From an uncultured Eubacterium sp. (lineage in GTDB: Bacteria; Bacillota; Clostridia; Lachnospirales; Lachnospiraceae): a stretch of 39,134 bases of DNA. Every line of letters begins with the position of its first letter. Within the stretch, counting starts at the first letter, position 1. The notes under the pieces were generated by a model that saw only the letters and a program-made list of their open reading frames with translations, ran no database searches and was not told the DNA's origin. A program made the position numbers and the translations under genes. Shown one piece after another: positions 1 to 39,134 of this stretch. The stretch lies in NCBI GenBank assembly GCA_947089855.1, contig CAMUML010000040.1:1-39134 (forward strand), given 5' to 3'.

Positions 1-42
1 CCTTTCCAGGGGTGTCCCTTCGGCCAGCTTGGGTACTTCTCC
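1..42 (-). tRNA. tRNA-Ser(GGA), truncated by the window edge
   Basis: On the minus strand this is the 5' half of a serine tRNA. It begins with GGAGAAG (36-42), continues through a D-arm and runs into an anticodon loop CTGGAAA whose anticodon GGA lies at 5-7. The 5' anticodon stem CACCC is complete, but the 3' stem is cut after two bases by the window start. The variable arm, T-arm and acceptor 3' strand lie outside. It sits 85 bp downstream of the complete tRNA-Ser(UGA) and is probably transcribed with it. Confidence 0.85.
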
Positions 43-127
43 ATAGCTGCTCGAATACGAGCAATATTCAAAAATAGCGTAGAAAAAGAATTCTTACGAA
101 TCCTTTTCCACTGGTGCTTCCACCAAA

Positions 128-213
128 CGGAGAGGATGGGATTCGAACCCATGTGCCCTTGCGGACAAACGGTTTTCAAGACCGCCTCGTTATGACCACT
201 TCGATACCTCTCC
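128..213 (-). tRNA. tRNA-Ser(UGA)
   Basis: This is a complete serine tRNA of 86 nt on the minus strand. The acceptor stem GGAGAGG (207-213) pairs with its complement at 129-135, and the discriminator is G, as usual for serine. The anticodon stem GCGGT/ACCGT frames loop CTTGAAA with anticodon UGA (176-178). A long variable arm with a short stem and a T-arm containing GGTTCGAATCC are present. The 3' CCA is not encoded, so it must be added by the nucleotidyltransferase. Confidence 0.95.
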
Positions 214-263
214 AAATACTTCTATCTAACTTTTATTTACTGTCCCGACCCGGAACAATAGAG

Positions 264-292
264 ATGATACCATCAATTTTGGCGTATGTCAA
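264..292 (-). promoter_or_regulatory. Sigma-A promoter for the tRNA-Ser pair
   Basis: On the minus strand TTGACA (287-292) is followed after exactly 17 bp by TATCAT (264-269). The predicted start lies about 40 bp upstream of the tRNA-Ser(UGA) acceptor stem, and no open reading frame intervenes, so it most likely drives both serine tRNAs. Confidence 0.75.
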
Positions 293-333
293 TATCTAAT
301 TTTCATTTTATCCAATTTTTTATTGAAAGCCGA

Positions 334-475
334 TTACTATTCACGGGCCAGGAATGCGCATAAACTGCGCATTCCGTGAGAACATGATTCAGGAGTGAGG
401 GGCGATTTTGCGAAGCAAACTTTCAATATCGCCCCGAATTGTTACTGTGAGCGGCCCCCAGGCCGTGAATAGTAA
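334..475. repeat. Nested inverted-repeat intergenic element
   Basis: Outer 13-bp perfect arms (334-346 and 463-475, TTACTATTCACGG and its complement) enclose two further perfect hairpins. The first has 10-bp arms GGAATGCGCA at 351-360/366-375 with a 5-nt loop. The second has arms GGGGCGAT at 399-406/428-435 with an inner TTTGC-GAA-GCAAA hairpin at 407-419. It fills the gap between ispD and the tRNAs. The architecture resembles a non-coding MITE-like or REP-like element or a structured RNA. No second copy occurs in this window and no coding sequence is evident. Confidence 0.7.
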
Positions 476-489
476 CGAAAGCTGAAAAG

Positions 490-1191
490 CTAGATTTCCC
501 CCTTTTTATCTGCTGCAGCAAAAGCTGCCGCAATATCCAAATCTTCCGGTGTCGTGACTTTAATATTCCGGTAGCTGCCCATAACCAATTTCACCGGCTT
601 ATGCAGCACCGTTTCAATAACCATTGCATCATCTGTCAGGGCCACATCCTGCCTGCCGGCTACTTTTTGGTAAGCTTGGAAAACCAATGGAAACTGAAAT
701 GCCTGCGGTGTCTGTACAATCCATACCTCTTCCCGTGGTGGCGTTTGTATCGCAAACTGGCTGCTATCTGCAAGTTTGACTGTATCTTTGGACGGTACCG
801 CTGCGACGCCGGAACCATATTGGGCGGCTGCTAAAATCGTCCGTTCAATAACCTCTTTCGTAACAAAGGGCCTAGCACCGTCATGGATTAATACAATATC
901 GGTATAATCAGCTGCACAAAGCCCTTGATAAACAGACAAATACCGCTCACTTCCACCCACCACAATTTTTTTCACCTTAAGGAACTGGTATTTATCTACT
1001 ATTTCAGCACGGCAATAGCCTACCTCTTCCTGCCCAGTAACCAGGATCACCTCATCCACGCAACTTTTTTCAAATGTACGCAGTGCATAATAAATAAGAG
1101 GGAACCCCTCCAATTCCATATACTGCTTTTGGACACTGCTTTTCATCCGGCTTCCCTTGCCTGCTGCAAGCACAATTGCTGTGCACTTCAT
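490..1191 (-). CDS. ispD: 2-C-methyl-D-erythritol 4-phosphate cytidylyltransferase
   Basis: IspD transfers CMP from CTP to methylerythritol phosphate, the third step of the MEP isoprenoid pathway, in the cytosol. The 233-residue protein has the usual length. The N-terminal nucleotide-binding loop LAAGKGSRM (residues 8-16), the central motif IHDGARPFV (about 102-110) and QTPQAF (about 161-166) are family hallmarks. The ATG at 1191 follows a purine-rich GGGGAGGGG site. It lies 29 bp downstream of tsaD on the same strand and is probably the last gene of the tsaE-tsaB-rimI-...-tsaD train. ispF is not adjacent. The identification is firm. Confidence 0.95.
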   Translation of the reverse strand: MKCTAIVLAAGKGSRMKSSVQKQYMELEGFPLIYYALRTFEKSCVDEVILVTGQEEVGYCRAEIVDKYQFLKVKKIVVGGSERYLSVYQGLCAADYTDIVLIHDGARPFVTKEVIERTILAAAQYGSGVAAVPSKDTVKLADSSQFAIQTPPREEVWIVQTPQAFQFPLVFQAYQKVAGRQDVALTDDAMVIETVLHKPVKLVMGSYRNIKVTTPEDLDIAAAFAAADKKGEI

Positions 1192-1220
1192 CTGCTTCCC
1201 CTCCCCACTCTATCGGCCAG

Positions 1221-2255
1221 TTATTTCGGGATATTCCCTAATACTAAATTCGGTACCGCATTCAATGTCCAGTTATCCCGTTTGCCTGACAAATAGGCAT
1301 AATAGGCCGCTGAACCAATCATTGCCGCATTATCGGTACAAAAAATTGGAGAAGGATGGAAAAAACGGATACTACGCTCCAAGCAGGCTGCTTCCATACT
1401 GCTTGTTAACACTGCATTTGAAGCTACCCCACCTGCAATAGCAAATTTATCAACATGGAACTGTTCTACTGCACGCATGGCATTATCCACCAAAACGGAC
1501 ACCACAGCCTTTTGAAAAGAAGCCGCTATATCCTCTTGTACAACTGGCTGATTTTTCATTTTACACCCGTTTAAATAATTTAATACTGCTGATTTTAAAC
1601 CGCTAAATGAAAAATCATACGCGCTGCCACTTACCTTTGCACGTGGGAACAACACTGCATCCGGATTGCCTGTACGGGCTGCTTTTTCTATTTTCGGCCC
1701 GCCTGGATACCCAAGGCCGACTGCCCTTGCTACCTTATCAAACGCTTCGCCCGCCGCATCATCCCTAGTCCTCCCGATCACTTCATAAACCCCATAATCC
1801 TGCACTTTTACTAGATGCGTATGCCCGCCAGATACGACAAGGCATAAAAACGGCGGCTCCAACTCTTTATTCTCAATATAATTTGCACTGATATGGCCTT
1901 CGATATGGTGGACGCCAATCAAAGGCAGCTTCTTTGCAAAAGCAATGGCCTTTGCTTCCGCTACGCCCACCAGCAGCGCCCCTACCAGCCCAGGCCCATA
2001 GGTAACTGCTACCGCATCCATATCATCCAATGCCATACCCGCTTCCTGCAATGCCTGTACGATCACTTGGTTGATCCGCTCAATATGTTTCCGGGATGCA
2101 ATTTCCGGCACTACGCCGCCGTACAACGTATGTATATCAACCTGTGAAGAAATAATATTCGACCTGACATCCCGTCCCCCTACAACGACTGCAGCTGCTG
2201 TTTCGTCGCAGGAACTTTCAATTGCCAATATTTTTATATCTTGCATGCTGCCCAA
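1221..2255 (-). CDS. tsaD: tRNA N6-adenosine threonylcarbamoyltransferase TsaD
   Basis: TsaD transfers the threonylcarbamoyl group from threonylcarbamoyl-AMP to A37 of ANN-decoding tRNAs, working with TsaB and TsaE, both encoded upstream in this cluster. The 344-residue protein has the ASKHA nucleotide-binding start [12 protein letters not shown] (9-20), the metal-binding HxxxH histidines of HHIEGH (H117, H121), GGVASN, and a late [10 protein letters not shown] metal-ligand motif. A TTG at 2255 is the preferred start, because GGAGGGG ends 6 nt upstream. The ATG three codons later would be 15 nt from it. Length and motifs are complete. Confidence 0.95.
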
Positions 2256-2269
2256 TCAAAACCCCTCCG

Positions 2270-2857
2270 TTACGATTCTTCCCCATCCACCAAATGGTAA
2301 GCCAAAATTTTCCATTTTCCATCTTTATCTTGACGAAGAAGATAGCTTTCATAAGCCCGGTAAAAACCTTCTTTCCCTTCTTTCGTAAAATAGCTCGCCC
2401 CTACATAAGCACATTTGCGGCCTTCGATCTCACGGGACTCGACCTCATCTGAATCACAGACAGCCGTCTGCATAATCTGGCGCGAATCCTCTTTATAGGC
2501 AGCAATTTCCTTCTGAAACTGCATTTTATATGCATCTTCCGGATTATTTTGCAAAAGCTCGTCATCCATAAGCTTGCGTGCCTGCTCTGCCAGCTGGTTA
2601 AATTGCGCATCGTCATATTCGTCATTATATGCGCATTCCAAAATACGGTTATAAAACTTAATGACTTCCCTTGGGGTCGGCGGATACGAGATGTCCAGCT
2701 TTTTAGATAAAACTTCATGAAGTTCGGTAACCTTTACATTATCTTCTGGAGCCTTATCATCCCGGTTGGCCAAATAATAGTAATAGCCTACAATCAACCC
2801 CACCATAACCAGCCCAGTAATTACCAGCCTCAGGTTCTTTTTCAGATGTTTACGCAT
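2270..2857 (-). CDS. Membrane-anchored protein of unknown function (DUF6715-like)
   Basis: This protein of 195 residues starts at the ATG at 2857, which is preceded by AGGAGGGCC; the longer open frame upstream has no binding site. A basic N-terminus (MRKHLKK) is followed by one hydrophobic segment ending in a tyrosine-rich VGYYYYLANR (about residues 10-30). The remaining 165 residues are soluble and charged, and probably face outside. I recognise it only as a Lachnospiraceae-type conserved protein, possibly DUF6715. The fold at the C-terminus, with aromatic-rich strands ending in WKILAYHLVDG, looks like an NTF2/SnoaL-type cone, but that is inference. It lies 14 bp upstream of tsaD. Confidence 0.7.
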   Translation of the reverse strand: MRKHLKKNLRLVITGLVMVGLIVGYYYYLANRDDKAPEDNVKVTELHEVLSKKLDISYPPTPREVIKFYNRILECAYNDEYDDAQFNQLAEQARKLMDDELLQNNPEDAYKMQFQKEIAAYKEDSRQIMQTAVCDSDEVESREIEGRKCAYVGASYFTKEGKEGFYRAYESYLLRQDKDGKWKILAYHLVDGEES

Positions 2858-2912
2858 AAAGGCCCTCCTTTCGCCTGTCCGGTTTTCCTGCCCATAACAT
2901 AGCCTTGCAGCA

Positions 2913-3824
2913 TTACCCTTCTTCAAAATTCAGCACTGTCATTTTGCCATCTTTTCCAAGGTGCGTATTAGGAAAAATCTCGCGCACCTTGGGCAAATAG
3001 TCTTCTGCACGGACAAGGGACGGCGAAAAATGGGTCAGCCATAGTTCCTGCACATCTGCATCTGCCGCCACTTGCGCTGCTTCATAAAATGTCATATGTT
3101 TATACTGCTTTGCTTTTGCCAGTTTTTCCTTTTCTGCATACATCCCCTCACAAATAAACAAATCGGAACCCGCCGCATGCTTTACCAATGCATCTGCAGG
3201 GCGGGTATCGGTGCAGTACGTCAGCTTGATCCCCCGGCGCTGCTGGCCCATTACCATATCCGGGGTATATTTGTTGCCGCCAAACTCCACATCTTCCCCT
3301 TTTTGCAGAATACTCCAATACTGTTTTGGAATCTCAAGCTGTACTGCTTGATCTACAAGGAAACGGCCCCGGCGCTCAATTTCGATGGTATATCCATAAC
3401 ATAAGACGTTGTGCTTTACCATAAATGCAGTGATCTTATAACCATGTAGGCAAAACACCTGCTCTGGCTCTGTTATTTCCACACACTGCACTTCAAAGGG
3501 CAGTTCCGGTGCGATCACCCGCAGTGCAGATACGACACGGGTTAACCCCTTTGGCCCAATCAATACCAGCGGCTCTGTACGCTCTGCATTCCCCATCGTC
3601 AAAAGCAGCCCAGGCAGCCCGCTGATATGGTCTGCATGGTAATGGGTAAAGCAGATAATATCGATCGGATGGAAACTCCAGCCTGCCTTTTTCACTGCAA
3701 TCTGCGTAGCCTCCCCACAGTCAACCATAAGGCTGCTGCCATTATACCTGGCCATCAGGGACGTCAAGAAACGGTATGGAAGCGGCATCATACCTGCCGT
3801 CCCAAGCAAACAAACATCTAACAT
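2913..3824 (-). CDS. rnz: Ribonuclease Z-type metallo-beta-lactamase hydrolase
   Basis: This 303-residue protein carries the zinc-dinuclear motif HYHADH (about residues 61-66) of the tRNase Z/ElaC branch. It opens with the family-typical LLGTAGMMP and has further ligands in CTDTRP (Asp, about 206) and LTHFSP (His, about 264). The known role of the family is endonucleolytic removal of tRNA 3' trailers. This fits the nearby serine tRNA without an encoded CCA and the tRNA-modification neighbours. The ATG at 3824 follows AAGGTG. A different phosphodiesterase activity of the same fold cannot be excluded. Confidence 0.82.
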   Translation of the reverse strand: MLDVCLLGTAGMMPLPYRFLTSLMARYNGSSLMVDCGEATQIAVKKAGWSFHPIDIICFTHYHADHISGLPGLLLTMGNAERTEPLVLIGPKGLTRVVSALRVIAPELPFEVQCVEITEPEQVFCLHGYKITAFMVKHNVLCYGYTIEIERRGRFLVDQAVQLEIPKQYWSILQKGEDVEFGGNKYTPDMVMGQQRRGIKLTYCTDTRPADALVKHAAGSDLFICEGMYAEKEKLAKAKQYKHMTFYEAAQVAADADVQELWLTHFSPSLVRAEDYLPKVREIFPNTHLGKDGKMTVLNFEEG

Positions 3825-3848
3825 TTCTACACCTTCATTCTATTACTT

Positions 3849-4067
3849 TTATAACAGCTCCTGTATTTCCTCGTCCTGCGGCTTTCTTGCAAACGTCTGC
3901 ACCCAGGCATCAAAACAATGTTCGCAAACAGTCATTTTCTGACGGATGCCATCCTTTTTTGAAAAATACCCCCAGTTTTTTTCAATTAAAACAAAATCTT
4001 CCAACGCGATCTGCGTATTTTCTTTCATCTTGATCTGTTTTCCGCAGCAATTACAATATACTTTCAT
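3849..4067 (-). CDS. Small zinc-ribbon-like protein
   Basis: This is a 72-residue protein of unknown function. The start is the ATG at 4067, which has GGGAGG 8 nt upstream; upstream in-frame codons lack a site. Cysteines at the N-terminus (YCNCCGK, residues 4-10) and a CEHC pair near residues 48-51 could form a single treble-clef or zinc-ribbon site. Between them lies an aromatic stretch (NWGYFSKKDG). The C-terminus is acidic. It lies between rimI and the ribonuclease Z-type gene, 24 bp upstream of the latter, so it is probably co-transcribed. Confidence 0.7.
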   Translation of the reverse strand: MKVYCNCCGKQIKMKENTQIALEDFVLIEKNWGYFSKKDGIRQKMTVCEHCFDAWVQTFARKPQDEEIQELL

Positions 4068-4186
4068 CTTATAACCTCCCGGCTGGCGGCAGCAGCGCTG
4101 TACTGCCTGGTCTACTGTAACGGTATGCATACAGTATAATCGACAAATCCGGAAGCGTATAGCGGGAATTGCTGGCTATTCTTTTT

Positions 4187-4642
4187 CTATTTATCGGCAT
4201 ATCCATACACCATCACAAGTGCATCTTCTACTGGGTACTGGTAAAAATTTTTCCTAACACCGGCCACCTGGAAGCCAATTTTTTGATACAGCTGCTGTGC
4301 AGGGGCGTTCGACTGGCGCACTTCCAGATATATCTGGCGCGCCCCTTTGCCATATGCCTGGAAAAGCACTTTTTCCAACAGCGATTCAGCTATTTTATTA
4401 CGCCGGAAGGCAGACGCTACCGCTACATTTGTAATCTCGCCCTCATCCGCAGCTAGATAAATCCCGCAATACCCTGCCACACGGCCATTTACCAATGCGG
4501 AATAAAACATGGCACTGTCGGCCTCCAATGCATCTGCAAACGCCCGGGCTGACCACGGTACGGAAAATACCTCCGCTTCTATTGCAGCCGCCTGCATAAT
4601 ATGAGCAGGAACCATTCTAATAATATCTACATTTAATTTCAC
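4187..4642 (-). CDS. rimI: Ribosomal-protein-alanine N-acetyltransferase RimI
   Basis: This 151-residue GNAT enzyme matches RimI in its opening EAEVFSVPWS (about residues 23-32) and in the acetyl-CoA loop with VASAFRRNKIAESLLEK (about 75-91). The known reaction is N-terminal acetylation of ribosomal protein S18. Clustering with tsaB and tsaE is very common in Firmicutes. The start is a GTG at 4642 with AAGGA 6 nt upstream; the next in-frame ATG (codon 10) has no binding site. It starts 16 bp after tsaB. Confidence 0.9.
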   Translation of the reverse strand: MKLNVDIIRMVPAHIMQAAAIEAEVFSVPWSARAFADALEADSAMFYSALVNGRVAGYCGIYLAADEGEITNVAVASAFRRNKIAESLLEKVLFQAYGKGARQIYLEVRQSNAPAQQLYQKIGFQVAGVRKNFYQYPVEDALVMVYGYADK

Positions 4643-4658
4643 ATCAAGTCCTTCCCTT

Positions 4659-5369
4659 TTATAAGGCTGTCCCCTGCTTTTTTATACGTTCACGTTCTGC
4701 CTGGGACATACGCAGGTATTCCGGCCGGTGTGCAGCTGCATCTTGGACCATACCCATACGGAAGTATTCCATTGCAAGCACGGCGACAGCGGATGCCCTT
4801 TGCTTATTCAGGTGCGCCGGCGCAAATGTAAATGGTATTTTACAGTTCTCGTTAATATATGGTGCAAATACATCGGCACCGTCACCCAAAAATGTAGTTT
4901 CACGTCCCCTTTCATTGACCTTAGCGATTATTTCATCTATCCCAATTGCACACTGTGCAACCAGGGTATCCATCTGATAACCGTGGAATTCATATAAGCC
5001 CGTATATACCTGGCCCCTCCTGGCATCCATCAGCGGGCATACTAGCGCGCCGCAGCCTGCCAGGTTATAGGCAAGCCCGTCTACCGTCGGGACATGGATC
5101 AACGGTTTTTCCAGCGCCAGCCCAAGCCCTTTGGCCGTTGCGGAGCCTATACGCAACCCAGTAAAAGACCCCGGCCCACCGGCAACCGCGATTGCATCCA
5201 ATGTCTGCAGGTCCAGTTCTATCATCTTAGCTACCTCGTCTATCATCGGAAGCAGCGTCTGTGAATGCGTTTTTTTATAATGGATGGTATACTCGCCAAG
5301 CAGGTTGCCGTCTTCGACTACTGCCGTACTGGCAACCAAACCCGAACTGTCTATTGCTAATATCTTCAT
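4659..5369 (-). CDS. tsaB: t6A biosynthesis protein TsaB
   Basis: TsaB is the catalytically inactive TsaD paralogue that scaffolds the TsaD-TsaB-TsaE complex making threonylcarbamoyl-A37 in tRNA. The 236-residue protein starts with MKILAIDSSG and has the family motif AGGPGSFTGLRIG (about residues 64-76), followed by the usual diverged ASKHA C-terminal half. The ATG at 5369 follows GGAG at a 9-nt spacing. It lies between tsaE (59 bp upstream) and rimI, so the modification partners are on one transcript. Length and motifs are ordinary. Confidence 0.94.
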   Translation of the reverse strand: MKILAIDSSGLVASTAVVEDGNLLGEYTIHYKKTHSQTLLPMIDEVAKMIELDLQTLDAIAVAGGPGSFTGLRIGSATAKGLGLALEKPLIHVPTVDGLAYNLAGCGALVCPLMDARRGQVYTGLYEFHGYQMDTLVAQCAIGIDEIIAKVNERGRETTFLGDGADVFAPYINENCKIPFTFAPAHLNKQRASAVAVLAMEYFRMGMVQDAAAHRPEYLRMSQAERERIKKQGTAL

Positions 5370-5428
5370 AACGGATACTCCAATTTTTGCAATCTTAATT
5401 TAACAATTCCCATTTCTACAACCGGTAT

Positions 5429-5854
5429 TTACCCATTTTCAACCGTGATCCGGCGGTAATCAAACCCTTTATCCAAATCTTTTTCAATCGTAACTTTCTG
5501 GCATGCCGGAGGCAAAAGCCCTTCGAACATATTTGCCCATTCCACTACCGTAAACCCATCGCCATAAAAATAGTCTTCATAGCCAATTTCTTCCATTTCT
5601 TCTATATCTGCGATCCGGTACACGTCAAAATGGTAAAATGGCATCCGGCCGCCTTCATATTCCTGTAGGATTGTAAACGTAGGGCTGCAAACTGGCCCGT
5701 CAATGCCCAGGCCCTGTGCAATACCCTGCGTAAATACCGTTTTGCCAACGCCAAGGCCGCCATTCAGTGCACAGATGCCGCCTGGCTGGGCCTGTTGGGC
5801 AATTTTTCTGCCTAATGCTGCCGTCTCTTGTGCAGAAAATGTTTCATATACCAT
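5429..5854 (-). CDS. tsaE: t6A biosynthesis ATPase TsaE
   Basis: TsaE is the ATPase that drives turnover of the t6A complex. The 141-residue protein has the P-loop GGLGVGKT (about residues 32-39), SPTFTILQEY (switch region), the HFDVYRI motif and VEWANMF near the end, all typical. The ATG at 5854 has AAGGAGG 6 nt upstream. It follows a YcxB-like gene by 24 bp. The window holds TsaB, TsaD and TsaE but not TsaC/YwlC, which makes the threonylcarbamoyl-AMP and must be encoded elsewhere. Confidence 0.94.
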   Translation of the reverse strand: MVYETFSAQETAALGRKIAQQAQPGGICALNGGLGVGKTVFTQGIAQGLGIDGPVCSPTFTILQEYEGGRMPFYHFDVYRIADIEEMEEIGYEDYFYGDGFTVVEWANMFEGLLPPACQKVTIEKDLDKGFDYRRITVENG

Positions 5855-5878
5855 AGCAGCCTCCTTTTATATCCCATA

Positions 5879-6376
5879 TTATTTCATCTTGAACCTGTAT
5901 TTTTCCAAATGTTTCTGCGCTATCTCCCGTATGCTGCCGTATTCCTGGGCAACTTGTGCCTTTGGGATAATAAACGCATTACGTGGGTTGATACATACCA
6001 GGATATTATGCCTTGTTGTTACGACACGGTAGACCCGGTCCCACGCAAGTACCGAACTGGCATCCCCCTGCGACGTCGTTACGCCGACATCGTCAATCGT
6101 ATAATGCAATACCCCTTTTAAAACCGGTGAAGACAGCACCTGCTGCCTAGACCGCAGATAAAGTGAAACGGGTGTATAAAATAAGAGTATCATGCCAAGC
6201 GCCAGATATACAAACACATTGGAGGCTGTTCCCCCGCCCCATGCCTTCGCTGCCCCTGCAAAGGCTAGGGCCGCTGCAAGGATGGCAAGGTAGCCGCTGG
6301 CAGAAGTATATGCATGGTATAAATTATACCGGTACATATCTATCGGCTGAAGCTGTATATCAAATTCCGTCCTCAT
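5879..6376 (-). CDS. YcxB-like membrane protein
   Basis: This is a 165-residue protein with two hydrophobic segments (about residues 28-48 and 53-73). A soluble C-terminal domain follows, containing TIDDVGVTTSQGDASSVLAWDRVYRV and ending in a basic KYRFKMK tail. The domain with its W-D-V-Y core and later RNAFIIPKA matches the YcxB-like pattern, whose function is not known. The ATG at 6376 follows GGGAGGGG. It is probably co-transcribed with the DUF975 gene upstream and tsaE downstream. No catalytic residues are evident. Confidence 0.7.
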   Translation of the reverse strand: MRTEFDIQLQPIDMYRYNLYHAYTSASGYLAILAAALAFAGAAKAWGGGTASNVFVYLALGMILLFYTPVSLYLRSRQQVLSSPVLKGVLHYTIDDVGVTTSQGDASSVLAWDRVYRVVTTRHNILVCINPRNAFIIPKAQVAQEYGSIREIAQKHLEKYRFKMK

Positions 6377-6451
6377 AAAACCCCTCCCTAACTGCGGTTA
6401 TGCCCTACTATGCATTTATGCAGCCGTACCGCACCAAGCTGCCCTATAAGT

Positions 6452-7219
6452 TTATAACAAGGCAGATGCAGGGCCGGCAGCCACCACGTCGATATGCCCT
6501 GCCTTTACATCCAGCTTTCCTGTTAAATCTAGATAAAAATTCGTAGTTGTCTGCGTAATATAAGGCCCAATCCACAAAAGCCCCACACCCAAGGAAGCCA
6601 AGCCGAGCAACCGCCATCCAATAAAACTAAGCTGTAGCATGAAAAACCTCATTTTATTCCCCTTCATTAATTCCCGCGACTTAGAAAACCCTTCCAGCAC
6701 CTTCATCTGGGGATCATCTAAATACAACAGATAAATAAAATGAAACATAAATGCCAAATATATTTCAACCACAATCAATGCAAGTGCAAGCAATCCAAGC
6801 CAAAAATATTTATACGCCGAATGCATCCGCCCAAAATACAGCGCCCCTGCAATCGCTGGGGCCAACGGAATAAAAAAAGCCCCCATTAATGTTAAGGTGC
6901 CTAAAATAAACCGGTCCGGCTGGTTACGGAACACCCAGAATACATCAGACAAAGATACCTGCTGTTTATCAGCCAGCCGTAGGTGTATTCTGGCTGTCCC
7001 CGCCGCCAATAACTGTGCCAACACCTCAATGATCAACGCCGCTGCCAGATAGGTGGCCGTAACGGAATCCCAACGGTACGTCACACCGGACGAAAATGGC
7101 GCCAAGACAAATGTCGGCAGCAGCCCTGCAAGCAGGGCTGCCAAAACTGGTACCCGGTAATTGCCAGTTAAATACTCACGGGCCAGCCTTTTTAATTCAC
7201 AGAATGTCCGTTTCTTCAT
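6452..7219 (-). CDS. DUF975-family integral membrane protein
   Basis: This 255-residue protein has about five or six membrane segments. The cytoplasmic start KKRTFCELKRLAREYLTGNY and the late motif LEGFSKSRELMKGNKMRFFMLQLSFIGW are typical of DUF975, a family of unknown function abundant in Clostridia. The ATG at 7219 has AAGGAG 7 nt upstream. The gene stands between a SprA-like metalloprotein and a YcxB-like membrane protein in a same-strand run, so these membrane proteins may share a job, but nothing in the sequence says what it is. Confidence 0.75.
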   Translation of the reverse strand: MKKRTFCELKRLAREYLTGNYRVPVLAALLAGLLPTFVLAPFSSGVTYRWDSVTATYLAAALIIEVLAQLLAAGTARIHLRLADKQQVSLSDVFWVFRNQPDRFILGTLTLMGAFFIPLAPAIAGALYFGRMHSAYKYFWLGLLALALIVVEIYLAFMFHFIYLLYLDDPQMKVLEGFSKSRELMKGNKMRFFMLQLSFIGWRLLGLASLGVGLLWIGPYITQTTTNFYLDLTGKLDVKAGHIDVVAAGPASALL

Positions 7220-7246
7220 AAAAAATGCTCCTTCTGCAGTCCGCCT

Positions 7247-7741
7247 TTACGCCACATCGTCAAAATTTGCGCCTATTAGCCGAACTGCATCTTGTGCTTT
7301 TTTATCCTTCTGATAAGGATTTGCTTCATCCGGATAAGAGATTGCCGTGCTGGTAGTCCCACCGGAAACATATACTGTCCCACACTCTGGGCAGACCGCT
7401 GTACGCAGCGATACACTGCATGAAACTACTCTTCCCCCTTTTTCCGCAGCACTCTGGTAAGCATTCGCTACATGTTCCTGTTCATGGGCCATTACAGCCG
7501 ACGCAGATGCCTGCGGTGAAATATGCCCCGGCGCCTTAAACGAAACGTCTGTTTCATTTGACCCGTCCTGGTATTTGCGCTCGCGGCACGTCTGGCAGTC
7601 TGCAGGCGAAGAACGGTACCCACCCTTTACCTTATGGCTGCTATCCCCTATTATGGCATCTGATGCCTGGCTACGCCCTGTACCTTTTGTAGTATAAAAG
7701 GAAGATGGATGATTTGAATTTGAAATTGCCCCTGTCATCAT
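7247..7741 (-). CDS. SprA-related putative zinc metalloprotein
   Basis: This 164-residue protein resembles the SprA-related family. A CQTCRERKYQDGSN motif is followed by a HEQEHV zinc motif (HExxH type, in VMAHEQEHVANAYQSA) and by a second cysteine pair CPECG. An aspartate/glutamate-rich C-terminal tail closes the protein. The family pattern suggests a metallopeptidase-like fold, but activity is unproven. There is no signal peptide. The start is one of two adjacent ATGs (7741 and 7738) preceded by GGAGGGG; the TTG that extends the frame lies inside that site. It appears to be the first gene of the minus-strand train. Confidence 0.72.
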   Translation of the reverse strand: MMTGAISNSNHPSSFYTTKGTGRSQASDAIIGDSSHKVKGGYRSSPADCQTCRERKYQDGSNETDVSFKAPGHISPQASASAVMAHEQEHVANAYQSAAEKGGRVVSCSVSLRTAVCPECGTVYVSGGTTSTAISYPDEANPYQKDKKAQDAVRLIGANFDDVA

Positions 7742-7863
7742 AATTTTCCCCTCCAAGTTTTAATTTCCATTTAATCACGTTACAGTTCACACCCACGACA
7801 GCTATCGTTAAAATGTGTGAAAAGTAACTTAATCACTGCTTTTAAACTGCCAACTTTTTAAAC

Positions 7864-7961
7864 GGCTAGACTAGTTAGCCAAACTTGTGCTATAATCAAA
7901 ACAAACCCGCCTAGTATACAATGCCCTAGGTATGGCCGACTGATTTTAACTATTATAGCAC
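7864..7961. promoter_or_regulatory. Opposed promoters with inverted repeats
   Basis: Two extended -10 elements, TGCTATAAT, form a perfect 10-bp inverted repeat (GTGCTATAAT at 7887-7896 and its complement at 7952-7961). The left one reads rightward into the DUF2752 gene and the right one reads leftward toward the SprA-like gene, so their transcripts would overlap by tens of bases. The likely -35 zone of the rightward promoter holds the near-palindrome GGCTAGACTAGTTAGCC (7864-7880), a possible operator. Neither promoter has a good -35 hexamer, which suggests activator dependence or extended -10 recognition. Confidence 0.5.
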
Positions 7962-7974
7962 ACAAACAGAAAGA

Positions 7975-8412
7975 ATGGAAAACAAAATGGCAAAAAAATA
8001 CGTTTATACCATTGAAGACTGCCTTTATTTATTCGGAACGATTGCCCTGGCCGTTTTGATACCCATATTAGTTTCCAAGGAACTATGGCCAAATTTTTGG
8101 AACCATCTAAAACTGCCGCCCTGCCCGTTCCACCTAATAACCGGCTATTACTGCCCCGGATGCGGAGGAACCCGGGCTTTTTACGCGCTGTTGCATGGCC
8201 GTATCTTACAGGCTTTTTTTTACCATCCTGCAGTACCTTATGGTGCTGCCATTTTTACCTGGTTTATGGCCACCCAGACGTTAGAACGGTTAAGTAAAGG
8301 GGCGCTGCGCATTGGAATGCGCTACCGCAACAGCTATGTATGGGCCGGCACAGCCATTCTCCTCGGAAATTTTATCGCCAGAAACCTGGCAAAGCTGTTT
8401 TTTGCTTCTTAG
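7975..8412 (+). CDS. DUF2752-family membrane protein
   Basis: This is a 145-residue membrane protein with about three hydrophobic segments. The centre contains CPFHLITGYYCPGCGGTRAF (about residues 50-69), the cysteine-rich CPGCGGTR signature of DUF2752, a family without known function. A second ATG four codons in (7987) is an alternative start; both have only a weak purine-rich site. It is the single plus-strand gene among minus-strand neighbours and is convergent with the DUF4190-like gene, whose end is 22 bp away. Confidence 0.8.
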   Translation: MENKMAKKYVYTIEDCLYLFGTIALAVLIPILVSKELWPNFWNHLKLPPCPFHLITGYYCPGCGGTRAFYALLHGRILQAFFYHPAVPYGAAIFTWFMATQTLERLSKGALRIGMRYRNSYVWAGTAILLGNFIARNLAKLFFAS

Positions 8413-8434
8413 GAACTGTAGGAAAGGGCGCCCC

Positions 8435-8830
8435 CTATTTTGGCAGCGCGCCGCTGTAAGCCTCTATCATTTCCATATACGCCTTTAAAAACGCCTCAAT
8501 ACTGCCATACTGCATCAAAAGCATGGCCAACGACCCTGCCAATAAAAACAGTGTCAGAACCATTGCCATAACGCTGACCCAAACTGCAGTCCTTGCGCCT
8601 ACGGACATAGTAGTTTCACCGCCCTTGGACAGCAACGCGAAGACAATCCCCAGGCTGCCGCATGGAATCGATATATAAATGCAGCAAATCGTAGACACCG
8701 CAACCACACTTAGGATAATGGCCGCGGTTGCCATCGGCTGTGAACGTTTATCATCGGGCTGCGGATTATTTGCGTATGCCTGGTACCACGGGCCATTTTG
8801 GAAATCCTGCTGGTTTTGTCCAAAGTTCAT
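8435..8830 (-). CDS. DUF4190-like small membrane protein
   Basis: This is a 131-residue protein. A polar N-terminus rich in Asn and Gln (NFGQNQQDFQNGPWYQAY) precedes two hydrophobic segments (about residues 33-68 and 78-107). A short amphipathic tail ends the protein. The layout, with GSLGIVFALLSK after the first segment, fits the DUF4190 group of unknown function. The start is the ATG at 8830 with GGAGG about 10 nt upstream; the earlier ATG lies in the binding site. A promoter for it is listed separately. Confidence 0.65.
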   Translation of the reverse strand: MNFGQNQQDFQNGPWYQAYANNPQPDDKRSQPMATAAIILSVVAVSTICCIYISIPCGSLGIVFALLSKGGETTMSVGARTAVWVSVMAMVLTLFLLAGSLAMLLMQYGSIEAFLKAYMEMIEAYSGALPK

Positions 8831-8872
8831 ATAGCAACTTCCTCCCATATGCTTGTAAACGAGTAAGGTATA

Positions 8873-8901
8873 AGTATAGCATGAAGCCGAAAAAAATACA
8901 A
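8873..8901 (-). promoter_or_regulatory. Promoter for the DUF4190-like gene
   Basis: On the minus strand TTGTAT (8896-8901) and TATACT (8873-8878) are separated by 17 bp. The expected start leaves a leader of roughly 35 nt before the gene. Confidence 0.6.
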
Positions 8902-8919
8902 TGGCCCGCAGATTCCCAC

Positions 8920-8948
8920 TTTACACCTCCCATCCTTTTCTTTATAAT
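8920..8948 (+). promoter_or_regulatory. Promoter for tex
   Basis: TTTACA (8920-8925) and TATAAT (8943-8948) are 17 bp apart on the plus strand, about 90 bp upstream of the tex start. It is divergent from the promoter of the DUF4190-like gene, from which it is separated by about 20 bp. Confidence 0.7.
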
Positions 8949-9040
8949 ACAGGAAATATGCTACGGCCACACTTTCATAAAAACCGTATGCATGAAATAC
9001 ATAGAAAGGTGCATGGAATACATGCAAAGTTAAGTTTAAT

Positions 9041-11185
9041 ATGGATATAATAAAGACACTCGCCCAGGAATTACAGATTAAACCCGGCCAGGCACAAGCT
9101 GCCGTGAGCCTGATAGACGAAGGCAATACCATCCCTTTTATCGCCCGTTACCGCAAAGAAGCGACAGGCTCCCTGGACGACGAAGTGCTGCGCCAGCTGT
9201 ATGACCGGCTAAATTACCTACGTAACCTGGACGAAAAAAAGCAGCAGGCCATGTCCAATATCGAAGAACAGGGCAAACTGACCGAAGAATTAAAGGCACA
9301 GATAGAAGCTGCACAAACGCTTGTCGTTGTAGAAGACCTCTACCGGCCCTTCCGCCCAAAACGCAGGACAAGGGCTACCGCAGCAAAAGAAAAGGGCCTG
9401 GAACCGTTTGCAAATTTAATCCTGCTTCAAAATACAAAAAAACCTCTTGAAGAAGAAGCGCAAGCCTTTTTAAACCCAGAAAACGGAGTTTCCACTATAC
9501 AAGAAGCATTAACCGGGGCTTCCGATATTATTGCAGAAGCTATTTCGGACGAAGCGGATTACCGTATCCGTATCCGCGATATGACCACAAAAAATGGCAT
9601 GATCGCATCGTCCGCCAAAAACCCACAGGAAACGTCCGTTTATGAAATGTATTACGCCTTTACCGAACGTATTTCCAAAATCGCCGGGCACCGTGTATTG
9701 GCATTAAACCGTGGGGAATCCGAAAAAATCCTGACTGTAAAAATCGAAGCCCCACAAGACGATATTATCCGTTACCTGGAAAAACAGGTGATTGTAAAAA
9801 AGAACCCACATACTACCCCGTTCTTGCAGGCCGCTGCCATAGACAGCTACCAGCGCCTGATCGCCCCGGCAATTGAGCGGGAAGTCCGTAATAGCCTTAC
9901 AGAAATGGCCCAAGACGGCGCAATCCATGTATTTGGCAAAAATCTGGAACAGCTTTTAATGCAGCCTCCTATTGTAAACCAAGTCGTACTTGGCTGGGAC
10001 CCTGCCTTCCGTACCGGATGCAAAATATCAGTCGTAGACCCAACCGGAAAAGTACTTGATACAACCGTTATCTATCCAACGGCCCCACAAAATAAGATAG
10101 ACGAATCAAAGTCTATCATCAAACACTTAATAGAAAAATATCATGTAACTTTAATATCGCTTGGGAACGGCACAGCCTCCAGGGAATCAGAAAATATAAT
10201 TGTCGATTTTTTAAAAGAGCTTGATACGCCAGTGCAATATGTAATTGTCAATGAAGCCGGTGCTTCCGTATATTCTGCAAGCAAGCTGGCCACAGAAGAG
10301 TTCCCGAATTTTGACGTTGGGCAGCGCAGTGCCGTTTCTATGGCCAGGCGGCTGCAAGACCCTCTTGCTGAACTTGTAAAAATCGATCCGAAATCCATTG
10401 GCGTCGGCCAATACCAGCACGATATGAACCAGAAAAAATTAAGCCAAGCCTTGGCAGGCGTCGTCGAAGGCTGCGTAAACAAAGTCGGCGTAGATTTAAA
10501 TACAGCCTCCGCTTCGCTCCTGGAATATATTTCGGGAATCAGCAAAACCGTCGCTAAAAATATTGTAACATACCGGGAAAGCAACGGCCAGTTTACATCG
10601 CGGCCCCAATTGCTGAAAGTACCAAAGCTAGGGCCAAAAGCTTATGAGCAATGCGCGGGCTTTACACGGATCTTAAATGGGAAAAATCCGTTTGACGCCA
10701 CAGCCGTCCATCCAGAAAGCTACGATGCTGCCAGCCAGCTGCTTACAAAGCTCGGCTATGCGCCGCAGGATATTACAACTGGCGGCTTAAAAGGCATTTC
10801 CCGCAAAATCACTGATTACCGGGGCCTTGCACAAGAGTTGGGGATTGGTGAAATCACACTGAGGGACATTGTAAAAGAACTGGAAAAACCCGCGCGCGAT
10901 CCAAGGGAAGATATGCCGAAACCAATTTTGCGCAGCGATGTGCTAGAAATCAAGGACTTAACGCCTGGTATGGTTTTAAAAGGGACGGTGCGAAACGTGA
11001 TTGATTTTGGAGTTTTTGTGGATATAGGCGTACATCAGGATGGGCTGGTCCATATTTCACAAATATGCGACCGTTTTATTAAACATCCATTAGATGCTGT
11101 TAGCGTTGGGGATATTGTGGATGTGAAGGTGTTAAGTGTTGATATAGAGAAAAAGCGGATTCAGCTTACTATGCGGGGTATCTGA
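9041..11185 (+). CDS. tex: Tex-family RNA-binding transcription accessory protein
   Basis: This 714-residue protein has the full Tex layout. It has an N-terminal helical region opening with AQELQIKPGQAQAAVSLIDEG and IPFIARYRKE. A YqgF/RuvC-like domain begins near residue 320 (VVLGWDPAFRTGCKISVVD). A helix-hairpin-helix region follows near 485-560 (VGVDLNTASASLLEYISG), and a C-terminal S1 domain near 638-714 (GMVLKGTVRNVIDFGVFVDI). Tex is a cytosolic nucleic-acid-binding protein linked to transcription and RNA metabolism. The ATG at 9041 is the first in frame after a stop but lacks a clear ribosome binding site. The last 200 bp are noticeably richer in G and T than the rest. Confidence 0.95.
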   Translation: MDIIKTLAQELQIKPGQAQAAVSLIDEGNTIPFIARYRKEATGSLDDEVLRQLYDRLNYLRNLDEKKQQAMSNIEEQGKLTEELKAQIEAAQTLVVVEDLYRPFRPKRRTRATAAKEKGLEPFANLILLQNTKKPLEEEAQAFLNPENGVSTIQEALTGASDIIAEAISDEADYRIRIRDMTTKNGMIASSAKNPQETSVYEMYYAFTERISKIAGHRVLALNRGESEKILTVKIEAPQDDIIRYLEKQVIVKKNPHTTPFLQAAAIDSYQRLIAPAIEREVRNSLTEMAQDGAIHVFGKNLEQLLMQPPIVNQVVLGWDPAFRTGCKISVVDPTGKVLDTTVIYPTAPQNKIDESKSIIKHLIEKYHVTLISLGNGTASRESENIIVDFLKELDTPVQYVIVNEAGASVYSASKLATEEFPNFDVGQRSAVSMARRLQDPLAELVKIDPKSIGVGQYQHDMNQKKLSQALAGVVEGCVNKVGVDLNTASASLLEYISGISKTVAKNIVTYRESNGQFTSRPQLLKVPKLGPKAYEQCAGFTRILNGKNPFDATAVHPESYDAASQLLTKLGYAPQDITTGGLKGISRKITDYRGLAQELGIGEITLRDIVKELEKPARDPREDMPKPILRSDVLEIKDLTPGMVLKGTVRNVIDFGVFVDIGVHQDGLVHISQICDRFIKHPLDAVSVGDIVDVKVLSVDIEKKRIQLTMRGI

Positions 11186-11238
11186 CTTTATTCTATAGGA
11201 TGTCTAGAAACTATTTTGCAAGCGTGTGCTTCCTGGCA

Positions 11239-11322
11239 GATTTATAAACGCCGGTTGAGGGGACGGTGGGCTGGCTTCCGTCTTTAAAACATCCTTCCAA
11301 CGATGCCAAAAGCCAGCCCACC
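11239..11322. repeat. Inverted repeat between tex and hom, partly repeated at 20.1 kb
   Basis: Perfect 13-bp arms GGTGGGCTGGCTT (11265-11277) and its complement (11310-11322) enclose 32 bp. The left part (11239-11277) closely resembles 20133-20174 near the DnaA-box cluster, including the core GGTGGGCTGG. No T-run follows either arm, so it is a poor intrinsic terminator for the convergent genes tex and hom. It is better described as a dispersed non-coding repeat. The rest of 11186-11420 shows nothing else. Confidence 0.55.
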
Positions 11323-11420
11323 ACTGATCCCCCTCCCCTCTCCCATACGGCTAGTTTTCCCAGGCTTCCCGCCTCTAAAAAGTTTTCAAACACTCTCCAG
11401 GCCCCATAATTCCCACTGCA

Positions 11421-12623
11421 TCAATGGAACCGTATCATTTGGATAATATTCCCCATCCCTTTTGCTTTCTCAATATATTCCGCTTCTTTCATCTGTGCCG
11501 TAACGAAACCGACCTCTCCCTCTGCTTTTGGAACTTCTATATATTCCACTTCCCCAAATGCATCTTCGACCGCTTTTTTACTACAAGCAGCACGTACAAA
11601 AAACCGTGCGGACTGCTGCCTATAATCCGCAATGGCAAGCTTTTGCGGCCTCCATTCGATTTCTATATGTTTCCCAAGGTGCTTTGCCAGCTCTACAACA
11701 TCTGCAACTACTGCACTTGCCGTTGGGAGGCTGCCTGCGCCGCTGCCGTAAAACATGGCGTCGCCTAGCATATTCCCACGTACAAATACCGCGTTAAACA
11801 CACCATTTACCGTATATAATGGATGCTCTTGCGGCAACAAAAACGGTGCTACCATAACAGCATAAGTATCACCTATCTGTTTGCTTGTCGCAAGCAATTT
11901 AATCGTACGGCCCATCTTTTTTGCATATAAAATATCAATTGCCGACAGCTTGCTGATGCCTTCTGTATAGACATCTTCAAAATCTACCTGCTGCCCTGCA
12001 ATTAAAGAAGTCAGTATCGCAATCTTGCGCCCTGCATCATGGCCTTCCACATCCGCAGTCGGGTCTTTCTCGGCATACCCTTTTTCCTGTGCTTCCTTTA
12101 AGGCTTCTGAAAATTCACAGCCTGCGTCTGCCATCCTAGTTAGCATATAGTTTGTAGTCCCATTGACAATGCCACTAATTTCTTCAATACGGTCTGCTGT
12201 CAGGCAGGAATTTAAAGCACGTATGATTGGAATACCGCCCCCGACGCTTGCCTCAAACATAAAATTTGCATTCTGTTCTTTTGCTACCGCAATTAGCTCC
12301 GAGCCGTGCGCAGCCACCAACGCTTTGTTGGAAGTCGTAACACTTTTGCCAGCCATCAACATCGCTTTTACAAATGTATATGCCGGCTCTACGCCGCCCA
12401 TGCTTTCAACTACTACCGCAACCTCCGGGTCTTCTGCAATTACTTTATAATCGTGTACAACCTTGCTCTGTATCGGGTCTCCTTCAAAATCCCGCAGGTC
12501 AAGGATATATTTCACCTCAATGCCTTCCCCGATTTTTTTACAAATGCTATCCTGATTGGTCCCTATGACCTTGACCACCCCGGAGCCGATCGTACCATAG
12601 CCCATTACTGCAATCTTTATCAT
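11421..12623 (-). CDS. hom: Homoserine dehydrogenase
   Basis: This enzyme reduces aspartate semialdehyde to homoserine, the branch step toward threonine and methionine. The 400-residue protein has an N-terminal Rossmann motif GYGTIGSGVV (about residues 7-16), ASVGGGIPIIRAL (substrate region), GIVNGTTNYML and DPTADVEGHDAGRK with the catalytic lysine. A short ACT-like C-terminal regulatory region follows (about 330-400). The start is the ATG at 12623 with AAGGGAG upstream; upstream in-frame codons lack a site. It follows prfB by 55 bp on the same strand. thrB and thrC are not adjacent. Confidence 0.94.
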   Translation of the reverse strand: MIKIAVMGYGTIGSGVVKVIGTNQDSICKKIGEGIEVKYILDLRDFEGDPIQSKVVHDYKVIAEDPEVAVVVESMGGVEPAYTFVKAMLMAGKSVTTSNKALVAAHGSELIAVAKEQNANFMFEASVGGGIPIIRALNSCLTADRIEEISGIVNGTTNYMLTRMADAGCEFSEALKEAQEKGYAEKDPTADVEGHDAGRKIAILTSLIAGQQVDFEDVYTEGISKLSAIDILYAKKMGRTIKLLATSKQIGDTYAVMVAPFLLPQEHPLYTVNGVFNAVFVRGNMLGDAMFYGSGAGSLPTASAVVADVVELAKHLGKHIEIEWRPQKLAIADYRQQSARFFVRAACSKKAVEDAFGEVEYIEVPKAEGEVGFVTAQMKEAEYIEKAKGMGNIIQMIRFH

Positions 12624-12678
12624 ACTATTTACTCCCTTAACCATATTTTCTATCCTGTCCAAAAGATGCCCTATTTTC

Positions 12679-13789
12679 TTATTTTGCCAAAGAAACCCAT
12701 TTCAAGTATGCATTAATAAACAAATCCAAATCTCCATCCATAACTGCCCCCACATTACCGCTCTCTACATTGGTACGGTGGTCTTTGACCATTGTATATG
12801 GCTGCATCACATAAGAACGGATCTGGTTCCCCCATCCGATTTCCGTAACTTCCCCGCGGATGCCCGCTTCTTTTGCGGCCTGTTCTTCCTGTTTTAGCAA
12901 GTAGAGCTTGGCCTTTAGCATCTGCATGGCTTTATCTTTATTCATATGCTGGGAACGTTCATTCTGGCATGTCACTACAATCCCTGTTGGGAAATGTGTA
13001 ATACGGATGGCAGACGATGTTTTGTTAATATGCTGGCCACCTGCACCACTGGAACGGAATGTGTCAATACGGATATCATCCTCCTTTATTTCAATATCCA
13101 CATCTTCTTCAATATCCGGCATAACATCGCAAGAAACAAACGATGTCTGACGTTTCCCAGCTGCATTAAACGGCGAAATACGTACCAGGCGGTGTACCCC
13201 CTTTTCTGACTTTAAATATCCATATGCATTGATGCCATTGACCTGAAAAGTCACTGATTTTATCCCTGCTTCTTCCCCTTCGTGGTAATCCAGCACTTCT
13301 AGTTCAAACCCTCTCGCAGCCGCCCACCTTGTATACATCCGGTACAGCATAGAAGCCCAGTCGCACGACTCTGTGCCGCCTGCACCGGCATTTAAAGATA
13401 CAATGGCATTGTCCGCATCATACTCGCCGGAAAGCAATGTCTTCATCCGTATAGAATCAAACTGGTGCTGATAAGCCTGTATGGCTTCTTCTACTTCGGT
13501 AAGCAACGATAAGTCCTTTTCCTCTTCCCCCATAATAATAAGGGTTTCAATATCGTCGTACTTTGCCGTCAACTCATCAAAGATACGTATATCGTCCTTT
13601 AAGCTTTTTAACTCTTTCATCTTTTTCTGGGATTCCTGCGCATGGTCCCAAAAATCCGGCGCTTCCATTTCGCGCTCTAACTCTTCCACCTTTTTGCCCT
13701 TATTCGCGAGGTCAAAGTGAATCCCTCAATTCCTGCAATGGTTTGGTAAAGGTATTTAGTGTGTACCTATACTGGTCAAATTCAACCAT
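12679..13789 (-). CDS. prfB: Peptide chain release factor 2 (programmed +1 frameshift)
   Basis: RF2 releases peptides at UGA and UAA. The reading frame starts at ATG 13789 (GGTGAG upstream), codes 25 residues (MVEFDQYRYTLN... to ...ELRDSL) and meets an in-frame UGA at 13712-13714. After a +1 shift it continues from GAC at 13713 into the long frame, giving 369 residues in all. The main frame holds the SPF stop-codon motif (in VRISPFNAAGKRQ) and the catalytic GGQ (SSGAGGQHINKT). Taking only the long frame from the GTG at 13689 would miss the first 33 residues. It lies between the S41 peptidase gene and hom. Confidence 0.95.
13711..13726 (-). promoter_or_regulatory. RF2 autoregulatory frameshift site
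   Basis: On the minus strand an internal Shine-Dalgarno-like AGGGA (13722-13726) stands just upstream of the slippery CTT-TGA-C (13711-13717). This is the known RF2 arrangement. When RF2 is scarce, termination at UGA is slow, the ribosome slips +1 on CUU and full-length RF2 is made. All core parts are intact. Confidence 0.93.
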
Positions 13790-13910
13790 CTTCTCACCAA
13801 CTTTCTTAAATTTTTATTATATTAACAGCAACAGTCCGGAATATCCAGACTGCTGCATGTATACACAGATATTCGCCCAGCGCATAGGCATGGGTTTTGC
13901 ATTTTTAATA

Positions 13911-15125
13911 CTACTCCATTTGCCGCAGCTCTTTTACCGCCCGCCGCACTTGGTTATCTTTCATATAATCATATTCTTTTTCTTTTTTGCCACTATACTT
14001 ATATTTCAATTTAATATCCGGATCAATTCCTGTACCGTGGATATTTTCCCCCTTTGGTGTAAAATACTTTGCTGTTGTAAGTTTAATCGCGCTCTTATCG
14101 GTAAGCCTGCGCACGGTCTGCACAACGCCTTTTCCATAAGTTGTTGTACCAATCAATGTGCCATAACCATAATCACGCACTGCCCCGGCAAAAATCTCAG
14201 AACAGCTTGCACTATTGCCATTAATGAGTACCGCCATTGGCAAATCCAGATAGTGTTGCGCATCCGAAGAAACCTCCTGGCGCCTGCCATATTTGTCTTC
14301 CGTATAGACAATCAAGCCTTCCGGAAGAATATAATCCAGTATTTCCGTAACAGAATCCATCATACCGCCCGGATTATCGCGCAGGTCTACAATTAATTTA
14401 TCCATACCCTGTGCCTTTAACCCTTCGACTGCCTGCTTAAAATCTTTGGCTGTGGCATCGCCAAATTCAGCGACCACAATCAGCCCTATGCCGTCTGCAA
14501 GCATCTGGCTGTCTACGGTTGGCACGTCAACCTTCCCGCGTTTTACATGAAAATCCAAATACCCATCCGCCCCTTTGCGGGAAACGGTCAGATGTACACT
14601 GCTGTTTTCCTCCCCGCGGATATGTGTCACCAACTCCGATAACTCCATCGAACGTGCGTCAATATCTTCCACCTGGACAACCACATCCCCAGCTTTCAGC
14701 CCCGCCTTCTGTGCAGGGGTCTTTTGATACACCCGGACAATCTGCACCTGCATGGTGTCCGGATCCTGCTGCAATACCGCTCCTATCCCATAATACTGTG
14801 CACTGGCGGAAATCATCATTTCCTCATATTCTTCTTCGGTATAATATGCAGAATAGGGGTCTTCCAGGCTGGCAAACAGCCCCTTATACAAGCCATCTGC
14901 CAAATCCTGTGCATCTACGTCTTCATAATAATATTCATCTATTACATTGGTAAGTTCGTTTATTTTAGCACGTACTGAACTGTCTACAAGGCTGCCCCCG
15001 GAACCAAAGCCGCCTGTGCTGATACGCCCCTGCAGCCAGAATATACCGGCCGCACCAAGAAGCAGGAATACACAGGTTGCTGCCAGCGCGCCTGTAAGTA
15101 CGCCTTTGGCAAATTTATTTTTCAT
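13911..15125 (-). CDS. S41-family C-terminal processing peptidase
   Basis: This is a 404-residue secreted or membrane-anchored serine protease. One hydrophobic N-terminal segment (about residues 8-30) is followed by a helical region with DLADGLYKGLFASLEDPYS. A PDZ domain (about 110-185, with KAGLKAGDVVVQV) and the tail-specific protease domain follow. The predicted Ser-Lys dyad is S307 (NGNSASCSEI) and K332 (GKGVVQT), 25 residues apart as in CtpB. The start ATG at 15125 has only a weak AGGGAAA site. It follows ftsX by 50 bp, which suggests co-expression with the FtsEX cell-wall machinery. Its substrate cannot be read from sequence. Confidence 0.9.
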   Translation of the reverse strand: MKNKFAKGVLTGALAATCVFLLLGAAGIFWLQGRISTGGFGSGGSLVDSSVRAKINELTNVIDEYYYEDVDAQDLADGLYKGLFASLEDPYSAYYTEEEYEEMMISASAQYYGIGAVLQQDPDTMQVQIVRVYQKTPAQKAGLKAGDVVVQVEDIDARSMELSELVTHIRGEENSSVHLTVSRKGADGYLDFHVKRGKVDVPTVDSQMLADGIGLIVVAEFGDATAKDFKQAVEGLKAQGMDKLIVDLRDNPGGMMDSVTEILDYILPEGLIVYTEDKYGRRQEVSSDAQHYLDLPMAVLINGNSASCSEIFAGAVRDYGYGTLIGTTTYGKGVVQTVRRLTDKSAIKLTTAKYFTPKGENIHGTGIDPDIKLKYKYSGKKEKEYDYMKDNQVRRAVKELRQME

Positions 15126-15175
15126 TTTATTTTCCCTAACCCGGATAAACCAAAACTAGATCTTGCCTTTTTGCT

Positions 15176-16090
15176 TTAAACTTTCAGATGTTTGCGGATT
15201 GTTACGGCACTCCCCACAAACCCTATGCCGATCCCCAATATAATTGCTACCGGTACAAGCGTCCGGAAGACTTCATCCAAGGGCAAAAACGTCATCAGAT
15301 TGCGCAGGAACCGGAATTTATCGGTCAAAAACCGTATCAGCCTCTCATATAAAATAAACAAAATAAACAGCGGCAAAATAGATCCGATCAAACCGATCAG
15401 GATACCCTCTACATAAAACGGAGCCTTTACAAAATAATCCGATGCACCGATCAACTTCATAATCGCAATCTCTTCTTTGCGGACAGTAATACCGACCGAT
15501 ACCGTATTGCTGATCAAAAATATCGCCACTGCAAAGAGCACTAAAATAATCCCCATAGACACATAGGCGATCAGCTTGTTAAAATCCGTCAGCATATCTG
15601 CCAGTTCCTGTGATTTGTTGACCTGGCGCACACCAGATAAGGACTCCAGGTAGCTGACCAGCTCATCCTGCCTGGATACATCGCTTAAGTATACCTCATA
15701 GCTTGCATAGCTTTCCAGCGGGTTATCATCGCCAAAACTCTCCTCTGCTTCTTCGTGGCCTTCAAAATATAGCTTTTTATACTCTTCCCATGCTTCGTCT
15801 GCGGAAATAAAACGTTTGCGTAGCACCCCCTGCGCCTGCGCCAGGTCAATTGCTTTCCCAATGGCCTGTATCTGCTCTTCAGATGCATCTTTTTCAAAAA
15901 AAACAGTGATCGCCACACCGGTTTCCACATTCTGTACCATTGCCTGGAAATTTGTAATAATCGCAAAAAACAGTCCAAACAGAAAGATACATGCCGTCAT
16001 AGTCGCAATGGAAGCCGTAGAAAACAGCTTATTCCTCCAGATATTAATAATCCCCTGCTTCAAGGAATACATAAATCCACTAATCCTCAT
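15176..16090 (-). CDS. ftsX: Cell division protein FtsX
   Basis: FtsX is the membrane subunit of the FtsEX complex, which couples ATP hydrolysis to activation of extracellular peptidoglycan hydrolases. The 304-residue protein has the expected four segments: one N-terminal (about residues 20-42), then an extracellular loop of about 130 residues (roughly 45-175), then three clustered segments. The typical ISNTVSVGITVRKEEIAIMKLIGAS motif sits after the second. Its ATG overlaps the ftsE stop codon by 4 bp, so translation is coupled. Confidence 0.93.
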   Translation of the reverse strand: MRISGFMYSLKQGIINIWRNKLFSTASIATMTACIFLFGLFFAIITNFQAMVQNVETGVAITVFFEKDASEEQIQAIGKAIDLAQAQGVLRKRFISADEAWEEYKKLYFEGHEEAEESFGDDNPLESYASYEVYLSDVSRQDELVSYLESLSGVRQVNKSQELADMLTDFNKLIAYVSMGIILVLFAVAIFLISNTVSVGITVRKEEIAIMKLIGASDYFVKAPFYVEGILIGLIGSILPLFILFILYERLIRFLTDKFRFLRNLMTFLPLDEVFRTLVPVAIILGIGIGFVGSAVTIRKHLKV

Positions 16091-16767
16091 GAAAGTAATC
16101 CTCCCGCCTGTTCATCACCGACTACACTCCCTTTTTCTATCGTAATGACACGCTTTTTCATCTGGTGTACGATTTCAAGGTTATGCGTTACTACTACTAC
16201 CGTCGTCCCCCTTGCATTTATATCTTCCAGCAGCCTCATGATTTCCCATGCATTTTTGTTGTCTAAATTGCCAGTGGGCTCATCTGCAAGCAATATTTTA
16301 GGTTCGTTAATTAGCGCACGGGCAATCGCCACGCGCTGCTGTTCCCCACCGGACAGTTCTTTTGGCGCCGAACGGTATTTTTCCGGCAGCCCAACCATAG
16401 AAAGCACTTGCGGTACTTTTTTACGTACCGCACGGTTTGATTCACCAATAACACGTAACGCAAACCCTACGTTGTCATATACATTACGGTCTTTTAACAA
16501 GCGGAAATCCTGGAACACAACCCCAATCTGCCTACGGAACTTTGGTATACTTTTGCGGTTTATGCTTCCAACATCCTGGTCATTTATGTATACGGTGCCT
16601 TCCGTTGGCTCCAGTTCCTTTAAAAGCAGCTTGATCAGCGTCGATTTTCCAGAACCGCTGTCGCCTACTACAAATACAAACTCCCCCTTTTGTATCTCAA
16701 TGGTAACATTATTCAGTGCCGGTACCCCTTCTGAATAAGATTTACTTACATTTTCAAGCCGTATCAT
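16087..16767 (-). CDS. ftsE: Cell division ATP-binding protein FtsE
   Basis: FtsE is the ATPase of FtsEX on the cytoplasmic face. The 226-residue protein has Walker A GDSGSGKST (about residues 35-43), a Q-loop in GVVFQDFRLL, the ABC signature LSGGEQQR (about 139-146) and Walker B ILLADEPTGNLD. The ATG at 16767 follows AGGAGG. It starts 8 bp after the PucR/CdaR-type regulator and overlaps ftsX, so regulator, ftsE and ftsX very probably form one transcript that may continue into the S41 peptidase gene. Confidence 0.95.
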   Translation of the reverse strand: MIRLENVSKSYSEGVPALNNVTIEIQKGEFVFVVGDSGSGKSTLIKLLLKELEPTEGTVYINDQDVGSINRKSIPKFRRQIGVVFQDFRLLKDRNVYDNVGFALRVIGESNRAVRKKVPQVLSMVGLPEKYRSAPKELSGGEQQRVAIARALINEPKILLADEPTGNLDNKNAWEIMRLLEDINARGTTVVVVTHNLEIVHQMKKRVITIEKGSVVGDEQAGGLLS

Positions 16768-16775
16768 AAGACCTC

Positions 16776-17864
16776 CTAATAATCCAATGTTTCCATGTAT
16801 TTCATATATTTAACGACCATCAGGGCAATTTTAAACGTAATCGCGTCTTCAAATACCCGCAGATCCAAACCTGTACTTTTCTGCAGCTTATCCAGGCGGT
16901 ACACAAGTGTATTGCGGTGTATATAAAGCTGCCTGGATGTTTCAGAAACGTTCAGGCTGTTTTCAAAAAATTTGTTAATCGTCGTCAAAGTCTCTTCATC
17001 AAATTCGTCCGGAGATTTTCCGTCAAAAATCTCCTTGATAAACATCTTGCAAAGCGGTATTGGAAGCTGGTAGATCAAACGCCCAATCCCAAGCTGCGAA
17101 TAAGCGATAATGTCCTTTTCCTCAAAGAAAATCTTCCCTACATCCAACGCCATGCGTGCTTCTTTGTAAGAACGCGAAACTTCTTTTATTTCATTTACAA
17201 TCGTACCATAAGCAATATGCTCCTGCGACAACGGATCCGACGCAAACAAACCATGGATAACCTCTGCCGTTTTATCCAGCTCTTCATACCCTTCGTTTTC
17301 AGCAAGCTCTTTTACTACAATAATATTTTTCTCATCTACCGCGGTTACAAAATCCTTGGACTTGCCGCCAAACAAGCTGCGTACCCGTTCCAATTCATTG
17401 CCGTCTTTTTCCCGGTTTGTTTCAATAATATAAACAGCCCGCCTGACATCCGCTTCAATATGCAGCTTTTTGGCACGGTTATAAATATCTACCAGCAACA
17501 GGTTATCCAGCAGCAGGTTTTTAATAAAATTGTCTTTATCAAAACGTTCTTTATACGCAATCAATAAGTTTTGGATCTGAAAGCTTGCAATTTTTCCTAT
17601 CATATAAACGTCGTCGCTTTCCCCATCCGCAAGCAATACGTATTCCAGCTGATGTTCATCGAAAACTTTAAAAAACTGGCATCCTTGCATCACCTGGCTG
17701 TCCGCCGGAGATTCTACAAACAGCAATGCAGAGTCCGTATATTTTTCGCCATCGGAAAATGTTGACGCTAAAACTTTTCCTTCCGTATCGATCACACATA
17801 AGTCTGTACGGGTTATCCCCTTTAACCCGTCTATCGTATTCTGAAGTATTTGATTCGAAATCAT
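16776..17864 (-). CDS. PucR/CdaR-type transcriptional regulator
   Basis: This is a 362-residue cytosolic protein. The N-terminal part (about 1-125) resembles a sensory PAS/GAF-like or sugar-diacid recognition domain (TRTDLCVIDTEGKVLAS). The middle is a GGDEF-like CdaR domain (about 130-270). The C-terminus is the PucR helix-turn-helix ending, NVSETSRQLYIHRNTLVYRLDKLQKSTGLDLR (about 308-340). Family members activate sugar-diacid or purine genes, but here the partner is ftsE, 8 bp downstream. This placement points to a role in cell division or wall control. The ATG at 17864 has GAAGGAG upstream. The AT-rich leader to 18059 shows no clear consensus promoter. Confidence 0.82.
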   Translation of the reverse strand: MISNQILQNTIDGLKGITRTDLCVIDTEGKVLASTFSDGEKYTDSALLFVESPADSQVMQGCQFFKVFDEHQLEYVLLADGESDDVYMIGKIASFQIQNLLIAYKERFDKDNFIKNLLLDNLLLVDIYNRAKKLHIEADVRRAVYIIETNREKDGNELERVRSLFGGKSKDFVTAVDEKNIIVVKELAENEGYEELDKTAEVIHGLFASDPLSQEHIAYGTIVNEIKEVSRSYKEARMALDVGKIFFEEKDIIAYSQLGIGRLIYQLPIPLCKMFIKEIFDGKSPDEFDEETLTTINKFFENSLNVSETSRQLYIHRNTLVYRLDKLQKSTGLDLRVFEDAITFKIALMVVKYMKYMETLDY

Positions 17865-18059
17865 AATGTCTTCTCCTTCTTTCGTCGTAACATGCTAACC
17901 ATAACCCATTATGCCTTATCGTAATGGCCCGAAAACCATACCATTACGTTCTATACAACATTCACAAAAAAAATGCGTCCTTTTTGTTAAAAAAATCTAT
18001 TTTCATTATAATAATACAAAACATAAAAAAAATAAAGTACAAAACAGCATTTTTTTGTG

Positions 18060-18932
18060 CTAATTTTCCAAAAACCCTTCCCCCAACACTTCCCTTGCAT
18101 CCGTCACGATCACAAACGCATGCGGGTCGATATTTTTAATATATTCTTTTAATGTTACGACTTCTTTTTTGGATACGACACAAAACAACAAACTGCGTTC
18201 CTGCATACGGTACATGCCGACCGCGGGCAGCCGCGTTGTCCCCCTGCCCATTTCATGCATCACAGCGTCCGCGATCTGTTCATAACGCTCTGAAATAATA
18301 TAGACTGCCTTGGAAAACTTACCCCCTTCCGTAATTAAGTCCGACACATATGACGTAATAATAACAGCAAAAACTGCATACAGCGATGCCTGGATACCGC
18401 ATACATAAATCCCCGCTAATATAATTAAGCCATCAATTACCTGCAGAATTTGTGCAATGGAATATACCCGGAATTTTAAATGCAGCAGCGTTGCGATTAA
18501 ATCAGTGCCTCCAGTTGCTACCTGCGCCGTCAATACCAGCCCAATCCCCGCACCGGTCAGCACACCTCCATATACCGAGGCAAGCAGGTAATCGCCGCCC
18601 GCCAGGTCACAGTCCGGTATGACGCCTAGCCAAAAGGACAGCAGCATGGCAGCGGCAAACGTCCTGCCGATAAACTGCCCTCCTTTTAGTTTAAAGGCAA
18701 TGGCAAATAGCGGGATGTTAAGCGCCAGGTTTGTCAGCCAGATCGGTACCCCTCCATCCAAAAATCCGTCCGTTAGCCTGCGCAGCATAATCCCAATGCC
18801 CGTAAAACCTCCTGTAACAAGGCCGATCGGGTCAAATGTGCTTTTGACCGCAAAGGCCATAATCCCTGTACCTGCTATAATCAGCAGATAAGGCCGGACT
18901 GCCTGGTTTACGATATTATGGTTGCTTTTCAT
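18060..18932 (-). CDS. YitT-family membrane protein (DUF161/DUF2179)
   Basis: This is a 290-residue protein with five or six hydrophobic segments in the first 210 residues, including FDPIGLVTGGFTGIGIML and QVATGGTDLIATLL. These are the repeated Gly-rich motifs of the YitT/DUF161 family. A soluble DUF2179 domain closes the protein (about 215-290, with LLFCVVSKKEVVTLKEYIKNIDPHAFVIV in it). The function of the family is not settled. The ATG at 18932 overlaps the stop of the upstream glycosyltransferase-like gene by 4 bp and has AGGGGG nearby, which decides the start against the longer frame. Confidence 0.88.
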   Translation of the reverse strand: MKSNHNIVNQAVRPYLLIIAGTGIMAFAVKSTFDPIGLVTGGFTGIGIMLRRLTDGFLDGGVPIWLTNLALNIPLFAIAFKLKGGQFIGRTFAAAMLLSFWLGVIPDCDLAGGDYLLASVYGGVLTGAGIGLVLTAQVATGGTDLIATLLHLKFRVYSIAQILQVIDGLIILAGIYVCGIQASLYAVFAVIITSYVSDLITEGGKFSKAVYIISERYEQIADAVMHEMGRGTTRLPAVGMYRMQERSLLFCVVSKKEVVTLKEYIKNIDPHAFVIVTDAREVLGEGFLEN

Positions 18933-19630
18933 CGCTGCCCCCTGCTCCTCTCCCATTGATGTTCATCGTCATAATGATGGATTAGGCTTTTAAACCTCCC
19001 TTTATGAAGCAGCTGGCGGAACCGGAATAAAAATGACATTTTTTCATATGGTTCCCGGTACTGCTTTCCAATAGAATACCATACCTTTGCACTGATCTTC
19101 GCTTTCGCCTGCAACAAGAATTCATCTTCCTTTGGTGAATCTACAACCGAAACAAGCGCATCCGGCATAGCGGCATTGATCTCATTAATCATACTGTCAT
19201 ATTCGCCGCCACAGTCTTCTATTGCATAGCATCCCACAATCCACATTGTTTCATACGCAGACCTTAAATAATCCTGCAAAAGTTCCAATTCCTGCCGCAC
19301 ATTTGCTACCAGGAAGACCCGCCTGCCGTTACGGCACATATGCGCAAAATATTCCTGCATAAACCCATGCCCGGCTGCTTCCCGCAGCCGCTGGCCAGAA
19401 TAGATGCCAGCTTCTGTTAAGATTTCTTTATCTCCGATAATAAGCAAATCTGCCTGCCCAATCCCGTCGCGTACCGCACGCAGATCCGCTGCCATACCAA
19501 GCATCTTCATGGACACTGTCCGGATAATATTCATTTCACTCCTATTATAAAAACCTTCCCCTATCTGCATTTCTTCGTGCAGGGAAAAATTATCTATCAC
19601 CATTCCAAGCAGCCGTATTTTCTTGACCAT
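18929..19630 (-). CDS. Diverged WecB/TagA/CpsF-type glycosyltransferase
   Basis: This 233-residue protein follows the order of GT26 (TagA/WecG) enzymes. It has an N-terminal ILL-GMVIDNFSLHE-type strand, the DGIGQADLLIIGD region, RVFLVANVRQELELL (the equivalent of the GGKPGVAE loop), and a late DALVSVVDSPKEDEF and GKQYREPYEK. The usual PDG catalytic loop is replaced by IIGDKEI, so activity is doubtful or altered. Family members add ManNAc(A) to lipid-linked wall-polymer precursors. The start is the ATG at 19630 with GAGGTG 7 nt upstream. It is coupled to the YitT gene by an ATGA overlap. Confidence 0.6.
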   Translation of the reverse strand: MVKKIRLLGMVIDNFSLHEEMQIGEGFYNRSEMNIIRTVSMKMLGMAADLRAVRDGIGQADLLIIGDKEILTEAGIYSGQRLREAAGHGFMQEYFAHMCRNGRRVFLVANVRQELELLQDYLRSAYETMWIVGCYAIEDCGGEYDSMINEINAAMPDALVSVVDSPKEDEFLLQAKAKISAKVWYSIGKQYREPYEKMSFLFRFRQLLHKGRFKSLIHHYDDEHQWERSRGQR

Positions 19631-19669
19631 ACAACACCTCACTTCTTCCGCATTTCGCGATAGTTCAGT

Positions 19670-19698
19670 AGTATAACAAAAAGTTCGCATTTTTGCAA
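19670..19698 (-). promoter_or_regulatory. Promoter for the TagA-like/YitT pair
   Basis: On the minus strand TTGCAA (19693-19698) and TATACT (19670-19675) are 17 bp apart, leaving a leader of about 35 nt before the ATG at 19630. Confidence 0.65.
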
Positions 19699-19871
19699 GA
19701 CAGCAGAATGACTTAAAAATTTCAGCCGGCTGAATTGTTACAGAATTATTTAATATTTTTGACTTTATTCGACGGCATACACTATTTTTCGAACGATTTA
19801 TTTGTCAATAGATTTTTGAATCGAATTGCTTTCCTCAACAACTTTGTTACTATTTTACAAAACAGTAGTTC

Positions 19872-20080
19872 GGTGGAAAACGGATATCCACGAACTTTTC
19901 CACACCAAAAAATGTGGATAACGTGCATAACTCTGTGTATAACTCCATTTTTTCACTTTTTTCTCATTTGGATTTGTGGATAACTATTGTGGATGTCTAT
20001 AATTTTCATTTAACTACTAGATATGGCGTCTTATGTTTTGTGCATTTTGTATATTTTTTGAAAAAGTGGGATGTGGATGA
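19872..20080. other. DnaA-box cluster, possible replication origin or DnaA-binding locus
   Basis: This stretch lies inside a gene-free region (19631-20586). Two exact TTATCCACA boxes on the minus strand (19913-19921, 19975-19983) and a TTATACACA box (19934-19942) share one orientation, with start-to-start spacings of 21 and 41 bp, about two and four helical turns. One-mismatch boxes are TTTTCCACA (19896-19904, plus) and TCATCCACA (20072-20080, minus). Two-mismatch boxes occur at 19872-19880, 19884-19892, 19922-19930 and 19988-19996. The flank 19735-19860 is strongly AT-rich, as an unwinding element would be. No dnaA, dnaN or rpmH is nearby, so the identity as oriC is unproven. Confidence 0.6.
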
Positions 20081-20132
20081 ATGTTTCATGAGGGGGATAC
20101 ATCATTTTTACATGTTTTTTTGGGGAGAGGGA

Positions 20133-20174
20133 GATTTTAGCGGACGCTGGATGAGGGGGCGGTGGGCTGGTTTT
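20133..20174 (+). repeat. Copy of the 11.2 kb dispersed repeat
   Basis: This 42-bp stretch matches 11239-11277 with a few substitutions and one small length difference, sharing GATTT at the left, a TGAGGGG segment and GGTGGGCTGG at the right. It is not part of an inverted repeat here and lies just right of the DnaA-box cluster. From 20175 to 20363 I see only a weak nested palindrome (GTTTAC...CTTTGT...ACAAAG...GTAAAC, about 20283-20326) and no gene. Confidence 0.5.
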
Positions 20175-20363
20175 CTCAGGCTTTACGTAGGCCACAATGT
20201 ACGCTTTGGCGGCATGGCTGGCAGAGTATTACATTAGAATGCGTTAGCTTTTGGATACAGCTGTTTTTATAGTGGTATACATGTTTACGGTGGCCACGCT
20301 TTGTATTTTAACAAAGAAGTAAACGTATGTTTATTGAAACTGGAAATGAAACAGATTTGATGA

Positions 20364-20454
20364 TTATTATGGTTATGGTAAAGTAAGCTGATTTGCCGGT
20401 TATTATGGTTATGGTAAAATAAGCTGATTTGCCGGTTATGGTTATGAAAAGTAA
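20364..20454 (+). repeat. 36-bp tandem direct repeat, about 2.5 copies
   Basis: Copy 1 (20364-20399) and copy 2 (20400-20435) differ at one base, and a third partial copy (from 20436) lacks 3 bp and then diverges. The unit begins TTATTATGGTTATGG and ends GCTGATTTGCCGG. The copies abut with no spacers, so this is not CRISPR. It lies about 0.3-0.5 kb from the DnaA-box cluster and downstream of the NlpC/P60 gene. Confidence 0.85.
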
Positions 20455-20484
20455 ATAGATATGCAATCCATTATGGATACTAGA

Positions 20485-20513
20485 AAGCCCCTACTTTCTA
20501 AATGTAGAGGCTT
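20485..20513 (-). terminator. Hairpin downstream of the NlpC/P60 gene
   Basis: On the minus-strand transcript AAGCCUCUAC (20504-20513) pairs with GUAGGGGCUU (20485-20494), 10 bp with one G-U pair and a 9-nt loop. The G-U pair exists only on this strand, which favours a minus-strand transcript. Only a short T-run follows, so it is a weak intrinsic terminator 73 bp past the stop codon. Confidence 0.45.
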
Positions 20514-20586
20514 GTCCCTGTTAAATTTTATGTATATTCTGGTTTTTTATAATTTCTTTCATATTATGGAACTGTGGCATTTATCC

Positions 20587-21885
20587 TTAAAAAACCCTGC
20601 GTACTGCCACAATCGGGCGGTAATTGGCTGGCGATGTATATTTTATGCCGGAAGCAGGGTTGCTTGCGTGGATAACGGTATTATTGCCTGCATAGATGGC
20701 TACATGGCCTGCATAGCAGACAATATCGCCTGGCTGCATGCTGTCGCTGCTTACGCCGTATCCTACCCCTTGCTGTGCGTCAGATGAATGCGGCATGGAT
20801 ACGCCGAAGTGGGCATATACACTTAATACGAACCCGGAGCAGTCTGCACCGTTTGTCAGGCTGGTGCCGCCCCATACATACGGATTGCCAAGGAACTGGC
20901 TGGCATAGTTTACGACCGCCTGCCCTGTACTGGATCCTGTGCTTGTGGATGTATCTGAAGTGCCTGGCTGGCTGCTTCCTGTATCCGAAGCAGTGCCTGT
21001 CCCTGTTGTGGAGCTGGCTGGCTGCTGGGAAGCATTGCCGCCGTTATTATCTGCTTCCTGTGCCTGGCGCGCTGCTTCTTCTGCTTCGGCCTTTGCCTGT
21101 TCGATTGCCAGCCTTGCTTCCTCTTCTTCCCTGGATTCTGCATAATTGTACTGGCGCGTAATATCTACGTAATCGGCAGAAACATAGCCTTTGCCGTCTT
21201 CAATATCCACTTTTACCCATCCATTTTTATATTCCTTCATGCTAGCCACGGCCAGTTCTTCACCGGACGGCACAAGTGTGAGCACATCTGCTTTTTTAGA
21301 TGCTTTGCTCCTTACTTTCAATGTGGTTGTATTTACAGTCGCAACTTCGGTGCCTACCGATTTTACAAGCTTCTCATCGCCTACTACAATATAGTCGCCT
21401 TTTACGTAACCAGTAACGGAACCGGATTTAATTTTATACCAGCCCCCTTTTTTATTTAAGACTTCCGCAACGGAATTGCTGTGCAGCTTGCCAAGCAATT
21501 TGGCATTTTCGTCTGGTTTTTTGCGGATATTTACATAATCGTCCACTTGTGCAACAGCCATATTGTCATATTTGGCCTGTTTCTTTTCATCCTTTTTGGC
21601 TGTTTCCTTTTTCTGTGCTGCTGCTTTTTTATTTTGGGCTGCCCCATCCTTTTTATTTGCAGCTTTTACATTTTTTGTTTGGGACGGCTCAATACTTGCT
21701 TCCTTATTTTCTATGTAATTTTCCAGATAAGTGTTCAATGCCAGCGAAACGCCTGCCATTGGGGTGGAAGATACCGGTTCCTTTGCTGTTGCTGCTGGTA
21801 CATGATAGACTGGTACTGCTGTTAACAATGCGCCTGCCAGGCAGCAGGTTACTATTTTAAACGGTTTATTTGCCATTTTTGCCAT
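20587..21885 (-). CDS. Secreted SH3-domain NlpC/P60 cell-wall peptidase
   Basis: This is a 432-residue exported protein. A signal peptide (about residues 1-32, ending VPAATA) is followed by a Lys/Ala-rich linker (about 60-105). Two bacterial SH3 domains follow (about 110-170 and 180-245), then a Glu/Ala-rich helix, a Ser/Thr/Gly-rich linker and a C-terminal NlpC/P60 domain. That domain has the catalytic Cys-His-His set C349 (ADCSGF), H394 (GHVAIY) and H406 (VIHAS). Such enzymes cut gamma-D-glutamyl-diaminopimelate bonds in stem peptides. It is a plausible client of FtsEX but is not linked to it by operon. The ATG follows AGGAGG. Confidence 0.93.
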   Translation of the reverse strand: MAKMANKPFKIVTCCLAGALLTAVPVYHVPAATAKEPVSSTPMAGVSLALNTYLENYIENKEASIEPSQTKNVKAANKKDGAAQNKKAAAQKKETAKKDEKKQAKYDNMAVAQVDDYVNIRKKPDENAKLLGKLHSNSVAEVLNKKGGWYKIKSGSVTGYVKGDYIVVGDEKLVKSVGTEVATVNTTTLKVRSKASKKADVLTLVPSGEELAVASMKEYKNGWVKVDIEDGKGYVSADYVDITRQYNYAESREEEEARLAIEQAKAEAEEAARQAQEADNNGGNASQQPASSTTGTGTASDTGSSQPGTSDTSTSTGSSTGQAVVNYASQFLGNPYVWGGTSLTNGADCSGFVLSVYAHFGVSMPHSSDAQQGVGYGVSSDSMQPGDIVCYAGHVAIYAGNNTVIHASNPASGIKYTSPANYRPIVAVRRVF

Positions 21886-21971
21886 AATTCCTCCTAAAAT
21901 ATTTCCTATAATTTAAATTAGAATCATATATATTACAATTTTGTTACATTTTTCTCTCTGATATGGATGTT

Positions 21972-22000
21972 ATTATAACAAAGCATTTTCAAAGTGTCAA
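21972..22000 (-). promoter_or_regulatory. Consensus promoter for the NlpC/P60 gene
   Basis: On the minus strand perfect TTGACA (21995-22000) and perfect TATAAT (21972-21977) are 17 bp apart, leaving about 80 nt of leader. The 386-bp divergent intergenic region to 22272 also holds a 15-bp palindrome ACATAAT-A-ATTATGT (22085-22099) and a CCTCCG/CGGAGG hairpin (22129-22153), possible operators. I see no ydaO-type c-di-AMP riboswitch. Confidence 0.85.
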
Positions 22001-22174
22001 CTGATAGTTCGCACAGATATTAGGAAAAATCGCATATTTTTTAGTGATTTTTACAATTTTCGGTTAGGGGCTTTTCGACAAAAGACATAATAATTATGTA
22101 ATATTTGTATTATTTCTACAAAATATATCCTCCGTTATACAGGTTTTCGGAGGGATTTGTCAAATACAGGGAGA

Positions 22175-22203
22175 TTGCATTTTATGCTTGCGGCAGCTAT
22201 AAT
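22175..22203 (+). promoter_or_regulatory. Promoter for the YjfB-like gene
   Basis: TTGCAT (22175-22180) and TATAAT (22198-22203) are 17 bp apart on the plus strand. The leader of about 60 nt contains a short ACCTA...TAGGT hairpin (about 22222-22238) and ends in a strong AAGGAGG site. Confidence 0.7.
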
Positions 22204-22272
22204 AGAATTGTCGCAGTAAGTACCTAGTTTCTATAGGTGCAGTATATTTATAAAATTTAAGGAGGAACCGAT

Positions 22273-22467
22273 ATGCAGATTAATTCTATGCCGGACATTG
22301 CACTTGCACAGATGCCAAGCCTGTCTACGTCTATGCCAAATGATATTTCCATTGCTATGTTAAGTAAACAGCTGGATCTGTCCCAAGAAATGGGGGATGA
22401 AATGATCAAGGCAATGGCACAGTCCGTAAACCCTAACATCGGCGGCAATATTGACGTATACGCATAA
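22273..22467 (+). CDS. YjfB-family putative motility protein
   Basis: This 64-residue protein resembles the YjfB small-protein family. Its centre ISIAMLSKQLDLSQEMGDEMIKAM and the C-terminal SVNPNIGGNIDVYA match the family's conserved SVNP-xxGxxID ending. The family is called a putative motility protein because members often sit near flagellar genes, but its function is unknown and no flagellar gene occurs here. AAGGAGG precedes the ATG, and a sigma-A-like rather than motility-sigma promoter drives it. It is monocistronic. Confidence 0.8.
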   Translation: MQINSMPDIALAQMPSLSTSMPNDISIAMLSKQLDLSQEMGDEMIKAMAQSVNPNIGGNIDVYA

Positions 22468-22504
22468 AGCCATCCGATAGGCACGCGCCCCTGCCGTTAA
22501 AAAT

Positions 22505-22565
22505 GCCTGGGGCATCTATCCTAATAAGCCGAAAACGGCTATTATTAGAATGGATGCGCCCAGGC
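22505..22565. terminator. Long hairpin between convergent YjfB-like and cvfB genes
   Basis: An imperfect inverted repeat of about 60 bp runs from GCCTGGGGCATC (22505-22516) to its complement (22553-22565) and has an inner GCCG-AAAA-CGGC hairpin. On the minus strand the outer stem is followed by ATTTTTAAC, so it fits a terminator for cvfB, which ends 5 bp away. On the plus strand no T-run follows directly. Confidence 0.65.
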
Positions 22566-22569
22566 AATA

Positions 22570-23403
22570 TTATGCTTTTTGTATCCCGCTTTCTGTGATC
22601 AGAACTTTCCTTTCCTTATATAAACGCCCTACCGCACGTTTAAATGCATTTTTGCTCATCCTCATCTCTTCCTTGATCACCTCTGGCGATGCCTTATCAT
22701 TAAATGGCAGTGCGCCGCCGTTTTTTTCAATCGCCTGCATAATTTTTTCCGCATCGGCATCCATTTGGATATATGCTTTTTGGCGGCAGGTCAGATCCAG
22801 CTTGCCGTCTGGCTTGACGTTGGTAACCTTTGCTTCGATAACATCCCCAATACGGAATCCGGAACAGTCTTCGTAAGAAGGGATCAGGGCTGAATATTTG
22901 TCGTCTACAGCAACGAATGTACCAAAATTATCGCTGAATTCATAAATCCGCCCAGTCACCATATCGTCTTTTTGATAAGGGGAATCCTGCGACAGCAGAT
23001 CATATAAATCCCGCATACTGCCACAAAGCCGGTTGCTTTTGTCAATATACAGCCTGCACATAACCACATCATCTTTTTCAACTGCACGTGTCATCTGCTT
23101 ATACGGAAGGAACAAGTCTTTTTCCAGCCCCCAATCCAAAAAAGCCCCAATATGGCCCACTGAAAGCACTCTTAACGCAGCACATCCGCCAATGGCCAAG
23201 TTTGGCCTATTTGTAGTTGCTATCAACCGGTCTTTGGAATCTTTGTATAAAAAGATTTCCAGTTCGCTGCCAACCTGTGTATCTGGCGGCACCTGCTTTT
23301 TGGGGAGCAGGACACGTGTCTTATCCTGTGGATGCTCTGCCAGGTAGATTCCAAAATCCACCTCTTTGACTACCTCAAGTCTCTGATATTCGCCTAATTT
23401 CAT
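22570..23403 (-). CDS. cvfB: CvfB-type S1 RNA-binding protein
   Basis: This is a 277-residue cytosolic protein. It has repeated S1-like domains (about 5-60, 68-130 with GAFLDWGLEKDLFLPYKQM, and 145-210 with GTFVAVDDKYSALIPSYED). A C-terminal winged-helix domain (about 225-275, with MSKNAFKRAVGRLYKERKVLI) closes it. This is the CvfB architecture known to bind RNA and affect virulence-factor expression in staphylococci. The role here is inferred only from the family. The ATG follows AAAGGAG. The thioesterase gene lies 106 bp upstream on the same strand. Confidence 0.9.
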   Translation of the reverse strand: MKLGEYQRLEVVKEVDFGIYLAEHPQDKTRVLLPKKQVPPDTQVGSELEIFLYKDSKDRLIATTNRPNLAIGGCAALRVLSVGHIGAFLDWGLEKDLFLPYKQMTRAVEKDDVVMCRLYIDKSNRLCGSMRDLYDLLSQDSPYQKDDMVTGRIYEFSDNFGTFVAVDDKYSALIPSYEDCSGFRIGDVIEAKVTNVKPDGKLDLTCRQKAYIQMDADAEKIMQAIEKNGGALPFNDKASPEVIKEEMRMSKNAFKRAVGRLYKERKVLITESGIQKA

Positions 23404-23509
23404 CTATGGCTCCTTTCCCTGTTCGTTTGCCCGCCTGGCCAGTACATCAGCATCCGGGATTATCCGTCCACTAGCAATGCCATACGAGACACAGCCTTTT
23501 TGCTTTGTT

Positions 23510-24220
23510 TTACTCCGCGGCGTAAAATTCGATAACTGCGTATGTTTTTCCATCCTGGCTATCCAGCCTGACCGTAGCCTTATGGCTGCTGCACAGGATA
23601 CATGGGTACAGCAGGTCGCCGCACACTGCAGACTTACAGTATTGGGCATGGATACCGGCTATTTGAAACTCCGGTGCAAGGCATTCCTGGGCCAGCAGGA
23701 TGTATTTTGCATGGTTCATATGATGGTTGGTATCCATAAAATAACGTGGTACCCGAACTGGATCCAAAAATCTCTGTGGTTCAAAACTAGGTATCCGGCG
23801 GCTTTCATATTGCATATCCAGCGGCTTATGCAGCGTATAAGCGGATGCGGCCTGTTCGTCAATCTTTGCTGGCCTGCCCCTTTTTAAATCCAAAAATACC
23901 CATACCGAATTTGCGCATACCAAAAGGCCCCCTGCCTCATCCTCTATTTTAAAATTCCGGTAGCCGTAAAATCCATGAAAATCATAAGGCCACGTCGAAA
24001 TTTTAATTTTCTCGCCAAACTTCGGATAACGGCGGATGTCAGCCTGCAGGCTGTTTAAGATCCATGCCCACTGGTGTGTTTGCATATAGCTGACCCCAAC
24101 ACCTAATTCTTCTGCCTGGAAGGTACAGGCATCCTGCATATAGTTAAAAACATCTGCCAGGCCCGCCTGTCCAGATTCGCTGCATTCGCTGTAGCGGACC
24201 TTTGTTTCTAATGTATACAT
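23510..24220 (-). CDS. Acyl-ACP thioesterase
   Basis: This is a 236-residue double hot-dog enzyme releasing fatty acids from acyl carrier protein. The N-terminal YTLETKVRYSECSESG with FNYMQDACTFQAEELGVG is the usual opening. The second half has DTNHHMNHAKYILLA (the Asn/His active-site strand, about residues 161-175). The longer open frame (to 24544) starts antisense to the acyltransferase gene and is not credible. The ATG at 24220 has AGAGGA upstream, and a promoter ends about 45 bp before it. In Gram-positives such enzymes may tune acyl supply. Confidence 0.88.
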   Translation of the reverse strand: MYTLETKVRYSECSESGQAGLADVFNYMQDACTFQAEELGVGVSYMQTHQWAWILNSLQADIRRYPKFGEKIKISTWPYDFHGFYGYRNFKIEDEAGGLLVCANSVWVFLDLKRGRPAKIDEQAASAYTLHKPLDMQYESRRIPSFEPQRFLDPVRVPRYFMDTNHHMNHAKYILLAQECLAPEFQIAGIHAQYCKSAVCGDLLYPCILCSSHKATVRLDSQDGKTYAVIEFYAAE

Positions 24221-24269
24221 TGCTTGCCCATCCTCTCTTTTAGATACAAAATCCACTTCTATCTTTTCC

Positions 24270-24297
24270 ATTATACTGGATAACGGATAATTCGCAA
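24270..24297 (-). promoter_or_regulatory. Promoter for thioesterase-cvfB
   Basis: On the minus strand TTGCGA (24292-24297) and TATAAT (24270-24275) are 16 bp apart. The -10 overlaps the ATG that would be the next longer start, which supports the shorter coding start at 24220. Confidence 0.6.
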
Positions 24298-24346
24298 GTA
24301 CTTTTCTGATAAACGCACGTGGCAACTTTAAATGGGCACAAACTAT

Positions 24347-24375
24347 TTGACATAAAACACCAGCATTCGTATAAT
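24347..24375 (+). promoter_or_regulatory. Consensus promoter of the acyltransferase-TCS-sulfation operon
   Basis: A perfect TTGACA (24347-24352) and a perfect TATAAT (24370-24375) are 17 bp apart. About 50 nt of leader precede the acyltransferase ATG. It diverges from the thioesterase promoter, about 50 bp away. No clear response-regulator direct repeats are visible around it, and a fully consensus promoter argues for basal expression. Confidence 0.85.
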
Positions 24376-24431
24376 AAAAAAAACTATCAGCGGCAGGGGC
24401 TTTTCTACCTGCATGATTAAGGAGAACAAAT

Positions 24432-25541
24432 ATGAGCAAACCATCTTTATCTGCCCGTAACGGCGCGATTGATTTTTGGAAATTTATTTTTTCGATTATG
24501 GTCGTACAATTCCATTCTTCCAACCTGACCAAAATCAAGTCCACCCCATTTGTAGGCGCTGCAATTGCAGTGGAATTCTTTTTCCTCGTGTCCGGCTATT
24601 TAATGGCAGCTTCCATTATGCGCCGTGAGGAAGCTTCGATCGTTGCCGGGCGCGACAGCCGCAATTTTATGCTGCATAAAATACGTGGATTGTGCCCAGA
24701 GATTTTTATTGCATGGGGTATCGGCTTTTTTGTACAGCACCTGGCCAAAAAAAATGTAACTGGCACTTCTTTGCTCAAAGACCTGATGACTGGCGTGTGG
24801 GACCTATTTTTTTTAAGGGAATCCGGCCTGGAAGGCTTTAAGGCAAACCCTGCTGCCTGGTATATTTCTGCCATGCTGCTTGCCATGCTTGTGCTTGTTC
24901 CCCTATTTTTTATAAATCGTGATTTGTTTTTAAATGTATGGGCGCCTATCCTTGCGATTGGAACGCTTGGATGGCTATCGAAAAACGTAGGCGACCTGCG
25001 CGGCCCGACGGATTGGCTCGGCTTTTGCTACAAAGGCTGGCTGCGCGCTGTCGGTGAATTATGTATGGGCGCCATCTGCTGGGGAATTAGCCAAAAACTA
25101 AAGGGCCTGCCTTTATCCAAATTTGCGGCCAGCATTTGTGCGGGAACGGAACTGGCTTGTTATCTAGGTGTGATTGCGTGGTCTTACCAGCACAAAGGTT
25201 CCCAGATGGATTTTGTAATGCTACTTTTATTTGCTGTCGGCGTTACGGTCACATTTAGCGGCCAGAGCCTATTTTCATCATTTTTTAATAAACCTTTGGT
25301 ATATTTTCTTGGAAAAATCAGTTTTCCAATTTATTTGTCGCATAATTACTGGAGCCATGCGCTGGTCCGTATTTATCCAGGCCAGGCCTATGCACAGCTA
25401 TATCCGAAATATGTGCTCGCAGTGATAATAACTACCATCGTGATCTATGTAACGGCGAAGTGGATGCGTAAAATTGCCCCTGCATTTGTATCCGCCTGCA
25501 AAAAACGGCTTCTGGAACAAGGCCCATCTGCTGGCAAATAA
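24432..25541 (+). CDS. Acyltransferase-3-family integral membrane protein
   Basis: This 369-residue protein has about ten membrane segments. The typical opening RNGAIDFWKFIFSIMVVQFHSS (about residues 9-30, with the family's conserved His) and VEFFFLVSGYLMA (about 47-59) mark acyltransferase 3. These proteins move acyl groups, commonly acetyl, onto exported sugars or lipids. AAGGAG precedes the ATG. It is the first gene of a plus-strand run; the response regulator starts 46 bp downstream. Its substrate is unknown. Co-location with a sulfotransferase suggests that both decorate the same exported molecule. Confidence 0.87.
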   Translation: MSKPSLSARNGAIDFWKFIFSIMVVQFHSSNLTKIKSTPFVGAAIAVEFFFLVSGYLMAASIMRREEASIVAGRDSRNFMLHKIRGLCPEIFIAWGIGFFVQHLAKKNVTGTSLLKDLMTGVWDLFFLRESGLEGFKANPAAWYISAMLLAMLVLVPLFFINRDLFLNVWAPILAIGTLGWLSKNVGDLRGPTDWLGFCYKGWLRAVGELCMGAICWGISQKLKGLPLSKFAASICAGTELACYLGVIAWSYQHKGSQMDFVMLLLFAVGVTVTFSGQSLFSSFFNKPLVYFLGKISFPIYLSHNYWSHALVRIYPGQAYAQLYPKYVLAVIITTIVIYVTAKWMRKIAPAFVSACKKRLLEQGPSAGK

Positions 25542-25587
25542 TTGGATAAACGTGCATAAAACTGGAATACTATTAAAGGGACTTTAT

Positions 25588-26262
25588 ATGAAAATACTGG
25601 TAGTAGAAGATGAAAAAGATATGAACCATATCATAACCAAAGAACTGGAATCCGAAGGCTATCTCGTAGACTCCTGCTACGATGGGGACACCGCCTACGA
25701 TTACCTTACAATGGAAGAATATGACGGTGTAGTACTGGATGTTATGCTTCCCAAAATGAACGGTTTTGAAATCCTCAAAAAAGCCCGCAGCCGCGGCATC
25801 CAGACCCCAGTCTTGTTCCTTTCGGCCCGCAGCCGTGTAGATGATATTGTGGAAGGGCTTGATATTGGCGCGGACGATTATATGGTCAAGCCATTTGCGT
25901 TTCAGGAACTTTCCGCCCGGGTACGTGCAATGACCCGTAAAAAAGCCGGTGTGCGGGAAAATATTTACCGTTGCGGGGACCTGTCCGTGGACTGCAACGA
26001 ACACCTGGTAAAGCGCGGGGAACGGATCGTCAATTTGTCCCCAAAAGAATTTTCCGTGCTTTTATATTTGATCCGGAACCAAAACATTGTCGTTACCAGG
26101 GAACAGATTGAAGCAAATATATGGGACATTGACCATGACAGCTATTCCAATGTGATCGATGTCTATATCCGCTATCTGCGGAAAAAAATTGACGATCCAT
26201 TTCAATTTAAAATGATCCAGACGATCCGAGGGGTGGGATATGTATTAAGGGCACCAGAATGA
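25588..26262 (+). CDS. OmpR-family response regulator
   Basis: This is a 224-residue DNA-binding regulator. The receiver domain (about 1-115) has the phospho-acceptor D51 (VVLDVMLPKMNG), acidic residues near 8-9, S79 and K101 (MVKPF). A winged-helix output domain follows (about 128-222, with NLSPKEFSVLLYLI and VIDVYIRYLRKKID and ending TIRGVGYVLR). The ATG at 25588 has AAAGGGA upstream; the frame extends back into the acyltransferase gene without a site. Its stop codon overlaps the kinase start by 4 bp, so they are an obligate pair. Confidence 0.93.
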   Translation: MKILVVEDEKDMNHIITKELESEGYLVDSCYDGDTAYDYLTMEEYDGVVLDVMLPKMNGFEILKKARSRGIQTPVLFLSARSRVDDIVEGLDIGADDYMVKPFAFQELSARVRAMTRKKAGVRENIYRCGDLSVDCNEHLVKRGERIVNLSPKEFSVLLYLIRNQNIVVTREQIEANIWDIDHDSYSNVIDVYIRYLRKKIDDPFQFKMIQTIRGVGYVLRAPE

Positions 26263-27623
26263 AACAAGTATCTATCGGCCGCCATATCCTCCAGCTATTG
26301 ATCATGGCATTGGCAGCAATGGCAGCCGCTATGCTTATCTTTGTCCATATTTTAGCAAATGTAGCCGTAGAATACGACATTAAACAAAATCTGGACCGCG
26401 AACTATACCAAAATTTAAAAGAAGTCAAAATGGACGAAACAGGCCAGCTCGTATACAGCGACGATTTTATGCTGTCCGAAGGGGACATCCATTTTCTGAT
26501 CTTAGATGATGCCGGGAACGTTTTGTTAGGGGAATACCCCAAAGGATGCCCACAGGATATTGCGCCTGGTACAAAAAAAATGCAGCAGGTTTCACAATCC
26601 GGAGAAACCTATTATATCCGTGATATACGGAAACATGAAATGAACGATACACGTATTTATATGCGCAGCATTGTACGCCGTTCTGACACCTACAGCCGTT
26701 ACCAGACGCTTGAATACTTATCCTGCTTAAGCATCCTGGTTGTATTTGGCATTACCATTTTAAGCGGCATTATCCTGTCCAAGCGTATTTCTAATTCTTT
26801 AAAAGGAATGTGCCATTCCGCAGAATACATCGGACAGAATATGAACATTTCAAAACGTATCGCATACGACGGAAAATTTTATGAGCTGGCTGTGCTGGCA
26901 CAGGCAAATAACCGGATGCTGGACCGTTTGGAAGAAACGTTCCGCCAACAGGAACAATTTACTTCCGACGTCGCACATGAACTACGTACCCCTATCGCAG
27001 TTATGACTGCCCAATGCCAGTATGTACGCGAAAAATCGATTAGCAAGGAAGATTACCAGGAAGCATTTGAAGTAATCGAACGGCAGTCTGCAAAGGTAAG
27101 CGCCATTATTGCCAGACTTTTAGAACTGTCCAGGCTAGACTATGACCGCAGGCAAATACAGGCAGAAGATGTAGACCTTCCAGAAATTGTACAGTCCATC
27201 TGCGAAGACCTGCTGCAAAAATCAGGCGATACCCTCCGTTTTAAACAGCGCCTGTCAGACGCCCATGCCATCGGGGACATTAGCCTAGTCGCAATTGCCG
27301 TACAAAACCTGCTGACCAATGCATCCAAATACGGGGCAGACAGCACCATCGAAGTGGAAACCGGCCTGCGTGAAGATATGGCATATGTAATGGTAAAAGA
27401 CCACGGCCCCGGCATCCAGGAAGAAGATATGGCCCATATTTTTAAACGTTTTTATAAAGCAGATAAATCGAGGAATTCGGAAGGATTCGGGCTTGGGCTG
27501 CCACTGGCAATGAAAATTGCAGAAAAACATGGTGGCACGATACAAGCAGAAAGCAGTTTCGGCGAAGGTTGTATTTTTACGCTCCTGCTGCCTGCAATAG
27601 ATAAAGGGAGAAACCAACTATGA
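26259..27623 (+). CDS. Sensor histidine kinase
   Basis: This is a 454-residue membrane kinase. Two membrane segments (about 13-36 and 153-174) flank an extracytoplasmic loop of about 115 residues with mixed polar content and no recognised fold. After a linker come the dimerisation domain with H240 (SDVAHELRTPI) and the ATPase domain with the N-box NLLTNASKYG (about 350-359), DHGPGI (381-386) and GFGLGL (409-414). It is translationally coupled on both sides, by 4-bp overlaps, to the response regulator and to the APS kinase gene. The last link is unusual and suggests that the signal concerns sulfation. Confidence 0.93.
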   Translation: MKQVSIGRHILQLLIMALAAMAAAMLIFVHILANVAVEYDIKQNLDRELYQNLKEVKMDETGQLVYSDDFMLSEGDIHFLILDDAGNVLLGEYPKGCPQDIAPGTKKMQQVSQSGETYYIRDIRKHEMNDTRIYMRSIVRRSDTYSRYQTLEYLSCLSILVVFGITILSGIILSKRISNSLKGMCHSAEYIGQNMNISKRIAYDGKFYELAVLAQANNRMLDRLEETFRQQEQFTSDVAHELRTPIAVMTAQCQYVREKSISKEDYQEAFEVIERQSAKVSAIIARLLELSRLDYDRRQIQAEDVDLPEIVQSICEDLLQKSGDTLRFKQRLSDAHAIGDISLVAIAVQNLLTNASKYGADSTIEVETGLREDMAYVMVKDHGPGIQEEDMAHIFKRFYKADKSRNSEGFGLGLPLAMKIAEKHGGTIQAESSFGEGCIFTLLLPAIDKGRNQL

Positions 27624-28243
27624 CTGGAAATACCAATGACAGCAGCCGCAACCTTACCTGGCATACAATGGCCATTACCCGCGAGATGCGGGAGGCTGCA
27701 CTTCATCAAAAAGCGGTTACCATATGGCTGACCGGACTTTCCGGTTCCGGAAAGTCTACACTTGCCAACGCACTGGAACAAAAACTGGCTTCTGGCGGCA
27801 GGCATACGATGCTTTTAGACGGCGACAATGTACGCCACGGCTTAAACAAAGACCTCGGGTTTTCCGAACATGACCGTATTGAAAATATCCGCAGGATTGC
27901 CGAAGTATGCCGCCTTCTGAATGACGCCGGCATCATTGTACTGGCTTCTTTTATTTCCCCATTCCGCAAAGACCGGGAACATGCGAGGGAGATTATTGGC
28001 GGCAGCTTTATTGAAGTGTATGTAAGCACCCCATTGGAAGAATGTGAAAGGCGCGACGTAAAAGGGCTGTACCAGGCGGCCCGGAACGGGGAAATTGCAC
28101 AATTTACCGGCATTACCAGTATTTATGAGGCACCTACGCAGCCTGAAGTTACCATAGATACGAGCAGCCGCAGCATTGCGGACAGCACTACAGAATTAAT
28201 GTCAGCATTGGAAACTGTGCTGAACGGAAGGAGCATGGGATGA
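27620..28243 (+). CDS. cysC: Adenylylsulfate (APS) kinase
   Basis: APS kinase phosphorylates adenosine 5'-phosphosulfate to PAPS, the activated sulfate donor. The 207-residue protein has P-loop GLSGSGKST (39-47), the APS-binding DGDNVRHGLNKDLGFS (about 67-82), and SFISPFRKDRE (about 110-120), as in active CysC enzymes. No ATP sulfurylase (Sat or CysDN) and no PAPS reductase is in the window. Directly downstream is a sulfotransferase-like gene overlapping by 4 bp, so the PAPS is likely made for sulfation rather than for assimilation. AGGGAG precedes the ATG, which overlaps the kinase stop. Confidence 0.94.
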   Translation: MTGNTNDSSRNLTWHTMAITREMREAALHQKAVTIWLTGLSGSGKSTLANALEQKLASGGRHTMLLDGDNVRHGLNKDLGFSEHDRIENIRRIAEVCRLLNDAGIIVLASFISPFRKDREHAREIIGGSFIEVYVSTPLEECERRDVKGLYQAARNGEIAQFTGITSIYEAPTQPEVTIDTSSRSIADSTTELMSALETVLNGRSMG

Positions 28244-29343
28244 ACACACTTTACGTACACATCGGCACATCGAAAACCGCAACAACCGCAATCCAGAGTT
28301 TCTGCATTTATAACCGGAAACTGTTAAATCAAAAAGGATATGATTACCCAGATTTTCCATACCGTTACAAAGACGTATCCGAACGGCGTAACGGCCATTT
28401 CTTAATTGCAGAAGATACTTCCAGCGGACGCACCGGTAATTTCTGGGCTGGTATTGACCGGATCCTCCACTTATTCCAGGCTTACCCAAATATTATCCTG
28501 TCTGACGAGGCCATCTGGTCTGCGCCTTACCAAAACCGCATTGATATGTGGAAAGCACTGCGTTCGGAGGCAAAAGAAAACGGTTTTCAAGTAAAAATAA
28601 TTGTATATTTAAGAAGACAGGATACGTACCTGATCTCGGGCTGGAACCAGATGGTAAAAAGCGGCATCGGCAGGGGTGCGGTTATGGCATGGGAAGATTA
28701 TGTCGCAGAACGCGCGGATGCCCATAAACTGAACTATGCTACACATTTAAAAAAGCTTTCGGAACTATGGGGGCGGCAAAACCTGATCGTCCGGCGGTTT
28801 GAACCGAAGCATTTTATCGGTGGCTCTATCCACGCCGATTTCCTCGATGCAGCCGGCCTGAAACTTACAAATGAATATAAATTTGAAGCAGTTGTCCCAA
28901 ACCTTCGTTTAGCTGGAAATACCCATGAAATTAAGCGTGTATTAAATAATATGCCAAATATGACGGCCACTTATGACAGCTTTTTCCGCCGTGCCTTGCT
29001 TTCCTTTACCGAAGCATCCGGATCCGATTATCCAAATGAAATGTTTTCCAAAGCAGAATCCAAAGCATATATGGATAAATTCGCCGACGAAAACCGCAAG
29101 ACGGCACAGGAGTATTTTGGTGAAACGGAACTGTTTGATTTAAAATGGAAAGATATACCAAAGTGGCAAAAAGATAACCCACATATGCAGGATGACCTGA
29201 TCCGGTTTGTGGGTGCCTGTTGTATGCAGCTTTTGGAAGAAAATAAAAAACTGCGCCATGAATTAGATGATCTAAAAGATATGGTACGGCATCCGTTGCG
29301 CACAGCTAGGCAGAAACGGGCCGGAGCCGCAAAACAGCAATAA
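28240..29343 (+). CDS. PAPS-dependent sulfotransferase-like protein
   Basis: This is a 367-residue cytosolic protein. The start LYVHIGTSKTATTAIQ (residues 4-19) is the 5'-phosphosulfate-binding loop of sulfotransferases. IVYLRRQDTYLISGWNQ (121-137) fits the 3'-phosphate-binding strand-helix with its conserved Arg and Ser. The family transfers sulfate from PAPS to sugar, lipid or small-molecule hydroxyls; the acceptor cannot be read here. The C-terminus is a short coiled coil (about 328-345) followed by a strongly basic tail (HPLRTARQKRAG), perhaps for membrane or partner contact. GGAAGGAG lies 6 nt upstream of the ATG, which overlaps the cysC stop. Confidence 0.82.
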   Translation: MNTLYVHIGTSKTATTAIQSFCIYNRKLLNQKGYDYPDFPYRYKDVSERRNGHFLIAEDTSSGRTGNFWAGIDRILHLFQAYPNIILSDEAIWSAPYQNRIDMWKALRSEAKENGFQVKIIVYLRRQDTYLISGWNQMVKSGIGRGAVMAWEDYVAERADAHKLNYATHLKKLSELWGRQNLIVRRFEPKHFIGGSIHADFLDAAGLKLTNEYKFEAVVPNLRLAGNTHEIKRVLNNMPNMTATYDSFFRRALLSFTEASGSDYPNEMFSKAESKAYMDKFADENRKTAQEYFGETELFDLKWKDIPKWQKDNPHMQDDLIRFVGACCMQLLEENKKLRHELDDLKDMVRHPLRTARQKRAGAAKQQ

Positions 29344-29358
29344 AGGGTATCTAAAACC

Positions 29359-29382
29359 GGGGAGGGGCTGTAATCCCTCCCC
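29359..29382. terminator. Terminator between convergent sulfotransferase and amt genes
   Basis: A perfect 8-bp GC-rich stem GGGGAGGG/CCCTCCCC (29359-29366 and 29375-29382) with an 8-nt loop lies 15 bp after the sulfotransferase stop. On the minus strand it is followed by GGTTTTAG, so it best serves amt. On the plus strand no T-run follows, though position and stem suggest it ends the sulfation operon as well. Confidence 0.7.
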
Positions 29383-29413
29383 AACTATATAAAAATGTGC
29401 AGCCTATGCGTTG

Positions 29414-31147
29414 TTACTCTACATCCCGCAAGGCATCCCTGTTTTCTTCCCCAGTACGGATTTTTACTACCCTTGCAACCTGGAAGACGAAGATCTTGCC
29501 ATCCCCGATATGCCCAGTGTACAGTGCTTTTTTAGCAGCAGCAATCACATCATCTACCGGAATTTTACTTACAACGACTTCTATTTTTACTTTAGGCAGC
29601 AACGTAGCATCCATCTCTACACCGCGGTAATATTCGCCTGCGCCTTTCTGGATACCGCAGCCCATAACCTGCGTTACGGTCATACCAGTTACGCCAAGGT
29701 CATTCAAAGCTTTTTTCAGCTTATCAAAACGCGATAATTTGGCTACGACAGCCACTTTATACATACCTGTTTGCACAAGCCCGCCTACTGTATCCGCTCC
29801 ATTTTCCAAGCCTATCCGTTCCACCGGAACCGCTGCATTTAACTGTGCCGGTGTCGCTGCCAGAGGGTTGTCTTCCCCAAGGTCTGTATTTTCATTTATG
29901 TCCATCGTCCCTGTAACGTCATGGATGGCAAACCCAGAATATGCGCTGGCCAGCCCATGTTCATGCAGGTCAAGGCCATCGATTTCGATTTCCTGTTCTA
30001 CACGCAGCCCGATTGTATGTTTAATCAGCTGGAAAATAATAACCATCATAATCCCAGCCCATGCAGCTACTGACAATACGCCTATTGCCTGGATACCCAG
30101 CATTTTAAACCCGCCGCCGTAAAACAGGCCGCCATCTGTTGCAAACAGGCCAACTGCCAGCGTACCGAACATACCGCAGGCCCCATGTACGGAAACCGCG
30201 CCGACCGGGTCGTCTATTTTTGCTATTTTATCAAAAAATTCTACTGATGCTACGACCAGCCCACCAGCGGCCAAACCTATGAAAAATGCGCCAAACGGGT
30301 CAACTACATCGCATCCTGCCGTAATTGCTACCAAACCGGCCAACGCACCGTTTAAACACATCGATACATCTGGTTTTTTATAAAGGATCCAAGTAACTGC
30401 CAAAACGACGCAGGTAGCAACTGCTGCTGCCATATTGGTGTTCATAAAGATCAAAGACGCTGAAAGCACTGCTTCATCGGAACTCATGGATACGGTAGAA
30501 CACCCATTAAAACCAAACCAGCAAAACCAAAGGATAAAGACACCCAGCGCCACAGCAGTCAGGTTATGGCCAGGAATTGCACGTGGCTTTCCATCTTTGC
30601 CGTATTTCCCAATACGAGGGCCAAGCGTCGCCGCCCCGATGCAGGCTGCTACACCGCCTACCATATGTACGGCACAAGAACCTGCAAAATCGTGGAAACC
30701 CAGTCCGGCCAGCCAGCCGCCACCCCAAATCCAATGTCCTGAAACTGGATATACCACTAAGGAAATTAAAGCACTATATACGCAATAAGAACTAAATTTG
30801 GTACGTTCCGCCATCGACCCTGATACAATCGTGGCTGCGGTTGCACAAAAAACGGTCTGGAAAATCACATAACACCATTTTGGAAGGGACCCAAAATCAT
30901 AATCCCCCAATATAAATGGGTCAAACCCGCCAACCAGAGCGCCGGAACCGCCAAACATAATTCCAAAACCAACCAGCCAATAGGCCGGTGTACCGATACA
31001 AAAATCCATCAGGTTTTTCATCAAAATATTCCCTGTATTTTTTGCCCTTGTAAGCCCTGCTTCACACAGGGAAAAACCGGCCTGCATAAAGAATACCATA
31101 GCGGCCCCGATTAAGGTCCACATCACATCCACAGATACATAAGTCAT
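29414..31147 (-). CDS. amt: Ammonium transporter fused to a P-II domain
   Basis: This is a 577-residue protein. Residues 1-400 form an Amt/Mep/Rh channel with about eleven segments. Hallmarks are GFSLCEAGLTRAKNT, SGSMAERTKFSSY, the pore-type HMVGGVAA (conserved His) and VSVHGACGMFG (second His). A polar linker (about 400-460) leads to a complete P-II domain (about 462-577) with a T-loop QKGAGEYYRGVEMD and the C-terminal GHIGDGKIFVFQV...RTGE. P-II normally blocks Amt as a separate protein sensing ATP/ADP and 2-oxoglutarate, and here it is tethered. The ATG at 31147 follows AAAGGAGG; the upstream extension lacks a site. Confidence 0.94.
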   Translation of the reverse strand: MTYVSVDVMWTLIGAAMVFFMQAGFSLCEAGLTRAKNTGNILMKNLMDFCIGTPAYWLVGFGIMFGGSGALVGGFDPFILGDYDFGSLPKWCYVIFQTVFCATAATIVSGSMAERTKFSSYCVYSALISLVVYPVSGHWIWGGGWLAGLGFHDFAGSCAVHMVGGVAACIGAATLGPRIGKYGKDGKPRAIPGHNLTAVALGVFILWFCWFGFNGCSTVSMSSDEAVLSASLIFMNTNMAAAVATCVVLAVTWILYKKPDVSMCLNGALAGLVAITAGCDVVDPFGAFFIGLAAGGLVVASVEFFDKIAKIDDPVGAVSVHGACGMFGTLAVGLFATDGGLFYGGGFKMLGIQAIGVLSVAAWAGIMMVIIFQLIKHTIGLRVEQEIEIDGLDLHEHGLASAYSGFAIHDVTGTMDINENTDLGEDNPLAATPAQLNAAVPVERIGLENGADTVGGLVQTGMYKVAVVAKLSRFDKLKKALNDLGVTGMTVTQVMGCGIQKGAGEYYRGVEMDATLLPKVKIEVVVSKIPVDDVIAAAKKALYTGHIGDGKIFVFQVARVVKIRTGEENRDALRDVE

Positions 31148-31285
31148 ACTTTTTTCCTCCTTTAAACTGCAAATAACTGCCGCATTCCAAACAAGCTGGG
31201 CTGCTGCAAATAAAAAAGGTACAATTACCAAAAATCCGCGGCTTTGCGGCTCCAGCATTGTACCTTATTTTATAGGAAGAAACAA

Positions 31286-31324
31286 AAAGGCGCTGACGAG
31301 GTTATCGTTCCTCTCAGCGCCTTT
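31286..31324 (-). terminator. Leader terminator (attenuator) of amt
   Basis: On the minus strand an 11-bp stem AAAGGCGCTGA/TCAGCGCCTTT (31314-31324 with 31286-31296), a one-base bulge and a 4-bp GAGG/CCTC extension enclose an 8-nt loop AACGATAA. A TTTTTGTTT tract follows (about 31280-31288). The hairpin begins about 8 nt after the predicted transcription start and about 140 bp before the amt ATG. It is therefore a terminator in the leader, as in attenuation or antitermination control. No competing antiterminator stem is obvious, so an RNA-binding protein such as an ANTAR regulator is plausible. Confidence 0.78.
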
Positions 31325-31338
31325 GCTTCATGTACTGT

Positions 31339-31367
31339 AGTATACCAGCAGGCTTATCGAAAGTCAA
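31339..31367 (-). promoter_or_regulatory. Promoter of amt
   Basis: On the minus strand TTGACT (31362-31367) and TATACT (31339-31344) are 17 bp apart. The start would fall near 31332, immediately before the leader terminator hairpin, which places that hairpin inside the amt transcript. Confidence 0.75.
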
Positions 31368-31511
31368 TTCTAATATTTATGGAATTTTAATAATTTATTA
31401 AGAAACTTTTGTGAAATATAAACAAATTGTAAATTTTTATTGCAGTATGTATGTCTAGGGCCAGCCTGCCGATATATAATAAGTATCACAATAAAAACAG
31501 GAGATATTAAA

Positions 31512-31691
31512 ATGACTGGTATTCCAAAAGACCCCATTATACTATTAAGCTATATCAATACACAGCTACGCAACCATTACCATTCCTTTGAAGAACTATG
31601 TGCTTCCCTGCTCCTAAACCCATCCGAAATTACGGAAAAATTAAATAGTATCAACTATTTTTACGACAGCAGCACAAACCAGTTCCAATAA
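31512..31691 (+). CDS. DUF4250-family small protein
   Basis: This 59-residue cytosolic protein matches DUF4250: PKDPIILLSYINTQLRNHYHSFEELCASL, then EITEKLNSINYFYDSSTNQF at the C-terminus. The function is unknown. The start is the ATG at 31512 with CAGGAG 8 nt upstream; the frame extending to 31440 has no site. It diverges from amt and converges on rpe, whose stop is 18 bp away. Similar small proteins are common in Clostridia. Confidence 0.82.
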   Translation: MTGIPKDPIILLSYINTQLRNHYHSFEELCASLLLNPSEITEKLNSINYFYDSSTNQFQ

Positions 31692-31709
31692 CAACCAGAT
31701 GATTACGTT

Positions 31710-32360
31710 CTATTTGAGCATTTCCAGCATCCGGTTCGTATTTTCTTCAATGTCCCCATGGAAAACCGTACTGCCTGCTACAATTATATTGGCACCAGCA
31801 GACAAGACCTTTTCCAGATTTCCAAAATGGATGCCGCCGTCTACTTCAATATCCGTCTTTAGCCCTTTTTGGTCTATCATCTTTTTTAATTCACGTACTT
31901 TGTCCAAAGTATAAGGAATTAACGGCTGCCCGCCCTGGCCTGGATTTACTGTCATAACCAGCACCATATCCACACGCTGTAAGATATAGGAAAGCGCCGT
32001 CAGCGGCGTGGCCGGGTTTAGGGCAATGCCCGCTAACAGGTCCCTTTCCTTTATTAAATCCACCGCATGGTTTAGGTCAGTGCAAGCTTCCGCATGGACG
32101 GTGATAATATCGGCCCCGCATTCAGCCACATCTGCAATATAGCGTGCTGGCTCCCTGACCATTAAATGTACATCCATCATCAGGTTTGTATGGGCACGCA
32201 AGGAGCTTAATACTGGCATCCCAAATGAGATATTCGGAACAAACCAGCCATCCATCACATCAAAATGAAGGTACTGGGCACCGCAGCGCTCGATCACTGC
32301 TACCTGCTCCCCCAGCCTCGTAAAGTCTGCGGCTAATATTGATGGTGATAAACAATTCAT
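31710..32360 (-). CDS. rpe: Ribulose-phosphate 3-epimerase
   Basis: This enzyme interconverts ribulose 5-phosphate and xylulose 5-phosphate in the pentose phosphate pathway. The 216-residue TIM barrel has CLSPSILAADFTRLGEQV (about 3-20), HFDVMDGWFVPNISFG (32-47, metal ligands), MDVHLMV (62-68), VNPGQGGQ (about 137-144) and EVDGGI (about 171-176, catalytic Asp). The ATG at 32360 follows a GGGGGG-rich site. It starts 89 bp downstream of a small membrane-protein gene. All hallmark residues are present. Confidence 0.95.
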   Translation of the reverse strand: MNCLSPSILAADFTRLGEQVAVIERCGAQYLHFDVMDGWFVPNISFGMPVLSSLRAHTNLMMDVHLMVREPARYIADVAECGADIITVHAEACTDLNHAVDLIKERDLLAGIALNPATPLTALSYILQRVDMVLVMTVNPGQGGQPLIPYTLDKVRELKKMIDQKGLKTDIEVDGGIHFGNLEKVLSAGANIIVAGSTVFHGDIEENTNRMLEMLK

Positions 32361-32449
32361 AAGAATCCCCCCTTATCCGTCTCCTGTGTGTTTGCAACCG
32401 TTCAGATAACCCATTGAACTGTTACGTATAGTTCCTGTTTCCATGCCTG

Positions 32450-32713
32450 TCAGTCCAACATACATTTGAACATATAGCCGATTGACCAGATCAGGCCGCT
32501 GATTGTAAAAGACAGCCAGCATTTAATAATGGTAACGGCCACATAAAGCAGCGTCAGCTCGCCTGCTTTATAAGCCAGGTATAAGCCGGCCAATGGCCGG
32601 ATAAGCATCCTCCATATACCGACATATAACGCAAGCACGGTTCCAAGCAGGACGCTGATATATCCTGCCGCTTTTTTGATTCTTTTTACAATGCCTTGTA
32701 TACAATTTTCCAA
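32450..32713 (-). CDS. Small two-segment membrane protein of unknown function
   Basis: This 87-residue protein starts at a TTG at 32713 with GGGGAG 6-7 nt upstream; no ATG is available near this site. A basic amphipathic N-terminus (GIVKRIKKAAG) is followed by two or three hydrophobic segments (about 17-45 and 50-82), broken by RPLAGLYLAYKAGEL. No family is recognised. It begins 44 bp downstream of leuA on the same strand and could be translated from the leuA transcript. The alternative overlapping frame begins within the end of leuA and has no binding site. Confidence 0.5.
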   Translation of the reverse strand: MENCIQGIVKRIKKAAGYISVLLGTVLALYVGIWRMLIRPLAGLYLAYKAGELTLLYVAVTIIKCWLSFTISGLIWSIGYMFKCMLD

Positions 32714-32757
32714 CTGGTTCTCCCCGTTTCTCTTCCTTAGAAAGATGCTTGCCGTAT

Positions 32758-34422
32758 TCAGGCATGCTCCAAGCTCCTGTTCATTGCCGTTACCAATGCA
32801 TCGATAGAAGCCCGCAGTATATCCGGATCAATCCCAATGCCAAAATACAGGTTGTTGTCCTCCCCTTTTATTCCGACATATGCGATTGCATTGGAATCGG
32901 AACCGTCTTCCAACGCATGTTCCTCATAGCAGACAATCTGGCACGGCTTTTCAAAAAACTCCGCAAACGTATTGCTGACTGCATTCAGCCGGCCGTTGCC
33001 GGTAGACTCTACCAGATTTTTCTTTCCATCTTTAATAATATTTACCGTCCCTGTAATCCCGTCTTCCTGGCGGAAATGGCAGCCTTTTACCTGGAATACC
33101 GGCGTATAATCCTGATAACGGCTGGTAAAAATATCATAAATTTCCTGCGGCGAAAGCTCTGCATGTGCCTTGTCGGAAACATGCTTGACGGCATAGCCCA
33201 AATCCTCGCGCATTTTATAAGGTATCTTTAAGCCAAAATTCTGTTCCAGCACATACGCAACGCCGCCTTTGCCGGACTGGCTGTTAATACGTATCACGTC
33301 GCTGTCATAGGTGCGGCCGACATCTTCTGGGTTGATCGGCAGATACGGCACCGTCCAGCTATGCAGTTCCCGCTCCTTGCGGTACTTCATCCCTTTAGCG
33401 ATCGCATCCTGATGGGAACCGGAAAACGCCGCAAATACAAGCTTGCCGCAGTATGGATGGCGCATATGGATGTCCATCTGCGTCAGCCGTTCATATACTT
33501 CTGCGATATGCGGCATATCCGATAAGTCCAGCTGCGGGTCCACACCCTGCGCATACATATTCATAGCCAGCACCACAATATCAACGTTGCCGGTACGTTC
33601 CCCATTTCCAAACAAAGTACCTTCAATGCGGTCTGCGCCTGCCAAAAGCCCCATTTCCGCATCGCTAACGCCGCAGCCCCTGTCATTGTGCGGATGTAGG
33701 GATAAGATCACGGCATCCCTGCAATGCAGATGCTTGCTGACGTATTCAATCTGGCTCGCAAATACATGCGGCATGGACATTTCCACCGTCGCTGGAATAT
33801 TAATATACACTTTATGTTCCGGCACCGGCTCCCATATATCAATGACCGCATTGCACACATCTACTGCATACTCTACCTCTGTCCCGGTAAAACTTTCCGG
33901 GCTATATTCAAAAGAAATATTGCCGCCTGCATCTGCTGCCAGCTCTTTTAACAGCTGTGCGCCTTCTATGGCAATCTGCTTGATCTCTTCCTGGTTTTTG
34001 CCGAACACCTGCTCCCGCTGTGCCAGCGAAGTGGAATTATATACATGTACGATGACATTCGGCGCACCTTTAACCGCTTCAAATGTTTTACGTATAATAT
34101 GCTCCCGTGCCTGCGTCAAAACCTGGATGGTAACGTCCTGCGGGATCATGCCTTTATCAATCAATGTACGCACAAGCTCGTATTCGGTTTCGGAAGCTGC
34201 CGGGAAACCGACTTCAATCTCCTTAAACCCCAGCTGCACCAGCAGGTTAAAAAACTCCAGCTTCTCCTGCAGGTTCATTGGCTCGATTAAAGCCTGGTTG
34301 CCGTCGCGTAAATCTACGCTGCACCAAATTGGCGCTTTGTCCACATATTCTTTCTTTGCCCATTCCAGGCATGTTTCTGGCGGCATAAAATAATTTCTCT
34401 GATACTGCTTGTAGTCAAACAT
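32758..34422 (-). CDS. leuA: 2-isopropylmalate synthase (long type)
   Basis: This enzyme condenses acetyl-CoA with 2-oxoisovalerate, the first step of leucine synthesis. The 554-residue protein belongs to the long leuA branch. It starts with YQRNYFMPPETCLEW, has the catalytic barrel with SVDLRDGNQAL (about 36-46), EIEVGFPAASETE and LSLHPHNDRGCGVSDAE (metal-binding HxH, about 238-254). The leucine-sensing C-terminal domain (about 420-554) is present. The ATG at 34422 has GGGAGG 8 nt upstream. No T-box is visible in the 170 bp between proC and leuA. leuB, leuC and leuD are not adjacent. Confidence 0.94.
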   Translation of the reverse strand: MFDYKQYQRNYFMPPETCLEWAKKEYVDKAPIWCSVDLRDGNQALIEPMNLQEKLEFFNLLVQLGFKEIEVGFPAASETEYELVRTLIDKGMIPQDVTIQVLTQAREHIIRKTFEAVKGAPNVIVHVYNSTSLAQREQVFGKNQEEIKQIAIEGAQLLKELAADAGGNISFEYSPESFTGTEVEYAVDVCNAVIDIWEPVPEHKVYINIPATVEMSMPHVFASQIEYVSKHLHCRDAVILSLHPHNDRGCGVSDAEMGLLAGADRIEGTLFGNGERTGNVDIVVLAMNMYAQGVDPQLDLSDMPHIAEVYERLTQMDIHMRHPYCGKLVFAAFSGSHQDAIAKGMKYRKERELHSWTVPYLPINPEDVGRTYDSDVIRINSQSGKGGVAYVLEQNFGLKIPYKMREDLGYAVKHVSDKAHAELSPQEIYDIFTSRYQDYTPVFQVKGCHFRQEDGITGTVNIIKDGKKNLVESTGNGRLNAVSNTFAEFFEKPCQIVCYEEHALEDGSDSNAIAYVGIKGEDNNLYFGIGIDPDILRASIDALVTAMNRSLEHA

Positions 34423-34511
34423 CTTACTATCCTCCCAAAATTTAATCCTGCCCTTGCCACTGGGCTGCATATGGCTGCCCTCTGTTGCCCGCCAAGCATT
34501 CAGTACGTCTG

Positions 34512-34540
34512 ATTATAACCGATATTGCGCCATTTGAAAA
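34512..34540 (-). promoter_or_regulatory. Candidate promoter of leuA
   Basis: On the minus strand TTTTCA (34535-34540) and a perfect TATAAT (34512-34517) are 17 bp apart in the proC-leuA gap. The -35 hexamer is poor, so regulation by an activator, or read-through from proC, is possible. Confidence 0.45.
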
Positions 34541-34593
34541 GAGGGTGCGTTATCTTTTTAAGCAGTTGCCCGTGCTGTGCATCCAACGCTCCC

Positions 34594-35382
34594 TTAAACT
34601 GCCTTGTGTGCACAGGCTTTCATTGCCTCAAAAACAGCGCTGCGCATCCCTTTCTCCTCCAAAACACGCACTGCCTCGATCGTCGTGCCCCCTGGGGAAC
34701 ATACCATATCTTTAAGCACGCCAGGGTGCAGCCCCGTTTCAAGCACCATTTTGGCACTGCCAAGCACTGCCTGGGCCGCAAATTGATATGCTTTTGCCCG
34801 TGGCATACCGTCTGCAACCGCTGCATCCGCCATTGCTTCAATAAATAGAAACACATAGGCCGGTGAACTGCCGCTAACAGCGGTTACGGCATCCATCATC
34901 GGCTCCTCCACTTCCTCTGCGCGGCCAAAACAGCCGCACATTTTTGCAACCCAGCCTTTTTCTGCTTCGGTTACCTGCCCATTGGCGCAATAAGCCGTCA
35001 TTCCCTCTTTTACCATTGCCGGCGTATTTGGCATGGCACGCACCAATTTAACCGGTTTTCCAAATGCCTGTGAAAGCTGCCCCAAGGTCCAGCCTGGTGC
35101 AATGGACACCATTACCTGGCCTTCCTGTACCGTATCTTTGATTTCTTCTATGACTGCCTGGTAATATTGCGGCTTAACTGCCAGCACAATTATATCCGCA
35201 AATTCTGTAGTTTCCTGATTGGTTCCAGCCAGGCGGATCTGCAGTTCATCCCGGATCTTATTTTTGGTTTGGATACTTTTTGCCGAAGCAGCCAGGTCTT
35301 CTGCCGCCCATTCCCCTGATTCCAGTATTCCTTTAATCATAGCGGTAGCCATATTTCCGCATCCAATAAATCCAATCTTCAT
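34594..35382 (-). CDS. proC: Pyrroline-5-carboxylate reductase
   Basis: This enzyme reduces pyrroline-5-carboxylate to proline, the last step of proline synthesis. The 262-residue protein opens with the Rossmann motif IGFIGCGNMATAMIKG. It has VLAVKPQYY (about 70-78), RAMPNTPAMVKEGMTAY (about 116-132) and the C-terminal signature MVCSPGGTTIEAVRVLEEKGMRSAV (about 227-251). The start at 35382 has CAGGAG 6 nt upstream. An earlier ATG (35409) has GGAGG 14 nt away and is less likely. proA and proB are not in the window. Confidence 0.95.
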   Translation of the reverse strand: MKIGFIGCGNMATAMIKGILESGEWAAEDLAASAKSIQTKNKIRDELQIRLAGTNQETTEFADIIVLAVKPQYYQAVIEEIKDTVQEGQVMVSIAPGWTLGQLSQAFGKPVKLVRAMPNTPAMVKEGMTAYCANGQVTEAEKGWVAKMCGCFGRAEEVEEPMMDAVTAVSGSSPAYVFLFIEAMADAAVADGMPRAKAYQFAAQAVLGSAKMVLETGLHPGVLKDMVCSPGGTTIEAVRVLEEKGMRSAVFEAMKACAHKAV

Positions 35383-35420
35383 TTTTTCTCCTGCCATTTC
35401 TTTTTTCATTTTAATTTTAT

Positions 35421-35449
35421 TTGCCTCCAAAAAGATTTTGTTTTATAAT
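35421..35449 (+). promoter_or_regulatory. Promoter of the CmpB-type/HD gene pair
   Basis: TTGCCT (35421-35426) and TATAAT (35444-35449) are 17 bp apart on the plus strand, about 60 bp before the membrane-protein ATG. It lies in the short region divergent from proC. Confidence 0.65.
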
Positions 35450-35507
35450 GCTTTTCGTAGATAACCAATTTTTTATAAAATATCCACACAGCCGGAGGAC
35501 TTGGTCC

Positions 35508-36383
35508 ATGTATATTTCAACATTATTTATATGGTTTATTTGCTACAGTATGCTTGGTTGGATCTTTGAAACCCTTTACTGCAGCATCAAGGGCTTAAAA
35601 TGGGACAACCGTGGTATGCTGATTGGCCCATACTGCCCAATTTACGGGGTCGGCGCAGTGTTGGACGTCCTGCTCTGCAGCGGTATGGATGATTATAAGT
35701 CCGTTTTTTTTGCCTGCATGCTTGGCTCGGCCGTAATTGAATATGGGACATCCTATGCAACGGAACGGCTGTTCCATGCTGTCTGGTGGGACTACAGCAA
35801 ACTGCCGTTTAACCTGCATGGCCGTATCTGCCTTTCTTGCTCGGTTAGCTTTGGCGCTGCGGGCATTATCGTCCTATACGGAATCCACCCCTATATCGAA
35901 CAGCTGACCGCCCCAATTCCACTCCCGGTACAGGAACTGGCTTCGCTGCTTTTGATGGCCGTTTTTGCAGCCGACTGCACACTGACAGCAGATTCGTTGG
36001 CACAGATCAATGTCAAGCTGGAAGCTACGATAACAGCCATTGACTCGCAAATATCAGAAAAATACAATACTTGGATAGAAACTGCCAAACACAACCTTTC
36101 CGAAGGGCTAGGCACGATAAAAGGCAAGATCTCACTGGAAGAATACCGCAAGCACAGGGCTAATGAAGAGGTGAAAAAAACCGTTTCCACACTAAGCTGG
36201 CTGCAGGCAAGGGCGCTGCGTTCTTCGGTATCGTTCCCACGTTCTGCCTACAGTGAGATTGGAAGCTTGATGAAACACGCACTTTCGTTCCACAAAAAGA
36301 AAACGCCAGGCAAAAAGGGCACTGGCAAAAAATACCGTAACGAAAGCAGCCGCAGCACAATACAGCCAAAAGAAGATCTATAA
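35508..36383 (+). CDS. Putative ABC-transporter permease of the CmpB type (membrane protein)
   Basis: This 291-residue protein has about five membrane segments in the first 170 residues. The motif LGWIFETLYCSIKGLKWDNRGMLIGPYCPIYG (about 15-46) is the signature of this family, called a putative ABC permease although no ATPase is known to partner it. The C-terminal third is soluble, charged and partly helical (about 200-290), with a lysine-rich end. The ATG at 35508 has GGAGG 9 nt upstream; the longer frame has none. It precedes an HD-domain gene by 42 bp on the same strand. Confidence 0.82.
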   Translation: MYISTLFIWFICYSMLGWIFETLYCSIKGLKWDNRGMLIGPYCPIYGVGAVLDVLLCSGMDDYKSVFFACMLGSAVIEYGTSYATERLFHAVWWDYSKLPFNLHGRICLSCSVSFGAAGIIVLYGIHPYIEQLTAPIPLPVQELASLLLMAVFAADCTLTADSLAQINVKLEATITAIDSQISEKYNTWIETAKHNLSEGLGTIKGKISLEEYRKHRANEEVKKTVSTLSWLQARALRSSVSFPRSAYSEIGSLMKHALSFHKKKTPGKKGTGKKYRNESSRSTIQPKEDL

Positions 36384-36425
36384 CAACGATCAAACAATAC
36401 CAGATACAGAAAGGGGCCACCGGCT

Positions 36426-36923
36426 ATGAAACATCCAAACAAACGTTTTTACAAACTATCCAAAAATGAGCAGGCTGAAATTGCCGCCCTGCTGCATGGG
36501 CTGACTGGCACAAAAGAAGCTGCACAGATGAAACAGTATATCCAGCACGGGCAAATTTCTACCTTCGACCATGTTATAAGCGTTGTCCGCCTTAGCTTCC
36601 TGCTCAACCGCAGGCTGCGCCTGGGCGCCCCGGAACCGGAACTGGTACGTGGTGCGTTCCTGCACGATTTCTATTTATACGACTGGCATGAAAACGGTTA
36701 TCCAGGCCGCCTGCATGGGCTGCACCATCCTTCTATCGCATTAAAAAAAGCCGCACGGCGGTATCGGCTGACCCCTATGGAAAAGAATATCATCAAAAGC
36801 CATATGTGGCCGCTGACACTATTTTCTGTCCCGAAATGCCGTGCTGCCTTTATTGTATGCCTAGCAGATAAAATCTGCTCCACTTATGAAACCATTGTAC
36901 GGACGAAAAGCTTTGCCGTATAG
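36426..36923 (+). CDS. HD-domain phosphohydrolase-like protein
   Basis: This 165-residue protein contains a full HD metal-binding signature: H49 (TFDHVISV), H80-D81 (AFLHDFYLYDWHE) and D148 (CLADKI). Extra histidines (H100, H101, H126) could be second-metal ligands. The HD family hydrolyses nucleotide or phosphate esters; the substrate is unknown. AAAGGGG precedes the ATG. It is co-directional with the CmpB-type gene and ends 5 bp before the convergent DUF6465-like gene. Confidence 0.85.
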   Translation: MKHPNKRFYKLSKNEQAEIAALLHGLTGTKEAAQMKQYIQHGQISTFDHVISVVRLSFLLNRRLRLGAPEPELVRGAFLHDFYLYDWHENGYPGRLHGLHHPSIALKKAARRYRLTPMEKNIIKSHMWPLTLFSVPKCRAAFIVCLADKICSTYETIVRTKSFAV

Positions 36924-36928
36924 CGGAT

Positions 36929-37399
36929 TTACGCAAACATGGATACTGACCCTGTATGCCGCCCATTTATCACATAAAATGCCGTTTCATGTTCCTGCCG
37001 CACATAAATTTCAACTTCCTGCAATGATTTTTCCGAATGCACACTTGAATATTTTTTGAAGATCCGGTCAATAATGCTGTCACAGTCGCACTGGCGCCCG
37101 CGGTATTCAAAAATAAGCCTGCGCTCCACCTCGCTGTACCAGGTTATTTCACCGCTCAGTTCGCTGCTGCTGCAAATATCACGGTCAGAATCCCACAAAT
37201 TCACATATGACTCTAACCGTTTGTCGGCCACGTAATACGCCCTGCCATCCTCTGGCTTGACATAAACTTCCAACCTCCGTATTGGCTCAGATGTTCTGGC
37301 GCACCCATCACGGAAAGCCTTTTCGACTAGCCTTGTCAAGTTGATTTCTTTTTCATAATACTGCAAGTATATGCGGAGCGTTACATCTGAATTTACCAT
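36929..37399 (-). CDS. DUF6465-like protein with an internal duplication
   Basis: This 156-residue soluble protein carries two similar modules. RRLEVYVKPEDGRAYYVADKRLESYVNLW (about 41-69) and QEVEIYVRQEHETAFYVINGRHTGSVSMF (about 127-155) align end to end. The C-terminal one resembles the DUF6465 ending. The function is unknown. Of the two ATGs near the start, the one at 37399 has the better spacing from AGGGGGA; the one at 37405 abuts it. It is convergent with the HD gene and has a promoter-like AT-rich upstream region without a clear -35. Confidence 0.6.
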   Translation of the reverse strand: MVNSDVTLRIYLQYYEKEINLTRLVEKAFRDGCARTSEPIRRLEVYVKPEDGRAYYVADKRLESYVNLWDSDRDICSSSELSGEITWYSEVERRLIFEYRGRQCDCDSIIDRIFKKYSSVHSEKSLQEVEIYVRQEHETAFYVINGRHTGSVSMFA

Positions 37400-37619
37400 A
37401 ACCATTCCCCCTGTCTATCCATTTTGGTTCCGCCAGCTTCTATAAATTATATTTTAGTACATTTCCCTAAATTTGTACACCCAATTTCCGCATTTTTTTA
37501 ACGAATCCATCTTTTTTTTACAAGATAGGCGAAAACATGTCGCATCTCATTTGCGATGGAAGCCAGCCGGCCACCCTATAAAATCCCATAAAAAAACCGC
37601 TCATTTCTCACAGAAAGTA

Positions 37620-37647
37620 TTGACTTTTTTTTTGAGAGTGATAAACT
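37620..37647 (+). promoter_or_regulatory. Candidate promoter of the ArsB/NhaD-type gene
   Basis: TTGACT (37620-37625) and TAAACT (37642-37647) are 16 bp apart on the plus strand, about 75 bp before the ATG. The 324-bp intergenic region 37400-37723 otherwise holds a T-rich tract and a small CGCA...TGCG hairpin (37541-37555); I recognise no riboswitch in it. Confidence 0.5.
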
Positions 37648-37723
37648 TTCTTTGAATTTCATAAATATTTTATCAATCGTTTATGTACATTTTATTTTTA
37701 ATGGGATCAGGAGGGACTTATTT

Positions 37724-39082
37724 ATGTTACTCGCACAAATCTTGGCAGGCGCCATTTTTATTGCTATGTTCATTTTAATTGTCCTTGATAAGATTGAACG
37801 GCATTATGTCACGCTCGCCTGCGGTGTGTTAACGCTAGTTGTTGTGTTTGGTATTGTAATGCACAGCCCTGCCGCTATTATGGAAACGTTGAATGTACGC
37901 AGTATCTTTACGTTGGATTTCTGGTATGCGGCCAGTGAATCTTCCGAATCATCCAGCGGCATCAACTGGGCTACCATTATCTTTATTGCGGGCATGATGG
38001 TTATGGTGGAAGGCATGGCCAAAGCCGGGTTTTTCCGCTGGCTTTGCATGCGGCTTGCAAAAATGGTAAACTATAAGCCAATCCGGTTATTTGTTGCTTT
38101 TATGCTGATGTCGTCTATCCTTGCTATGTTTATCGACAGCATAACGGTTATCCTGTTTTTGGCAGCGGTTACGATTGAGCTTGCAAAACTGCTGCATTTT
38201 AATCCGGTGCCGATGATTTTATCTGAAATTTTCTGTGCGAACTTGGGCGGTTCTGCAACCATGTGCGGCGACCCGCCAAACATTATAATCGGTACCTCAT
38301 TGGGATATTCATTTAGTGACTTTTTGACAAATACCGGGCTTATGGCTGCAGTCAGCCTCGTCCTCGTCATCCTTTATTTTTTCTTTGTATTCCGCAAAGA
38401 ACTGGAACAGGCAGAGGCTGTAGCCATTAACCCTAGCACATTGCCGGATCCAAAAGATGCGATTGCCGACAAAAAGGAATTTACCATCAGCTGCATTATT
38501 TTTGCCTGTGCGATTATTATGCTTATAACGCATGCACAGACAGGGCTTACGGTAGCGTTTATCGGGGCTGTTATTTCGGTAGTAACATTAATTACTTCCG
38601 GCAAATATACATTAGAACTATTATCCAAAGTAGACTATAAAACACTGGTATTTTTTATCGGCTTATTTATGGTAGTCGGTGGGCTGGAACAGACCGGCAT
38701 CCTGGAGATCATTGCCGGATATATCGGGGAAGCCAGCCACGGAAACTTAAAACTGATGGTAGCCATTATTATTTGGGTATCTGCTATTGCAAGTGCATTT
38801 GTAGATAACATCCCGTTTGCCGCAACGATGATACCAGTAATCAAAAGCCTGGCCGCTTCACAGGGCGTAAACCTGGAAACACTTGCCTGGGCGCTTTCTA
38901 TGGGGACTGACATCGGCGGAAGCGGCACCCCGATCGGTGCATCTGCGAATGTAGTAGGCACTTCCGTAGCAGCCAGAAATGGTTATATTATCGGATGGGG
39001 GAAATATTGTAAATCAGCCGCCCCTGCAACGATCATTGTTGTTGCAGTTTCGATGGTGATTATCTTTATCCGGTATTGTTAA
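37724..39082 (+). CDS. ArsB/NhaD-type ion transporter (SLC13/Na+:H+ antiporter superfamily)
   Basis: This 452-residue protein has about eleven membrane segments in two inverted halves. Family motifs are ILAMFIDSITVILFLAAVTIEL (about 130-151), LGGSATMCGDPPNIIIGTSLG (about 177-197), SAFVDNIPFAATMIPV (about 366-381) and IGGSGTPIGASANVVG (about 405-420). The paired D-N and G-x-P motifs place it in the ArsB/NhaD/citrate group; whether it moves Na+, arsenite or a dicarboxylate cannot be decided. The ATG at 37724 has AGGAGGG 9 nt upstream. No arsR or arsenate-reductase gene is nearby, which makes an ion antiporter more likely. Confidence 0.88.
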   Translation: MLLAQILAGAIFIAMFILIVLDKIERHYVTLACGVLTLVVVFGIVMHSPAAIMETLNVRSIFTLDFWYAASESSESSSGINWATIIFIAGMMVMVEGMAKAGFFRWLCMRLAKMVNYKPIRLFVAFMLMSSILAMFIDSITVILFLAAVTIELAKLLHFNPVPMILSEIFCANLGGSATMCGDPPNIIIGTSLGYSFSDFLTNTGLMAAVSLVLVILYFFFVFRKELEQAEAVAINPSTLPDPKDAIADKKEFTISCIIFACAIIMLITHAQTGLTVAFIGAVISVVTLITSGKYTLELLSKVDYKTLVFFIGLFMVVGGLEQTGILEIIAGYIGEASHGNLKLMVAIIIWVSAIASAFVDNIPFAATMIPVIKSLAASQGVNLETLAWALSMGTDIGGSGTPIGASANVVGTSVAARNGYIIGWGKYCKSAAPATIIVVAVSMVIIFIRYC

Positions 39083-39134
39083 ACACGACTTTACAACTTT
39101 TATAAATGATACCCTTGCCGCTGAATTAGCTGTT

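Follow-up and report, generated by a model that had tools for sequence, protein, structure and literature searches.

A five-gene run joining a two-component pair to an APS kinase and a predicted sulfotransferase in an uncultured Eubacterium

Five adjacent genes in a 39,134-nucleotide stretch of DNA from an uncultured Eubacterium sp. (the window) encode, in this order, a membrane acyltransferase (AT3), a response regulator (RR), a histidine kinase (HK), the APS kinase CysC and a putative sulfotransferase (ST). We propose, with a probability of about 0.6, that they form a signal-dependent operon for PAPS synthesis and envelope-glycan sulfation. What we observe is the gene content, the enzyme families and the fold, a conserved gene order and co-occurrence with APS kinases; we infer the single transcript, autoregulation, the substrate and the signal.

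In our model, one transcript from 24347 would cover the five genes and provide the two-component pair, the last enzyme of PAPS synthesis, the sulfotransferase and the membrane O-acyltransferase. CysDN, encoded elsewhere, would supply the APS, which CysC would convert to PAPS only while the operon is on. On the cytoplasmic side, ST would then use PAPS to sulfate a glycan precursor of the cell envelope. The acceptor is probably a teichoic-acid-type or other wall or surface glycan, and AT3 may acylate the sulfated polymer or a neighbouring one. The sensor kinase would read an extracytoplasmic cue and RR would adjust the operon, so that surface charge is proposed to track the signal.

The gene run and its conservation

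The plus-strand run, its perfect sigma-A promoter, three ATGA overlaps and GC-rich stem, all described in an earlier sequence-only reading, were found again (Table 1). The overlaps lie at RR/HK, HK/CysC and CysC/ST, while AT3 and RR are separated by 46 nt. The promoter is the sole 12/12 site among those listed for 22000-31000; since sites matching at least 9/12 are close to shuffle level (19 observed versus 17.8 in shuffles), it is notable for its perfection and place only. In 6/7 relatives a TG-preceded TATAAT also lies shortly 5' of AT3, a poorer one being present in G008, and an eight-genome alignment of the region upstream of AT3 shows the promoter and a ribosome site alone, with no regulator box seen. 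The hairpin region (29341-29410, 70 nt) folds at -22.8 kcal/mol (z -2.19; 4/200 shuffles equal or better) and has no T run, suggesting a weak or non-canonical terminator.

Table 1 Features of the candidate operon in window coordinates
Feature	Position	Strand	Support or remark
Sigma-A promoter, TTGACA-17-TATAAT	24347-24375	+	12/12 consensus
AT3, acyltransferase-3, membrane O-acyltransferase, 369 aa	24432-25541	+	PF01757, 2.3e-22
RR, OmpR-type response regulator, 224 aa	25588-26262	+	PF00072 and PF00486
HK, membrane sensor histidine kinase, 454 aa	26259-27623	+	PF00512 and PF02518; N-terminal sensor stretch ~35-150
CysC, APS kinase, PAPS synthesis, 207 aa	27620-28243	+	PF01583, 1.9e-68
ST, putative PAPS-dependent sulfotransferase, carbohydrate (NST/3-OST-like) fold, 367 aa	28240-29343	+
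GC-rich hairpin, 9-bp stem, 3' of ST gene	29359-29382	+	possible terminator

The five-gene order is not confined to one strain, as it occurs in 7/13 genomes of the genus, including E. plexicaudatum ASF492, where the sulfotransferase is broken. Of the relatives, only G002 and G003 retain the ATGA overlap between CysC and ST. AT3, which belongs to the AT3 acyltransferase family (PF01757, 79.9 bits against a cut-off of 31), heads the gene run in 8/13 genus genomes. Among the best 80 of at least 345 ST loci, an AT3 of this kind is found only at the genus' five; as suggested earlier, it may act on the sulfated molecule. Gene calls outside the window are longest ORFs, and one of the 80 loci (L155) has no ST ORF by this calling; the 80 are the nearest relatives and not a random sample.

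The two-component pair

RR and HK form a pair of the OmpR/EnvZ type: RR carries a receiver domain and a winged helix, HK carries HisKA and HATPase domains with intact boxes, and all four Pfam domains score over their cut-offs. The nearest NCBIfam entry for RR is the cztR/silR/copR subfamily. Both proteins miss the subfamily cut-offs for heavy-metal pairs of the CzcRS/CusRS kind (229.1 of 279.2 bits for RR, 191.4 of 292.55 for HK). The HK model is weak (pLDDT 73.6), and the list from its structure search (VIA) was filled by the kinase core.

The sequence-only reading had placed a signalling pair within a sulfation unit. This part gains from the recurrence, in other genera, of a signalling pair linked to sulfotransferase and PAPS genes. 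A related RR lies in the same gene run as ST at 15 of the best 80 of at least 345 loci and is absent at 65/80, although 2 of these 15 reach only 52-55%, equal to regulators away from ST. The operon may be controlled by its own RR; against this, no conserved box beyond the promoter was seen.

The strongest competing explanation, to which we give somewhat less than an even chance, is a general envelope-stress system that mainly controls other wall genes and has sulfation as one of many outputs. Close HK orthologues occur in seven other genomes of the family, and ST adjoins them in only 2/7, one of these being a short 286-aa ORF. Others lie beside a GH25 muramidase (identified by Pfam in G069 and by a like-starting protein in G378), a choline-binding/CHAP protein (G350) or, in G320, a DUF4886/Big_2 protein together with GT2, MBOAT, an AMP-ligase and a carrier protein; judged without Pfam, G194 has nothing telling beside its HK. 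This two-component clade also occurs near wall hydrolases and near acyltransferases where no sulfotransferase is present, and is not exclusive to sulfation. Against this explanation, genus members bearing the operon have short gaps, of up to 110 nt between HK and CysC and up to 44 nt between CysC and ST (for 5/8 genomes no RR/HK gap could be assigned). Furthermore, ST-linked kinases cluster on the HK tree, with 4 changes versus 8.8 in shuffles, to which near-copies contribute; five loci duplicating named ones and HKs below 120 bits were excluded from this tree.

Sulfotransferase, acceptor and PAPS supply

ST has no Pfam or NCBIfam match at 0.001 and does not match PF00685 (Sulfotransfer_1) at 0.01, an entry matched at 0.01 or better by 6/66 of its homologues (best 7.6e-5). 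Its AlphaFold model (pLDDT 95) resembles sulfotransferases, best the heparan-sulfate enzymes, and all 50 matches listed by a structure search (VIA) are sulfotransferases. By Foldseek alone, 3rnl is the one match at E<=0.001, and the remaining ones include P-loop kinases and GTPases; a sequence search of solved structures returned none with the protein and one chance-level match (E 0.82) with the ST profile. The PAPS-binding loop claimed earlier for the last protein is borne out: residues of what we take to be the 5'-phosphosulfate loop and the 3'-phosphate motif are conserved across 66 sequences (65 of the 83 full-length ST references and the operon ST), and the modelled fold agrees. The last gene therefore most likely encodes a PAPS-dependent sulfotransferase, as predicted from model and conservation.

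The neighbourhoods of ST relatives bear on the acceptor. Teichoic-acid-type genes lie beside 9 of the best 80 of at least 345 loci, and TagBF-like genes number 18 in 1290 kb of ST loci versus 0 in a 337-kb control that is small and unmatched. A small molecule, such as a gut lipid, sterol, bile acid or phenol, is an unlikely acceptor in place of a polymer. In its favour, the operon has no glycosyltransferase, nor was one found among the flanking genes tested, and cholesterol sulfation is known from gut Bacteroides.

By the curated cut-offs that its sequence passes (TIGR00455, 253.2 bits against 138.7; PF01583), CysC is an APS kinase, in agreement with its earlier assignment to PAPS synthesis. 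It aligns along its length to solved enzymes, the nearest being 1d6j (8.4e-56). The ATP sulfurylase CysDN is encoded on another contig (C5), beside housekeeping genes and without adjoining assimilation genes, and the five-gene run contains neither an APS/PAPS reductase nor an ATP sulfurylase. A clear CysH was not found in the genome, which is 89.7% complete; besides CysD, PF01507 matched one 431-aa protein, weakly and in two pieces. Because CysC is also the sole APS kinase match (E<=0.001) in the genome, these observations favour sulfation over cysteine synthesis, as first read from the sequence. That CysC serves assimilation beside an unrelated P-loop protein is very improbable: in its favour, no second APS kinase was found in the genome, PAPS can feed reductases, a sulfite/nitrite-reductase-type protein is present and Foldseek lists P-loop kinases, with weak scores, but the structure-search matches and the lack of a clear CysH oppose it, as does the strong APS-kinase match in 11/11 family genomes with ST versus 13/139 without (150 genomes).

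In 7/7 five-gene genomes, CysN carries a 157-residue C-terminal domain, unmatched in Pfam at 0.01, where relatives carry a fused APS kinase, and the five genomes that retain the fusion lack the operon CysC. The single CysC clade of the genus is placed among CysNC kinase domains, in a tree from which five loci duplicating named ones and matches under 150 residues were excluded. G001, G005, G007, G011 and G012, but not the source genome, encode further proteins distantly resembling APS kinases (95-127 bits); a Sat-type ATP sulfurylase occurs in 1/13 genus genomes (G012). We tentatively extend our model: gut Lachnospiraceae may sulfate a wall teichoic-acid-type polymer on a dedicated signal, and within one genus the commitment step itself may have come under the sensor, the APS-kinase domain having been excised from CysNC and transferred to the two-component operon, with the new domain taking its place on CysN. 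PAPS formation would then be confined to times of surface sulfation.

As for sulfate uptake, a chromate/sulfate-type transporter was rejected as the route, with no match in the source genome and matches in 3/13 of the genus; one lies between two STs in G011, and BLAST homologues lie within 3 kb of ST at 5 of the best 80 of at least 345 loci. A PF02690 Na/Pi-type transporter lies 3' of CysDN in five genomes and could, as a guess, import sulfate.

If our model holds, sulfated surface polymers could change the charge of Gram-positive gut commensals, the binding of phages and antibodies to them and their recognition by host lectins, and could supply the gut with sulfated glycans of bacterial origin. 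The apparent CysNC fission and the CysN domain would exemplify metabolic flux brought under the control of a sensor. In E. plexicaudatum ASF492, which belongs to the defined Altered Schaedler Flora, the sulfotransferase of the operon is broken, which allows a comparison with relatives in which it is intact.

Comparison with known systems

Excerpts of the open-access literature, among the matches listed, hold no account of this five-gene operon. Bifunctional CysNC enzymes are related to its CysC, whose clade lies among their kinase domains; in our operon, however, the kinase stands alone as a protein encoded with a signalling pair, and CysN has another C-terminal domain. The heparan sulfate N- and 3-O-sulfotransferases (9f6z, 6xkg, 1nst) are animal enzymes, with which ST shares only 10-15% identity. 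RaxST, of the Xanthomonas rax system, is a sulfotransferase. As excerpted, raxSTAB likewise adjoins a cluster with a two-component pair, but the system has a secreted sulfopeptide, RaxX, and separate gene clusters, and the effects of raxH and raxR are subtle and possibly indirect (PMC8306577).

In Cobetia marina and Vibrio sp. KMM 8419, the clusters for sulfated capsules combine PAPS genes with sulfotransferases, as here (PMC11766843, PMC11641403), a combination described as a hallmark of sulfated polysaccharide clusters (PMC11641403). Unlike our operon, they are large, marine ABC-transporter capsule clusters, and the available excerpts mention no two-component pair.

The sequence-only reading knew of no two-component control of sulfation in gut Firmicutes; a cyanobacterial precedent exists, and the clade of our pair is not sulfation-exclusive. 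The Synechocystis xss cluster, in the available part of its description, differs in having eight glycosyltransferases, Wzx/Wzy and the STAND activator XssQ, with no PAPS-synthesis gene named (PMC8205485). Our operon has an APS kinase and an acyltransferase without polymer synthesis genes, which are also missing from the three flanking genes scanned with Pfam (acyl-ACP thioesterase, CvfB-like and AmtB-PII). Like our operon, xss joins sulfotransferases to a kinase-regulator pair, XssS/XssR, which controls the sulfated exopolysaccharide synechan (PMC8205485).

Layout and distribution of the operon

The five genes form a real, conserved and functionally coherent unit, a putative signal-dependent sulfation operon. 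The layout proposed by the sequence-only reading was borne out: a perfect sigma-A site, five plus-strand genes, the last four of them joined by ATGA overlaps, and a hairpin. By family, the first four genes encode an AT3 acyltransferase, an OmpR-type response regulator (RR), a sensor histidine kinase (HK) and an APS kinase (CysC); the fifth, the sulfotransferase (ST) gene, had no Pfam or NCBIfam match at 0.001. Since sites of 9/12 or better are not enriched in the region (19 observed vs 17.8 in shuffles), the case for the promoter comes from its perfection, its place and the TATAAT kept in relatives, where it stands, TG-preceded, ahead of AT3 in six of seven.

Features of the operon, its surroundings and related loci
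Feature	Position	Strand	Remarks
Sigma-A site	24347-24375	+	12/12 consensus, 17-nt spacer
CysC	27620-28243	+	APS kinase
Hairpin	29359-29382		9-bp, without T run; 3' of fifth gene (ends 29343)
Ammonium transporter fused to P-II regulatory domain	29414-31258	-	PF00909 + PF00543; convergent with operon
CysN C-terminal domain, own genome	L054:7617-8087		157 residues; replaces CysC domain
RR-HK locus of G320	L212:949-13108		orthologous RR-HK by Dlt-like acylation set

The same gene order was sought elsewhere and is not a single-strain feature, being found in seven of 13 genus genomes: the window's own (4.08 Mb, 89.7% complete, in 101 contigs of which the window is one), G001-G005 and G009. Eubacterium plexicaudatum ASF492 (G001) has the same locus; its ST is broken although all five genes stand in order. 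The other named relatives are mostly Lachnospiraceae, Eubacterium, Roseburia, Blautia and uncultured Clostridia, the majority being metagenome assemblies. Within the genus, G008 has the order AT3-RR-HK-ST-ST, and G006, G007 and G011 carry an ST that the operon's RR-HK pair does not adjoin; no ST was found at 0.001 in G010 or G012. Junctions in the relatives are mostly short (AT3/RR gap 20-151 nt, 312 in G008; HK/CysC -23 to 110; CysC/ST -4 to 44), with the CysC/ST ATGA overlap conserved solely in G002 and G003. The RR/HK junction, which depends on the kinase start, was placed in 3 of 8 genomes. The ST gene is fragmented at L063 and L130 (both ASF492, in which the remaining operon genes are open) and at L064, the nearer ST copy of G007.

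PAPS supply and the possible origin of the APS kinase

CysC is the sole APS kinase found in the 89.7%-complete genome, and its residues 9-199 align to solved APS kinases. The ATP sulfurylase, whose location the sequence-only reading had left to be traced, was found once, as CysDN on contig C5, away from the operon, among genes for phosphatidylserine decarboxylase, a Na/Pi-type transporter, shikimate enzymes and spoIIIA; no Sat-type enzyme was found in this genome. The only other PF01507 match was a single 431-aa protein, weak and in two pieces, so no clear CysH emerged from this PF01507 search of the incomplete genome. One sulfite/nitrite-reductase-type protein is present.

Of an evenly drawn set of 150 family genomes (149 genera), 11 carried ST (E<=1e-15) and 24 APS kinase (E<=1e-40, weaker ones uncounted). 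All 11 ST genomes were within the 24, and APS kinase occurred in 13 of 139 ST-negative genomes (Fisher 1.7e-10, counting genomes as independent and uncorrected for phylogeny). In 9 of the 11, ST and APS kinase are no more than 3 kb apart, the exceptions being G114 and G179; in G163, the sole ST copy carries internal stops. Among 80 ST loci (the best 80 of at least 345 relatives), PAPS genes share the gene run of ST in 31, and 20 hold at least two STs. Chromate/sulfate-type transporters, perhaps for sulfate uptake, were also seen near ST and PAPS genes, with PF02417 confirmed at L062, L105 and L117 and the assignment made by N-terminal likeness at L159.

In every one of the seven genomes that carry the full operon, the C-terminal part of CysN is a 157-residue domain that had no Pfam match, in place of an APS kinase domain. 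Five further genus genomes (G006, G007, G008, G011 and G012, whose copy ends at a contig edge) encode a CysNC fusion; no single CysC of the operon type was found in them, and none lies beside the ST loci read. G010 has neither form. Distant APS-kinase-like proteins (95-127 bits) occur additionally in G001, G005, G007, G011 and G012. In an unrooted tree built by a quick method, the stand-alone CysC proteins of these seven genomes group in a single clade (SH-aLRT 98) that lies among the kinase domains of CysNC enzymes. Read most simply, CysNC would have been split and its kinase part moved into the signalling operon; the change may instead have run the other way.

The signalling pair and candidate substrates

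An RR at least 50% identical lies in the gene run of ST in 15 of the best 80 loci (of at least 345). Ten of these are outside the genus, eight at 62-75% identity and two (L163, L169) at 52-55%. Beyond these, a different and more distant RR-HK pair adjoins ST in six or more loci (L117, L124, L159, L162, L165, L166). ST-linked kinases cluster on the tree (4 changes vs a shuffled mean of 8.8, with 0/500 shuffles as low), a result aided by genus near-copies, on a tree with weak deep support and some long branches. The window's kinase has intact catalytic boxes and a kinase-core fold.

At E 1e-75 or better, the kinase occurs in 8 of 397 family genomes, the window's own counted. Among the other seven genomes, ST adjoins it only in G154 and in G330, where the ST is an ORF of 286 aa; G069 has STs at other places than the kinase. 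Its neighbours are a GH25 muramidase in G069, a protein starting alike in G378, a choline-binding/CHAP protein in G350, and DUF4886/Big_2 proteins, a GT2, an MBOAT, an AMP-ligase and a carrier protein in G320; nothing telling was seen in G194, which lay outside the Pfam scan. The kinase clade is not tied to sulfation, and an envelope sensor with outputs including sulfation and acylation fits these neighbourhoods. In G320 the MBOAT, the AMP-ligase, which carries a nitroreductase domain, and the carrier protein make up a Dlt-like acylation set. The window-type AT3 occurs, among the best 80 ST loci of at least 345, only in the five genus loci. A second OmpR-type regulator stands downstream of ST at L100, L102, L108, L110 and L139; the one tested, at L110, has a receiver domain just below the Pfam cut-off, perhaps an atypical one.

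ST relatives adjoin CDP-glycerol glycerophosphotransferases, IspD/TarI-type and TagD-type cytidylyltransferases and pyruvyl transferases. By BLAST to such genes, teichoic-type neighbours lie within 3 kb in 9 of the best 80 ST loci of at least 345 (at L097 through an IspD-like gene only). For TagBF-like genes the counts were 18 in 1290 kb of ST loci and none in the 337 kb that make up 22 control loci, the control set being small and unmatched. As no teichoic-type gene was found next to the operon in the window's genome, a teichoic-type substrate for its ST would be an extrapolation from distant relatives. Arrays of five STs adjoin teichoic-type genes at L141 and L148.

Comparison with known systems

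Among the open-access papers searched, judged by titles and abstract openings, none describing such an operon in Lachnospiraceae was found. A Synechocystis sulfated exopolysaccharide cluster with two sulfotransferases is controlled by an XssS/XssR/XssQ chain (PMC8205485), and the effect of RaxH/RaxR on raxSTAB in Xanthomonas is termed subtle and possibly indirect (PMC8306577). Capsule clusters pairing PAPS genes and sulfotransferases are described in Cobetia and Vibrio (PMC11766843, PMC11641403), and PAPS is proposed as a second messenger for surface polysaccharide in V. vulnificus (PMC6113621); by that proposal, a PAPS-making operon could feed back on signalling. The pairing of PAPS synthesis with a sulfotransferase is already known; here it comes in a new form, with a built-in signalling pair and an apparent, unusual relocation of the APS kinase.
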